In this document: positions 1 through 48,385 of the stretch, piece after piece
Layout of the letters: every line of letters begins with the position of its first letter
How positions within the stretch are numbered: position 1 is the stretch's first letter
Source: Burkholderiaceae bacterium
GTDB taxonomy: Bacteria > Pseudomonadota > Gammaproteobacteria > Burkholderiales > Burkholderiaceae_E
Length of the DNA: 48,385 nt
Direction: 5' to 3'
Assembly (NCBI GenBank): GCA_019635275.1
Contig: JAHBZV010000020.1
Coordinates: 1-48,385, forward strand
Program-made: the position numbers and the translations under genes
Notes under the pieces: generated by a model
Database searches by the model: none
What the model saw: only the letters and a program-made list of their open reading frames with translations
What the model was told of the DNA's origin: nothing

Positions 1-423
1 GCGCTGTGCGACGGCAAGATCGACGGCTTCTTCTACGCGGTCGGCCATCCGTCGGCGAACATCCAGGACCCGACGACGACCTGCGGCGCGAAGCTGGTGT
101 CGCTGACCGGCCCGGCGGTCGACAAGTTGCTGGCCGACAAGCCGTACTACGCGAAGGCGACGATCCCGGGCGGCCTGTACCCCGGCAACCCGCAGCCCAC
201 GCAGACCTACGGCGTGCTCGCGACGGTGGTCACGTCGGCGAAGGTGCCGGCCGACACCGTCTACCAGGTCGTCAAGGCGGTGTTCGACAACTTCGACGAG
301 TTCAAGAAGCTGCACCCGGCGCTCGCCAGCCTCACGCCGCAGAACATGGTCAAGGACGGCCTGTCGGCGCCGCTGCACGAGGGGGCGCTGCGCTACTACC
401 GCGAAAAGGGTTGGGTGAAGTAG
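1..423 (+). CDS. TAXI family TRAP transporter solute-binding subunit (3' part)
   Basis: This is the C-terminal 140 residues of a periplasmic solute-binding protein of the TAXI class; the 5' end lies outside the window. The reading frame is open from base 1 and ends at TAG 421-423. The segment G-F-F-Y-A-V-G-H-P near the start and the end region ([13 protein letters not shown], then a terminal YYREKGWVK) are typical of TAXI proteins, which finish with a C-terminal helix after a conserved 'LHPA' motif. The next gene is the fused TRAP permease that such proteins partner with. The usual substrates of the class are small organic acids or glutamate-like compounds; the substrate here cannot be told. 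Confidence 0.88.
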
Positions 424-444
424 GCACCCGTCTCCGAGCGAGCG

Positions 445-471
445 AAGAAGCGGGCCCTGTGCCCGCTTTTT
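445..471 (+). terminator. Hairpin plus T-tract between the TRAP binding-protein and permease genes
   Basis: AAGCGGGC (448-455) and GCCCGCTT (461-468) form a perfect 8-bp stem with a 5-base loop; A445-A446 can pair with T470-T471 to extend it. The T-run 467-471 follows directly. It has the form of an intrinsic terminator but lies inside what should be one operon. It may therefore attenuate transcription and keep the binding protein in excess over the permease (inference). Confidence 0.6.
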
Positions 472-499
472 CGTGCGCGCCACCGAACCGGAGAACCGC

Positions 500-3076
500 A
501 TGAGCGAGACCGGCAAGCCCTCGGTCGAACTTCAGCAACTCGTTGCCGACGCCGATACCGGCGGGCGCGCCGCGTCGGGCGTCTCCGGGGCGATCATCAC
601 CGCGGTCGCGCTCGCCTGGTCGGCCTTCCAGCTCTGGTACGCGTCGCCGCTGCCGTTCTCGCTCGGCTTCGGGCTGCTCAACGACACCGAGGCGCGCGCG
701 CTGCACCTGGGTCTCGCGCTGTTCCTCGCGTTTCTCGCGTACCCGGGCTCGCGACGGCCCGGCGTGCGCAACCGGGTGCCGCTGCTGGACTGGGCGTTCG
801 CGCTGGTCGGCGCCTTCGCCGGCGCGTACCTGCTGCTGTTCTACAACCAGCTCGCGACGCGGCCCGGCGTGCCGATCGCGATGGACATCGTCGTCGCCAC
901 GATCGGCATGCTGCTGCTGCTCGAGGCGACGCGCCGCGCAGTCGGCGCGCCGATGACGCTGCTGGCGCTGGCGTTCATCGGCTACATCTTCCTCGGCCCG
1001 CACCTGCCCGATGTCGTCTCGCACAAGGGCGCCTCGCTCGAGCGGATGCTCTCGCACATGTGGCTCACCACCGAGGGCGTCTACGGCGTGGCGCTCGGCG
1101 TGTCGGTGACGTTCATCTTCATCTACGTGCTGTTCGGCTCGCTGCTCGATCGCGCCGGCGCCGGCAACTACATGATGCAGGTGTCGTTCGCGATGCTCGG
1201 CCACCTGCGCGGCGGCCCGGCCAAGGTGGCGGTGGTCTCGTCGGCGCTCAACGGCCTGATCTCCGGCTCCTCGGTGTCCAACGTGGTGTCGGGCGGCATC
1301 TTCACGATCCCGCTGATGAAGAAGGCCGGCTACGGCGGGATCAAGGCCGGCGCGATCGAGACCGCATCGTCGGTCAACGGGCAGATCATGCCGCCGGTGA
1401 TGGGCGCGGCCGCGTTCCTGATGGTCGAGTACGTCGGCATTCCCTACAGCGACATCGTCCGGCACGCGTTCCTGCCGGCGGCGATCTCGTACATTTCGCT
1501 CTTCTACATCGTGCACCTCGAGGCGCTGAAGATGGGGCTGCGCGCGAGCGCGTCGCAGCGCCCGCGCAGCCTGCGCGAGAGGGCGATCGGCTGGGCGCTG
1601 GGCGTTTCGGGCACCATCGCCGTCTGCGGACTCGTCTACTGGATCGCGATCGGCGCGCAGGCGCTGCTCGGGGCAGCCGCGCCGTGGGTGCTCGCCGCGC
1701 TGCTGCTCGCGCTGCACGTCGCGCTGTTGCGCGTGGCAAGCCGCTACCCGGACCTGCCGCAGGAAATCGACATCGACAACCCGGTGCTGCCCGACACCTG
1801 GCCGACGGTCAGGGCGGGGCTGCACTTCCTCATCCCCATCGGCGTCCTGATCTGGTGCCTGATGGTCGAAGAGATGAGCCCGGCGCTGAGCGCGTTCTGG
1901 GCGACCGTCACGCTGGTGGCGCTGATGCTGACACAGCGCCCGCTGATCGCGCTGTTCCGCGGCACCGGGATGGACGGCTCGTGGCGCAAGGGCTTCGACG
2001 AGGTCGTGCAGGGTCTGAACGACGGCGCGCGCAACATGATCGGCATCGGCATCGCGACGGCGACGGCGGGCATCATCGTCGGCGGCATCACGCTGACCGG
2101 CCTGGGCTTCCGGATGACCGACTTCGTCGAGGTCGTCTCGCAGGGCAACGTGATCGCGATGCTGCTGTTCACCGCGTTCGTCTGCCTGGTGCTGGGCCTC
2201 GGCGTGCCGACCACGGCCAACTACATCCTGGTCGCGTCGCTGATGGCGCCGGTGGTCGTCGAACTGGGGGCGCAGAGCGGGCTGATCATTCCGCTGGTCG
2301 CGGTGCACCTCTTCGTCTTCTACTTCGGCATCATGGGCGACATCACGCCGCCGGTCGGCCTCGCGTCGTTCGCCGCGGCGGCGATCTCGGGCGAGGACCC
2401 GATCCGCACCGGGCTGCAGGGCTCGGTCTACGCACTGCGAACCGTGGTACTGCCGTTCGTCTTCATCTTCAACCCGGCGTTGCTGCTGATCGACGTCAGC
2501 GGCTGGTTCGACCTCGCGAGCGTCGCAGTCGCGTCGACGGTCGCGTCGCTGGCGTTCGCGGCCGCGACGATGGCGTGGTTTCGCGAGCGCTGTCGATGGT
2601 GGGAGGTGGCGCTGCTGCTGCTGGCCTCGTTCGCGCTCTTCCGGCCCGACTTCTTCATGGACCGGATCGCGGCGCCGTACGCCGAGGCGCCGGCGTCGAA
2701 GATCTTCGAAGTGGCGCGGCAGCTCGGCGAGGACGAGCGGCTCGCGATGATCATCGAAGGCACCAACATCGAGGGCGAGCAGGTGCGCAAGACCGTCGGC
2801 GTGCAGCTCGGCGCTCCCGGCGACGGGCGCAAGCGATTGCAGGACGCCGGCATCACGGTGGTCGCGCTGGGCGACCAGGTGCAGGTCGCCAACGTGCGCT
2901 TCGGCAGTCGCGCGAAGAAATCGGGCTTCGAGCCGGGCTGGACGATCGGCGGCGTGCTGGTGCCGACCGACCGGCCGTCGGCGCACTGGGTCTACGCGCC
3001 GGCGCTGCTGCTGGTGGCGCTGCTCTGGTGGGGGCAGGGGCGCAGGGCCGCGCGCACGCGCGAGGACGCCGCCTGA
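500..3076 (+). CDS. TRAP transporter fused permease (4TM-12TM) with C-terminal DUF3394
   Basis: This is an 858-residue inner-membrane permease in which the small and large TRAP subunits are fused, the form that works with TAXI binding proteins. After a polar N-terminus (about 1-40) come many hydrophobic segments. The core contains GLISGSSVSNVVSGG near residue 260 and a repeated-half counterpart GLGVPTTANYILVASL near 570, both typical of the DctM-type domain. The last 160 residues after the WWEVALLLLASF segment match DUF3394 and include a PDZ-like stretch (SRAKKSGFEPGW). ATG 500 is preferred over the in-frame GTG at 473 because GGAG (490-493) sits 6 bases upstream and the GTG falls just after the hairpin. 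Confidence 0.92.
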   Translation: MSETGKPSVELQQLVADADTGGRAASGVSGAIITAVALAWSAFQLWYASPLPFSLGFGLLNDTEARALHLGLALFLAFLAYPGSRRPGVRNRVPLLDWAFALVGAFAGAYLLLFYNQLATRPGVPIAMDIVVATIGMLLLLEATRRAVGAPMTLLALAFIGYIFLGPHLPDVVSHKGASLERMLSHMWLTTEGVYGVALGVSVTFIFIYVLFGSLLDRAGAGNYMMQVSFAMLGHLRGGPAKVAVVSSALNGLISGSSVSNVVSGGIFTIPLMKKAGYGGIKAGAIETASSVNGQIMPPVMGAAAFLMVEYVGIPYSDIVRHAFLPAAISYISLFYIVHLEALKMGLRASASQRPRSLRERAIGWALGVSGTIAVCGLVYWIAIGAQALLGAAAPWVLAALLLALHVALLRVASRYPDLPQEIDIDNPVLPDTWPTVRAGLHFLIPIGVLIWCLMVEEMSPALSAFWATVTLVALMLTQRPLIALFRGTGMDGSWRKGFDEVVQGLNDGARNMIGIGIATATAGIIVGGITLTGLGFRMTDFVEVVSQGNVIAMLLFTAFVCLVLGLGVPTTANYILVASLMAPVVVELGAQSGLIIPLVAVHLFVFYFGIMGDITPPVGLASFAAAAISGEDPIRTGLQGSVYALRTVVLPFVFIFNPALLLIDVSGWFDLASVAVASTVASLAFAAATMAWFRERCRWWEVALLLLASFALFRPDFFMDRIAAPYAEAPASKIFEVARQLGEDERLAMIIEGTNIEGEQVRKTVGVQLGAPGDGRKRLQDAGITVVALGDQVQVANVRFGSRAKKSGFEPGWTIGGVLVPTDRPSAHWVYAPALLLVALLWWGQGRRAARTREDAA

Positions 3077-3086
3077 GCGGCGCGCC

Positions 3087-4067
3087 TCAACGCGCGCCGA
3101 TCCATTCTGCGTAGGCGGCCAGGTCGACGTTGCCGCCGCTGACGATCACGCCCACGCGCCGGCCGCGCCAGTTCGGTGCCGACGCGAACGCGCCCGCGGC
3201 GGCGAGGCAGCCGGTGGGCTCGACCACCATCTTCATCCGCTCGGCGAAGAAGCGCATGACGGCGACCAGCTGCTCGTCGGACACGGTCAGGATGTCGCGC
3301 ACGCGCTCGCGGATGATCGGAAAGGTCAGCTCGCCCAGGTGGGTCGTCATCGCCCCGTCGGCGATCGTCTTCGGCACCGCGATCGTCACGATGCGCCCGG
3401 CGCGCAGCGACTGGCGGCCGTCGTCGCCGGCCTCGGGCTCGACGCCGAAGACTGCGCAGTCGGGGGCGAGCGCACCGGCCGCGAGCGCGCAGCCCGACAG
3501 CAAGCCTCCACCGCCGAGGCAGACGAACAGAGCGTCGAGCGGGCCGACCTCCTCGAACAACTCGAGCGCCGCGGTGCCCTGGCCGGCGATGACGTCGGCG
3601 TGATCGTAAGGCGGGATGATCGTCAGGCCGCGCTCCTCGGCGATGCGCCGCGTCAGCGCCTCGCGATCCTCGGCGAAGCGGTCGTAGGCGACGATCTCGC
3701 CTCCGTAGTCGCGGGTCGCGGCCAGCTTGGCCGCCGGGGCGTCGGAAGGCATCACGATCGTCGCGGCGACGCCGAGCTCGCGCGCCGCGAGCGCGATCGC
3801 CTGCGCGTGGTTGCCCGACGAGAACGCGATCACTCCGGCGCGCTGCTGCGCGGGCGACAGCTTCGCGATCGCGTTGAAGGCGCCGCGGAACTTGAACGCG
3901 CCCATCCGCTGGAAGTTCTCGCACTTGAAGAACAGCGATGCGCCGGCGCGCGAGTCGGCGGTCGCCGAGCGCAGCACCGGCGTGCGATGGGCGCGGCCGC
4001 GCAGCCGTTCGGCGGCGGCCTGGACATCGGCGAACACGGGGGCGCGCATCAGGCGTATCAGGCTCAT
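3087..4067 (-). CDS. PLP-dependent threonine/serine dehydratase family ammonia-lyase
   Basis: The 326-residue protein is a fold-type II PLP enzyme. Lys59 in GAFKFRG is the expected Schiff-base lysine, CLGGGGLLSG near 190 is the phosphate-binding glycine loop, and SGGNVD near the C-terminus closes the active site. It lacks the C-terminal ACT-like regulatory domain of biosynthetic threonine dehydratase. That makes it more like serine racemase or threo-3-hydroxyaspartate ammonia-lyase; the exact substrate is uncertain. It runs convergently with the TRAP permease, with a 10-base gap, and diverges from chrA. The start at 4067 has no strong ribosome site; an in-frame ATG six codons downstream (MRAPVF...) is an alternative. 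Confidence 0.88.
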   Translation of the reverse strand: MSLIRLMRAPVFADVQAAAERLRGRAHRTPVLRSATADSRAGASLFFKCENFQRMGAFKFRGAFNAIAKLSPAQQRAGVIAFSSGNHAQAIALAARELGVAATIVMPSDAPAAKLAATRDYGGEIVAYDRFAEDREALTRRIAEERGLTIIPPYDHADVIAGQGTAALELFEEVGPLDALFVCLGGGGLLSGCALAAGALAPDCAVFGVEPEAGDDGRQSLRAGRIVTIAVPKTIADGAMTTHLGELTFPIIRERVRDILTVSDEQLVAVMRFFAERMKMVVEPTGCLAAAGAFASAPNWRGRRVGVIVSGGNVDLAAYAEWIGAR

Positions 4068-4168
4068 CGGGCGATTCGGTGGCGGGGGGAACGAAGCCGA
4101 CAGGATACCGTCCGGGACCGAAGGGGCCGCGGCGGCGCACGCTGCAGGCGTGTGCGCGGGAGGGTCTC

Positions 4169-4181
4169 CGATACGGTATCG
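4169..4181. promoter_or_regulatory. Perfect inverted repeat just before chrA
   Basis: CGATAC-G-GTATCG is a perfect palindrome with a 1-base centre, ending 8 bases before the chrA ATG. The half-site reappears inverted as GATACCGT at 4104-4111, near the start of the divergent dehydratase gene. It could be a repressor site in the divergent promoter region, but no regulator gene is adjacent. Confidence 0.3.
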
Positions 4182-4189
4182 TCGCGCCC

Positions 4190-5467
4190 ATGCAAGAGGG
4201 CTCGAGAGCAGGCGCCGCGCGCGAGGTCTTCGGCGCGTTCCTGCGCCTCGGACTCACGTCGTTCGGCGGCCCGGTCGCCCATCTCGGTTACTTCCGGCGC
4301 GAATTCGTCGAGCGGCGCCGCTGGATCGACGATCGCGACTACGCCGACCTCGTTGCGCTGTGCCAGTTCCTCCCGGGACCTGCCAGCAGCCAGGTCGGCT
4401 TCGCGCTGGGCTTGCGTCGGGCCGGCTGGGCGGGCGCGCTGGCCGCGTGGCTGGGCTTCACGCTGCCGTCGGCGCTGCTGCTGGCGCTGTTCGCCTTCGG
4501 GTACGTCCGCGTGGGGGCAGGCCACGCGCTGTTCGACGCCGTCGTGCACTCGCTGAAGATCGTCGCGGTGGCGGTCGTCGCGCAGGCGGTGTGGTCGATG
4601 GCGCGCTCGTTGCTCGGCGACTGGCCGCGACGGTGGCTCGCGTTGCTGGCCGCCGCGGTCGCGCTCGCGTGGCCGGGCGCGCCGGCCCAGTTGCTCGCGC
4701 TTGCCGCCTGTGCGCTGGTCGGCTGGCGCGCGCTCGATGCCGCGCCCGCCGCCGCGCGCGGCGTCGGCGAGGATCGGCTCGGCCATCGGATCGGCTGGGT
4801 CGGGATGGCAACCTTCATCGCGCTGCTGCTCGGTCTGCCGATCGCCGCGAGCCTGATCGACCAGCCGTGGCTGCGGATCGTCGACGCGTTCTATCGCGCG
4901 GGGGCGCTGGTGTTCGGCGGCGGCCACGTGGTGCTTCCGCTCCTGCAGGCAGGCGTCGTCGAGCCCGGGTGGGTACCCGAGGCCTCGTTCCTGGCCGGGT
5001 ACGGGGCCGCGCAGGCGGTGCCCGGGCCGCTGTTCACGTTCGCGGCGTACCTCGGCGCGGCGATCGGCGGCGCCGGCGCCGGCGCGACACAGGTCGGCGC
5101 AGCGTCGGTCGCGACGTCGGTGGCTTCAGCGGGATCGGTGTCGGCCGCCTGGCTCGGAGCGGGCGCCTGCCTGGTCGCGGTGTTCCTGCCGGGAATGCTG
5201 GTTCTCGTCGCCGCGTTGCCGTTCTGGCAGAGCCTGCGCGAACGCGCCGCGCTGCGTTCGGCGGTGGCAGGCGTCAACGCCGGCGTGGTCGGCGTGCTGT
5301 TCGCAGCGTGGCTCGACCCGGTATCGACCAGTGCGCTGCGGTCGGCACCCGACGTCGCCGTGGCGGTCGTTCTCGTCGTGCTGCTGATGCGCCTGCGCTG
5401 GACGCCGTTGGCCGTGGTGGCCACTGCCGTCGCGGTCGGGGCGGTGCGCGCGCTCGTCGCCGCCTGA
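4190..5467 (+). CDS. chrA: Chromate transporter, long-chain CHR family
   Basis: The 425-residue membrane protein has two homologous CHR domains. The first starts with LTSFGGPVAHLGYFRREFV and contains LCQFLPGPASSQ. The second (from about residue 235) has ALVFGGGHVVLPLL and QAVPGPLFTFAAYLG. These paired 'FGGP/FGGG' and 'PGP' motifs define ChrA, which exports chromate from the cytoplasm. Length fits the two-domain class (about 400 residues). ATG 4190 matches the family N-terminus; upstream in-frame sequence is not ChrA-like and lies opposite the dehydratase gene. No chrB regulator is next to it. Confidence 0.92.
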   Translation: MQEGSRAGAAREVFGAFLRLGLTSFGGPVAHLGYFRREFVERRRWIDDRDYADLVALCQFLPGPASSQVGFALGLRRAGWAGALAAWLGFTLPSALLLALFAFGYVRVGAGHALFDAVVHSLKIVAVAVVAQAVWSMARSLLGDWPRRWLALLAAAVALAWPGAPAQLLALAACALVGWRALDAAPAAARGVGEDRLGHRIGWVGMATFIALLLGLPIAASLIDQPWLRIVDAFYRAGALVFGGGHVVLPLLQAGVVEPGWVPEASFLAGYGAAQAVPGPLFTFAAYLGAAIGGAGAGATQVGAASVATSVASAGSVSAAWLGAGACLVAVFLPGMLVLVAALPFWQSLRERAALRSAVAGVNAGVVGVLFAAWLDPVSTSALRSAPDVAVAVVLVVLLMRLRWTPLAVVATAVAVGAVRALVAA

Positions 5468-5490
5468 GCGGCCCGCGCCGCAGACCGGCT

Positions 5491-5892
5491 TCAGAGCCGG
5501 ATGCGCGCCGCCATCGCCTGCAACTGCTCGAACGGGGGATCGCGGCGCGGCCATCCGAGCGTCACCGCGTCGCCCTGGCGCCGCGGCAGCACGTGCAGGT
5601 GCAGGTGCGGCACCGTCTGCCAGCCCGCCACGCGGTTGGCCTGCAGGATCGTCACGCCGTCGGCGGCGAACTCGCGCTCGACCGCGATCGCGATGCGGCG
5701 CGCCGCGCGCATCATCGCCGCGGCGGTGTCCTCGTCGGCGTCCATCAGCGTCTCGTACGGGCGGATCGACGCGACGATCACGTGGCCGTCGTTGACCTGG
5801 CCGGCGTCCATGAACGCGAAGACGTGGTCGTCGACGTACACGCGCGCGCACGGCAGCTCGCCGCCATGCAGTCTTTCGAAAATCGTGGGCAT
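5491..5892 (-). CDS. HIT family protein
   Basis: This 133-residue protein of the histidine triad superfamily carries the triad motif HLHLHVLP (about residues 101-108), preceded by an ANRVAGWQTVPH segment typical of bacterial HIT hydrolases. Members hydrolyse nucleoside phosphoramidates or dinucleotides. The N-terminus MPTIFERLHGGELPCARVYVDD is standard for the family and fixes the start at 5892, although the frame stays open far upstream opposite serA. It ends 23 bases from the convergent chrA stop and is divergent from serA. Confidence 0.92.
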   Translation of the reverse strand: MPTIFERLHGGELPCARVYVDDHVFAFMDAGQVNDGHVIVASIRPYETLMDADEDTAAAMMRAARRIAIAVEREFAADGVTILQANRVAGWQTVPHLHLHVLPRRQGDAVTLGWPRRDPPFEQLQAMAARIRL

Positions 5893-5964
5893 CGTCGGTT
5901 CTCCGGAGCGGGGCACTGGCGTGGGCCAATACCCGCACTGGAAGAATACCTGAGCGGGGAACTC

Positions 5965-5970
5965 TACAAT
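5965..5970 (+). promoter_or_regulatory. -10-like hexamer directly before serA
   Basis: TACAAT (5/6 to consensus) ends 6 bases before the serA ATG. A start site about 7 bases downstream would fall on the ATG, giving a leaderless mRNA, which would fit the absence of a ribosome site at normal spacing. No good -35 hexamer was found at 17 bases, so support is partial. Confidence 0.35.
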
Positions 5971-5976
5971 TCGCGG

Positions 5977-7218
5977 ATGACTCCTCCTGCTCCCCGCCTC
6001 TCCGTTCCCAAGGAAAAGCTCCGGTTCGTCCTGCTCGAGGGCATCCACGCCTCGGCGATCGAGACGCTGCGCGCCGACGGCTATACCAACGTCGAGAGCC
6101 ATCGCCAGTCGTTGTCGGGCGACGAGCTCGTGCGCGCGATCGAAGGCGCGCACTTCGTCGGGATCCGCTCGCGCACGCAGCTCACCGAGGCCGTGCTCGC
6201 CCGCGCCCCGAAGCTCATCGCGATCGGCTGCTTCTGCATCGGCACCAACCAGGTCGACCTCGACGCGGCGGCGCGCCGCGGCATCCCGGTGTTCAACGCC
6301 CCGTTCTCCAACACGCGCAGCGTCGCCGAGCTGGTGCTGGGCGAGGTCATCATGCTGATGCGCGGCATCCCGGCGAAGAACGCGAAGCTGCACCGTGGCG
6401 GCTGGGAGAAGAGCGCGGCCGGCTCGTTCGAGGTGCGCGGCAAGACGCTGGGCATCGTCGGCTACGGTCACATCGGCACGCAGACCGGCATCCTCGCCGA
6501 GCAGCTCGGCATGTCGGTGCTGTTCCACGACATCGAGAAGAAGCTGCCGCTGGGCAACGCGCGGCAGGCCGCGTCGCTCGACGCGCTGCTGGCCGAGTCC
6601 GACGTGGTGACGCTGCACGTGCCGGCGACGGCGGCCACGAAGAACATGATCGCCGCGCCGCAGCTCGCGAAGATGAAGCGCGGCAGCCACCTGATCAACG
6701 CCTCGCGCGGCAACGTCGTCGACATCGACGCGCTGGCCGGCGCACTCGAGGCCGGGCACCTGGCCGGCGCCGCGATCGACGTGTTCCCCGTCGAGCCCAA
6801 GGGCAACGACGGCGTGTTCGAGTCGCCGCTGGTCCGCTTCGACAACGTGATCCTCACGCCGCACATCGGAGGGTCGACCTCCGAGGCGCAGGCGAACATC
6901 GGCGGCGAAGTGGCCGCCAAGCTGCTGCGCTACAGCGACAACGGCTCGACCGTCTCGGCGGTGAACTTCCCGGAGGTGTCGCTTCCCGAGCACACCGGAA
7001 AGTGCCGGCTGCTGCACGTCCATCGCAACGTCCCGGGTATCATCGCCAGCATCAACGAGCGCTTCTCGCGCGCGGGCATCAACGTCGCGGCGCAGTACCT
7101 GCAGACCGACGCGCGGCTGGGCTACGTGGTGATCGACGTCGACGCGTCGGCCAGCCAGGTCGCGCTGGACGAGATCAGCGCGATCGACGGGACGATCCGC
7201 TGCCGCATCCTGTACTGA
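5977..7218 (+). CDS. serA: D-3-phosphoglycerate dehydrogenase
   Basis: This enzyme oxidises 3-phosphoglycerate to 3-phosphohydroxypyruvate, the first step of serine synthesis. The 413-residue protein closely follows the E. coli SerA layout (410 residues). It has the substrate domain with IGCFCIGTNQVDLDAAA, the NAD-binding motif GIVGYGHIGTQ (near 158), the active-site region LINASRGNVVDI, catalytic His in LTPHIGGST, and a C-terminal ACT domain (HRNVPGIIASIN onwards). It belongs to the short ACT-regulated class, which in E. coli is inhibited by serine. The start at 5977 gives the expected N-terminus. Confidence 0.95.
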   Translation: MTPPAPRLSVPKEKLRFVLLEGIHASAIETLRADGYTNVESHRQSLSGDELVRAIEGAHFVGIRSRTQLTEAVLARAPKLIAIGCFCIGTNQVDLDAAARRGIPVFNAPFSNTRSVAELVLGEVIMLMRGIPAKNAKLHRGGWEKSAAGSFEVRGKTLGIVGYGHIGTQTGILAEQLGMSVLFHDIEKKLPLGNARQAASLDALLAESDVVTLHVPATAATKNMIAAPQLAKMKRGSHLINASRGNVVDIDALAGALEAGHLAGAAIDVFPVEPKGNDGVFESPLVRFDNVILTPHIGGSTSEAQANIGGEVAAKLLRYSDNGSTVSAVNFPEVSLPEHTGKCRLLHVHRNVPGIIASINERFSRAGINVAAQYLQTDARLGYVVIDVDASASQVALDEISAIDGTIRCRILY

Positions 7219-7238
7219 ACTCCCCAACGGCGGGCAAG

Positions 7239-8438
7239 ATGGACGAACTGCAGTTGAAGCGACCGGGCAGGGCGGCCGCGCCCGCCGCGGTCCCCGCGTT
7301 CGCGCTGTGGCAACTGGGGTTTCGTCCGTTCTACCTGCTGGCCAGCGTCTTCAGCGCCGTCAGCGTCGGCCTGTGGACGCTTCAATACTCGGGATGGCTC
7401 GGCGGGGCGTACCTGAAGGGCCCGCTGTGGCACGGTCACGAGATGCTGTTCGGCTACACGGTGGCGGTGATCGCCGGCTTCCTGCTCACGGCGGTGCGCA
7501 ACTGGACCGGCCTGCCCACGCCATCGGGGGCGCCGCTGGCCGCGCTGGCCGTGCTGTGGGTCGCCGGGCGCGTCCTGGTGCTCACGCCCTGGAACCTGGC
7601 TGCCGCCGTGGTGAGCGCCGCCTTTCCGGTCGCGGTGGCCGTCGCGATCGCCATGCCGATCGTGCGCTCGCGCAACTGGCGCAACTACTTCTTCATCGCG
7701 CTGCTCGGGCTGCTCGGGGTGATCACGCTGGCCACGCACGCGGCGCTGAACGGGGCGATCGACGTGTCGCCGCGCTTTGCGCTGCAGCTGGCGATCGACG
7801 TGGTGCTGTTCATCATGGCCGTGATGGCCGGGCGTGTCGTCCCGATGTTCACCAACAACGGGGTGCCGGGCACCAACGCCACCCGCCGCCCCTGGCTCGA
7901 ACGACTGGCGCTGGGTTCCATCATCGCGCTGTTCCTGGCCGATCACGTGCAGTCGATGCCGGCGCTCGCCGGGGCGGTGGCGCTGTTCGCGGCGATCGTG
8001 CACGCGGCGCGGCTGGCGCTCTGGCAGGGCTGGCGCACCCTGCGAACGCCGTTGGTCTGGGTGCTGCACGGCGCCTATGCCTGGATCGTGATCCACCTGC
8101 TGCTGCGTGCGCTGGCCGCCGCCGGATGGGTCGCCGAGCCGCTGGCGCTGCACGCGCTCACGCTGGGCGCGATCGGCGGGCTCACGATCGGCATGATCAC
8201 CCGCACCGCGCGCGGGCACACCGCCCGCCCGCTGAAGGCCGACGGCTACGAAACCACGGCCTACCTGCTGGTGTTTGCCGCAGCCCTCGCGCGGGTATTC
8301 GGGCCGATGCTGCTGCCCGCGCACTACCTGGCCTGCGTGCAGGCCTCGGGCCTGCTGTGGGTGGCCGCGTTCGGGCTCTACGCAGTGCGCTACTGGCCGG
8401 TGCTGACCGGCCCGCGCCTGGATGGCAAGCCGGGCTAG
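7239..8438 (+). CDS. nnrS: NnrS family membrane protein
   Basis: This 399-residue polytopic membrane protein has about 12 hydrophobic segments. The N-terminal LWQLGFRPFYLLASVF and the PLWHGHEMLFGYTVAVIAGFLLTAVRNWTG segment are signatures of NnrS, a haem- and copper-containing protein linked to nitric oxide metabolism and resistance. The region GRVVPMFTNNGVPGT and the later LTLGAIGGLTIGMITRTARGHTAR are also conserved. It starts 20 bases after serA and is followed 5 bases later by aspA, so the three may be co-transcribed. No denitrification genes are nearby, so a protective role against NO is more likely than respiration (inference). Confidence 0.9.
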   Translation: MDELQLKRPGRAAAPAAVPAFALWQLGFRPFYLLASVFSAVSVGLWTLQYSGWLGGAYLKGPLWHGHEMLFGYTVAVIAGFLLTAVRNWTGLPTPSGAPLAALAVLWVAGRVLVLTPWNLAAAVVSAAFPVAVAVAIAMPIVRSRNWRNYFFIALLGLLGVITLATHAALNGAIDVSPRFALQLAIDVVLFIMAVMAGRVVPMFTNNGVPGTNATRRPWLERLALGSIIALFLADHVQSMPALAGAVALFAAIVHAARLALWQGWRTLRTPLVWVLHGAYAWIVIHLLLRALAAAGWVAEPLALHALTLGAIGGLTIGMITRTARGHTARPLKADGYETTAYLLVFAAALARVFGPMLLPAHYLACVQASGLLWVAAFGLYAVRYWPVLTGPRLDGKPG

Positions 8439-8443
8439 GCGCC

Positions 8444-9865
8444 ATGGATGCGCACCGCACCCGTCTCGAACACGACCTGCTCGGCGATCGCGCGGTGCCC
8501 GACGACGCCTACTATGGCGTGCACACGCTGCGTGCGCTCGAGAACTTCCCCATCACGGGCACGCCGATCTCGATCTATCCGGCGCTGGTTCGCGCGCTGG
8601 CCTGCATCAAGCAGGCTGCGGCGATGGCCAACAACGAACTGGGACTGCTCGACGACGAACGCACCCGCAGCATCGTGCGCGCCTGCGAGGAGGTGAGGGA
8701 CGGCAGGCTGCACGACCAGTTCGTCGTCGACGTGATCCAGGGCGGCGCGGGCACCTCGACGAACATGAACGCCAACGAGGTGATCTGCAACCGCGCGCTC
8801 GAGCTGATGGGTCGCGCCCGCGGCGACTACGCGGCGCTGCACCCGATCGAGCACGTCAACATGAGCCAGAGCACCAACGACGTCTACCCGACGGCGCTCA
8901 AGCTCGCCGCCTGGTTCGGCATCGCGGGGCTGATCGACGCGATGGAGACCCTGCGGCGCGCGTTCGCCGACAAGGCGCTCGAATTCGCCGACGTGCTGAA
9001 GATGGGCCGCACCCAGCTGCAGGACGCCGTACCGATGACGCTCGGCCAGGAGTTTTCCACCTACGCGACGATGCTGGGCGAGGACCAGCAGCGGCTGCGC
9101 GAGGCCGGCGACCTGATCCGCGAGATCAACCTCGGCGCCACCGCGATCGGCACCGGCATCACCGCGCACCCCGATTATGCGCCGCTCGTCTGCCGGCGGC
9201 TCTCGGAGATCACCGGCGTGCAGCTGATGACCGCGCCCGACCTGATCGAGGCGACGCAGGACTGCGGGGCCTTCGTGCAACTCTCCGGCGTGCTCAAGCG
9301 CGTCGCCGTCAAGCTGTCGAAGACCTGCAGCGACCTGCGGCTGCTGTCGTCGGGTCCGCGCGCCGGGCTCAACGAGATCGACCTGCCGGCGATGCAGGCC
9401 GGCTCGTCCATCATGCCGGGCAAGGTGAACCCCGTCATTCCCGAGGTGGTGAACCAGATCGCCTACGAGGTGATCGGCAACGACGTCACCGTCACCTACG
9501 CCGCGGAAGCGGGCCAGCTGCAGCTGAACGCCTTCGAGCCGATCATCGCGCACAGCCTGTTCAAGAGCATCACGCACCTGCGCAACGGCTGCCTGACGCT
9601 GGCCGAGCGCTGCGTGCGCGGCATCACCGCGAACCGCGAGCGGTTGCGCGCAATGGTCGAGAACTCGATCGGCATCGTCACTGCGCTCAATCCGTACATC
9701 GGCTACGCCAACGCGACCGCGGTGGCCGCCGAAGCGCACGCGACCGGCGGTTCGGTCTACCGGATCGTGCTCGAGCGCGGGCTGATGTCGCGCGAGGAAC
9801 TCGACCGGGTGATGCGCCCCGAGGAGCTGACGCGGCCGCAGCCGATCCGCGACCGTCCGAAGTGA
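8444..9865 (+). CDS. aspA: Aspartate ammonia-lyase
   Basis: The 473-residue enzyme belongs to the aspartase/fumarase superfamily and reversibly deaminates L-aspartate to fumarate. It shows HDLLGDRAVPDDAYYGVHT at the N-terminus, the substrate segment NMSQSTNDVYPTA, the TQLQDAVPMTLGQEF region, and the signature loop GSSIMPGKVNPVIPE with the catalytic serine. The N-terminus and the ITGTPIS segment are closer to AspA (478 residues in E. coli) than to class II fumarase. Two in-frame-adjacent ATGs are possible; 8444 matches the family. It starts 5 bases after nnrS. Confidence 0.9.
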   Translation: MDAHRTRLEHDLLGDRAVPDDAYYGVHTLRALENFPITGTPISIYPALVRALACIKQAAAMANNELGLLDDERTRSIVRACEEVRDGRLHDQFVVDVIQGGAGTSTNMNANEVICNRALELMGRARGDYAALHPIEHVNMSQSTNDVYPTALKLAAWFGIAGLIDAMETLRRAFADKALEFADVLKMGRTQLQDAVPMTLGQEFSTYATMLGEDQQRLREAGDLIREINLGATAIGTGITAHPDYAPLVCRRLSEITGVQLMTAPDLIEATQDCGAFVQLSGVLKRVAVKLSKTCSDLRLLSSGPRAGLNEIDLPAMQAGSSIMPGKVNPVIPEVVNQIAYEVIGNDVTVTYAAEAGQLQLNAFEPIIAHSLFKSITHLRNGCLTLAERCVRGITANRERLRAMVENSIGIVTALNPYIGYANATAVAAEAHATGGSVYRIVLERGLMSREELDRVMRPEELTRPQPIRDRPK

Positions 9866-9911
9866 GCGCGGCGTGCCCGGCGGGAGCCGTCCCCGTCGTC
9901 GGGATGCCGGG

Positions 9912-9954
9912 TTGTAGGCTCCGGATATGGAGAGTAGAATCTCCTGATCCGGAG
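9912..9954 (+). promoter_or_regulatory. Promoter with twin operator boxes for the RES toxin-antitoxin operon
   Basis: TTGTAG (9912-9917) and TAGAAT (9935-9940) are spaced 17 bases apart, a sigma-70-type promoter with a good -10. Two boxes of the form CTCC-N6-GGAG lie at 9919-9932 and 9941-9954. Their centres are 22 bases apart, about two helical turns. One box fills the promoter spacer and the other covers the start site and the ribosome site. Together they form an imperfect 15-bp inverted repeat (13 of 15 pairs). This is the layout expected for antitoxin autorepression. Confidence 0.65.
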
Positions 9955-9960
9955 AGAAAC

Positions 9961-10401
9961 TTGAGCCTTGCCCGGCCTGCCTATCCGTCGAGCCGCTTTG
10001 CGCCCGACCCGATCGTCGACCTTGCGTCGAAGGAGCAGCGTGCGCGCCTGTCGCGTTCGGCGCTGCTCGGCTTCTTCGCGCTGGCCGATCGGTGGAAGCT
10101 GCGCGACGAGGATGCCCGCGAGCTGCTCGGCGGCCTGTCGAGCAGCGCGTGGTACGAGTGGAAGAAGAAGCCCGACCGGCTGCTCGACGTCGATCGCATC
10201 ACGCGGATCTCGTATCTCGTCGGCATCTACAAGGCGCTGCACATCCTGTACGGCGACGAACTGGCAGACCAGTGGATCGGCCTGCCGAACCGCAACGCGA
10301 TTTTCGGCGGCGCCACGCCGCTTGCCTACATGATCTCCGGCGGGCTGCTGGCGATGCAGACGGTGCGCAAGCTGCTCGACGCGCGCCGGGGCGGCGTGTG
10401 A
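9961..10401 (+). CDS. MbcA/ParS/Xre-type antitoxin of a RES toxin-antitoxin pair
   Basis: The 146-residue protein has an N-terminal helical Xre-like DNA-binding region (about 30-75) and a C-terminal DUF2384-type toxin-binding domain (about 88-146). Landmarks are WIGLPNRNAIFGGATPLAYM and VRKLLDARRG at the end. In this family the antitoxin neutralises a RES-domain NAD-degrading toxin and represses the operon. The start is a TTG with GGAG 6 bases upstream (9951-9954); no ATG fits. Its stop overlaps the toxin start by 4 bases (GTGA), so translation is probably coupled. Confidence 0.88.
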   Translation: MSLARPAYPSSRFAPDPIVDLASKEQRARLSRSALLGFFALADRWKLRDEDARELLGGLSSSAWYEWKKKPDRLLDVDRITRISYLVGIYKALHILYGDELADQWIGLPNRNAIFGGATPLAYMISGGLLAMQTVRKLLDARRGGV

Positions 10402-11096
10402 GCGCGGCCCTTCCGCGCACGACGCTGCTGCGACAGTTCGACACGGTCAGGCTCGTTCCGTCGCGCTTCGCGGCGGCCGAAGACTCGGTGCTGGCGGCGA
10501 TCGCGACCGACGACGCGCACCTCGCCGATCTGTTCGAGTTGGACGGCGCGACCAACGAGCGGCTGCGCGCCGAGCGCGGACTGCTGCCGGGAATCGGGAT
10601 CGACGAACTCGTGTTCGGCGTGCCGAACTTCCGGATCGTCAACGCGGCGTTCACGCACGCACGCCCCGAAGGCAGCCGGTTCAACGGTCCCGACCGGGGG
10701 GCGTGGTACTGCAGCTTCGAGATCGAGACCGCGCTGGCCGAGGTCGCCTTCCACAAGAGCGTCGAGTATGCCGAGATCGGGCGCTTCGAGGACAGCGTCG
10801 CCTACGAGGCGTTCCTGGCCGACTTCACGCACGCGTTCCACGATCTTCGCGGCGACCGGCGCTTCGCCGCGTGCCTGGATCCGCGCAGCTACCGGGCGTC
10901 CCAGCGGCTCGCCGAACGGCTGATGCGCGCAGGTGCGGTCGGCGTCGTCTACCCCAGCGTGCGGCGCGCCGCGGGCGTCAACCTGGCCTGCTTCCGGCCG
11001 GCCGTGGTCGGCAACGTGCGGCGAGGCGAGGGCTGGCGGCTGACGTGGTCGGGCTCCCCCGAGCCGCGGGTCGCGCGCATTCGAACGCCGCGCTGA
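10398..11096 (+). CDS. RES domain toxin
   Basis: This 232-residue RES-family protein carries the conserved Arg, Glu and Ser that name the family: Arg94 in SRFNGPDRGAWYCS, Glu115 in ALAEVAFHK, and a serine in VYPSVRR. Characterised RES toxins (for example MbcT) degrade NAD+, while a relative modifies phosphoribosyl pyrophosphate synthetase. The GTG start overlaps the antitoxin TGA. It is slightly longer than a minimal RES domain (about 150-180 residues), with a 50-residue N-terminal extension. Antitoxin before toxin, as here, is the usual order. Confidence 0.9.
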   Translation: MSAALPRTTLLRQFDTVRLVPSRFAAAEDSVLAAIATDDAHLADLFELDGATNERLRAERGLLPGIGIDELVFGVPNFRIVNAAFTHARPEGSRFNGPDRGAWYCSFEIETALAEVAFHKSVEYAEIGRFEDSVAYEAFLADFTHAFHDLRGDRRFAACLDPRSYRASQRLAERLMRAGAVGVVYPSVRRAAGVNLACFRPAVVGNVRRGEGWRLTWSGSPEPRVARIRTPR

Positions 11097-11157
11097 GACC
11101 CGCCGGGTGCCGCGGGGCGTCGCCGACCCGGCTGCCGGTCGGCTTTACAACCGGCGC

Positions 11158-11175
11158 GTGTGATGTTCGTCACAC
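11158..11175. promoter_or_regulatory. Perfect CRP-like palindrome upstream of the PEP-CTERM gene
   Basis: GTGTGA-N6-TCACAC is a perfect 18-base dyad that contains the exact CRP/FNR-family core TGTGA-N6-TCACA. Its centre is about 48 bases upstream of the -12 element of the sigma-54-like promoter, near -60 from the predicted start site. It may bind a CRP-like regulator or be the enhancer site of a sigma-54 activator. Confidence 0.55.
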
Positions 11176-11200
11176 CCATTGAAAACAGGCACTTGCAGCC

Positions 11201-11216
11201 TGGCCCGATTTTTGCT
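11201..11216 (+). promoter_or_regulatory. Sigma-54 (RpoN) -24/-12 promoter
   Basis: TGGCCCGATTTTTGCT matches the RpoN consensus TGGCACR-N4-TTGCW at every defined position except one (C for A). The GG and GC doublets are 10 bases apart, as required. The predicted start site is near 11226, giving a leader of about 45 bases before the ATG at 11271. No convincing sigma-70 promoter was found in the same gap. Confidence 0.7.
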
Positions 11217-11226
11217 GGCCAGGCGG

Positions 11227-11243
11227 CTGAGGCGATGCCTCAG
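11227..11243 (+). promoter_or_regulatory. Hairpin at the predicted 5' end of the PEP-CTERM mRNA
   Basis: CTGAGGC-GAT-GCCTCAG makes a perfect 7-bp stem with a 3-base loop that begins one base after the predicted sigma-54 start site. A stem at the extreme 5' end often stabilises mRNA. Alternatively it is a protein-binding dyad. Confidence 0.4.
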
Positions 11244-11270
11244 GGTCGTAACGCCACCAAGGAGTATCCA

Positions 11271-12050
11271 ATGAGTCACTTCAGCAGAACAGTCGCGCGG
11301 CTCTGCGCCGGACTGGCCATCGTCGCGTCGCTGGGCGTCGCTGCGCCGGTCAAGGCCAGCGTCATCCAGCTCGGGTTCATCATCGACGAATCCGGAAGCA
11401 TCGGCTCGGGAAACTACACGATCATCAAGAACGGCCTGGCTAGCGCGATCAACACGTTGATCCCGGTCGACGGCACCTACGAAATCTCGGTGGTCAGCTT
11501 CGCGAGCTCGGCCCAGACGCTGGTCAATCACGTCCTGATCGACAGCGCAGCCGCGCTCACCAGCGTAGTGAATGCAATCACCGGCGACGGATACAGCGGC
11601 GGTAGCACCTACATGGGCGCGGCATTCAACGCGATGACGACCGCGCTTTCGGGTTCCACTCGGGCGATCAGCGCGAGTTACGTGAACTTCGCGACCGACG
11701 GCGTCAATTCCGATGCCGACGCGACGGTGATCGCAGCCCGAAATGCCCTGATAGCCGCGGGCGCGGACAACATCAGCGTCGAGGGCATCGGCAGCGGAAT
11801 TGACCAGAACTTCCTGAAGAACTCGATCTGCTTTCCCGGGCCCTGCGACGACAGCGCGCCGTACAACTTCCCCACCCAGGGCTTCTACATCGGCGTTGCC
11901 GACGCGGCGGGCTACGCTGCGGCGATCGGCAACAAGATCCGGATCGTCACCGGGCAGGTTCCGGAGCCGCAGATGATCGCCCTGCTCGGCGTCGGGCTTC
12001 TCGCGCTGGTCCCCGCGATGCGCCGCCGGGTCCGTCGGCAGCCCCGCTAG
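11271..12050 (+). CDS. Secreted von Willebrand factor A protein with PEP-CTERM sorting signal
   Basis: This 259-residue exported protein starts with a signal peptide (1-29, cleavage after VKA). The mature protein opens directly with a VWA domain bearing a full MIDAS: D39-E-S41-G-S43, a threonine in GGSTYMG, and an aspartate in FATDGVNSD. A cysteine pair (ICFPGPC) lies near residues 186-192. The end has the PEP-CTERM layout: VPEP at 230-233, a hydrophobic helix, then an arginine-rich tail. Such proteins are cut by exosortase and released to the surface or exopolysaccharide matrix. AAGGAG (11259-11264) is 6 bases before the ATG. No exosortase gene is in the window. Confidence 0.88.
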   Translation: MSHFSRTVARLCAGLAIVASLGVAAPVKASVIQLGFIIDESGSIGSGNYTIIKNGLASAINTLIPVDGTYEISVVSFASSAQTLVNHVLIDSAAALTSVVNAITGDGYSGGSTYMGAAFNAMTTALSGSTRAISASYVNFATDGVNSDADATVIAARNALIAAGADNISVEGIGSGIDQNFLKNSICFPGPCDDSAPYNFPTQGFYIGVADAAGYAAAIGNKIRIVTGQVPEPQMIALLGVGLLALVPAMRRRVRRQPR

Positions 12051-12079
12051 CGCGCGCAGCCCCAGCGGCCAGCCGGCAC

Positions 12080-12105
12080 GACGGCAGCCCCATTGGGCTG
12101 CCGTC
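12080..12105. terminator. Strong hairpin between convergent VWA and OsmC genes
   Basis: A perfect 11-bp stem (12080-12090 with 12095-12105; core GGCAGCCC/GGGCTGCC) with loop CATT lies 30 bases after the VWA stop. It is followed by a short T-run (TGATTT). It can serve both convergent genes. Confidence 0.7.
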
Positions 12106-12133
12106 CTGATTTCCGGCGGGCGAGTCCGCGGCC

Positions 12134-12580
12134 CTACTTGAGCTGCAGGCCCTGCGAATCGAACACCTGCACCGTCACCGGGATGCCGGCGGCCACGCTC
12201 TGCGTCACCGTGCAGAACTGCTCGAATTGCCCGAGCACGCGATCGAGATGCTCGAGCGTGCTGCCGGGTACACCGAGCGTGAGGCGCGCCCGGATCGCCA
12301 GCACGCGAAGCCGGTTCTCGGCGTTGCGACCGACCTCGGCGGTGACCTCGGCGGCGAGCGGTTCGGGCTTCTGCTTGAATTTGCGCAGCGCGAACAGCAG
12401 CGAGCTCGACAGGCAGTTGCCGACCGCGGAGGCGAGCAGCTGGATCGGCGACGGGCCCGCGCCCTGGCCGAGCGGCGGCGGCTCGTCGCCGACCAGGACC
12501 GGAACGTCGGCGCCGAACGCCACCTCGAACTGGTAGTCGTGCCGCTGCGCCAGCCGCACTGTCACGTGTTCGGAACTCAT
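12134..12580 (-). CDS. OsmC family protein
   Basis: This 148-residue protein of the OsmC/Ohr superfamily is likely a thiol-dependent peroxide-reducing protein or a relative of unknown substrate. The two family cysteines are present: one in SAVGNCLSSSL near residue 55 and one in EQFCTVTQSV near 123. The GQGAGPSPIQLLASA segment before the first cysteine is the usual substrate loop. Length fits the family (about 140). It is convergent with the PEP-CTERM gene and divergent from the TMEM175-like gene. Confidence 0.88.
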   Translation of the reverse strand: MSSEHVTVRLAQRHDYQFEVAFGADVPVLVGDEPPPLGQGAGPSPIQLLASAVGNCLSSSLLFALRKFKQKPEPLAAEVTAEVGRNAENRLRVLAIRARLTLGVPGSTLEHLDRVLGQFEQFCTVTQSVAAGIPVTVQVFDSQGLQLK

Positions 12581-12706
12581 TGCCAGGATCTCCCGCCGAA
12601 TCGAAGTTGTCGGCCAGATGGTACGCGAGAGCGCCCGCCCTCACGCCGGCAGCGGGTATGCCGGAGGGGTCGCCACGCGGAGCCGGCCGCGCTATGCTCG
12701 CGCGCC

Positions 12707-13312
12707 ATGAGCCTTCCGCGCGAAGCGAGCGTGCAGACCTATCCGACCGAGCGTGCCGCGGCGCTCAGCGACGGTCTCTTCTCGATCGCGGCGACGCTGC
12801 TGGTCATCGACGTCAGGCTGCCGGCCGGCGCCGGCGAGTTCCGGTGGGCGATGCTGGCCGAAATCGCACCACGCATCCTCGGCTACCTGATCAGCTTCCT
12901 GGTCATCGGGCAGCTCTGGGTCGCGCACCATCGCAAGCTCCGGCTCGTCGAGCGCATCGACGCCCGAGGCCTGTGGCTGAACCTGCTGTTCCTGATGTTC
13001 GTGGCCTTCATCCCGTTTCCGACCGCGGTGTTGAGCGAACACGGCAACCGCGATGCGGTGGTGCTCTACGCGCTGACGATCGTTGCGGCGTCGTCGATGC
13101 TGATCCTGCTCTGGGCGCACCTGGGCCGCCATCGCGCATGGCTGGTGCAGCGGGACACGCTGGCCGAGGATGTTCGCCGCGAGGGCTTGCGCACGATGGT
13201 CGTGCCGGCGGTGTTCCTGCTGTCGATGCCGCTGGCGTGGCACGAGCCGAGGTGGGCCATGTACTCGTGGATCGTGCTGGCCCCGGTGGCCTGGCTGCTG
13301 GGTCGGCGCTGA
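12707..13312 (+). CDS. TMEM175/DUF1211 family potassium channel-like membrane protein
   Basis: This 201-residue membrane protein has about six hydrophobic segments. The first helix carries the family motif R-x3-[FL]-S-D (ERAAALSDGLFSIAATLLVID), which defines the DUF1211/TMEM175 group of potassium-permeable channels. LISFLVIGQLWVAHHRKL and LNLLFLMFVAFIPFPTAVL are also family-like. ATG 12707 places the motif about 16 residues in, as normal. It ends 10 bases from the convergent GST gene. Confidence 0.87.
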   Translation: MSLPREASVQTYPTERAAALSDGLFSIAATLLVIDVRLPAGAGEFRWAMLAEIAPRILGYLISFLVIGQLWVAHHRKLRLVERIDARGLWLNLLFLMFVAFIPFPTAVLSEHGNRDAVVLYALTIVAASSMLILLWAHLGRHRAWLVQRDTLAEDVRREGLRTMVVPAVFLLSMPLAWHEPRWAMYSWIVLAPVAWLLGRR

Positions 13313-13322
13313 CGCCGGCGAT

Positions 13323-14042
13323 TCAGCCCCCGGCGTCCTTCGGCGGGCTGCGGTAGGGTTCTTCGGAGGGCACGAAGTCCTTCTCGGCCAAAGCCGCGTC
13401 GATCCATTCCCGGACCGCCGCGCATTCCATGATGCGGCGAGCATAGCCGACGCAGGTCGCGTCGAGCGGCACGCCGTAGGTGCGGAATCGCAGCACGACC
13501 GGCGCATAGAACGCGTCGGCGATGCCGAAGCCCCCGAACAGGAACGGGCCGCCCGACGCAGCGAGGCACTCGTTCCACATCTGCGTGATCCGCGCGACGT
13601 CGGCGCGCAGCGCCGGCTGCCCGGCCAGCGTCCGTTGTCCGACTTGCGGCAGGTTGGCCTCGACGTTGAACGCGAAGTGGCTGCGCAACGCGGCGAAACC
13701 CGCGTGCATCTCGGCGGTGATCGAGCGGGCGCGCGCACGCGAGGCCGGCTGCGCGGGCCACAGGTGCATCGACGGAAAACGCTCGGCGAGGTATTCGGCG
13801 ATCGCGAGCGTGTCCCAGATCGCCATCGGCGTGCCGTCGATGACGGTCTTGAGCACCGGTACCATGCCGGTGGGGCTGACTGCCGCCAGGCGCCGCTTGA
13901 ACTCGGAGTCGGGCGCAAACGAGTCGAAACGGACCTGCACCTCGTCGAAGTCGATGCCCGCCTGGCGCATCAGCACCCAGGGCCGCATCGACCACGACGA
14001 GTAATTCCGGTTGCCGATGTAGAGCTCGAGCTCCTTGCCCAT
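13323..14042 (-). CDS. Glutathione S-transferase family protein
   Basis: The 239-residue protein has an N-terminal thioredoxin-like domain (ELYIGNRNYSSWSMRPWVLMRQAG, about 4-27; GMVPVLKT; WDTLAIAEYLAERFP with the glutathione-contacting region) and an all-helical C-terminal domain. The NYSSWSMRP motif is typical of the YfcF-like or zeta/nu-related bacterial GSTs, where serine activates glutathione. The start at 14042 is chosen because GGAGG lies 8 bases upstream; the ATG at 14048 would be only 2 bases away. The frame stays open upstream, but that sequence is opposite the patatin gene. Confidence 0.9.
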   Translation of the reverse strand: MGKELELYIGNRNYSSWSMRPWVLMRQAGIDFDEVQVRFDSFAPDSEFKRRLAAVSPTGMVPVLKTVIDGTPMAIWDTLAIAEYLAERFPSMHLWPAQPASRARARSITAEMHAGFAALRSHFAFNVEANLPQVGQRTLAGQPALRADVARITQMWNECLAASGGPFLFGGFGIADAFYAPVVLRFRTYGVPLDATCVGYARRIMECAAVREWIDAALAEKDFVPSEEPYRSPPKDAGG

Positions 14043-14148
14043 CCGCATTGCCTCCGCGAGCAGTCCATTATCATCGTGCCGAGCCGAGCCGCGCCCCGCG
14101 CGGTCACCGGATCGTATCGCCGCGAGCGGGCCGCATCGGCCATTATCC

Positions 14149-15276
14149 ATGAGCACCGTACGAAGATCGTCGCGCATCCGCAGGAAGATCGACCTCGCGC
14201 TGCAGGGAGGCGGCGCGCATGGCGCTTTCACCTGGGGCGTGCTTCATCGCTTGCTCGAAGACGATCGCATCGAGATCAGTGCCATCAGCGGTTCCAGTGG
14301 CGGCGCGATCAACGCGGTGGTCATGGCCGCGGGCCTGATGGCGGGCGGGCGCACCGCCGCACGCGAGGCGCTGCGCGAATTCTGGGCGAGCGTCGGGGCG
14401 TCGGCGCGGTTGAACCCGCTGAATGGCGGCATGTTCGGCGCCATGTTCGGCAGCGCGGCCGCGGCCTGGACGCCGCTGGGGCTCTATCTCGACATGGCGA
14501 GCCACGTCATCTCGCCATACCAGTTCAATCCGCTGAACGTCAACCCGCTGCGCCGGGTGATCGCCGACGCGGTCGATTTCGACGCGGTGCGCCGCTGCGA
14601 CAAGGTCGACCTGTTCATCGGCGCGACGAACGTGCGCACCGGGCGCCTGCGGGTCTTTCGCAACGCCGAACTGAGCGTCGACGCGATCCTGGCGTCGGCG
14701 TGCCTGCCGATGCTGTTCCAGGCGGTCGAGATCGACGGCGAGGCCTACTGGGACGGCGGCTACAGCGGCAACCCGACGCTGCTGCCGCTGATCGCCGAGG
14801 CGAGCGCCGACGACGTGCTGCTGGTGCAGATCAACCCGTCCGAGCGCGACGAGGTGCCGACCCGCGCCCAGGACATCCTCGCGCGGATCGACGAGATCAC
14901 GTTCAACGGCAGCCTGCTCAAGGAGTTGCGCTCGATCGCGCTGGTGAGGTGGATGCTGCGCGAGGAGGGCAGGTCGATCGAGCGTTACCGGGCGCCCCTG
15001 TTCCGGCGGCTGCACGATCTTCGCCTGCACCGGCTCGACGGGGGCGTCGACCTGGCCCGGCTCGGCAATTCGAGCCGGCTCGCCGCCGACCCGGCGACGC
15101 TGTCGCAGTTGCACCGTCTCGGTTACGACGCGGCCGACGACTGGCTGGCGCGCAACTTCATGCACCTCGGCCGGCGCGCGACCTTCGACCTCGAGCGCGA
15201 CTTTCCCCGCGATTCGTTGGCCGGCGGCGATCGAGCGAGCGTGCCCCAGACGGCCGAGCGACGGCGCCCGCGGTAG
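14149..15276 (+). CDS. Patatin-like phospholipase family protein
   Basis: The 375-residue protein has the patatin catalytic set: oxyanion loop LALQGGGAHGAF (about 16-27), nucleophile elbow GSSGG (near 46-50), and the DGG motif (AYWDGGYSGNP, near 205) that carries the catalytic aspartate. These enzymes are lipid acyl hydrolases. No signal peptide is visible, so it is probably cytoplasmic. The C-terminal part (RLHRLGYDAADDWLARNF) resembles the tail of bacterial DUF3336-free patatins. It is divergent from the GST gene and convergent with the SDR gene. Confidence 0.9.
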   Translation: MSTVRRSSRIRRKIDLALQGGGAHGAFTWGVLHRLLEDDRIEISAISGSSGGAINAVVMAAGLMAGGRTAAREALREFWASVGASARLNPLNGGMFGAMFGSAAAAWTPLGLYLDMASHVISPYQFNPLNVNPLRRVIADAVDFDAVRRCDKVDLFIGATNVRTGRLRVFRNAELSVDAILASACLPMLFQAVEIDGEAYWDGGYSGNPTLLPLIAEASADDVLLVQINPSERDEVPTRAQDILARIDEITFNGSLLKELRSIALVRWMLREEGRSIERYRAPLFRRLHDLRLHRLDGGVDLARLGNSSRLAADPATLSQLHRLGYDAADDWLARNFMHLGRRATFDLERDFPRDSLAGGDRASVPQTAERRRPR

Positions 15277-15305
15277 CCGAGCGGGGCGGCGCCGCCCGGT
15301 GCCGG

Positions 15306-16058
15306 TCACTGCGCCAGGTAGCCCCCGTCGATCGGGTAGTAGCTGCTGGTGACGAACGACGCCTTGTCGGAACTCAGCCACAGCACCAGTTCGGCCACCT
15401 CGGACGCCTTGCCGAGGCGGGCAATCGGATGCAGGCCGCCGAGCGCCGCCCGTGCCTCGGCGGGCAGGTTGGCCAGCAGCGGCGTGTCGATGAATGCCGG
15501 GCCGACTGCGTTGATGCGGATCCCGCGCGCGGCGTACTCGAGTGCGGCAGTGCGGGTGAGTCCGATCACGCCGTGCTTGGACGCCACGTAGGCCGAATGT
15601 CCGCGAAACCCGACCTGGCCGAGGATCGAGGCCATGTTCACGATCGCGCCGCCTCCGGCCGCCAGCATCGCGGGGATCTGGTAGCGCATTCCGTAGAACA
15701 CCCCGGACAGGTTGATGCCGATGATGCGCTGCCACTCGTCCAGCGCGTAGTCGCCGACGTCGGCGCCCGTTCCGCCCACGCCGGCGTTGTTGCAGGCGAC
15801 GTGGAGCGCGCCGTAGCGTTTCACCGCCTCGGCTACCAGCCGCTCGTTGTCGGCCGCGCTCGAGGTGTCGGCGCGCACGAAGCAGGCTTCGCCTCCGGCT
15901 GCCGCGATCTGAGCGACGGTCTCCAGGCCGCCGGCCTCGCCGATGTCCGAGACGACGACGCGGGCGCCTGCCCCGGCATAGGCGAGGGCGACCGCGCGCC
16001 CGATGCCCGACCCTGCGCCGGTGACGATGGCGACCCGCTGCTCGAGTTCCTTCGACAT
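15306..16058 (-). CDS. SDR family NAD(P)-dependent oxidoreductase
   Basis: This 250-residue classical short-chain dehydrogenase shows the cofactor motif TGAGSGIG (about 14-21), NNAG (near 91), the catalytic Ser in VNMASI and Tyr-x3-Lys in SAYVASK (about 157-161), and the C-terminal SSYYPIDGGYLAQ typical of glucose dehydrogenase-like SDRs. The start at 16058 has GGAGGG 7 bases upstream. The long upstream open frame is not SDR-like and is opposite the flavin reductase gene. The substrate is unknown. Confidence 0.92.
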   Translation of the reverse strand: MSKELEQRVAIVTGAGSGIGRAVALAYAGAGARVVVSDIGEAGGLETVAQIAAAGGEACFVRADTSSAADNERLVAEAVKRYGALHVACNNAGVGGTGADVGDYALDEWQRIIGINLSGVFYGMRYQIPAMLAAGGGAIVNMASILGQVGFRGHSAYVASKHGVIGLTRTAALEYAARGIRINAVGPAFIDTPLLANLPAEARAALGGLHPIARLGKASEVAELVLWLSSDKASFVTSSYYPIDGGYLAQ

Positions 16059-16169
16059 GTGCTGCCCTCCCTGATTCGAGGCCATCGAGTGTAATGTCGC
16101 GGAATCGGCCGTGCTTCGATCCGCGTCAAGGCGCGGGTCGACGTCGGGCGTTCGAACAAGGAGCTCGAA

Positions 16170-16706
16170 GTGGCCTGGCGCGCTCTCGCCCTGTCGAAGG
16201 TCTACCAGTTGCTCGAGCCCGGCCCCGTGGTGCTGCTGACGACGGCGTGCAAGGGGCGCCCGAACGTCATGACCCTGTCGTGGCACACGATGATGGAGTT
16301 CGAGCCGCCGCTGGTGGGCTGCGTCGTCAGCGACCGCAACTACAGCTTCGCGGCACTGAAGGCCACGCGCGAGTGCGCGATCAGCGTTCCGGAGCGCGAC
16401 CTTGCCGAGAAGGTGGTCGGATGCGGGAACACGTCGGGACGCGACGTCGACAAGTTCGCCGCGTTCGGCCTGACGGCCGCGCCCGCGAGCCGCGTCTCGG
16501 CGCCGCTGATCCGCGAGTGCTTCGCCAGCCTCGAGTGTCGGGTCGTCGACACGCGGATGGTCGCGAAGTACGGATTCTTCGTCCTCGAGGTCGTCGCGGC
16601 CTGGGCGGACCGGTCGCGCGGGGCGCCGCGCACGCTTCACCATCGCGGCTACGGCACGTTCATGGTGGCCGGCGAGACGGTCCGCCTGCCGTCACGGATG
16701 CCCTGA
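16170..16706 (+). CDS. Flavin reductase family protein
   Basis: This 178-residue protein of the flavin reductase (DIM6/NTAB, FMN-binding split-barrel) family has GPVVLLTTACKGRPNVMTLSWHTMMEFEPPLVGC at the N-terminal FMN-contact region and ECAISVPERDLAEKV in the middle. Members supply reduced flavin or act as small FMN enzymes. The start is a GTG with a strong AAGGAG at 16158-16163, 6 bases before it. It is divergent from the SDR gene across 111 bases; the two may share control. Confidence 0.88.
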   Translation: MAWRALALSKVYQLLEPGPVVLLTTACKGRPNVMTLSWHTMMEFEPPLVGCVVSDRNYSFAALKATRECAISVPERDLAEKVVGCGNTSGRDVDKFAAFGLTAAPASRVSAPLIRECFASLECRVVDTRMVAKYGFFVLEVVAAWADRSRGAPRTLHHRGYGTFMVAGETVRLPSRMP

Positions 16707-16795
16707 GCCGCGGCACGCCTGCGGCAAGCAGGTAAGATCGCTGCCGGACGCCCGCCGGACCGCGACGGGCATCGAAACCGGTGGAGTCCCCGATC

Positions 16796-18391
16796 TTGAG
16801 CCGCCTGAACGACCGCCTTCGCCTGCTGCCGCCCGAGTTTCTGGGGGCGCTCGCGCGTGGCATCGAGAAGGAGAGCCTGCGCGCCCGTGCCGACGGCATG
16901 CTGGCCGACACTCCGCATCCCCGTGCGCTCGGGTCGGCGCTGACGCACCCCCATATCACCACCGACTTCAGCGAGTCGCAACTCGAGTTGATCACCGGCG
17001 TGCACCGGGACGCGCAGTCGTGTCTCGCCGAGCTGACCGCGATCCACCAGGCGGTGTACCGCGGGATCGGCGACGAGATCCTGTGGGCGGCGAGCATGCC
17101 CTGTGGCCTGCCAGCCGACGACGCCATTCCGCTTGCGCGCTACGGCACGTCGAACGTCGGCCGCGCGAAGACCGTCTACCGGCAGGGCCTGTCGCACCGC
17201 TACGGGCGGCGGATGCAGACGATCTCGGGCATCCATTACAACTTCTCGATGCCCGAGGCGGCCTGGCCGATCCTGCGGCGGGCCGACGGCCACGCTGGTT
17301 CGGAGCAGGACTACCGCACGGCATCCTACTTCTCGCTGATCCGCAACTTCCGGCGTCGCTCGTGGCTGCTGCTGTACCTGTTCGGCGCCTCTCCCGCGGC
17401 GTGCAGCACGTTCCTGGCCGGGCACCCGCACAACCTGCAGAAGCTCGACGGAGGCACGCTGCACCTGCCGCACGCGACATCGCTGCGAATGGGGCCGCTG
17501 GGCTACCAGAGCGACGCGCAGGCCGCGCTGGCGGTGAGCTTCAATTGCCTGGACAGCTACTCGAAGTCGCTGTCGCGCGCGTTGAGCGAGCCGTATCCTG
17601 CCTACGAGCGGATCGGCATCCACGACGGCAACGGGCTGTACCGCCAATTGGCCGCGACCTTGCTGCAGATCGAGAACGAGTTCTACGGAACGATTCGCCC
17701 CAAGCGCAGCATCCGTTCCGGCGAACGGCCGCTGCGAGCGCTCGCCGAACGCGGCGTGGAGTACGTCGAGGTGCGCTGCCTCGACCTCGATCCGTTCTCG
17801 CCGATCGGGATCGAGGCGGGCACGCTGCACTTCCTCGACGTGTTCCTGCTGCATTGCCTGCTCGACGAAAGCCCTCGCGACACGCCCGAGGAGATCGCGG
17901 CGATGTCACGCAACCAGCACAAGGTGGCGCAGAACGGCCGCGAGCCGGGGCTGCGCCTCGAGCACGGCGGCCGCGAGGTGAGCCTCGTCGAGTGGGGTCG
18001 CGAATTGCTGGACGAGTGCGCGCCGATCGCGGCGGCGCTCGACGCGGCGACGAGCCGGCGCGCCGAAGGCGCCACCCCTCATCGCGACGCGCTCGCCGCG
18101 GCCGCGGCGCTGCTGGCTGATCCGTCGCTCACGCCCTCGGCGCGCAGCCTGCGCGAGATGGCACAGGGGTTCGACAATTCGTTCTCGCGTTTCGCGCTGG
18201 CTCGATCCGTGCGGCACCGCGAAGCGCTGCTCGCTCGGCCGTTCGACGAGGACTCCGAGAAGCGATTCCGCCGGATGGCCGAGGAGTCGCTCGCCGAGCA
18301 GCGGCGCATCGAGGCGGCCGACGAAATGCCCTTCGAGACCTACCGGCAACGCTACCTGGCCGGCGAACTGCCGCTGGGCGATGACCGCTGA
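16796..18391 (+). CDS. gshA: Glutamate-cysteine ligase
   Basis: This enzyme joins glutamate and cysteine with ATP, the first step of glutathione synthesis. The 531-residue protein follows the proteobacterial GshA layout: GIEKESLRARADG near the N-terminus, ITTDFSESQLELIT, QTISGIHYNFSMP, the FGASPAAC segment, GVEYVEVRCLDLDPFSPIGI, and MSRNQHKVAQNGREPGL. A TTG start at 16796 is chosen because GGTGGAG ends 9 bases upstream and the family N-terminus begins there. A GTG at 16781 in the same frame is an alternative with no ribosome site. It overlaps the next gene by 11 bases. Confidence 0.93.
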   Translation: MSRLNDRLRLLPPEFLGALARGIEKESLRARADGMLADTPHPRALGSALTHPHITTDFSESQLELITGVHRDAQSCLAELTAIHQAVYRGIGDEILWAASMPCGLPADDAIPLARYGTSNVGRAKTVYRQGLSHRYGRRMQTISGIHYNFSMPEAAWPILRRADGHAGSEQDYRTASYFSLIRNFRRRSWLLLYLFGASPAACSTFLAGHPHNLQKLDGGTLHLPHATSLRMGPLGYQSDAQAALAVSFNCLDSYSKSLSRALSEPYPAYERIGIHDGNGLYRQLAATLLQIENEFYGTIRPKRSIRSGERPLRALAERGVEYVEVRCLDLDPFSPIGIEAGTLHFLDVFLLHCLLDESPRDTPEEIAAMSRNQHKVAQNGREPGLRLEHGGREVSLVEWGRELLDECAPIAAALDAATSRRAEGATPHRDALAAAAALLADPSLTPSARSLREMAQGFDNSFSRFALARSVRHREALLARPFDEDSEKRFRRMAEESLAEQRRIEAADEMPFETYRQRYLAGELPLGDDR

Positions 18392-18740
18392 CGCCGCGGC
18401 GGCTGCGCACCTGTCCGCGCTGCTCGGGCGTTTCGCCCGCGCGGTCGCCGCGCACGACGCGGACGGGTTCGCGTCGCCGTACACGCCGGACGGGCGATAT
18501 CACGACGGCTTCTTCGGCGTGCACGAGGGACGCGAAGCGATCGCCGCGATGCTCGAGCGCTTCTACGTCGGCGGCGAGGCGTTCGACCGCGGGATCGCCT
18601 TCACCCAGCTGGGCTACGAGCTGCCGCGCATCGGCAAGCTGCTGGGTCGCTACACGCGGGAGTTCACGGCTTCGTCGGCCGCGCGCGCGCATCTGGCGGC
18701 ACGTCCGGACCAGGCTGGGCGGCCACCAGGCGACGCTTGA
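18381..18740 (+). CDS. Truncated SnoaL-like (NTF2-fold) protein
   Basis: The 119-residue product begins like a SnoaL/NTF2-fold protein: a helical LLGRFARAVAAHDADGFASPY, then YTPDGRYHDGFFGVHEGREAIAAMLERFY. The homologous part stops near residue 93 (GRYTREFTASS), where the family normally continues with three to four beta strands. The rest is low-complexity sequence opposite the 3' end of the regulator gene. It therefore looks like a 3'-truncated gene. The ATG overlaps the gshA stop region, so it may still be co-translated. Function unknown. Confidence 0.55.
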   Translation: MTADAAAAAHLSALLGRFARAVAAHDADGFASPYTPDGRYHDGFFGVHEGREAIAAMLERFYVGGEAFDRGIAFTQLGYELPRIGKLLGRYTREFTASSAARAHLAARPDQAGRPPGDA

Positions 18741-19754
18741 GGCCGCCAAAGCGGCGACGGTACTGCGCCGGCGTCAGCGCGACGCGGCGACGGAACAGGC
18801 GCGAGAAGAAACTCGCGTCCTGGTAACCGACTTCGAGCGCGATGGCTTCCACCGGGTCGTCGCCTGCTTCCAGCATCTGCTTGGCCTCCTCGAGGCGCAG
18901 CGTGTGGACGTATTCGATCGGGCTCATGCCGGTGGCCTGGGCGAACCGCCGCTTGAAGGTGCGCTCGGGGAGGCCCGACAGCGCGACCATCTGCGCGACC
19001 GGCGCCTCGGCCTGGTAGTGGCGTGCCGCCCATTCCTGGCAGCGCATCACCACCGGGTCCGACGATTGCGCCCCGTGGCGCAACGATGCGTAGGCGATCG
19101 GACTCGTCGTGTTCCAGTCCATCAGGTTGATGCGCGCGACCTGCATCGCCGCCTCGGGACCGGCATGGCGGGCGATCAGCGAAAGCACGAGCTGGTGCCA
19201 CGCGATGCCGCTGCCCGCCATCATGATGCGCTGCCCGGCGCCAGCGAAGACGAGCCCGCGCTCGGGATGCCAGCGGGTGCGCGGATACTGTCGGCGCAGC
19301 GCGTCGCAGTAGGCCCAGTGGGTCGTCGCGTCGAGGCCGTCGAGAAGCCCCGTGCGCGCCAACAGCACGGCGCCCGAGCAGGACGAGGTCACGGTCGCGC
19401 CGGCGGCGTAGCGTTCGCGCAGCCACCTGGCCTCCACGTCGTAGCGATCGCCGAGCGGCTCGTCCGGCGGAATCGCCAGGTCGGTGACGCAGACGATGTC
19501 GGCGGCGCGCGCCTCGACCAGACTGGCATCGGGCGTGACGCGGATGCCGTTGGCGGCCGTGAACGCGTGCCGTCGCGCGACACCACGAGCGGGCGGAACG
19601 GCGACTCCGCGCTGCCGCCGTGGACCATCTGCCAGTCGCGACAGGTGCTGGCCAGCGCATCGTAGTAGCCGTACAGCGTCGCCGCCGACGTGTCGGCGAC
19701 GCCGAGCAGCGCCACGACCACGGGTCGGGAGGGGGCTCGCGTCGCATTGCCCAT
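18664..19754 (-). pseudogene. GlxA-type (DJ-1/PfpI + AraC HTH) transcriptional regulator, frameshifted
   Basis: The N-terminal part from ATG 19754 (RPVVVALLGVADTSAATLYGYYDAL) matches the DJ-1/PfpI-like domain of GlxA regulators. After SRDGT the match jumps to another frame (AFTAANGIRVTPDASLVE) and continues to the AraC HTH domain (SGLPERTFKRRFAQATGMSPIEYVH, then ALEVGYQDASFFSRLFRRR). One missing base near 19566-19568 explains this. With it restored, the protein would be about 363 residues, normal for the family. It may be a true pseudogene or a sequence error. It is divergent from the TTC38-like gene, its probable target. Confidence 0.82.
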
Positions 19755-19755
19755 G

Positions 19756-19783
19756 GCACGAATGTCCGCTTCGTTGCACGAAT
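19756..19783. promoter_or_regulatory. Direct repeat GCACGAAT, possible AraC-type operator
   Basis: GCACGAAT occurs at 19756-19763 and again at 19776-19783. The two copies are exactly 20 bases apart, about two helical turns, in the 117-base gap between the GlxA-like regulator and the TTC38-like gene. AraC-family proteins usually bind such spaced direct half-sites. Confidence 0.4.
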
Positions 19784-19871
19784 CACTTTAGTCGATCCGG
19801 CGCCCCGGCGACACACTTTGCGCTCCAGGGGCCGCCTCGCGGCATTCGCCACTCACCGGAGCCACACTGAA

Positions 19872-21263
19872 ATGCAGATGATCGATCACGCCGGCCAAGC
19901 GGTCTCCGGCGCAACCGGGGACAGCCTCGCCCACTTCGAGCAGGCGGCGCACCAGTTGCGCTGCTTCATCGGCGACCCGCTCGCAGCCGTCGACCGCGCG
20001 CTGGCTGCGGCCCCGCGGATGACGATGGCGCACGTGCTGCGCGCGTGGCTGCACCTGCTCGGCACCGAGCCGACGGGCCTTCCGGTCGCCCGCGACTGCG
20101 TAGCGGCAGCAGGCGCGCTGCCCGCCACGGACCGCGAGCGCCGCCACGTCGAAGCCGTGCGGTGCGTGACCCACGGCCGCTGGCGCGAAGCCGGTCGGAT
20201 CCTGGAGGACCTGAGCGCGCGCTATCCGCGCGACGCGCTGGCGCTCGGCGTCGGCCACCAGGTCGACTTCTTCACCGGAGACGCTCGCATGCTGCGTGAC
20301 CGCATCGCCCGCGCGTTGCCGGCCTGGAGTCCGGCGATGCCCGGCTACCACGCACTGCTCGGCATGCACGCATTCGGCCTCGAGGAGACCGGCGACTTCG
20401 AGCAGGCCGAGCGACAGGGCCGTCGCTGCGTCGAGCTCGAGCCGCGCGACGGCTGGGGATGGCACGCGGTCGCGCACGTGATGGAGATGCGCAATCGTCC
20501 CGACGACGGCATCGCGTGGCTGGCGCCGGGCGCGCAGCACTGGTCGACGGACAGCTTCTTCGCGGTCCACAACTGGTGGCACCTGGCGCTGTTTCATCTG
20601 GAGCGCGACGAAATCGACGAGGTACTGCGCCTGTTCGACGGCCCGATCTTCGGCGCGCGATCCGCGGTCGTCCTCGACCTGGTCGACGCGACCGCGATGC
20701 TGTGGCGGCTGCAGCTGCGCGGCGTCGATGTCGGCGATCGCTGGCAGGCCGTGGCGGCGAACTGGGCGCCGCTCGCCGGGGCGGGCACCTACGCGTTCAA
20801 CGACATGCACGCGATGATGGCGTTCGTCGGTGCGGGCCTGCCCGGTGCGCAGGGCGCGGTGCTCGATGCGCAGCGCCGGGCACTGGGCGGCGACGACGAC
20901 AACGCGGACTTCACGCGCGAGGTCGGGGCGGCGGCGACGCAGGCGATGCAGGCCTTTGGCCGCGGCGACCCCGCGCAGGCCGCGCGCCTGCTGCGCCCCA
21001 TCCGCAGCACGGCGAATCGCTTCGGCGGCAGCCACGCCCAGCGCGACGTCATCGACCTGACGCTGGTCGAGGCGGCCCTGCGCGCGCACGACGTGCCGCT
21101 GGCGGCCGCCCTGGCGGCCGAGCGCGTGGCGCTGCGCCCCCGCAGCCCGTTGGCACGGCGCTTCGTTGCGCGGGCGCGCGAACTCCGGGTCGCGAGCCCG
21201 GACGAGGCGATCCCGGGGACGGGTGAACCTGCCTTGACACCCGACGAGGTCGGTTCAGCCTGA
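19872..21263 (+). CDS. TTC38-like tetratricopeptide repeat protein
   Basis: The 463-residue protein is helical throughout. The segments FEQAAHQLRCFIGDPLAAVDRAL, PATDRERRHVEAV, ALGVGHQVDFFTGD, LLGMHAFGLEETGDFEQAERQGRRCVEL, WGWHAVAHVMEM and VHNWWHLALFHLE match tetratricopeptide repeat protein 38, including its length (about 470). No signal peptide is present. The family function is unknown. The start at 19872 has GGAG about 10 bases upstream; a second ATG lies two codons later. The frameshifted GlxA-type regulator reads away from it and is the likely controller. Confidence 0.85.
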   Translation: MQMIDHAGQAVSGATGDSLAHFEQAAHQLRCFIGDPLAAVDRALAAAPRMTMAHVLRAWLHLLGTEPTGLPVARDCVAAAGALPATDRERRHVEAVRCVTHGRWREAGRILEDLSARYPRDALALGVGHQVDFFTGDARMLRDRIARALPAWSPAMPGYHALLGMHAFGLEETGDFEQAERQGRRCVELEPRDGWGWHAVAHVMEMRNRPDDGIAWLAPGAQHWSTDSFFAVHNWWHLALFHLERDEIDEVLRLFDGPIFGARSAVVLDLVDATAMLWRLQLRGVDVGDRWQAVAANWAPLAGAGTYAFNDMHAMMAFVGAGLPGAQGAVLDAQRRALGGDDDNADFTREVGAAATQAMQAFGRGDPAQAARLLRPIRSTANRFGGSHAQRDVIDLTLVEAALRAHDVPLAAALAAERVALRPRSPLARRFVARARELRVASPDEAIPGTGEPALTPDEVGSA

Positions 21264-21313
21264 TCGGGAGTGCCGCGCGGCGGGCGCGCTGGCCGGTGGC
21301 GGGCCCCGCAGAT

Positions 21314-22060
21314 TCAGGAACCTGGCTCGGCGCTTGCGCTTCGATCGGTTGGGACCGTCGAATACTCCGACACCACCGCCCTCAGCCGCTGCCAGTGCGA
21401 GCCCGGCCAGTAGACCCGACCGCAGCCGGTGCACAGCGTGAATTCCGTCTGGTCAGCGGCCACGCGCGGGGGCAGGCGATCGGCGACTTCGGCCAGGCTG
21501 GCAGGGCGCAGCGGGGCGTTGCACTCCAGGCATCGGCTGAACGGTCGCACGTTCTCGCGCAGCCCGAAGTGCGCGACGACCTCGCGCAACTGCCCGTCGG
21601 TCGTGCGTGCGCGCACATAGCGCCCGCGCGTCACCCGCCGGTGCTTGAGCAGCTCGCGATCGCGGCTCAGCACGATGCGCCCGTCGCCGTCGGCGAGGTC
21701 TGCCAGCGAGCGATCCGGCGCGTCGCGCGCCAGCTCGGTGTCGAAGCCGAGCAGCCGCAATCGTCGCGCCAGGCCGCCCAGGTGCGCGTCGGCGAGGAAT
21801 CGCGGCGCCGGATCGCCGGCGGCGGGGTGCGTCGCTGCGGCCGGGAACACGTCGAGCGAGTCGGTCTCGCGCAGCAAGTGCCCGAGCCCGGCGGGCTGGC
21901 CATCGACCAGGACGCGGCCGACCTCCGTGTGAGGCACCCCGAGCGCCTCGATCGCATGCTTGGCGGTGGCGCGCTCGGCGCAGGGCCATTCGAAGCCGCG
22001 ATCGCGAAAGTCCGGTCGGAGGAGGTCGTTGAGCTCGTCGTGGAAGCGGAAGTGCGGCAT
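21314..22060 (-). CDS. Mut7-C RNase domain protein with N-terminal ubiquitin-like domain
   Basis: The 248-residue protein has an N-terminal beta-grasp domain (about 1-80; EVGRVLVDGQPAGLGHLLRE) followed by a Mut7-C PIN-like domain starting at PRFLADAHLGGLARRLRLLGFD, with its first acidic residue in LADAH and a second acidic site in RIVLSRDREL. A zinc ribbon follows: RCLECN and LCTGCGRVYWPGSHW give two CxxC pairs. The Mut7-C domain is inferred to be a nuclease; the family has little direct biochemistry. ATG 22060 is chosen over an in-frame TTG at 22078. It is divergent from the SNF2 helicase gene (44-base gap). Confidence 0.88.
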   Translation of the reverse strand: MPHFRFHDELNDLLRPDFRDRGFEWPCAERATAKHAIEALGVPHTEVGRVLVDGQPAGLGHLLRETDSLDVFPAAATHPAAGDPAPRFLADAHLGGLARRLRLLGFDTELARDAPDRSLADLADGDGRIVLSRDRELLKHRRVTRGRYVRARTTDGQLREVVAHFGLRENVRPFSRCLECNAPLRPASLAEVADRLPPRVAADQTEFTLCTGCGRVYWPGSHWQRLRAVVSEYSTVPTDRSASAEPGS

Positions 22061-22104
22061 CGGCCGGGGCTGTGGCAAGCTGTTCGAAAGGAAAATGCGC
22101 CAGC

Positions 22105-25100
22105 ATGGACGATAACGCGGCCGCGACTCCGGCGCCGAGCCCGTCGGAGTGGCTCGCGTTCGCGTTCATCCGCGACGCGCCGCGCATGCCCAACGGCCAG
22201 TACCTGGGCATCGAGACCGCGCCGGTCGAGCCCTGGCCGCACCAGCGCGTCGTCGCGCGGCGGCTGGTCGACGGTTGGCCGCTGTCGTGGATGCTCTGCG
22301 ACGAAGTGGGGCTGGGCAAGACGATCGAAGCCGGGCTGGCGCTGCGCGCGTTGCGGATGTCCGGCTACGTCGGGCGCGCGTTGCTTGCGGTTCCCGCGAG
22401 CATTGCCGCGCAGTGGCAGCGCGAGATGGCCGACAAGTGCCTGCTGCCGTTCGCCCGCGCGCTCGGTGGGGCGCATCCGCGTCACCGGCTGCTGCTGCCG
22501 CGCGAGCACGAGCGTGCCGCGTCCTCGCTGTTCGAGCCCGAGCTGCTCGTCGCCTCGACCGGTCTGCTGACGCGGCGCGAGCGACAGCCCGAGCTGAAGG
22601 GTGCCGACGGCTGGGACCTGGTACTGCTCGACGAGGCACACTGCGCGCGCCGATCGAATCCGACCGCCGCGCCCGAGAGCCCGCCGCGCTGGACCCGGCT
22701 CTACCGGATCGCGCGCGACGTGCTGCGCCCGAAAGCTGCCGCGCTGTGGCTCGCCACGGCGACGCCGATGCAGCTCGAGCCGATCGAGGCGATCGATCTC
22801 GCGACGCTCACGCGACGGCTCGGTCCCTTCGCGCTCGAACCCCGGGTCGCGCTCGCCTACTACGGTCTGCTCGCAAGGCTGCGCGCGGGTGCCGGGCTCG
22901 AGCCACTGGAATGGCGCTTCGTCGCGCGCGCGGCGAGGCACGTATTGCGCTTCGACCCCGCGGCTGCCCGCTTCGTCGAGCGGTCGGTGATGCGCGGACG
23001 CGCGGGCACAGCCCTGCGGCGCTGGCTCGACGCCCCCGCCACGGCGAGTGCCGCGCCGGCGCCGTCGCTGCGCAAGGCGGTGCTGCGGCTGCTGTTCGCG
23101 GTGGCGCCGCTGTCGCGGGCGATGATGCGGCACGACCGCGGCCTGCTGCGCCGCTGCCCACCCGCAAGGTCCACTTGCCCGCGATCCGGCTCACCGGCGC
23201 GGAGCGGGGGGTCTACGACCTGTTCGCGCCGTATTGCCGCACCCTCGCCGAGCAGGTCAGGGCGCACAGCCAGCAGCGCATCGCCGTCGGCTTCATGCTG
23301 AGTTTCTTCGGCCTGCGCTTCGCGTCGAGCTACAAGGCGATCCACGACACGCTGGCGCGGCGGCGCGACAAGGTCGCCGCCGCGCTGGAGGGCCGGCTTC
23401 TTCCGTCGCCGGGCGAGACGGTCGGCTGGAGCGAACGCGATTGGGACGAGCGCGACTGGGAGGATCACGAGTGGGAACGGCGTGACCTGGAGGGGCGCGC
23501 CCTCGACGAAGCCGATACGCCGGACGACGGATTGCTGACGGCCGGCCTGCACTGGCGCAGCCGGGTCGACCTCGGCTGGGAGGTCGAGCAGTTGACGGCG
23601 CTGCTCGAGCGGCTCGCGCCGCTTGCACAGCTACGCTCGCCGAAGGTGCGCGCACTGCTGAAGGCGCTGCGCGGGCGCCGCGGCACGGACGGGCGCCTGC
23701 GGCAGGCCGTCGTCTTCACGCGATTCTACGACACGCTGCTCGACCTGCAGGGCTGGATCGAGCGCGACGAGCCGTCGGTGCGCCTGGGGGTCTTCTCGGG
23801 GCCGCGCTGTGCGTGGAGGGACGATGCGCGCGGCTGGCACGGGGCCAGCCGCGAGGAAGTGAAGCGGCGCTTCGTCCGTGGCGACATCGACCTGCTGTTG
23901 TGCACCGACGCGGCCGCCGAGGGGCTGAATCTGCAGTCGGCCGACCTGCTGGTCAACTTCGACCTGCCGTGGAATCCGATGAAGCTCGAGCAGCGGATCG
24001 GCCGGATCGATCGCATCGGCCAGCGCCATCGCACGATCCACGTGATCAACCTCGCCTACCCGGGCACGGTGGAAGAGGAGGTTTACGTGCGGCTGCTGCG
24101 GCGAATCCAGGGCGCGGCAGGTACCGTGGGGGCGCAGCCGCTGGTCGTGCTGCCGGTCGGTCCGGCCGACCTGCGGCGCCTGTCGACCGGCGAGCTCGAG
24201 CCGGAGCGTCTCGAGGCGATCGTGCGCGAGCGGCTGCGGCTGGCACGCGAGCGCGCCGAGTCGATGTCGCCGACCGCGGCCGAACTGCACGCGCTGTACC
24301 GCGAGCTCGGCGACGAGCTGGCGGCGACGAAGCTGCCGATCACGCTCGGGGAGGTCTTCGCGACGCTGGCCGGCTCGGCAACGCTGAAGGCGCTGGGCAG
24401 CGAACGGATCGAGACGCCGCACGGGGCGGCGCTGCTGGTGCGCGGGATTCCCGGCTGCGAGCCGTGCCTGCTCACCGTATCGCGCGCGCTATACGAGCGC
24501 GGTCTGCCGGGGCGCGACGAGCCGCTGCGTCTCGCGACGTGGGGCGAGCCGGCATTCGACCCGCTGGTGGCGCACGTGCTCGCGCGCGGCCACGCGCCGG
24601 CCGGCTTCGCACGCGCCTGCGCCGACGTGCCCGGGACGCGCGCGAGCGTCGTGTCCTGGGTCGTGTCGACGAACACCGGCCCGGTCGTCGTCGAGGAATT
24701 CGGACAGCTTGCGACGCTGCAGCCGGGGGGCGCACGCCGGCCCGACGCCGCGGCGCTCGAACGGGCCACGCAACGCGCCGCGGCGCTGGCCGAAGCCGTC
24801 GCGAGCCTGCGGCAGGTCGAGCGCGACGCGTCGCTGGCCGCCGTGACGCACCACCGGATTCATCGCGCGCTGGCCGCGAAGCTGGTCGCGGCCGCGCCGA
24901 AGGGAAGCCGGCTTCGCGAACTGGAGGCGCATCTTCCCGATTGCACGCGCACGCTGCGGATTCCGAAGCTGGACCCGGCGCTGGTCGCCGCCGAGGCGGA
25001 GTACGGCCTGCTCGAAGCAAAGCGCGACGCGGTCGATCTGCCGGCTTTCTACCAGCGCTGCCTGGTGGCGACACTCGAGCGCGAGCGGCTGGCGCTCAGG

Positions 25101-25187
25101 CGCGCTCGCCGCGGCGAAGGCGAGGACGAGATCGCGCTGGCCGATCTGGCCGAGCGCCTGCTGCGCGGAACGAGCCCGATCCGGTAG
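22105..25187 (+). pseudogene. SNF2/RapA-type superfamily II helicase, frameshifted
   Basis: The first part (22105 to about 23154) carries the SNF2 ATPase half: Walker A DEVGLGKTIEAG, DEAH box in LLDEAHCAR, and motif III ATATPMQ. The match then moves one frame over (LPTRKVHLPAIRLTGAERGVYDLF) and holds the helicase C half: VFTRFYDTLLDLQ, LLLCTDAAAEGLNLQSADLLVNFDLPWNP, and the motif VI region QRIGRIDRIGQRHR. One missing base near 23153-23155 restores a protein of about 1027 residues. Relatives remodel nucleoprotein or RNA polymerase (RapA/HepA). The reading frames are otherwise intact and codon use is normal, so either recent mutation or an assembly error is possible. Confidence 0.85.
23430..23504 (+). 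repeat. Five in-frame 15-base tandem repeats (acidic/Trp pentapeptides)
   Basis: Five successive 5-residue units lie in the helicase insert between its two motor halves. The first three end in Trp (SERDW, DERDW, EDHEW) and the last two degenerate (ERRDL, EGRAL). Units start at 23430, 23445, 23460, 23475 and 23490. It encodes a charged helical or flexible linker. Confidence 0.7.
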
Positions 25188-25247
25188 CGACCGACCCGGC
25201 AGCCGACGGGGTCCCCGCTGCGATGGGAAGACCTCGCACCGCTTCGA

Positions 25248-25276
25248 TTGCGATGCCAGGCGCGTGGGGGCATAAT
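25248..25276 (+). promoter_or_regulatory. Sigma-70 promoter of the DUF4102-TetR gene
   Basis: TTGCGA (25248-25253, 4/6) and CATAAT (25271-25276, 5/6) are 17 bases apart. The predicted start is near 25283, 23 bases before the ATG at 25306. CATAAT stands out in a G-rich context. Confidence 0.6.
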
Positions 25277-25305
25277 CGGGGGCATTGCATCCGTGGATTG
25301 GACAA

Positions 25306-26397
25306 ATGCCCCTGACCGACGTCGCCATTCGCCGCGCCATGCCTGCCGCCAAACCCGTGCGCATGTTCGACGGCGGCGGGCTCTACATCGAAATCTCGCC
25401 TGCCGGCGGAAAGCTCTGGCGTTTCAAGTATCGATTCGGCGGCAAGGAAAAGAGGCTGGCGCTGGGGGCCTATCCTGCCGTTCCGCTCGAGGGCTGCAGG
25501 GACGCGGTCACCGGGGAATGGATTCCAGGCGCCAGGGAGAAACGCGACGAAGCCCGGCGACTGCTGGCCAGCGGGGTCGACCCCGCCGAAAGCCGCAAGG
25601 CGCAGAAAGTGCAAAGCCGCGCGCATGCGTCGCAAGCGACTGCCGGCAGTCTGCCCGACGAGACGGCGTGGGCCAGTCGCCTTCCGGGGCGCAGGGCGCA
25701 ACGGGAACTGAGGGAAGAGGTGCTCTATGAGACCGCCGCCCGGTGGTTCAACAACCACGGCTATCACGGCACTTCGCTGAGCGACCTGGCGAAGGAACTG
25801 GGGATCACCAAGGCCGCGCTGTACAACTACGTCGCGAACAAGAGGGAGTTGCTCTACAACATTCACGTGCGCTCGCTCCAGGCGGCGCGGGCCGCCCAGG
25901 ACAGTGCGTCCACCGAGAGCACCGGCCTCGGCAGAGTCCGGAAAATGATCTTCAACTATGTCGCCGCGATCACCGAGTCGCCGACGGTGACGTTCATCCT
26001 GCTGGAAGACGGTGCTCTGGCTCCCGAGCAGGCCGAAGAAATACTCGCCGCCCGGCGCGCGCTCGATCATGAGTTCCGGAGCTGGGTCGCAGCGGGAATA
26101 CGCGACGGGTCGATCCTGCCGTGCGATCCCCAGCTGGTGTCGTTGCTGGTGACCGGGAGCATGGCGTGGGTGACGAAGTGGTACGACCCGAAAGGCCCCT
26201 GGACCGGCGAACAGGTGGCTGAAGCGACGAGCGTGCTGTACGCGCGAATGCTGGGCAGCGCGCCGATCGGTCCGTTGCCGGACAGCGTCGGCAAGATCGT
26301 CCCGGAGGGCGGGCTCTGGATGCCGCCGCCCGCGCGGCCGGTCGGCGGCAACTCCCGATCGGGTCGGTCGGCCCGTTCCCGGCTCGTTGACAGGTAA
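25306..26397 (+). CDS. Integrase arm-binding domain (DUF4102) fused to a TetR/AcrR family regulator
   Basis: Residues 1 to about 100 match the N-terminal arm-type DNA-binding domain of P4-like tyrosine integrases: MPLTDVAIRRAMPAAKP, FDGGGLYIEISPAGGKLWRFKYRFGGKEKRLALGAYP, then REKRDEARRLLASGVDP. No catalytic integrase domain follows. After a polar linker (about 105-130) comes a complete TetR HTH (LREEVLYETAARWFNNHGYHGTSLSDLAKELGITKAALYNYV) and a ligand-binding domain to the end. The whole is 363 residues in one frame with uniform codon use, so it appears expressed. A 12-residue insert (DAVTGEWIPGAR) splits the integrase domain. A TetR-type operator directly follows the gene. The junction looks like capture of an island integrase start by a regulator gene (inference). 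Confidence 0.88.
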   Translation: MPLTDVAIRRAMPAAKPVRMFDGGGLYIEISPAGGKLWRFKYRFGGKEKRLALGAYPAVPLEGCRDAVTGEWIPGAREKRDEARRLLASGVDPAESRKAQKVQSRAHASQATAGSLPDETAWASRLPGRRAQRELREEVLYETAARWFNNHGYHGTSLSDLAKELGITKAALYNYVANKRELLYNIHVRSLQAARAAQDSASTESTGLGRVRKMIFNYVAAITESPTVTFILLEDGALAPEQAEEILAARRALDHEFRSWVAAGIRDGSILPCDPQLVSLLVTGSMAWVTKWYDPKGPWTGEQVAEATSVLYARMLGSAPIGPLPDSVGKIVPEGGLWMPPPARPVGGNSRSGRSARSRLVDR

Positions 26398-26415
26398 CCG
26401 ATCGGTAACTAGACT
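26387..26415 (+). promoter_or_regulatory. Promoter with TetR-type operator in its spacer
   Basis: A perfect -35 TTGACA (26387-26392) is followed after 17 bases by TAGACT (26410-26415, 4/6). The spacer contains TAACCGATCGGTAA (26395-26408) with the perfect 10-bp core ACCGATCGGT. A second GATCGG lies at 26416-26421 and the palindrome GGTTAACC at 26424-26431. A bound TetR dimer would block the polymerase. The -35 lies in the last codons of the regulator gene. The target is the operon starting at 26490. Confidence 0.7.
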
Positions 26416-26489
26416 GATCGGACGGTTAACCTTGCCACGACCGATCGCCGCTCGCGAGACGATCGTTCACTCACGAGAGGGAGAGGGGT

Positions 26490-27656
26490 ATGCGCTGGAG
26501 ACTGGTGACGCTGGGGGCTGCGCTGGCGCTCGTGGCGGGGGCGGCGTCGGGCCAGACCCAGGGCGTGAGCAGGACCGAGATCGTGGTCGGTTCGCTGCAG
26601 GACCTGTCCGGTCCGATCGCCAGCCTCGGCAAGGCGAGCCGCAACGGCATGCAGATGAGGATCGACGAGCAGAACGAGAAGGGTGGCATTCACGGCCGCA
26701 AGATCCGCTTCGTCGTCGAAGATCACGCCTACGACCCCAAGCGCGCAGTCCTTGCGACGCACAAGCTGCTCGAGCAGGACAGGATCTTCCTAATGCTGGG
26801 ACACATCGGCACGCCGACGAACGTGGCGGTGATGCCGCTGCTGTTCGAGCGCAACGTGATCAACCTGTTCCCCTTCAGCCCGGGCAGGCAGATGTTCGAT
26901 CCGGTGCATCGCCTGAAGTTCGCGTCCTTCACTCCCTATTACGACCAGGCGCGCCAGTCCGTCCCGGTGCTCGTCAAGCAGAGGGCGCTGAAGAAGCCCT
27001 GCATCATCTACCAGGACGACGACTACGGCATCGAGCACCTCAAGGGTGCCGAGGAGGGCCTGAGGACGATCGACCTGCAGTGGGTCGAGAAGACTTCGTA
27101 CAAGCGCGGCGCCACCGATTTCTCGTCGCAGGTGGCGCGCATGAGAAGCGCGGGGTGCGACCTGGTCGTTCTCGGCACGCTCATCCGCGAGACGATCGGA
27201 ACCGTCGCCGAGGCGCGAAAGACGGGCTTCAATCCGGTCTTCCTGGGAACGACCGGGATCTACTACGACCAGATCCACAAGCTCGGCGGCGCCGCGATGG
27301 ATGGAATCGTCGCCACCCACACGGCCGCGGTTCCCTACCCGGATAGCGGGTCGGAACAGGTGCGCGCCTGGATCCAGCGCTACAAGAGCAAGTTCGGCGA
27401 AGACCCGTGGATGCACTCGGTCTACGGCTACGCAAACGCCGAGGCCATGATCATCGCGCTGGAGAAGGCCGGGCCCGACCTGAGCACCGACTCGCTCATC
27501 AGGGCGATCGAGGCGACCAGGTTCCCCACGGACATCTTCGGCAGCGCGCAGATGACCTTCAGCCCCACCAAGCGCCTCGGATCGAGCCTCTATCGGTTCG
27601 CCGAGATTCGCGACGGCCGCTGGGTGACGACGTCCGACTACTTCGGCGAGCGCTGA
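26490..27656 (+). CDS. Branched-chain amino-acid-type ABC transporter substrate-binding protein
   Basis: This 388-residue exported protein has a signal peptide (about 1-23, ending GAASG before QTQG) and then the Leu/Ile/Val-binding-protein fold: SRTEIVVGSLQDLSGPIASLGKASRNGMQMRIDEQNEKGGIHGRKIRFVVED is unmistakable for LivJ-like proteins. In aromatic or acyl-CoA degrading betaproteobacteria such proteins often bind carboxylic acids rather than amino acids. No permease or ATPase gene is adjacent, so it is an orphan that must share another system or act as a sensor. GGGAGAGGGG lies just before the ATG. It is the first gene after the TetR-type operator. Confidence 0.9.
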   Translation: MRWRLVTLGAALALVAGAASGQTQGVSRTEIVVGSLQDLSGPIASLGKASRNGMQMRIDEQNEKGGIHGRKIRFVVEDHAYDPKRAVLATHKLLEQDRIFLMLGHIGTPTNVAVMPLLFERNVINLFPFSPGRQMFDPVHRLKFASFTPYYDQARQSVPVLVKQRALKKPCIIYQDDDYGIEHLKGAEEGLRTIDLQWVEKTSYKRGATDFSSQVARMRSAGCDLVVLGTLIRETIGTVAEARKTGFNPVFLGTTGIYYDQIHKLGGAAMDGIVATHTAAVPYPDSGSEQVRAWIQRYKSKFGEDPWMHSVYGYANAEAMIIALEKAGPDLSTDSLIRAIEATRFPTDIFGSAQMTFSPTKRLGSSLYRFAEIRDGRWVTTSDYFGER

Positions 27657-27738
27657 GCCGCCTGCCGCGGCGCCGGCGCGCCGCGGCTCTTCAACGAGCC
27701 CGGCATCTGGGGATGGCCGGGGCACGCCAGGACGAACC

Positions 27739-28947
<1,209 letters not shown>

Positions 28948-28971
28948 GCATCCCGACGAGGCGAGACGACG

Positions 28972-30114
28972 GTGAATTTCGACTACGACGAAGAACAGCT
29001 GGCGTTGCAGGAAACCCTGCGCCGCTTCATCAACAGGGAATACGGCCTGGAGAAGCGCCGGACATTCATCGCGTCCGCCGACGGATTCAGTCGCAGCGTG
29101 TGGTCGAAGTTCGCCGACCTGGGCATTCTCGCCATGCCCTTTCCAGGCCACCTCGACAGCGCCTGCGGCACTGCGATCGACACCATGATCGTCATGGAGA
29201 TTCTGGGGCGCGGCCTGGTCGTCGAGCCGTATCTGACGACGATCGTCCTGTGCGGCGGCCTGATCCGCGACGCCGGCAGCGACTTGCAGCAAAGGGCCCT
29301 GTTGCCGTCCATCGCCGCAGGGGCCCTGTTGATGGCCCTCGCTCACCACGAGCCCGGCACGCGCTACGAGTCGAACCATGTCGCGACGACGGCAAGGCGT
29401 GCGGGCAGCGGCTACGTGATCGACGGTGCCAAGACCGTCGTGCTCGGCGGAGATACGGCAGACAAGCTGATCGTCTCCGCACGCACGAGCGGCGACGTGC
29501 GCGACGATGCCGGCATCTCGCTGTTCATCGTCGATGCGAAGGCGCCTGGAGTGCGCGTCATCGGTTACCCGACGCAGGATGACAGGCGCGCCGCCGAAGT
29601 CGAAATCGCCGAGGTGCAGGTAGAGGCCGATGCCCGGGTCGGGGAGGGGGATCGCGCGCTGCCGATCGTCGAGCGCGCCATCGATCGATCGATCGCGGCA
29701 CTGTGCGCCGAGGCCGTGGGCATCATGTCCGCCCTCAACGAGGCGACGCTCGAATACCTGAAGGTGCGCAAGCAGTTCGGCCAGCCGATCGGCAGTTTCC
29801 AGGCGCTGCAACACCGGATGGTCGACATGGTGGTCGCGACGGAGCAGGCTCGTTCGATGGCGACACTGGCGGCGGTTCGCGCCGATTCGGACGATGCGGC
29901 CGAGCGGCGATTGGCGATCTCGGCGGCCAAGGCCCATGTCGGCCAGGCGTCGCGTCGCGTGGGCCAGGAGGCGGTGCAGCTGCATGGCGGCATGGGCGTG
30001 GTCGACGCGCTCGGCGTCAGCCACTATTTCAAGCGCCTCACGATGATCAACGCCACGTTCGGCGACGCCGACCACCACCTCGGGTACGTCAGCGACCGCA
30101 TGCTGGTCGCGTGA
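28972..30114 (+). CDS. pimD: Acyl-CoA dehydrogenase, pimeloyl-CoA dehydrogenase small-subunit type
   Basis: This 380-residue acyl-CoA dehydrogenase family protein starts with GTG. It has NFDYDEEQLALQETLRRFI at the N-terminus, VVEPYLTTIVLCGGLIRDAGS, HHEPGTRYESNHVATTARR in place of the usual flavin-loop motif, VRKQFGQPIGSFQALQHRMVDM, and a C-terminal QLHGGMGVVDALGVSHYFKRLTMINATFGDADHHL. This matches PimD-type small subunits. It probably forms a mixed complex with the product of the gene before it. The start codon follows a weak GACGACG region; spacing and the family N-terminus support it. Confidence 0.85.
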   Translation: MNFDYDEEQLALQETLRRFINREYGLEKRRTFIASADGFSRSVWSKFADLGILAMPFPGHLDSACGTAIDTMIVMEILGRGLVVEPYLTTIVLCGGLIRDAGSDLQQRALLPSIAAGALLMALAHHEPGTRYESNHVATTARRAGSGYVIDGAKTVVLGGDTADKLIVSARTSGDVRDDAGISLFIVDAKAPGVRVIGYPTQDDRRAAEVEIAEVQVEADARVGEGDRALPIVERAIDRSIAALCAEAVGIMSALNEATLEYLKVRKQFGQPIGSFQALQHRMVDMVVATEQARSMATLAAVRADSDDAAERRLAISAAKAHVGQASRRVGQEAVQLHGGMGVVDALGVSHYFKRLTMINATFGDADHHLGYVSDRMLVA

Positions 30115-30221
30115 CCGGACACTGACCGGGCCTCGACCCCGGTCGTCGCCCTGGCACCACGACCCTAGCTTCCCGATGACTCCTCGACCGTGGTCGAATG
30201 GCGCCAGACGGGAGGGAAGAG

Positions 30222-32039
30222 ATGCCGGTCCGGAATCTGGCGGTGGGGGCGGTTTTCGAAGAACTGGCGGACAGGCTCGCCATCCAGGGGGCCAACGTCT
30301 TTCGCATCAATGCCTACCGCAATGCCGCCCGCACGCTGCAGGAACTCAGCGGGGACGTGGGGCAGATGATCGAGCAGGGCCGCGACCTCACGGAGCTGCG
30401 CGGCATCGGGGCCGACCTGGCCGGCAAGATCCAGGAGATCGTCGCCACGGGCACCTGCGAGCTGCTCGAGCGCCTGCGCCGCGAGATGCCGCCGGCGGTC
30501 ACCGAACTGCTGCAGGTGCCGGGGCTGGGCCCGAAGCGTGTCGCGAGCCTGTGGCATGACCTTCACGTGCAGACGCCCGAGCAGGTGCTGCGCGCCGCGC
30601 GCGACGGGCGGATCCGCGCGCTGCCGGGATTCGGCGAGAAGACCGAGCGCAGGATCGAGTCGGCCGTGGCGGCGCACCTGTCGAAGGAGCGCCGCTTCAA
30701 GCTCGCGGTGGCCGGTCAGTACGCCGATGCGCTGGTGGCGCACCTGCAGCGCGCAAAGGGCGTCGAACGCGTGGTGGTCGCCGGCAGTTATCGCCGGATG
30801 CGCGAGACCGTCGGCGACCTCGACGTGCTGGTCACGGCGCGCAAGGCGAACCAGGCCATCGAGCAGTTCACCGGCTTCGCCGAAGTCGAGGAAGTGCTGT
30901 CCAGCGGCGGCACGCGCGCCAGCGTGCGGCTGCGCGGCGGCCTGCAGGTCGACCTGCGCCTGCTCGCTCCGGAGAGCTTCGGTTCGGCGTTGCAGTACTT
31001 CACCGGGTCGAAGGCGCACAACGTCGCGTTACGGCGCCTGGCCCAGGAGCGTGGCCTGAAGGTCAACGAGTACGGCGTCTTTCGCGGCGACACGCGCATC
31101 GCCGGCGACACCGAGGAGTCGGTCTACGCGGCGCTCGAGCTGCCGTGGATCCCGCCGGAGCTGCGCGAGGACCGTGGCGAGATCGACGCGGCGCAGGCGG
31201 GCCGGCTGCCGAAGCTCGTCGAGCCGGGCGACCTGCGCGGCGACCTGCACGCGCACACGACCGCCACCGACGGGCGCAACACGATCGAGGAGATGGCGGC
31301 GGCTGCGCAGGCGATGGGGTTCGAGTACCTGGCCATCACCGAGCATTCGCGCCGCCAGGGCATGGCGCACGGGCTGGACGCGAGGCGATTGCGCGAGCAG
31401 GGCGCGGCGATCGACCGGTTCAATGCGCGCACGAAGGGCATCCGTGTGCTCAAGGGCATCGAGGTCGACATCCTGGACGACGGGTCGCTGGACCTGCCCG
31501 ACAGCGCGCTGGCCGGGCTCGACATCGTGGTCGCGGCCGTGCACAGCCGGTTCGACCTGAGCCGCGCGCAGCAGACCGCGCGGATCCTGCGCGCGCTCGA
31601 GCATCCGAAGGTGAACCTGCTCGCCCATCCGACCGGGCGGCTGATCGGGCAGCGCGAGCCCTATGACGTGGACATGCTGCAGGTGATGCGCAAGGCCAGG
31701 GAGCAGGGCGTGCACCTCGAGCTGAACGCGCACCCCGAGCGGCTCGACCTGATCGACACGCACTGCCGGATGGCGAAGGACGAGGGTGTCCTGATCGCGA
31801 TCGCGTCGGACGCGCACGATACGGCGCAGCTGGCCAACCTGCGGTTCGGCGTCGGGCAGGCTCGCCGCGGCTGGATCGAGCGCGGCGACGTGCTCAACGC
31901 CCGGTCGCTGCGCGACCTGCTGCCGTTGCTGGCGCGCACCCGGGCGGGCGTGCGTTCTGCGCGCGCCACCACGCGATCAGGCGGTCGAACTGCCCGTCGA
32001 ACGCCCGCTGCATCCGTTCCGCGAAGTGGGTCGCGGTGA
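30222..32039 (+). CDS. polX: DNA polymerase/3'-5' exonuclease PolX
   Basis: The 605-residue repair polymerase has an N-terminal 8-kDa-like and helix-hairpin-helix region (LRGIGADLAGKIQEI; VPGLGPKRVASLW; LPGFGEKTERRIE), a family X palm with GSYRRMRETVGDLDVLV carrying two catalytic aspartates and QVDLRL the third, and a C-terminal PHP nuclease domain (GDLHAHTTATDGRNT; ITEHSRRQGMAHG; LLAHPTGR; SDAHDT). ATG 30222 has GGAGG 6 bases upstream and is preferred over ATG 30198. Bacterial PolX is about 570-575 residues; here the last 28 or so residues are a low-complexity Arg/Ser/Thr tail past the normal end at LLARTR. Confidence 0.92.
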   Translation: MPVRNLAVGAVFEELADRLAIQGANVFRINAYRNAARTLQELSGDVGQMIEQGRDLTELRGIGADLAGKIQEIVATGTCELLERLRREMPPAVTELLQVPGLGPKRVASLWHDLHVQTPEQVLRAARDGRIRALPGFGEKTERRIESAVAAHLSKERRFKLAVAGQYADALVAHLQRAKGVERVVVAGSYRRMRETVGDLDVLVTARKANQAIEQFTGFAEVEEVLSSGGTRASVRLRGGLQVDLRLLAPESFGSALQYFTGSKAHNVALRRLAQERGLKVNEYGVFRGDTRIAGDTEESVYAALELPWIPPELREDRGEIDAAQAGRLPKLVEPGDLRGDLHAHTTATDGRNTIEEMAAAAQAMGFEYLAITEHSRRQGMAHGLDARRLREQGAAIDRFNARTKGIRVLKGIEVDILDDGSLDLPDSALAGLDIVVAAVHSRFDLSRAQQTARILRALEHPKVNLLAHPTGRLIGQREPYDVDMLQVMRKAREQGVHLELNAHPERLDLIDTHCRMAKDEGVLIAIASDAHDTAQLANLRFGVGQARRGWIERGDVLNARSLRDLLPLLARTRAGVRSARATTRSGGRTARRTPAASVPRSGSR

Positions 32040-32069
32040 TGGCGTCCCCCTCGATTTGCCGCAGAACCT

Positions 32070-32090
32070 GCGCCGCGGAGCGTGCGGCGC
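32070..32090 (-). terminator. GC-rich hairpin after the universal stress gene
   Basis: GCGCCGC (32070-32076) and GCGGCGC (32084-32090) form a 7-bp stem with a 7-base loop, directly after the stress protein stop. There is no clear T-run, so termination is uncertain. Confidence 0.35.
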
Positions 32091-32999
32091 CTAACCCGTG
32101 TGCGCGGCGGCGCCGGCAACGCGCGCCGACCGGCCGGCGTGCGCGGGCGCGGGACGGCGCCCGCGCACGGCCGGTTCGGGCACCAGCAGGACGTCGCCGG
32201 TCGACGCATCGAGCAGGTTGCGCGCGACGCTGCTGAACGGCAGGCTCGCGCCCCGCGCACGCCGGCCGGCACCGACCACGGTCAGGCTCGCTTGCACTTC
32301 GGATTGCCGCGCCAGGATCCCGCTCGCCACCGCGCCAAATCCGATCGCCGGCACCACGCGGCCGTCGCGTGCGTTCGCCTGCGCCGCGAGCCGCTGCAGC
32401 GCGCGCAGCGCGTGCCGGCGCGCCTCGCGCAGGCGCGCGTGGCGAACGTGCGGCGCCGACATCAGGTAGCGCAGGCCCAGCGCGCGCAGCGTCCCGAGCA
32501 CGTGCAGCGCCTCGATCCGTGCACCGGCCTTGAACCGGCACGCTTGCTCGAGCAGGGCCGCCGACCCTGAGCGCAAGTCGACCCCAACGGTGACCCTCGC
32601 GTACGGCAACGCAGACGACGGCCCAACCGCGAGCACCGGCAGCCCGGTGCGGTCCGCGAGCCGTTCGGTGAGCCTGCGCCCGCGAAACGGCCACGGCAAC
32701 GAGCGCCGTGGATCGTGCAGGACGATCAGGTCGGCGCGCTCGCGATGCCGGGCCACGTCGTCGACCGACGCCGCCGCGCCGGCCACGACGTCGACCGCGA
32801 ATCCGTGCTGCCTGGCCAGCCGCCGCGCGCGCCGCTGCAGGCGCGGCAGCGGATTGGCGTTGGGCGCAAGGGTGCCGGTCGACAGGTGCAGCAGCCGGAG
32901 CTCGGCGCCGTGGTCCGCAGCCAGTCGGGCGGCGCGGCGCACGGCACGGTCCGCATCGACCGAGAGGTCGGTCAGGGCAAGGATCGATCGGATCTTCAT
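32091..32999 (-). CDS. Tandem universal stress protein
   Basis: The 302-residue protein has two UspA-like halves. The first starts IRSILALTDLSVDADRAVRRAARLAADHGAELRLLHL; the second starts RVTVGVDLRSGSAALLEQACRFKAGARIEALHV and ends VVGAGRRARGASLPFSSVARNLLDASTGDVLLVPE. The second half keeps a G-x-G-like ATP-binding area (GAGRRARGASLPFSS); the first is divergent there. The last 25 residues are a disordered Ala/Arg tail. GGAGGA lies 6 bases before the ATG at 32999. It is convergent with polX. Confidence 0.88.
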   Translation of the reverse strand: MKIRSILALTDLSVDADRAVRRAARLAADHGAELRLLHLSTGTLAPNANPLPRLQRRARRLARQHGFAVDVVAGAAASVDDVARHRERADLIVLHDPRRSLPWPFRGRRLTERLADRTGLPVLAVGPSSALPYARVTVGVDLRSGSAALLEQACRFKAGARIEALHVLGTLRALGLRYLMSAPHVRHARLREARRHALRALQRLAAQANARDGRVVPAIGFGAVASGILARQSEVQASLTVVGAGRRARGASLPFSSVARNLLDASTGDVLLVPEPAVRGRRPAPAHAGRSARVAGAAAHTG

Positions 33000-33807
33000 G
33001 GCATTCCTCCGAATGCCTGTCGCCATTGCGGCGAGCAGGCGAGTCGCGCGAGGCTCGTGGCCCGGCGATGGACGAATGCGCTGGATAGTCTCGGTGAAGT
33101 CCCGCCGGGCTCAGGAAAGTGCGGCCGGCTCGCGTGGCATCAGTGCACGCGTTTCGGGCAGCCATGGGCAGACGGCTTCGATCCCGAGGGAGCGAAGCAG
33201 TGCGTCGAGCGGCTGGTTGGGAGCGAGGATCATGGGCCGATTGTCGGCGATTCGTGTGGGTGGGGCAAGCAAGGCCCCGGCCACGTCCGCGCCGGGCGGG
33301 CAATCGACGTCGGAGGCCGGATCCGCGGTGGCGGCGAACTGCGCGCGGCCTGGGACCTGCTTGGTGACGGCGCGCTTGCCGCCGCCGGCAGCGCGCCGGT
33401 CGGGCAGGATTTTCGCGTCGAGGAGTTCGTCGACTGCGGCATGCGCCTGCGCGTGGGCGGCAGCAGTCTGGCGGCCGGGGACGAGATCGTGGTCGGGTCC
33501 GGCTACGGAAGTCACGCCGGATCGAGCGTCCGGACGGATGTGTGGGAGGACTGCGCCCGGCTGCGTGCGAGGGCCCGGCCCGCGGGCTTCGTCGACAGCT
33601 GCTGGGTGGGCCACACCGGAGGAACAGCTTGAATTAGACATAATATACATTATGCGCATTTGGCGCGAGACCAGGCCAGGCCGGACTCGCGACCCCGAAC
33701 CCACCACACCGCCGATCAGGACGCCTAACCAGTCGCCCCCTTCGCGCGAAGCGATCGTGGCGCACCGGGGTTTAAAGTGGCGCGCATCGCAGGCAAGGAA
33801 TCGGGAC
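33000..33807. other. Gene-poor stretch of about 800 bases
   Basis: No recognised protein family or RNA was found here. Short open frames exist on both strands: a plus-strand frame ending at 33632 (with DFRVEEFVDCGMRLRVGG) and a minus-strand frame ending at 33111 (with NQPLDALLRSLGIEAV). Both have G/C-rich third positions, as expected by chance at this GC content, and neither has a convincing start. The stretch may be decayed coding sequence. Its 3' third contains an AT-rich palindrome and leads into the dehydrogenase gene. Confidence 0.5.
33639..33654. promoter_or_regulatory. AT-rich inverted repeat CATAAT-N4-ATTATG
   Basis: CATAAT-ATAC-ATTATG has perfect 6-base arms and sits in a sharply AT-rich patch (about 33629-33655) in otherwise about 70% GC sequence. 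It is 154 bases before the dehydrogenase ATG. TTGAAT (33629-33634) and the -10-like CATAAT or TATACA are nearby but are not well spaced. It is a likely regulator site and/or promoter. Confidence 0.5.
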
Positions 33808-34689
33808 ATGGCGGACAAGCAGCGGATCGGCATGATCGGCGTGGGCCTGATGGGCCATGGCATTGCCACGAGCGTCTTGCGGAATGGCTATCCGCTGGCG
33901 TTCCTCGAGCACCTTGGCAACCAGCCGACGCAGGACCTCGTGGCCGCCGGCGCACGTCCGGTGTCGGCGTGCGCCGAACTCGCTGCCGGCTCCGACGTGG
34001 TGATCCTCTGCGTCACCGGCTCGCCGGAGGTCGAGAACGTGCTGCTGCGCGAGGATGGCGTACTCGCCGGCCTGCGGCCTGGCGGCATCGTCATCGACTG
34101 CTCGACCGCAATGCCCTCCTCGACGCTACGCATCGCCGAGGCGGTTGCGGCGGCTGGCGGCCGATTCATGGACGCGCCGATGACGCGCACGCCGAAGGAA
34201 GCCGCCGAGGGGCGATTGAACCTGATCGTGGGTGCCGAGCCGGCGCTCTTCGCGCAGTGCCGCGCGTTGCTCGCAAGCTTCGCCGAGCACGTCGTGCACG
34301 CCGGCCCGGTCGGCGCGGGGCACCAGCTCAAGCTGCTGCACAACTACGTGTCGCTCGGCTTCGCGACCGTGCTCGCCGAGGCGGCGGCGTGCGCGCAACG
34401 CGCTGGTGTCGACACCGGGGTCTTCGTGCAGGTGCTCGCCAAGGGCGGCGGCGGTGGCGTGGTGCTCGAGCGGATGCGCCCTTATCTCGAAGCGCGCGAC
34501 GCCTCGGGCTTCCGGTTCACGATCGCCAACGCCTCGAAGGACATGGGCTACTACACCGCGATGGCAGGCGAACTCGGCGCTGCGCGGGCGACGGCCGAGG
34601 CCGTGCGTCAGACCTACGCGCGCGCGGCGGACGGCCACGGGCAATCGGCGGTCCCGTCGCTGGTCGACCTGCTCGCGGCGAATTCCTGA
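33808..34689 (+). CDS. NAD(P)-dependent 3-hydroxyisobutyrate dehydrogenase family oxidoreductase
   Basis: The 293-residue beta-hydroxyacid dehydrogenase has the N-terminal cofactor motif IGMIGVGLMGHGIA (about 7-20), VIDCSTAMPSST, the substrate loop RFMDAPMTRTPKEAAEG, and the catalytic lysine in GHQLKLLHNYV (about 171-181). The family includes 3-hydroxyisobutyrate, tartronate semialdehyde and related reductases; the 'DAPMTRTP' variant of the usual DAPVSGG loop suggests a different substrate. AAGGA lies about 8 bases before ATG 33808. Convergent with the DUF1772 gene (4-base gap). Confidence 0.9.
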   Translation: MADKQRIGMIGVGLMGHGIATSVLRNGYPLAFLEHLGNQPTQDLVAAGARPVSACAELAAGSDVVILCVTGSPEVENVLLREDGVLAGLRPGGIVIDCSTAMPSSTLRIAEAVAAAGGRFMDAPMTRTPKEAAEGRLNLIVGAEPALFAQCRALLASFAEHVVHAGPVGAGHQLKLLHNYVSLGFATVLAEAAACAQRAGVDTGVFVQVLAKGGGGGVVLERMRPYLEARDASGFRFTIANASKDMGYYTAMAGELGAARATAEAVRQTYARAADGHGQSAVPSLVDLLAANS

Positions 34690-34693
34690 GCGC

Positions 34694-35158
34694 TCAACCG
34701 CGCCTGGCCAGCGCGAGTTGGCCGGCGATCAGCAGCGACAACCCCGCGACGCCGAGGCCGGCGCGCAGCTCGTGCCAGTGCCACCAGCGGTCGCGCCATG
34801 CAGTCCAGTCGAGCGGCGGCGCCGACGGCGACCAGCCCAGGACGATCGCGTTGATCGGCTGGTTCTCGAACCTCGTCACCAGCCCGACCGCGACGAAGCA
34901 GGCGCAGGCGCACAGCAGCGACGCGAACGCGCGGCGATCCCCGCGGGCGAGCACGGCCGATGCAAGCGTGAGCGCGATCGTGACGGCGCCCAGCGCGGGC
35001 AGGATCGTGTTGAGCGCCGAGACCGCGTGCTGCTGCTGCTCGACCCACGCCGCGGCCGAGAGGCCGCTCGGGTCGTATCCGAGCCAGATGCCGAACACGG
35101 TGCCGATGACCAACGCCGCGAGCAGCAGGTTGGCGAAGCCGAGGATCGATCGGTTCAT
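34694..35158 (-). CDS. DUF1772 family membrane protein
   Basis: This 154-residue membrane protein has four hydrophobic helices. AAAWVEQQQHAVSALNTILPALG near residue 36 and LVTRFENQPINAIVLGWSPSAPPLDWTAWRDRWWHWHELR near 93 match DUF1772 (anthrone-oxygenase-like) proteins. Their role in most bacteria is unknown. GGAGGG is about 3 bases before the start. Confidence 0.82.
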   Translation of the reverse strand: MNRSILGFANLLLAALVIGTVFGIWLGYDPSGLSAAAWVEQQQHAVSALNTILPALGAVTIALTLASAVLARGDRRAFASLLCACACFVAVGLVTRFENQPINAIVLGWSPSAPPLDWTAWRDRWWHWHELRAGLGVAGLSLLIAGQLALARRG

Positions 35159-35365
35159 GCGCCCTCCCCATGGCGGCCGCTGAAGCGTCGCGGCTGTTCG
35201 GCGTCGAGTATGGCACCTCCCGCGTGAACCGGCGCCGCCGGCGTGACGCGGGCGATGGCATGCCGCGAATGCGGTAGGCCGCAGGCCCCTTGGGCCGCAT
35301 CGGCGGGATTTCTTCCGCCTCCACGCGTTCCTACCATCGTCCCTGCCCCTCGAGGAGAACAGGCT

Positions 35366-35698
35366 ATGAACACCTCAGTCCGCTCCGCTCTGCTGATTGC
35401 TTCGATCGCGGCAACGTTCGTCGCGTTCGGGCCGCATCCGGTCGCGAAGGCCGACGACGGCATGGAGCTCGCGATCGAGGCCTACGAGAACGGCGACTAT
35501 CCGAAGGCGCTGCGCCTGCTGCGCGCGCCGGCGCGCCATGGCGAACCGGTATCGCTGCGCATGTACTGCGCGCTGCGCCGGCAGTCCGTGAGCAACGTCC
35601 CACCGGCGGCACGGTGCCTGAGCCGGGCCGGAACCAACGGCGGACGTGATGGGCTCCCCCTCGCGCCCGCCGCGACGGCCAGATCCGGATCCGACTGA
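35366..35698 (+). CDS. Small exported protein with one SEL1/TPR-like helix pair
   Basis: The 110-residue product has a signal peptide (MNTSVRSALLIASIAATFVAFGPHPVAKA, cleavage near 29). Then comes GMELAIEAYENGDYPKALRLLRAPARHGEPVSLRMY, which resembles the first repeat of SEL1-like proteins. The normal following repeats are absent and the C-terminus is low in hydrophobic residues. It may be a shortened SEL1-like protein. GAGGAG lies upstream of the ATG. Function unknown. Confidence 0.6.
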   Translation: MNTSVRSALLIASIAATFVAFGPHPVAKADDGMELAIEAYENGDYPKALRLLRAPARHGEPVSLRMYCALRRQSVSNVPPAARCLSRAGTNGGRDGLPLAPAATARSGSD

Positions 35699-35822
35699 TG
35701 CGTCGTGTCGAGGATCGATTCCGGAGCATTGGCCCTGCCCCGCTGCGCTTCGCAGGGGCCTTCATCGACCCACCCGGGATCGCGGGACAACCGGGATGCG
35801 CTCAACGCAGGAGAGAACCGCC

Positions 35823-36167
35823 ATGCGTTTCGATCATCGACTTGTCCGATCGGCCGGCTGCATCGTGGCCGCATTCGCCATCGCTGGCCCGGCTTTCGCA
35901 CAGACCTGCTCGGGCGGCCCCGACGGCGGCATGGACGCCACCGGCAACCAGTGCAACGCCTGGGTGGCCGTCAGCTTGCCGACGAGCACCGAGGACGTGC
36001 CCGGCGCGGCGCTGATGCCGACCTCGGGAAGCGCGGCCGACGACGGCGCGATTCGCCGCGCCTCGCTGCAGATCGAGGCGTCGTCCGCCAGCGCTGCGCC
36101 GGCAGATGCCGCAGGCGGCTCGCACGCGACGTCGTCGGGTCGGGCGCGCCGCGCATTCGGCCGATGA
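35823..36167 (+). CDS. Small exported protein with CSGGPDGGMDATGNQC motif
   Basis: The 114-residue product has a clear signal peptide (cleavage AFA before QTCSG, near residue 34). The mature N-terminus holds CSGGPDGGMDATGNQC, a Gly-rich loop between two cysteines. The rest is rich in Ala, Ser and Thr and looks disordered. AGGAGAG lies 7 bases before the ATG. I recognise the motif only as recurring in small betaproteobacterial hypothetical proteins. Function unknown. Confidence 0.7.
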   Translation: MRFDHRLVRSAGCIVAAFAIAGPAFAQTCSGGPDGGMDATGNQCNAWVAVSLPTSTEDVPGAALMPTSGSAADDGAIRRASLQIEASSASAAPADAAGGSHATSSGRARRAFGR

Positions 36168-36239
36168 GTATCGCGACATCCAGGAGGTCGGCGAACGGAC
36201 GGCCGCCGCGACGCTGCGGCCGCGCACTAGAATCGCGCG

Positions 36240-37043
36240 GTGGATCCGTTCGCCTTCCTCCACGGTGCCTCGCCGCTGACGCTCGCCCTGCTGGCCAGCC
36301 TGGTCGGTGGAACGATTGCCACCACGATCGGGGCCCTGCCGGTGCTCGTCGTCGGCCGGCTGTCGCCGCGCACCAGCAACGCGATGCTCGCTTTCGCCGC
36401 TGGCGTCATGCTGGCGGCGACCGTCTTCTCGCTGCTGCTGCCCGGATTCGCCCTGGCCGAGCCGCGGTTCGGCGATCGCAGGACCGCGGCGGCGGCCATG
36501 GTCGCCGCGATGGCCGCGGGCGGGCTGGCGATGGCCGCCATCCACCGCCTGCTGCCGCACGAGCACTTCGAAAAGGGCCCCGAAGGACCCGGCGCGCGAC
36601 GCCTCGCCCGCGTCTGGCTGTTCGTCCTGGCGATTGCCGTTCACAACTTCCCCGAAGGGCTGTCGATGGGCGTCGGCGCGGCCAGCGGTGACGCGGCGAT
36701 CGGCATCGGCGTCACCCTCGGAATCGGGCTGCAGAACCTGCCCGAGGGCCTCGCGGTCGCGATGTCGCTGGCGGGCCTCGGCTACGGCCGGGGGCAGGCA
36801 CTCGGCGTGGCGGCACTGACGGGCGCGGTCGAGTTGATCGGCGGGCTGGCCGGGGCCGGCCTGCTGGCGATCTCGCAGGCGTTGTTGCCGCTCGCACTCG
36901 GGTTCGCAGCCGGCACGATGCTGTTCGTGATCAGCGACGAAGTGATTCCGGAGACCCACCGCGCGGGCTTCGGCGACAGCGCGACGGCGGCGCTGTTCAC
37001 GGGCTTCGGGCTGATGTTCTTCCTGGACGTGGCACTCGGCTGA
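36240..37043 (+). CDS. ZIP family divalent metal transporter
   Basis: The 267-residue membrane protein of the ZIP family has the metal-binding transmembrane motifs HNFPEG (near 140) and QNLPEG (near 168), the paired helices IV and V signature. A histidine in HRLLPHEHFEKG forms part of the short cytoplasmic loop. Eight hydrophobic segments are visible. It takes up Zn2+ or similar cations, like BbZIP of Bordetella and ZupT. It starts with GTG at 36240; no better ATG gives a full first helix. Confidence 0.9.
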   Translation: MDPFAFLHGASPLTLALLASLVGGTIATTIGALPVLVVGRLSPRTSNAMLAFAAGVMLAATVFSLLLPGFALAEPRFGDRRTAAAAMVAAMAAGGLAMAAIHRLLPHEHFEKGPEGPGARRLARVWLFVLAIAVHNFPEGLSMGVGAASGDAAIGIGVTLGIGLQNLPEGLAVAMSLAGLGYGRGQALGVAALTGAVELIGGLAGAGLLAISQALLPLALGFAAGTMLFVISDEVIPETHRAGFGDSATAALFTGFGLMFFLDVALG

Positions 37044-37095
37044 GCGCGCGGGTCCGTCGCCTCCGATCGCGCGCGCCCGATCGCGCGCTCATGGC

Positions 37096-37896
37096 TCAGT
37101 CGCGCGCGCCGGGCAGCCGGGGCGCGTCCTGGCGCTCGGAGCGGCGCTTCTCCTGCTCGATCATCTCGGCGGTGCGCGGCCGCTCGAGCGTGCCGTAGCG
37201 CCGTGCATAGTCGGCGGCGCGTTCGCGCACCCAGGCGGCCAGCTCGGCCTCGCCCTGGCGCTGAAGGTATCCGGCCGCGTCGAGACCCGCCTCGTTGCGC
37301 GCCGTCGGGTCGGCGCCGGCTTCGATCAGCAGCCTGACCACGTCGGGATGCTTGTGGCGCGCGGCCATCATCAGTGGCGTGGTCCGGTTGGGCGACTGCG
37401 CGTCGATGTAGGCGTTCTCGTCGAGCAGGTAGCGCACGACCGCCGCGTGGCCGTTCGTCGCCGCGTAGTGAAGCGGCCCCCAGCCCGGGCGGTTGACCTC
37501 GGCGCCGCGCTTGACCAGCAGCTGGACGACGTCGAGCTGCCCGTGCAGCGCCGCGATCATCAGCGCAGTCTCGCCGCGCTTGTTGGGGGCGTCGACCTTC
37601 GTGCCTGCGAGACCAGCCAGCAGCCTGACGGTCTTCCATGCCTTCTCGCGCGCGGCCGCGACGATCGCCGGGCCATAGTCCGGGTGCACCACGTTCGTGT
37701 CGGTGCCGCGCAGCAGCAGGGTCTGCACGCGGTCGACGTCGTCGCGGCGCATCGCTTCCCAGAACTCAGGCGGCGCTCCCGCGCTGCGCGCGCCCGCGGC
37801 GCTGGCCAGCGATCCGAGCATGCCGAGCGCCAGCACGGCCGCGAACCAGGCAGCAGCCCGGCGCGCAAACCTCCGCCGCAACTTCAAGTCATGCAT
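37096..37896 (-). CDS. Exported ankyrin-repeat protein
   Basis: This 266-residue protein has a signal peptide or anchor (RRFARRAAAWFAAVLALGMLGSLASAAGA, about 6-36). Four to five ankyrin repeats follow: DDVDRVQTLLLRGTDTNVV, KRGETALMIAALHGQLDVVQLLVKRGAEVN, GWGPLHYAATNGHAAVVRYLLDENAYID, and NRTTPLMMAARHKHPDVVRLLIEAGADPT. The tail is charged. Its ATG overlaps the tatD stop by 8 bases (ATGCATGA), so translation is probably coupled. It likely binds a periplasmic protein partner (inference). Confidence 0.9.
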   Translation of the reverse strand: MHDLKLRRRFARRAAAWFAAVLALGMLGSLASAAGARSAGAPPEFWEAMRRDDVDRVQTLLLRGTDTNVVHPDYGPAIVAAAREKAWKTVRLLAGLAGTKVDAPNKRGETALMIAALHGQLDVVQLLVKRGAEVNRPGWGPLHYAATNGHAAVVRYLLDENAYIDAQSPNRTTPLMMAARHKHPDVVRLLIEAGADPTARNEAGLDAAGYLQRQGEAELAAWVRERAADYARRYGTLERPRTAEMIEQEKRRSERQDAPRLPGARD

Positions 37897-38671
37897 TGAA
37901 AGAATTCCCGAACTTCTGGAAAAGCTTGAAGAAATTATCGGTCGTGACCTCGGCGATTCGCTCCGGGGGCTGCTGCCGGATCTCGGCCAGGCAGCCCGCG
38001 ACGAAGCGCACGAAGGCCGGCTCGTTGGTCTTGCCGCGAAACGGCACCGGCGCCAGGTACGGCGCGTCGGTCTCGACCAGCAACCGATCCTCGGGCACGC
38101 GCGCCGCGACCTCGCGCAGCGACGCCGCGTTCTTGAACGTGACGATGCCGGAGAAAGAAATGTGGAAACCCAGGTCGAGCGCCGCGCGGGCGGTCTCCCA
38201 GTCTTCCGTGAAGCAGTGCATGACGCCGCCGGCGCGGTCCGCACCTTCCTCGCGCATCAGGCGCAGCGTGTCGGCCGATGCCGCGCGGGTGTGCACGATC
38301 AGCGGCTTGCGCGCCTGCCTTGCCGCACGGATGTGCACGCGAAATCGCTCGCGCTGCCATTCGGTGTCGCCCTGCGCGCGGTAGTAGTCGAGCCCGGTTT
38401 CGCCGATCGCGACGACTTTCGGGTGGGCGGCCAGGCGCACCAACGTCGCGACGTCGGGCTCGACCGTGTCCGGGTAGTCGGGGTGGACGCCGACCGACGC
38501 GCTCAGGCGCGCGTCGCGCGCCGCGACCTCCAGCACGCGCTCGAACTCGGTCAGCGTGACGCAGACGCACAGCGCGTGTCCGACGTCGTGCGCCGACATG
38601 TCGGCCAGGACCTGGTCGAGGCGGCCCGCGAGTTCGGGAAAATCGAGGTGACAGTGGGAATCGACGAGCAT
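37889..38671 (-). CDS. tatD: TatD family metal-dependent hydrolase
   Basis: This 260-residue TIM-barrel metallohydrolase shows the metal ligands of TatD DNases: DSHCHLDF (about 4-11), GETGLDYYR (near 92), the histidine in IVHTRAA (near 129), HCFTEDWE (near 155) and ETDAPYLAP (near 204). Characterised relatives are 3'-5' DNases or RNases. ATG 38671 gives the standard N-terminus; an in-frame GTG at 38692 adds seven residues. It follows pilZ, holB, tmk and mltG as in many betaproteobacteria. Confidence 0.93.
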   Translation of the reverse strand: MLVDSHCHLDFPELAGRLDQVLADMSAHDVGHALCVCVTLTEFERVLEVAARDARLSASVGVHPDYPDTVEPDVATLVRLAAHPKVVAIGETGLDYYRAQGDTEWQRERFRVHIRAARQARKPLIVHTRAASADTLRLMREEGADRAGGVMHCFTEDWETARAALDLGFHISFSGIVTFKNAASLREVAARVPEDRLLVETDAPYLAPVPFRGKTNEPAFVRFVAGCLAEIRQQPPERIAEVTTDNFFKLFQKFGNSFNA

Positions 38672-38697
38672 GGCCGCGTTGCTGGAGCTCACCCGCC

Positions 38698-38703
38698 ATT
38701 GTA
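38698..38703 (-). promoter_or_regulatory. -10-like element for tatD
   Basis: On the minus strand TACAAT (5/6) is placed so that transcription would start near 38691, 20 bases before ATG 38671. No good -35 is visible. Confidence 0.3.
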
Positions 38704-38759
38704 TCGACAGGTGTCGCGGCTCCCCGCGGCCCGAGGCTGCGCGGCCAGCAACGCCGGAG

Positions 38760-38777
38760 CGCGCCGCGCGCGGCGCG
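38760..38777. terminator. Perfect GC palindrome after pilZ
   Basis: An 18-base perfect palindrome (8-9 bp arms, core GCCGCGCGCGGC) touches the pilZ stop codon. It may form a strong hairpin between pilZ and tatD. There is no T-run, so it could slow rather than end transcription. Confidence 0.35.
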
Positions 38778-39269
38778 TCAGATCGTGTGTGTCGGCCGGT
38801 TCGCCTTCAGCGCGCCGCCCAGCAGGGTCTCGATCCGGTTGCGTGCCTGGGTGCCTGCGTCGTCCCGCGAGAACTGGACGCCCAGCCCCTGTTGCCTGCC
38901 CGGCGTGCCCGCGGGAGTGATCCAGACGACGTTGCCGGTGACCGACAGCTTGTTCGGGTCGTCCATCAGCGACAGGATCAGGTACAGCTCGTCGCCGAGA
39001 TTGACGGTGCGCGTCGTCGGCACGAACAGGCCGCCGCCCTCGACGAACGGCATGTAGGCCGCATAGAGCGCCGCCTTCTCGCGGATCGCCAGCTGCACGA
39101 CGCCGGGACGCGCGCCGGCGCGGGCCGCTTGGCCGGCAGACCCTGCCGCGGCGGCTCCGCTCGTGGCCTCCAGGGCGCCCGACCCGGGCATCGTGGACGG
39201 CTCGAGCGTGGCCGTGAGCGCCGCCCCCGTGGTCGGACCCAACAGCGTCGCGTTCGATTCGTCATCCAT
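38778..39269 (-). CDS. pilZ: Type IV pilus PilZ protein
   Basis: This 163-residue protein has a disordered Ala/Gly/Thr N-terminal region (about 1-50) and a C-terminal PilZ domain (VVQLAIREKAALYAAYMPFVEGGGLFVPT; DELYLILSLMDDPNKLSVTGNVVWITPAG; GLGVQF). It lacks the RxxxR and D/NxSxxG motifs, so it is the pilus-assembly type that does not bind cyclic di-GMP. It sits directly after holB, the standard place for pilZ. AGGAGG precedes the start. Confidence 0.88.
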   Translation of the reverse strand: MDDESNATLLGPTTGAALTATLEPSTMPGSGALEATSGAAAAGSAGQAARAGARPGVVQLAIREKAALYAAYMPFVEGGGLFVPTTRTVNLGDELYLILSLMDDPNKLSVTGNVVWITPAGTPGRQQGLGVQFSRDDAGTQARNRIETLLGGALKANRPTHTI

Positions 39270-39318
39270 CGCTCACCCCCTCCTGCTCGTGCCCGGCCGT
39301 TCCGGGCTCCCTCGGCGC

Positions 39319-40359
39319 TCAGCCCGCCAGCGCGGCACGAACGTCCAGCAACGCATCCTCGATCATCAGCCGCGGATTCAGCGGATGACCGACCGCCCGG
39401 GCTGCCCGATCGAGGCGGGCGGCGAGGCGATCCAGTGCAACCGGGCCGGTGCGCCGCGCCAGCACCCGCAGCCGATCGGCCCGTTCGGGGAAGTAGCGCG
39501 GCTCCGCGCCGGCGCACACCCTCTGCAGGTCGATCACCCAGGTCTGCAGCGTCGCGGTCCACATCCCCGGTTCTACGTCGGCCAGCGCATCGGCTGCCTG
39601 CACGATGCCAGTCTCGGGAATGCCGGCCAGCGTCTCCACGATCAGCCGATGGATGGCGGCCTGAGCAGGATCGGCGAATCGGCGTGCGCGCAGCGGCGCA
39701 CCGCCAGCCGCGGCCAGCCACGCTCGCGCCTGCGCAGGGTCCACGCCGGCGTCGGCGGCCAACCACGCGACGGCGGCCTCGGCGGCCGGCATCGGCAGCC
39801 CCAGCGAGCGGCACCGCGAGCGCACGGTGGCCGGCAGCACGTCGGGTCGGCCGCTGACCAGCACGAAGCGCGTGGCGCCGCTGGGCTCCTCGAGCGTTTT
39901 CAGCAGCGCGTTGGCGGCCGCGGCATTGAGCGCATCGGCCGGGTCGATCAGCACGACCTTGGTCCCGCCGCGATGGCCACCGACCTCGGTGAAGCGCTCG
40001 AGGGCGCGCACCTGGTCGATCCGGATGTCGCGCGACGGCTTGGCCGCGCCCTTGCCCACCGGCTTTCGCGTTGGCTCGTCGCCAGAACCTCCCTCGCCCT
40101 CGCGCGCCTCGTCGGCGGCGGCTGGCGCGAGCAGCCGGAAGTCCGGATGGTTGCCCTGCTCGAACCAGCCGCAGGCGCTGCAGCGGCCGCAGGCGCCGCC
40201 GTCGCGCAGCGGCGATTCGCACAGCAGCGCGCGCGCCAACTCGGTCGCGAACGCGGACTTGCCGATGCCGGCCGGACCGTGGATCAGCAGCGCGTGATGT
40301 AGTTGCGTGCGCTGGGCGAGCAGCTTCGCCCAAGCCGGTTCGAGCCATGGATAAATCAT
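39319..40359 (-). CDS. holB: DNA polymerase III subunit delta prime
   Basis: The 346-residue clamp-loader subunit has an N-terminal AAA+ domain with HALLIHGPAGIGKSAFATELARALLC (about 22-47) as the P-loop region, then a four-cysteine zinc module (CESPLRDGGACGRCSACGWF), KVVLIDPADALNAAAANALLKTLEEPSG, and the SRC motif (TVRSRCRSLGLP). An acidic, Glu-rich insert (DEAREGEGGSGDEP) follows the zinc region. Its ATG overlaps the tmk stop by 4 bases (ATGA). Confidence 0.93.
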   Translation of the reverse strand: MIYPWLEPAWAKLLAQRTQLHHALLIHGPAGIGKSAFATELARALLCESPLRDGGACGRCSACGWFEQGNHPDFRLLAPAAADEAREGEGGSGDEPTRKPVGKGAAKPSRDIRIDQVRALERFTEVGGHRGGTKVVLIDPADALNAAAANALLKTLEEPSGATRFVLVSGRPDVLPATVRSRCRSLGLPMPAAEAAVAWLAADAGVDPAQARAWLAAAGGAPLRARRFADPAQAAIHRLIVETLAGIPETGIVQAADALADVEPGMWTATLQTWVIDLQRVCAGAEPRYFPERADRLRVLARRTGPVALDRLAARLDRAARAVGHPLNPRLMIEDALLDVRAALAG

Positions 40360-40970
40360 GAATTACAAAGCTCTGCGATATCTTCTTCGAGTATCACACG
40401 AATTTCTGGGATAGCCCGTTCGCCTTCCAGCGTCACGAACCGCTCGGGGTCGGCGCGCACCCGCGCGAGGTAGCCCTGCCGCACCCGCTCGAAGAAGGCG
40501 ATGTCTTCGGATTCGAAGCGATCCGGCGCGCGCGCGGACGTGCGGCGCTGCGCCGCCAAGGGCGGGGCGAGGTCGAACAGGTAGCTGCGATCGGGCTGGA
40601 ACCCGCCGTGCACCCAGGCCTCGAGCCAGGCGATTCGCTCGAGCGACGCGCCGCGCCCGCCCCCCTGGTAGGCGTAGGTCGAATCGGTGAAGCGGTCGCA
40701 GACGACCCACTGGCCGGCGGACAGCGCCGGGCGGATCAGCCGCTCGAGGTGATCGGCGCGCGCGGCGAACATCAGCAGCAGCTCGGTCTGCATCGCCATC
40801 GTCCGGTGCAGCAGCAGCTCGCGAAGCGACTCGGCGAGCGCCGAGCCGCCCGGCTCGCGCGTCTGCACCACGTCGACCCCGCGGCTTCGAAGGCGCTCGA
40901 CATACCACTCGACGTGGGTGCTCTTGCCCGCGCCGTCGATGCCCTCGAAGGTGATGAAGCGCCCGTTCAT
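40356..40970 (-). CDS. tmk: dTMP (thymidylate) kinase
   Basis: The 204-residue enzyme phosphorylates dTMP to dTDP. It has P-loop FEGIDGAGKST (about 6-16), the TREPGGS motif (near 36), DRFTDSTYAYQGGGRG (near 91) and a LID region with RRTSARAPDRFE. Length is typical. The start at 40970 overlaps the mltG stop (ATGA) and the stop overlaps holB, so mltG-tmk-holB is one tightly coupled operon. Confidence 0.95.
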   Translation of the reverse strand: MNGRFITFEGIDGAGKSTHVEWYVERLRSRGVDVVQTREPGGSALAESLRELLLHRTMAMQTELLLMFAARADHLERLIRPALSAGQWVVCDRFTDSTYAYQGGGRGASLERIAWLEAWVHGGFQPDRSYLFDLAPPLAAQRRTSARAPDRFESEDIAFFERVRQGYLARVRADPERFVTLEGERAIPEIRVILEEDIAELCNS

Positions 40971-41980
40971 CGGCCATTGCGCTGGTAACGCGACACCGCG
41001 CGATTGTGGCTCGCCAGGTCGTCGGAGAACTCGCTCGTGCCGTCGCCGCGCGCGACGAAGTACAGCGACGGCACGTCGGCCGGCTTCAGCGCCGCTTCGA
41101 TCGAGGCCTTGCCGGGCAGCGCGATCGGCGTCGGCGGCAGGCCCGCGCGGGTGTAGGTGTTGTAGGCGGTGTCGGCCTGCAGATCGCGCTTGCGCAGGTT
41201 GCCGTCGAAGCGCTCGCCCATTCCGTAGATCGTGGTCGGGTCGCTCTGCAGCATCATGCCGCGCTTGAGCCGGTTGACGAACACCGCCGCCACCTTGTCG
41301 CGATCCATCGGGTGGCCGGTTTCCTTCTCGACGATCGACGCCATGACCAGCGCCTCGTACGGGCTGCGGTACGGCAACGACGGGTCGCGCGCGTCCCAGG
41401 CGGCGCGCAGCGCCTGCTGCTGCTTGCGGTAGGCCTGCCGGTAGATGTCCACGTCGCTCGCGCCCGGCGAGAACGTGTAGGTGTCCGGGAAGAACAGGCC
41501 CTCGGCGCGCCGTTCCGGGGCGCCGATCATCCCGAGCAAGGCCACTTCGTCGACGCCCTTCGTGTCGTGCGCGAGGTCGGGATGCGCGTCGATCGCGTCG
41601 CGCATCTGCCGGAACGTCCAGCCTTCGATGAAGCGGATGTCGGTGACCAGCACGTCGCCGCGCACCAGTTTGTCGAGCAGCGCGTCGACGGTCAGCGGCG
41701 GGGAAAAGCCGTAGGTGCCGGCCTTCAGGCGCCCGTCGTAGCGGCGCAGCTTGTACCAGATCCACAGGCGCGTCGGCGAGATGTCGATGCCCTGCGCGCG
41801 CAGCCCCGCCGCGACCGTGCGCACGCTGGCGCCCTTGGGCACCGTGTAGCGCACCGGTGCAGCAGCGAACGCGAGCGGCTCGGCGGTGAAGCTGTGCCAG
41901 GCCCAGGCGAGCGCGCCCGCGGCCGCCAGCAGCAATGCGATCAGCAGGGTCGCGATTCGGCCTTTCGGCACAGCGGTCAT
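40967..41980 (-). CDS. mltG: Endolytic murein transglycosylase
   Basis: The 337-residue inner-membrane enzyme ends growing glycan strands. One N-terminal helix (IATLLIALLLAAAGALAWAW) anchors a periplasmic domain. A LysM-like region (VPKGASVRTVAAGLRAQGI) is followed by the YceG domain, with the catalytic glutamate in ASIVEKETGHPMDRDKVAAVFVNRL and the LQSDPTTIYG motif. Length fits E. coli MltG (340). It is divergent from ygfZ across 56 bases. Confidence 0.94.
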   Translation of the reverse strand: MTAVPKGRIATLLIALLLAAAGALAWAWHSFTAEPLAFAAAPVRYTVPKGASVRTVAAGLRAQGIDISPTRLWIWYKLRRYDGRLKAGTYGFSPPLTVDALLDKLVRGDVLVTDIRFIEGWTFRQMRDAIDAHPDLAHDTKGVDEVALLGMIGAPERRAEGLFFPDTYTFSPGASDVDIYRQAYRKQQQALRAAWDARDPSLPYRSPYEALVMASIVEKETGHPMDRDKVAAVFVNRLKRGMMLQSDPTTIYGMGERFDGNLRKRDLQADTAYNTYTRAGLPPTPIALPGKASIEAALKPADVPSLYFVARGDGTSEFSDDLASHNRAVSRYQRNGR

Positions 41981-42005
41981 GGCCTCGGCAGGCGGAAGGG
42001 GTGCC

Positions 42006-42012
42006 TATAATA
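42006..42012. promoter_or_regulatory. Shared AT island with -10 for ygfZ and possibly mltG
   Basis: TATAAT (42006-42011, perfect) lies 25 bases before the ygfZ ATG. On the opposite strand the same bases read TATTAT (5/6), which is placed well for mltG. No -35 of quality was found for either. It is the only AT-rich spot in the 56-base divergent gap. Confidence 0.45.
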
Positions 42013-42036
42013 ATCCCGACCCCCTCCGGATCAGCC

Positions 42037-43149
42037 ATGCTCGCCGCCTCCCCCCCTCTTGCCGACGACAGCGCTGCGCGCGCCGCCGTCGAGTCCACCG
42101 GCGCCCGCTTCGCAACCGACGCCTACGGCCCGCAGGCGGTCCGCGACGAGACCGCCCCGCCCTTCGAGACGCTGGCTCGTGGTGCAGTGGCGCTGCTGCC
42201 CGATCACGGCCTGCTCGCGCTGACCGGAGACGACCGGGTGCGCTTCCTGCACTCGATGACCACCAACGACGTCGAGCGCCAGCCCGCCTCGAAGGCGCGC
42301 TGGCACGGCCTGTGCACCCCGAAGGGCCGACTGCTCGCGACGATGCTGGCCTGGCGCGATCCGTCGGCGATCTGGCTGCTGCTGCCGCGGCCGCAAGCCG
42401 ATCCGATCCGCAAGCGCCTTTCGATGTACGTGCTGCGCGCGAAGGTGCGTGTCGAAGACCGCTCCGACGCATGCGCGGTGCTCGGCGTCTGCGGCGAGCG
42501 CGCCGTCGGCGCCCTGGAGTCGCTGGGCCTGCCCGTGCCCGCCGCGTTCGAGGTGGCGCAGGCCGCGCCAGGCGGCGACGCGCCGATCCCCACGACGGTC
42601 GTCGGGCTCCCCGCGATCGGCGGCGGCGCCGCGGGCGACTCGGCCGCGCTCGGGCGATGGCTCGTCGTGATGCCGGCCGGCTTGCTGGCCGAGAGGTGGT
42701 CCGCCCTCGCGGAGCGCCTGAACCCGGTGGGCAGCGCGGCCTGGCGCTGGACCGACGTGCGCAGCGGCGTGGCGCGGATCGTGCCGGCGACGGTCGAGCA
42801 GTTCGTCCCCCAGATGGTCAACTTCGATACCGTCGGCGGGGTCAGCTTCGACAAGGGCTGCTATCCGGGCCAGGAGATCGTCGCGCGCAGCCACTACTTG
42901 GGCAAGGTGAAGCGACGGGTGTTCCTCGCGCACGTCGACGGCCCCGAGCCGGCGCCCGGCACCGAAGCCTTCGCCGAGGCCGGCGAGCCGGTCGGCCAGG
43001 TCGTGCTCGCGGCCTCCGCCCCCGGGGGCGGCACCGACCTGCTCGTCGAGGCGCAGGCCGCCGTCGTTGCGCAGGCGGGCGCACTGCAAGTCGATGGCCA
43101 CCGGCTTCGCATCGAGCCCCTGCCCTATGAACATCCGTCCGAAGCCTGA
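42037..43149 (+). CDS. ygfZ: Folate-binding protein YgfZ
   Basis: The 370-residue protein belongs to the GcvT-like YgfZ family that supports iron-sulphur cluster enzymes with tetrahydrofolate. The family motif K-G-C-Y-x-G-Q-E is present (DKGCYPGQEIVAR, near residue 273). Also seen are LTGDDRVRFLHSMTTNDVE near the N-terminus and LCTPKGRLLATMLAWR. ATG 42037 follows the perfect TATAAT by 25 bases. It is followed after 15 bases by the DUF4936 gene. Confidence 0.94.
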   Translation: MLAASPPLADDSAARAAVESTGARFATDAYGPQAVRDETAPPFETLARGAVALLPDHGLLALTGDDRVRFLHSMTTNDVERQPASKARWHGLCTPKGRLLATMLAWRDPSAIWLLLPRPQADPIRKRLSMYVLRAKVRVEDRSDACAVLGVCGERAVGALESLGLPVPAAFEVAQAAPGGDAPIPTTVVGLPAIGGGAAGDSAALGRWLVVMPAGLLAERWSALAERLNPVGSAAWRWTDVRSGVARIVPATVEQFVPQMVNFDTVGGVSFDKGCYPGQEIVARSHYLGKVKRRVFLAHVDGPEPAPGTEAFAEAGEPVGQVVLAASAPGGGTDLLVEAQAAVVAQAGALQVDGHRLRIEPLPYEHPSEA

Positions 43150-43164
43150 CCGGGGGCATCGCCG

Positions 43165-43455
43165 ATGAGCCACGTCGTCATGGTCTGGTTTCGCGCCGAT
43201 CGCGCGCAAGACCGCGCGTGCGCCGAGCGCCTGTCCTTGCTCGGTCGGCGCATGGCCGGGGCCCAAGGCGTCGAGGCCCGCTCGGGCTGGCGCGACGAGC
43301 CGGGCTATCGAACCTGGCTCGAGACCTACGAGCCGCTCGGCGCCGGGGGCTGCGATGCATTCATCGGCGCGCTGCAGGCGGCGGCGAAGGAGCTGGGTCT
43401 CGACGCGCTGGCCATGGGCGGGCGGCACGTCGAGGTGTTCGAGTGGAGCGCCTGA
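43165..43455 (+). CDS. DUF4936 family protein
   Basis: The 96-residue protein matches DUF4936, a small family found next to ygfZ in betaproteobacteria. VVMVWFRADRAQDRACAERLSLLGRRM, ARSGWRDEPGYRTWLETYE and a C-terminal GRHVEVFEWSA look like a ferredoxin-like or monooxygenase-like alpha-beta fold. Role unknown; the neighbourhood suggests a link to YgfZ. GGGGG precedes the ATG. Confidence 0.8.
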   Translation: MSHVVMVWFRADRAQDRACAERLSLLGRRMAGAQGVEARSGWRDEPGYRTWLETYEPLGAGGCDAFIGALQAAAKELGLDALAMGGRHVEVFEWSA

Positions 43456-43477
43456 ACCCGCTGCCCGGCATCCGCCG

Positions 43478-44287
43478 ATGTGCCTGATCGGCTTCGCGCT
43501 CGATGCGCACGACGACTTCGTGCTGCTGCTCGCAGCCAATCGCGACGAATACTATTCGCGCGCGGCAGCGCCGGCATCGTGGTGGACCGACCGTGCGCCG
43601 GCCTGGGGTGGGCGCGACCTCGAAGCGGGAGGCAGCTGGCTGGCGATCGACCGCCACGGACGCCTCGCGGCGGTGACCAACGTGCGCGATCCGTCGGCGC
43701 CGCCCGGGCGCCGATCGCGCGGCGAGCTGGTCGCCGATTTCGTCGGCAACGACACGCCGCTCGACCTGTACGCGGCGCGCGTCGCGGACCGCGGCGACGA
43801 CTACGCGGGCTTCAACCTGCTGCTATTCGACCCGGCGGCGCTGCACCCGGCGCTGTACGTGTCGAACCGGCATCCGCGGCGCGTGGTCGAGGTCCCGGCC
43901 GGCGTGCACGGCCTGTCCAATGACCTGCTCGACAGCGACTGGCCGAAGGTGCGCCACCTGTCGCATCGCCTGGCGGGCGCACTCGCCGATCCGCACGCGC
44001 CGATCGACACCGTGCTGCTCGACGCGCTGGCCGATCGCTCGCAGCCGTCCGACGATGCGTTGCCCGACACCGGCATCGGTCTGGCGCGCGAGCGCGTGCT
44101 CGCGCCGGCGATGATCGTCGCGCCCGAGCTGGGCTACGGCACGCGGGCCTCGACGCTGGTCGCGGTCCGGCGCGACGGACGCATCGAGACGTTCGAGCGC
44201 AGCTGGGCGCCCGACGGGGCCTCGCTGCGCGTGGCCGGCGACAGGCGGGCGCGGTTCAGCGCAGCGCGCCGAATACCCGTTCGATGA
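43478..44287 (+). CDS. NRDE family protein (TANGO2-like)
   Basis: The 269-residue protein belongs to the NRDE/TANGO2 family. The N-terminal MCLIGFALDAHDDFVLLLAANRDEYYSRAAAP has the catalytic-type Cys2 and the NRDE motif. WWTDRAPAWGGRDLEAGGSWLAID and GLSNDLLDSDWPKV are also conserved. Eukaryotic TANGO2 is linked to haem handling and lipid metabolism; the bacterial role is unclear. The 3' end overlaps the convergent GNAT-DUF4197 gene by 32 bases. Confidence 0.9.
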   Translation: MCLIGFALDAHDDFVLLLAANRDEYYSRAAAPASWWTDRAPAWGGRDLEAGGSWLAIDRHGRLAAVTNVRDPSAPPGRRSRGELVADFVGNDTPLDLYAARVADRGDDYAGFNLLLFDPAALHPALYVSNRHPRRVVEVPAGVHGLSNDLLDSDWPKVRHLSHRLAGALADPHAPIDTVLLDALADRSQPSDDALPDTGIGLARERVLAPAMIVAPELGYGTRASTLVAVRRDGRIETFERSWAPDGASLRVAGDRRARFSAARRIPVR

Positions 44288-45389
44288 CTTTGGAGCCGGC
44301 CTTCAACGGATCGCGCCGGATCGCCTTCTCTTCCTCGGCGATCATCAGGTACAGGCCGTCGAGCGCGCGCGTCGTGACGTAGCGCTCGACCGACGCGTCG
44401 CGCTCCTTCAGCAGCCCGAGCTTCGAGGCCTGTCCGGCCAGCGAGTTGTAGCGCTTGGCCAGGCCGAGCCGCGAAACCTGCTGTGTCACGACCGGCAGGA
44501 AGCGCTCGGTCAGCGGTGCCTGCGTGCGCGACTTGAAGAAGCGCGTGACCGAGTCGTCGCCGCCGGTGAGGATCCCTTTGGCGTCGGCCACCGTCATCGA
44601 CTTCACGGCCGCGACGAGCAGCTGTTTGGCCTGCGGCACCGCCTGCTCGGCGGCGCGGTTCATCGCCGTGACCAGTTCGTCGAGTTCGCGCCCACGGCCC
44701 ATCGTCCGCAACAGTCCCTCGGCCTGACGCAGCCCGTCGGGCAGCGGAATGCGCACCTTGGGGTCGTCGAGGAAGCCACCGGGCTTGCCCAGGCGCGCGA
44801 CCGCCTGCCCCGCGCCGCGCTCGAGCGCCACGCGCAGCGCGCTGGTCGCGTCGGCGTTGGACACGGCGTCGAGCGCGCCTGCCCGGGCCGGCCGAGCGCA
44901 CAGGCCCGCGAGCAACCCGACGCACGCCGATGCGCCGAGCGCGATCAGGCTTCGCCGCATCTTCACGTGCACGATGCCGACCTCGTCGTAGGGTTCGCCC
45001 ACCGGCACGAAGCCCTGGGCGCGATAGAACGGCTCGACCTGCCGCTGCGCGCTGAGTTCGATTCGCGTGTCGCCTCGCGCGCTGGCGACGGCCACCAGCG
45101 CCTCGAGCACGCGCCGGCCGATGCCCTGGCCGCGGAGGTCGGCGCGCACCGCCATCCTCCCGATGCGCCCGTCGGGCAGCAAGCGGCCGGTGCCCACGGG
45201 CTCGTCGCCGCGATACGCGACGCAATGCACGGAGCGCGCGTCCCATTCGTCCCATTCGAATTCGGCAGGAATGCCCTGCTCGCGGACGAACACCGCCGTG
45301 CGCAGCGCGCCCGCGGCCGCGCCCAGCGTCGCCCAATCGCCGGTGCGCAGCTCGATCGCCTGCGCGTCGGCCGTGTCGTGTCCGTTCAT
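44256..45389 (-). CDS. GNAT acetyltransferase fused to a DUF4197 protein with an internal signal peptide
   Basis: One 377-residue frame holds two normally separate proteins. Residues 1 to about 144 are a GNAT acetyltransferase (TAVFVREQGIPAEFEWDEWD; acetyl-CoA motif RADLRGQGIGRRVLEALV; FYRAQGFVPVGEPYDEVGIVHVKM). There is no stop codon. The chain runs straight into MRRSLIALGASACVGLLAGLCARPARA, a textbook signal peptide, and then a complete DUF4197 domain to the end (ALDAVSNADATSALRVALERG; LDGLYLMIAEEEKAIRRDP). Translation could also start at the internal ATG 44960, giving a 234-residue exported DUF4197 protein, though no strong ribosome site is seen there. Confidence 0.85.
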   Translation of the reverse strand: MNGHDTADAQAIELRTGDWATLGAAAGALRTAVFVREQGIPAEFEWDEWDARSVHCVAYRGDEPVGTGRLLPDGRIGRMAVRADLRGQGIGRRVLEALVAVASARGDTRIELSAQRQVEPFYRAQGFVPVGEPYDEVGIVHVKMRRSLIALGASACVGLLAGLCARPARAGALDAVSNADATSALRVALERGAGQAVARLGKPGGFLDDPKVRIPLPDGLRQAEGLLRTMGRGRELDELVTAMNRAAEQAVPQAKQLLVAAVKSMTVADAKGILTGGDDSVTRFFKSRTQAPLTERFLPVVTQQVSRLGLAKRYNSLAGQASKLGLLKERDASVERYVTTRALDGLYLMIAEEEKAIRRDPLKAGSKVIERVFGALR

Positions 45390-45390
45390 G

Positions 45391-46347
45391 TCATCGCCCC
45401 TGTTCCGGTTGCCCGAAGGCCTCTCGCAAGGCCGCGCAGGCATCGTCGTGCGCGCGCCGCGCCGCCTGGACGAAGCCGGCGTGCTGGAAGAACGAGTGGA
45501 TCATGCCATCGTACTGGACGAACCGCACCGCGACATGCGCCTCGCGAAGCCGCTGGGCATACGCGCGGTCCTCGTCGATCAGCGGGTCGTATTCGGCCCC
45601 GGCGATCCAGGCCGGCGCGACGCCGCGCAGATCCGGCGCGCGAAGCGGCGCGAAGCGCCAGTCGAGCCGATCTTCGACGTCGCGTAGCGTCTGCGCGAAG
45701 AACCACTGAACCGTCTGCGCGTCGAGCAGGTAGCCGCTGGCGAAGCGCCGGTACGAATCGGTGTCCTGGTGGCTCGACACGCCGGGGTAGATGAGCAGCT
45801 GCAGCGCCAGCGACCAGCCGCGGTCGCGCGCGTGGATCGCGCTGGCTGCCGCGAGGGTCCCCCCGGCACTGTCGCCGCCGACCGCGATCCGCGCAGGATC
45901 GACGCCCAGCGCGGTCGCCTCGTTGCGCAACCACGCCAGGCTCTCGAATGCGTCGTCCTGCGCGCTCGGAAAGCGGTGCTCGGGTGCGAGCCGGTAGTCG
46001 ACCGAGTAGACCAGGCAGTCGCCGCCGATCGCGAGCACCCGGCAGACGCGATCGTGCGTGTCGACCGAGCCGATCGTGAACCCGCCGCCGTGGAAATACA
46101 GCAAGGCCGGCCGCGGCTCGGCCCAGCTGTGCGGCCACGGCGCGTACTGGCGCACCCGCAGCACGCGCCCGGGCAGCGCGACGTCGATGTCTTCCACCGC
46201 GTGCAGCGGCGGGGGCACGATGTCCAGCGTCGCCGACGCCTTCGCGTAGTGTTCGCGCGCCTGCACCGCGCCGAGCTCCGGATAGGGCGGCACCGACGAG
46301 CGCTGCGCCCAGTAGAGGATCTTCTCGACCTGCGGGTCAAGCGGCAT
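45391..46347 (-). CDS. Alpha/beta hydrolase, hormone-sensitive lipase (HSL) family
   Basis: The 318-residue esterase or lipase has the oxyanion motif FHGGGF (near 84), nucleophile elbow GDSAGG (near 158), the catalytic Asp in AEYDPLIDE (near 255) and His in DGMIHSF (near 285). This is the HSL (family IV) set. The stop lies one base before the GNAT ATG, and the start overlaps the previous gene by 11 bases, so it is part of a packed operon. Confidence 0.92.
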   Translation of the reverse strand: MPLDPQVEKILYWAQRSSVPPYPELGAVQAREHYAKASATLDIVPPPLHAVEDIDVALPGRVLRVRQYAPWPHSWAEPRPALLYFHGGGFTIGSVDTHDRVCRVLAIGGDCLVYSVDYRLAPEHRFPSAQDDAFESLAWLRNEATALGVDPARIAVGGDSAGGTLAAASAIHARDRGWSLALQLLIYPGVSSHQDTDSYRRFASGYLLDAQTVQWFFAQTLRDVEDRLDWRFAPLRAPDLRGVAPAWIAGAEYDPLIDEDRAYAQRLREAHVAVRFVQYDGMIHSFFQHAGFVQAARRAHDDACAALREAFGQPEQGR

Positions 46348-47251
46348 CGTCGACGAACCCGGAGATCTCCCGGATGATCCGTTGCGGCTGCTCGTGCACG
46401 AGCCAGTGCGTCGCGTCGGCCAGCCGCACGATGCGCAGGTCGGGCACCAGCCGGTCCAGGCCGTCGAGCAGTACCGGCAGCAGCGCGGTATCGCCGTCGC
46501 CCCAGATCACCAGCGTCTTCGCGCGCACGACGAAGTCGTCTTCGGCGAGCGTCAATCGCGCGGCGCCGGGGTCGTCGCCGACCGGCGGATACAGCGGCGA
46601 GGCGCGATAGTAGTTCACGCCGCCGGCGATCGCGCCCGGCTGCGCCCACGCGGCGTGATAGGCGTCGCGCACTTCGCCGTGGAACCAGGCCGCGCCGCCC
46701 AGCCGGAGGAAGAATTCGTCGAGCCGCGCGAAACCGTCGCGCGCGAGCACCGCTTCGGAGCCGGGCCGGCGCAGCCAGTTCATGTACTGGCTCGCCGCCT
46801 GCTGGGCGGCGTCGTGCGCCAGCGCGCGCGCGAACGGCACCGGGTGCGGCGAGTTGAGGATCACCAGCTTCGCCACCCGCTGCGGGTGCGCGATCGCATA
46901 CGACCAGGCTGCCGCGCCGCCCCAGTCGTGCGCGACCAGTACGCAGCGCTCGTGCCCGAGGCCGCGCACCAGCGCGTCGATGTCGCCCACCAGCGCCGAG
47001 GCCCGGTACGCCCGCACGTCCGCGGGCTTGTCCGACAGGTTGTAGCCGCGCAGGTCCGGCGCCACCGCGTGGAATCGGTCGCCGAACGCGGGCAGCAGCG
47101 CGCGCCACGCGTACCAGAACTCGGGAAAGCCGTGCAGGAAGACCATCAGCGGCGCCCCGGGCGCGCCGCACGACGCGTAGTGCAGCCGGACGTCGGGCGC
47201 GACCTGGACGAAGTGGCCCGACGTGACGGCAGGGGGCGCGTAGGGACTCAT
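46337..47251 (-). CDS. Alpha/beta hydrolase, epoxide hydrolase/dehalogenase type
   Basis: The 304-residue enzyme has HGFPE (near 40), the nucleophile elbow AHDWGG with Asp as nucleophile (near 107), DLRGYNLSDKP after the fourth strand, an acid in GDGDTALLP, and the base His in ATHWLVHEQP (near 282). Asp nucleophile plus HGFPE fits soluble epoxide hydrolases or fluoroacetate or haloalkane dehalogenases. A cap domain lies between about 140 and 215. The substrate is unknown. Confidence 0.92.
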   Translation of the reverse strand: MSPYAPPAVTSGHFVQVAPDVRLHYASCGAPGAPLMVFLHGFPEFWYAWRALLPAFGDRFHAVAPDLRGYNLSDKPADVRAYRASALVGDIDALVRGLGHERCVLVAHDWGGAAAWSYAIAHPQRVAKLVILNSPHPVPFARALAHDAAQQAASQYMNWLRRPGSEAVLARDGFARLDEFFLRLGGAAWFHGEVRDAYHAAWAQPGAIAGGVNYYRASPLYPPVGDDPGAARLTLAEDDFVVRAKTLVIWGDGDTALLPVLLDGLDRLVPDLRIVRLADATHWLVHEQPQRIIREISGFVDDAA

Positions 47252-47267
47252 GCGGCGCGGCCTCGCT

Positions 47268-48140
47268 TCAATCGGGACGGTGCGCCACGTCGGGCTTGAA
47301 GCTGAACGGGTCGCTCGGGTTGCGCTGCGCGATCACGTCCTGCAGGCGCAGCTCGACCGATGCGAGGATCTTCGGGTGCGTGATCACGTAGAAGCGGTTC
47401 TCGCGGATCGCGTCGAAGGTCATCCGGGCTACCTCGGCCGCGCTGATCCGCCCCGAGGACACGGCCTTCTCCGACGCCTTCTGCGAGGCGATCATCGAAG
47501 CGGTGGGCGCGGCGCCGTCCTGCAGCCCCGCCGGCCGGTTGCGGTGCGACTGGGCGATGCCGGTCGGCACGAACGCCGGGCACAGCAGGCTCACGCCGAT
47601 GCGTGCGCCGGTCACGCGCAGGTCCTGGTACAGCGTCTCGGTCAGCGTCACGACGCCGTGCTTGCTGACGTTGTAGACCCCCATCAGTTGCGGAGACAGC
47701 AGGCCGGCCACCGACGCGGTGTTGACCACGTGGCACTCGTCGCCCTGCGCCAGCATGGCCGGCACGAACGTGCGCACGCCGTGGATCACGCCCCAGAGGT
47801 TGACGCCCAGCACCCACTCCCAGTCCTTGACGCTGTTCTCCCAGACGAGCCCTCCGGATGCGACCCCGGCGTTGTTGAACAGCAGGTGAACCGCGCCGTA
47901 GGTGTCGAGCGTGCGCTGCGCGAGCCGCTCGACGTCCGCGCCGCGGCTCACGTCGACGGTTTCGCCGATCACCTGCGCGCCCTGCCCGCGCAGCTCGTCC
48001 ACGGTCGCGGCGAGCGCCTCGGGCTGGATGTCGGCCAGCGAGAGCTTCATGCCGAGGCTCGCGCCGATGCGCGCGAACTCGCGCCCGAAGCCGCTGCCGG
48101 CTCCGGTGACGACGGCGACCTTGCTCGCGAAATCCTTCAT
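47268..48140 (-). CDS. SDR family NAD(P)-dependent oxidoreductase
   Basis: This 290-residue classical SDR has TGAGSGFG (about 13-20), NNAG (near 90), the catalytic serine in VVNTASVAG (near 143) and Tyr-x3-Lys in YNVSKHG (about 157-163). It has a longer C-terminal part than most (HPKILASVELRLQDVIAQRNPSDPF), as in the group that includes SDRs tied to fatty acid or steroid breakdown. It is 2 bases from the oxidoreductase upstream and 16 bases from the epoxide hydrolase-like gene downstream. Confidence 0.92.
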   Translation of the reverse strand: MKDFASKVAVVTGAGSGFGREFARIGASLGMKLSLADIQPEALAATVDELRGQGAQVIGETVDVSRGADVERLAQRTLDTYGAVHLLFNNAGVASGGLVWENSVKDWEWVLGVNLWGVIHGVRTFVPAMLAQGDECHVVNTASVAGLLSPQLMGVYNVSKHGVVTLTETLYQDLRVTGARIGVSLLCPAFVPTGIAQSHRNRPAGLQDGAAPTASMIASQKASEKAVSSGRISAAEVARMTFDAIRENRFYVITHPKILASVELRLQDVIAQRNPSDPFSFKPDVAHRPD

Positions 48141-48142
48141 GG

Positions 48143-48385
48143 TCAGACGAGCCTCACCAGTTGCTTGCCGACGTTGCGGCCCTTGAGCAGCCCGATGAAG
48201 GCCTCGGGTGCGCTCTCCAGCCCCTGCGCGATCGTTTCGCGGTACTTCAGCTCGCCCGACGCCACCAGCGCGGCGAGCTCGCGCAGCGCCTCGGGCCAGA
48301 GCTCCATGTGCTCGGAGACGATGAAACCCTCGACCCGCAGCCGGTTGACCAGCACCGATCGGAAGTTCTGCAGCGGCATGGCCTG
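48143..48385 (-). CDS. NADP-dependent oxidoreductase, MDR/CurA-YncB type (3' part)
   Basis: These are the C-terminal 80 residues of a medium-chain reductase; the 5' end lies beyond the window. QNFRSVLVNRLRVEGFIVSEHMELWPEALRELAALVASGELKYRETIAQGLESAPEAFIGLLKGRNVGKQLVRL matches the end of zinc-free NADP-dependent alkenal or curcumin reductases. The frame continues without a start codon requirement to the edge (Gln-Ala before the internal Met). It probably begins the operon with the SDR and the hydrolases. Confidence 0.88.
   Translation of the reverse strand, partial: QAMPLQNFRSVLVNRLRVEGFIVSEHMELWPEALRELAALVASGELKYRETIAQGLESAPEAFIGLLKGRNVGKQLVRLV

Follow-up and report, generated by a model that had tools for sequence, protein, structure and literature searches.

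The integrase IntS of KplE1 represses its own gene, and the arm site P'1 of intS overlaps the −10 element of the promoter; single arm-site mutations did not lift repression, P'1 was inseparable from promoter activity, and the authors point to sites near the −35 and −10 elements, none of which was isolated (PMC2951348). The integrase IntI of E. coli 536 is described as repressing its own promoter (PMC7286903), and a survey of tyrosine recombinases identifies DUF4102 as the arm domain of the IntSXT group (PMC8138268). A review of mobile-element genes recruited by their hosts presents, in the portion available, transcription factors with helix-turn-helix and other domains and no fusion of an arm domain (PMC8987985). 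Searches of open-access literature gave no description of an arm-TetR fusion. The gene analysed here, which lies in a window of 48,385 nucleotides (the whole stretch of DNA under study), shares its arm domain and its MPLTD start with the DUF4102 (IntSXT-type, P4-like) tyrosine integrases of islands, ICEs and prophages, and like them it has repeats over the promoter and the start codon; unlike them, it is devoid of a core-binding or catalytic domain, continues into a TetR regulator and carries a 12-residue insert. It also resembles the TetR_C_24 regulators PfmR (3vpr), AibR (5k7z) and KstR2 (4w97), in that TetR_N is combined with TetR_C_24, a palindrome lies in a promoter and the neighbours are acyl-CoA and transport genes, but differs from them by a recombinase-derived N-terminal DNA-binding domain and an integrase-type promoter. 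Several DNA-binding modules are likewise combined in Mce3R (9b7y, 406 aa), a TetR-family protein whose single chain comprises two TetR units; both of its modules are of the TetR type, whereas one module of the fusion is a beta-sheet domain from an integrase. The feedback described for intS and intI is only predicted for the fusion, where it would serve a metabolic regulator.

The fusion gene occupies positions 25306 to 26397 of the forward strand, where 363 codons are open from an ATG. Pfam detects Arm-DNA-bind_3 (DUF4102) at residues 3-100 (25312..25605; 74.7 bits for a cut-off of 27), the TetR_N helix-turn-helix at residues 141-183 (25726..25854; 45.7 bits, cut-off 24) and TetR_C_24, the ligand and dimer domain, at residues 209-315 (25930..26250; 86.6 bits, cut-off 26.4), and the list of 15 families with E up to 1 includes no integrase core or catalytic family. 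Likewise, no remnant of an integrase catalytic domain was detected at E 0.01 near the fusion, in the window or at loci L101-L104, in a search in which the positive control, the integrase L003, was matched. We class the predicted protein among the TetR-family regulators, as one whose accessory DNA-binding domain is new, and not among the integrases, since the core-binding and catalytic domains are absent.

We then considered how far this arrangement extends. The sample of the genus comprised 18 genomes, the window's own (G000) included and several of them incomplete. The full fusion is present in four: G000, G014 (ACE_NR_PROT22, hereafter PROT22; 97% identity), G007 (PRO2; 82-83%) and G012 (PRO11; 75-76%), the last three being metagenome assemblies labelled Burkholderiaceae or Burkholderiales bacterium, and the MPLTD start, the frame and the order of the domains are the same in these three as in the window. 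A fifth genome, G005, holds an ortholog of the TetR part only (65% identity), a 268-residue gene with its own start codon and a different leader, which is the most divergent of the five orthologs. The remaining 13 genomes gave no match at E 1e-20 in eight cases, the arm part only in four, all in frames of integrase length, and the TetR part only in one (33%). At the level of the family, 5 of 74 genomes matched at E 1e-60 with up to 27 candidates scored per genome, and all five belong to the genus. Among the matches listed for 399 genomes of the order, 369 of the class and 398 of the phylum (overlapping sets, with thresholds of E 1e-34, 1e-30 and 1e-29), only the window's own gene spans both domains; up to five candidates were scored per genome in these scans, and a weaker fusion could be missed. 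None of the 325 plasmid records with a match covers 80% of the query, and viral contigs yielded one relative, with the arm part only and no fusion. A genome scan, from which 80 of 120 relatives were kept, recovered three fusions (G014, G007 and G012), and the TetR half had no match at E 0.001 in the other 77 loci, in a scan that would miss an arm domain fused to an unlike TetR protein lacking the peptide patterns. One locus, L084, listed with a match to residues 1-203, was rejected as a fusion: the frame there is 81 aa long and has no TetR match. Altogether, no arm-TetR fusion other than the four of this genus was found in the samples searched.

These data bear directly on the initial annotation, which had described a DUF4102 arm domain with an MPLTD start running in one frame of 363 residues into a complete TetR regulator with no integrase catalytic domain: Pfam and the three other assemblies agree with each of these points, and the intact junction in those assemblies refutes a stop or frameshift between the domains. 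Homologues in which only the TetR part is conserved, which it had set against its own proposal, are represented among the orthologs by G005 alone, the most distant one, and the four fused genes keep the arm part intact.

The arm domain carries its 12-residue insert (about residues 62-74) between sheet and helix; the insert is common to the four fusions and occurs in 0 of the 17 non-fusion arm proteins of the same alignment. In the predicted model the arm part has a pLDDT mostly above 88 and, according to Foldseek, lies within 0.6-1.2 Å of the solved arm domains 3ju0 (HAI7), 3jtz and 3rmp (HPI), at an identity of 42% or less. The TetR part is clear by sequence, with a match to PfmR (3vpr) at E 1.1e-20, and was modelled poorly (mean pLDDT of the whole model 66.2; 4 of the 45 alignment rows cover it), and its Foldseek matches (about 10 Å) are therefore given no weight as to the fold. 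Pairwise Nei-Gojobori counts among the four fusions gave dN/dS values of 0.04-0.19 for arm residues 1-66, at dS 0.17-0.86, of 0.03-0.24 for the whole arm part (1-100), of 0-0.18 for TetR_N and of 0.10-0.22 for TetR_C, while the linker between the halves (residues 101-130; 25606..25695) drifts at 0.6-1.8. The excess of synonymous changes in residues 1-66 reached Fisher p values of 6e-5 (window-PRO2), 3e-10 (window-PRO11) and 3e-9 (PRO2-PRO11). The arm part is under purifying selection and is about as constrained as the TetR part; residues 85-100 are changed and less constrained in PRO11, short stretches being noisy. An internal start leading to a TetR-only product was considered and rejected, no start codon within residues 21-138 being common to the four orthologs. 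GTG codons at residues 18 and 139 are common to all four; the one at 139 stands two residues before the TetR_N match, and a product from there would be deprived of the start of the first helix.

As the initial annotation had proposed, the gene appears to have its own promoter. The likely elements, TTGCGA and CATAAT separated by 17 bp (25248..25276, forward strand), are recognised by sequence and spacing, that is, by resemblance to the consensus only. The likely −10 element, CATAAT (25271-25276), falls in the first of two direct arm-type repeats GGGGCAT (25267..25273 and 25279..25285, forward strand), which follow each other at 12 bp; the first is kept in all four fusions, and the second is exact in three and reads GGGGCAG in PRO2. 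A third, inverted copy covers the start codon (25306..25312, reverse strand): ATGCCCC begins the fusion gene in all four genomes, this copy being also constrained by its coding for Met-Pro-Leu. The upstream DNA is largely unlike between PRO2, PRO11 and the window, yet the repeat segment is conserved, GGGGCATAATCGGGGGCAT being kept in the window, PROT22 and PRO11 and GGGGCATAATTCGGGGCAG in PRO2. Many related arm genes are preceded by a similar layout built from other repeats (GGGGTAT, GGGTACC, GGGTATAC, GGGGCCA and more), and of 90 regions upstream of related arm genes, 62 contained a 7-mer in three or more copies, versus 29 of 900 shuffles. GGGGCAT itself stands upstream of five of the six arm genes with 60-70% arm identity. 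The class of the repeat is not simply set by arm identity, L112 (69%) having GGGGTAT, L111 (64%) GGGGCAA and L110 (58%) GGGGCAT; L112, L157 and others that reached 61-69% identity in the genome searches are devoid of GGGGCAT. In the window's genome, the exact repeat pair is found a single time, at the fusion, and three pairs with one mismatch lie at other places (none for the reversed-pattern control); G014 and G012 have the exact pair once each, and in G007 a one-mismatch pair lies at the fusion. One-mismatch pairs elsewhere number 1, 2, 2 and 3 in G014, G012, G007 and G005, for 2, 0, 1 and 3 in the respective controls, so that such pairs are roughly as common as the controls. No such pair precedes the unfused gene of G005. 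At the livK promoter of the fusions no arm repeat is exact; copies with one mismatch are present in PROT22 (GGGGTAT, at the start of livK) and in PRO2 (CGGGCAT). Judged from sequence only, the arm-type repeats overlap the promoter of the fusion gene as they do in self-repressing integrase genes, and the fusion gene likely kept an integrase-type promoter with its candidate binding sites. Neither these repeats nor the 12-residue insert figured in the initial annotation, and the repeats suggest a role for the arm half.

A comparison of arm domains with their repeats points to one residue of this domain. In a first set of 94 rows, 33 were unlabelled and the 61 labelled ones included the four fusions, leaving 57 labelled integrases, among which residue 50 had the highest standardised mutual information with the repeat class of all arm columns: R50 was found in 8/8 rows with GGGGCAT, K50 in 12/12 with GGGTACC and L50 in 15/22 with GGGGTAT; five rows combine GGGGC repeats with K50 or S50. 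The Fisher test on this set used 21 of the 22 labelled L50 rows, one labelled GTACACC being left out. In a second set of 35 rows, 16 were without a labelled repeat (R50 3, L50 5, T50 4, M50 2, S50 1, unread 1); the labelled R50 rows had GGGGCAT (6) or GGGGCAA (4) and the labelled L50 rows GGGGTAT (6) or GGGGTAA (3), giving ratios of GGGGC to GGGGT of 10 to 0 for R50 and 0 to 9 for L50 (Fisher p 1e-5, a value that ignores relatedness), the GGGGC class having been extended beyond GGGGCAT only once the second set was known. Four rows of this set (L110, L111, L112 and L146) had been examined before the relation was found; when they are removed, the ratios are 8 to 0 and 0 to 7. Over both sets, GGGGC repeats accompany 18/18 labelled R50 rows and 0/31 labelled L50 rows, kinship being uncorrected. 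All four fusions combine R50 (codon 25453-25455 in the window) with GGGGC, and in the predicted model residue 50 belongs to the sheet's last long strand (47-55). Residue 50 would thus track one base of the repeat (R with C, L with T), which is a possible recognition rule for arm domains generally and, if the relation holds, would help to predict the arm-type sites of island integrases from sequence.

At the other end of the fusion gene lies the promoter of livK, TTGACA-N17-TAGACT (26387..26415, forward strand), which is kept in all four fusions. Its spacer, between −35 and −10, contains the TetR-type palindrome GTAACCGATCGGTAAC (26394-26409), so that the adjacent TetR-type operator of the initial annotation finds its place. 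The palindrome is exact in the window and in PROT22, near-exact in PRO2 (GTGACCGAGCGGTCAC) and reduced to a half site in PRO11. With up to two mismatches allowed, chance would give 0.22 such sites in the window, and one or more turned up in 19 of 100 shuffles, though the palindrome found has no mismatch; since chance statistics alone are modest, its support comes from its place and its conservation. Looser matches to the operator (up to two mismatches), given with those to the control, number 16/5 in G000, 9/5 in G014, 13/3 in G007, 7/3 in G012 and 6/6 in G005, or 1 to about 4 times the control. In the 150 bp before the fusion gene, three of the four fusions have no site within two mismatches of ACCGATCGGT; in PRO2, one livK-type half-palindrome with one mismatch precedes the gene. 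The probable target is the livK-type periplasmic binding protein gene (26490..27656, forward strand; Peripla_BP_6). It is followed on the same strand by two acyl-CoA dehydrogenase genes (27739..30114, comprising 27739-28947 and 28972-30114), and we infer from the spacing that they share the livK transcript and, from the nature of the neighbouring genes, that the ligand is of acyl-CoA type.

An ortholog of livK adjoins the fusion in all four genomes and is located 6 kb from the TetR gene in G005. There, the TetR gene is surrounded by permease, ABC ATPase, AMP-binding and acyl-CoA dehydrogenase genes, and a promoter TTGACA-N17-CAATAT with ACCGATCAGT in its spacer lies between it and livH. Because G005 has a like site, a like promoter and liv/acyl-CoA neighbours, the TetR half probably had a job, with a livK-type target, before the fusion arose. 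In PRO11 the neighbours are one acyl-CoA dehydrogenase gene and one permease gene. The pair formed by the fusion and livK follows a helicase-type gene in the window, G014 and G007, and is found beside acyl-CoA and permease genes in G012, in surroundings that recall the liv/acyl-CoA cluster of the G005 TetR gene; given these differing surroundings, the pair (25306-30114) seems to have moved. The helicase-type gene that precedes the fusion in the window (22149-25187) possibly contains a frameshift, since its first third and the remainder match separate pieces of PROT22 and PRO2 that do not share a frame in those genomes.

We favour, with a probability of about 0.63, the reading that a TetR_C_24 repressor captured the front end of an integrase, the arm half autoregulating the gene and the TetR half repressing livK. 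A stand-alone TetR_C_24 repressor of a livK/acyl-CoA operon would have been joined to the 5' end of a genomic-island integrase gene in the ancestor of four species of one genus of Burkholderiaceae; it would have taken over the integrase promoter, the arm-type repeats, the start codon and the arm-binding domain, and left behind the core-binding and catalytic domains. The arm half would bind the repeats in its own promoter and repress its own gene, as a feedback inherited from the integrase. The TetR half would repress livK and release it on binding an acyl-CoA-type ligand, which would give two DNA-binding domains, two targets and two control loops. Since three of the four fusions have no TetR-type site before the gene, the arm-based feedback may stand in for a TetR-based one. 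With the promoter, the repeats, the arm domain and the tracking residue all retained, autoregulation by the arm half seems the likeliest role. The evidence comes from four related draft assemblies, and repeat 1, which holds the likely −10, and the inverted copy, which coincides with the codons for MPL, may both be kept for other reasons. A fuller version, in which a self-regulating integrase unit was captured whole, a second specificity is read largely by R50 (with GGGGC) and a ligand-released loop links the gene's own promoter with that of livK, strikes us as rather improbable. The recruitment of mobile-element transcription factors by hosts is known; in the present case an accessory DNA-binding domain of an integrase seems to have been acquired along with the promoter and the sites that belonged to it, and such a capture would provide a functional feedback loop at a single stroke.

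The suggestion of the initial annotation that two different domains could bind two kinds of site is strengthened by purifying selection on both and by candidate sites near each, the binding itself being predicted. Its alternative, in which the N-terminus was recycled from a lost island, agrees with the presumed origin of the arm part but does not account for a domain about as constrained as the TetR part. A related possibility is that the arm domain is a passive leftover, acquired along with the promoter and start signals and retained because it folds well and does no harm, in which case all the work would fall to the TetR half. The G005 gene, whose TetR half seems by its sequence to work alone beside the same kind of operator-bearing promoter, and the relaxed end of the arm domain in PRO11 (85-100) speak for it; however, at dS values of up to 0.86, residues 1-66 are held as firmly as the TetR part, next to a drifting linker, a pattern that selection for folding alone may explain, and the invariant arm residues and R50 are retained. 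We regard this explanation as unlikely, though a serious one.

Architecture can also be read in terms of looping. TetR proteins are dimers, and each dimer of the fusion would carry two arm domains. Dimers bound to the livK palindrome could thus close a loop over the fusion gene through arm domains bound to the upstream repeats: the two clusters of sites are 1109-1127 bp apart on the same DNA, both domains belong to one protein, and the fusion gene and livK remain neighbours in each of the four genomes despite some differences in what surrounds them. This adjacency follows as well from ordinary local regulation, and we give looping a slim chance. It is very improbable that the arm half acts on other mobile elements, binding arm-type sites in islands already resident or newly arriving and blocking the integrases of these islands: the GGGGCAT class is common to several island integrases (for instance L012, L014, L016, L110 and L148), but in the window's genome the exact pair stands only at the fusion, and the nearest resident integrase, L003, has no exact GGGGCAT pair. 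Finally, the assembly of the window's genome is in 162 contigs, and a gene next to the fusion possibly contains a frameshift, which could raise the suspicion that sequencing or assembly joined two genes; three other assemblies (75-97% identity) nevertheless have the same junction and share the arm insert, and such an artefact is hardly credible. A sequencing or frame artefact and a decaying relic were both rejected on the same junction in four assemblies, the purifying selection on the arm domain and the shared insert. The capture of an integrase front end by a TetR_C_24 repressor, with an autoregulatory arm half, is the reading that we retain.

The survey of arm domains also brought some minor observations. 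Repeats over the promoter, often on or near the start codon, accompany DUF4102 integrases at loci L012-L088 and L148-L176. The window's genome has a second arm domain (L005; G000:C92:19911-20135), in a frame that is only 106 codons long from its start and is perhaps a broken integrase gene. At four loci (L028:487-960, L017:5980-6423, L096:485-952 and L097 from 986), proteins of 148-158 aa consist of an arm domain with no integrase part; they are encoded directly upstream of an arm-domain integrase, and repeats precede each of them. In the small proteins of L028, L017 and L096, Arm-DNA-bind_3 is the only family above the cut-off, L097 being outside the Pfam scan, and these arm-only proteins may be stand-alone arm regulators of islands.
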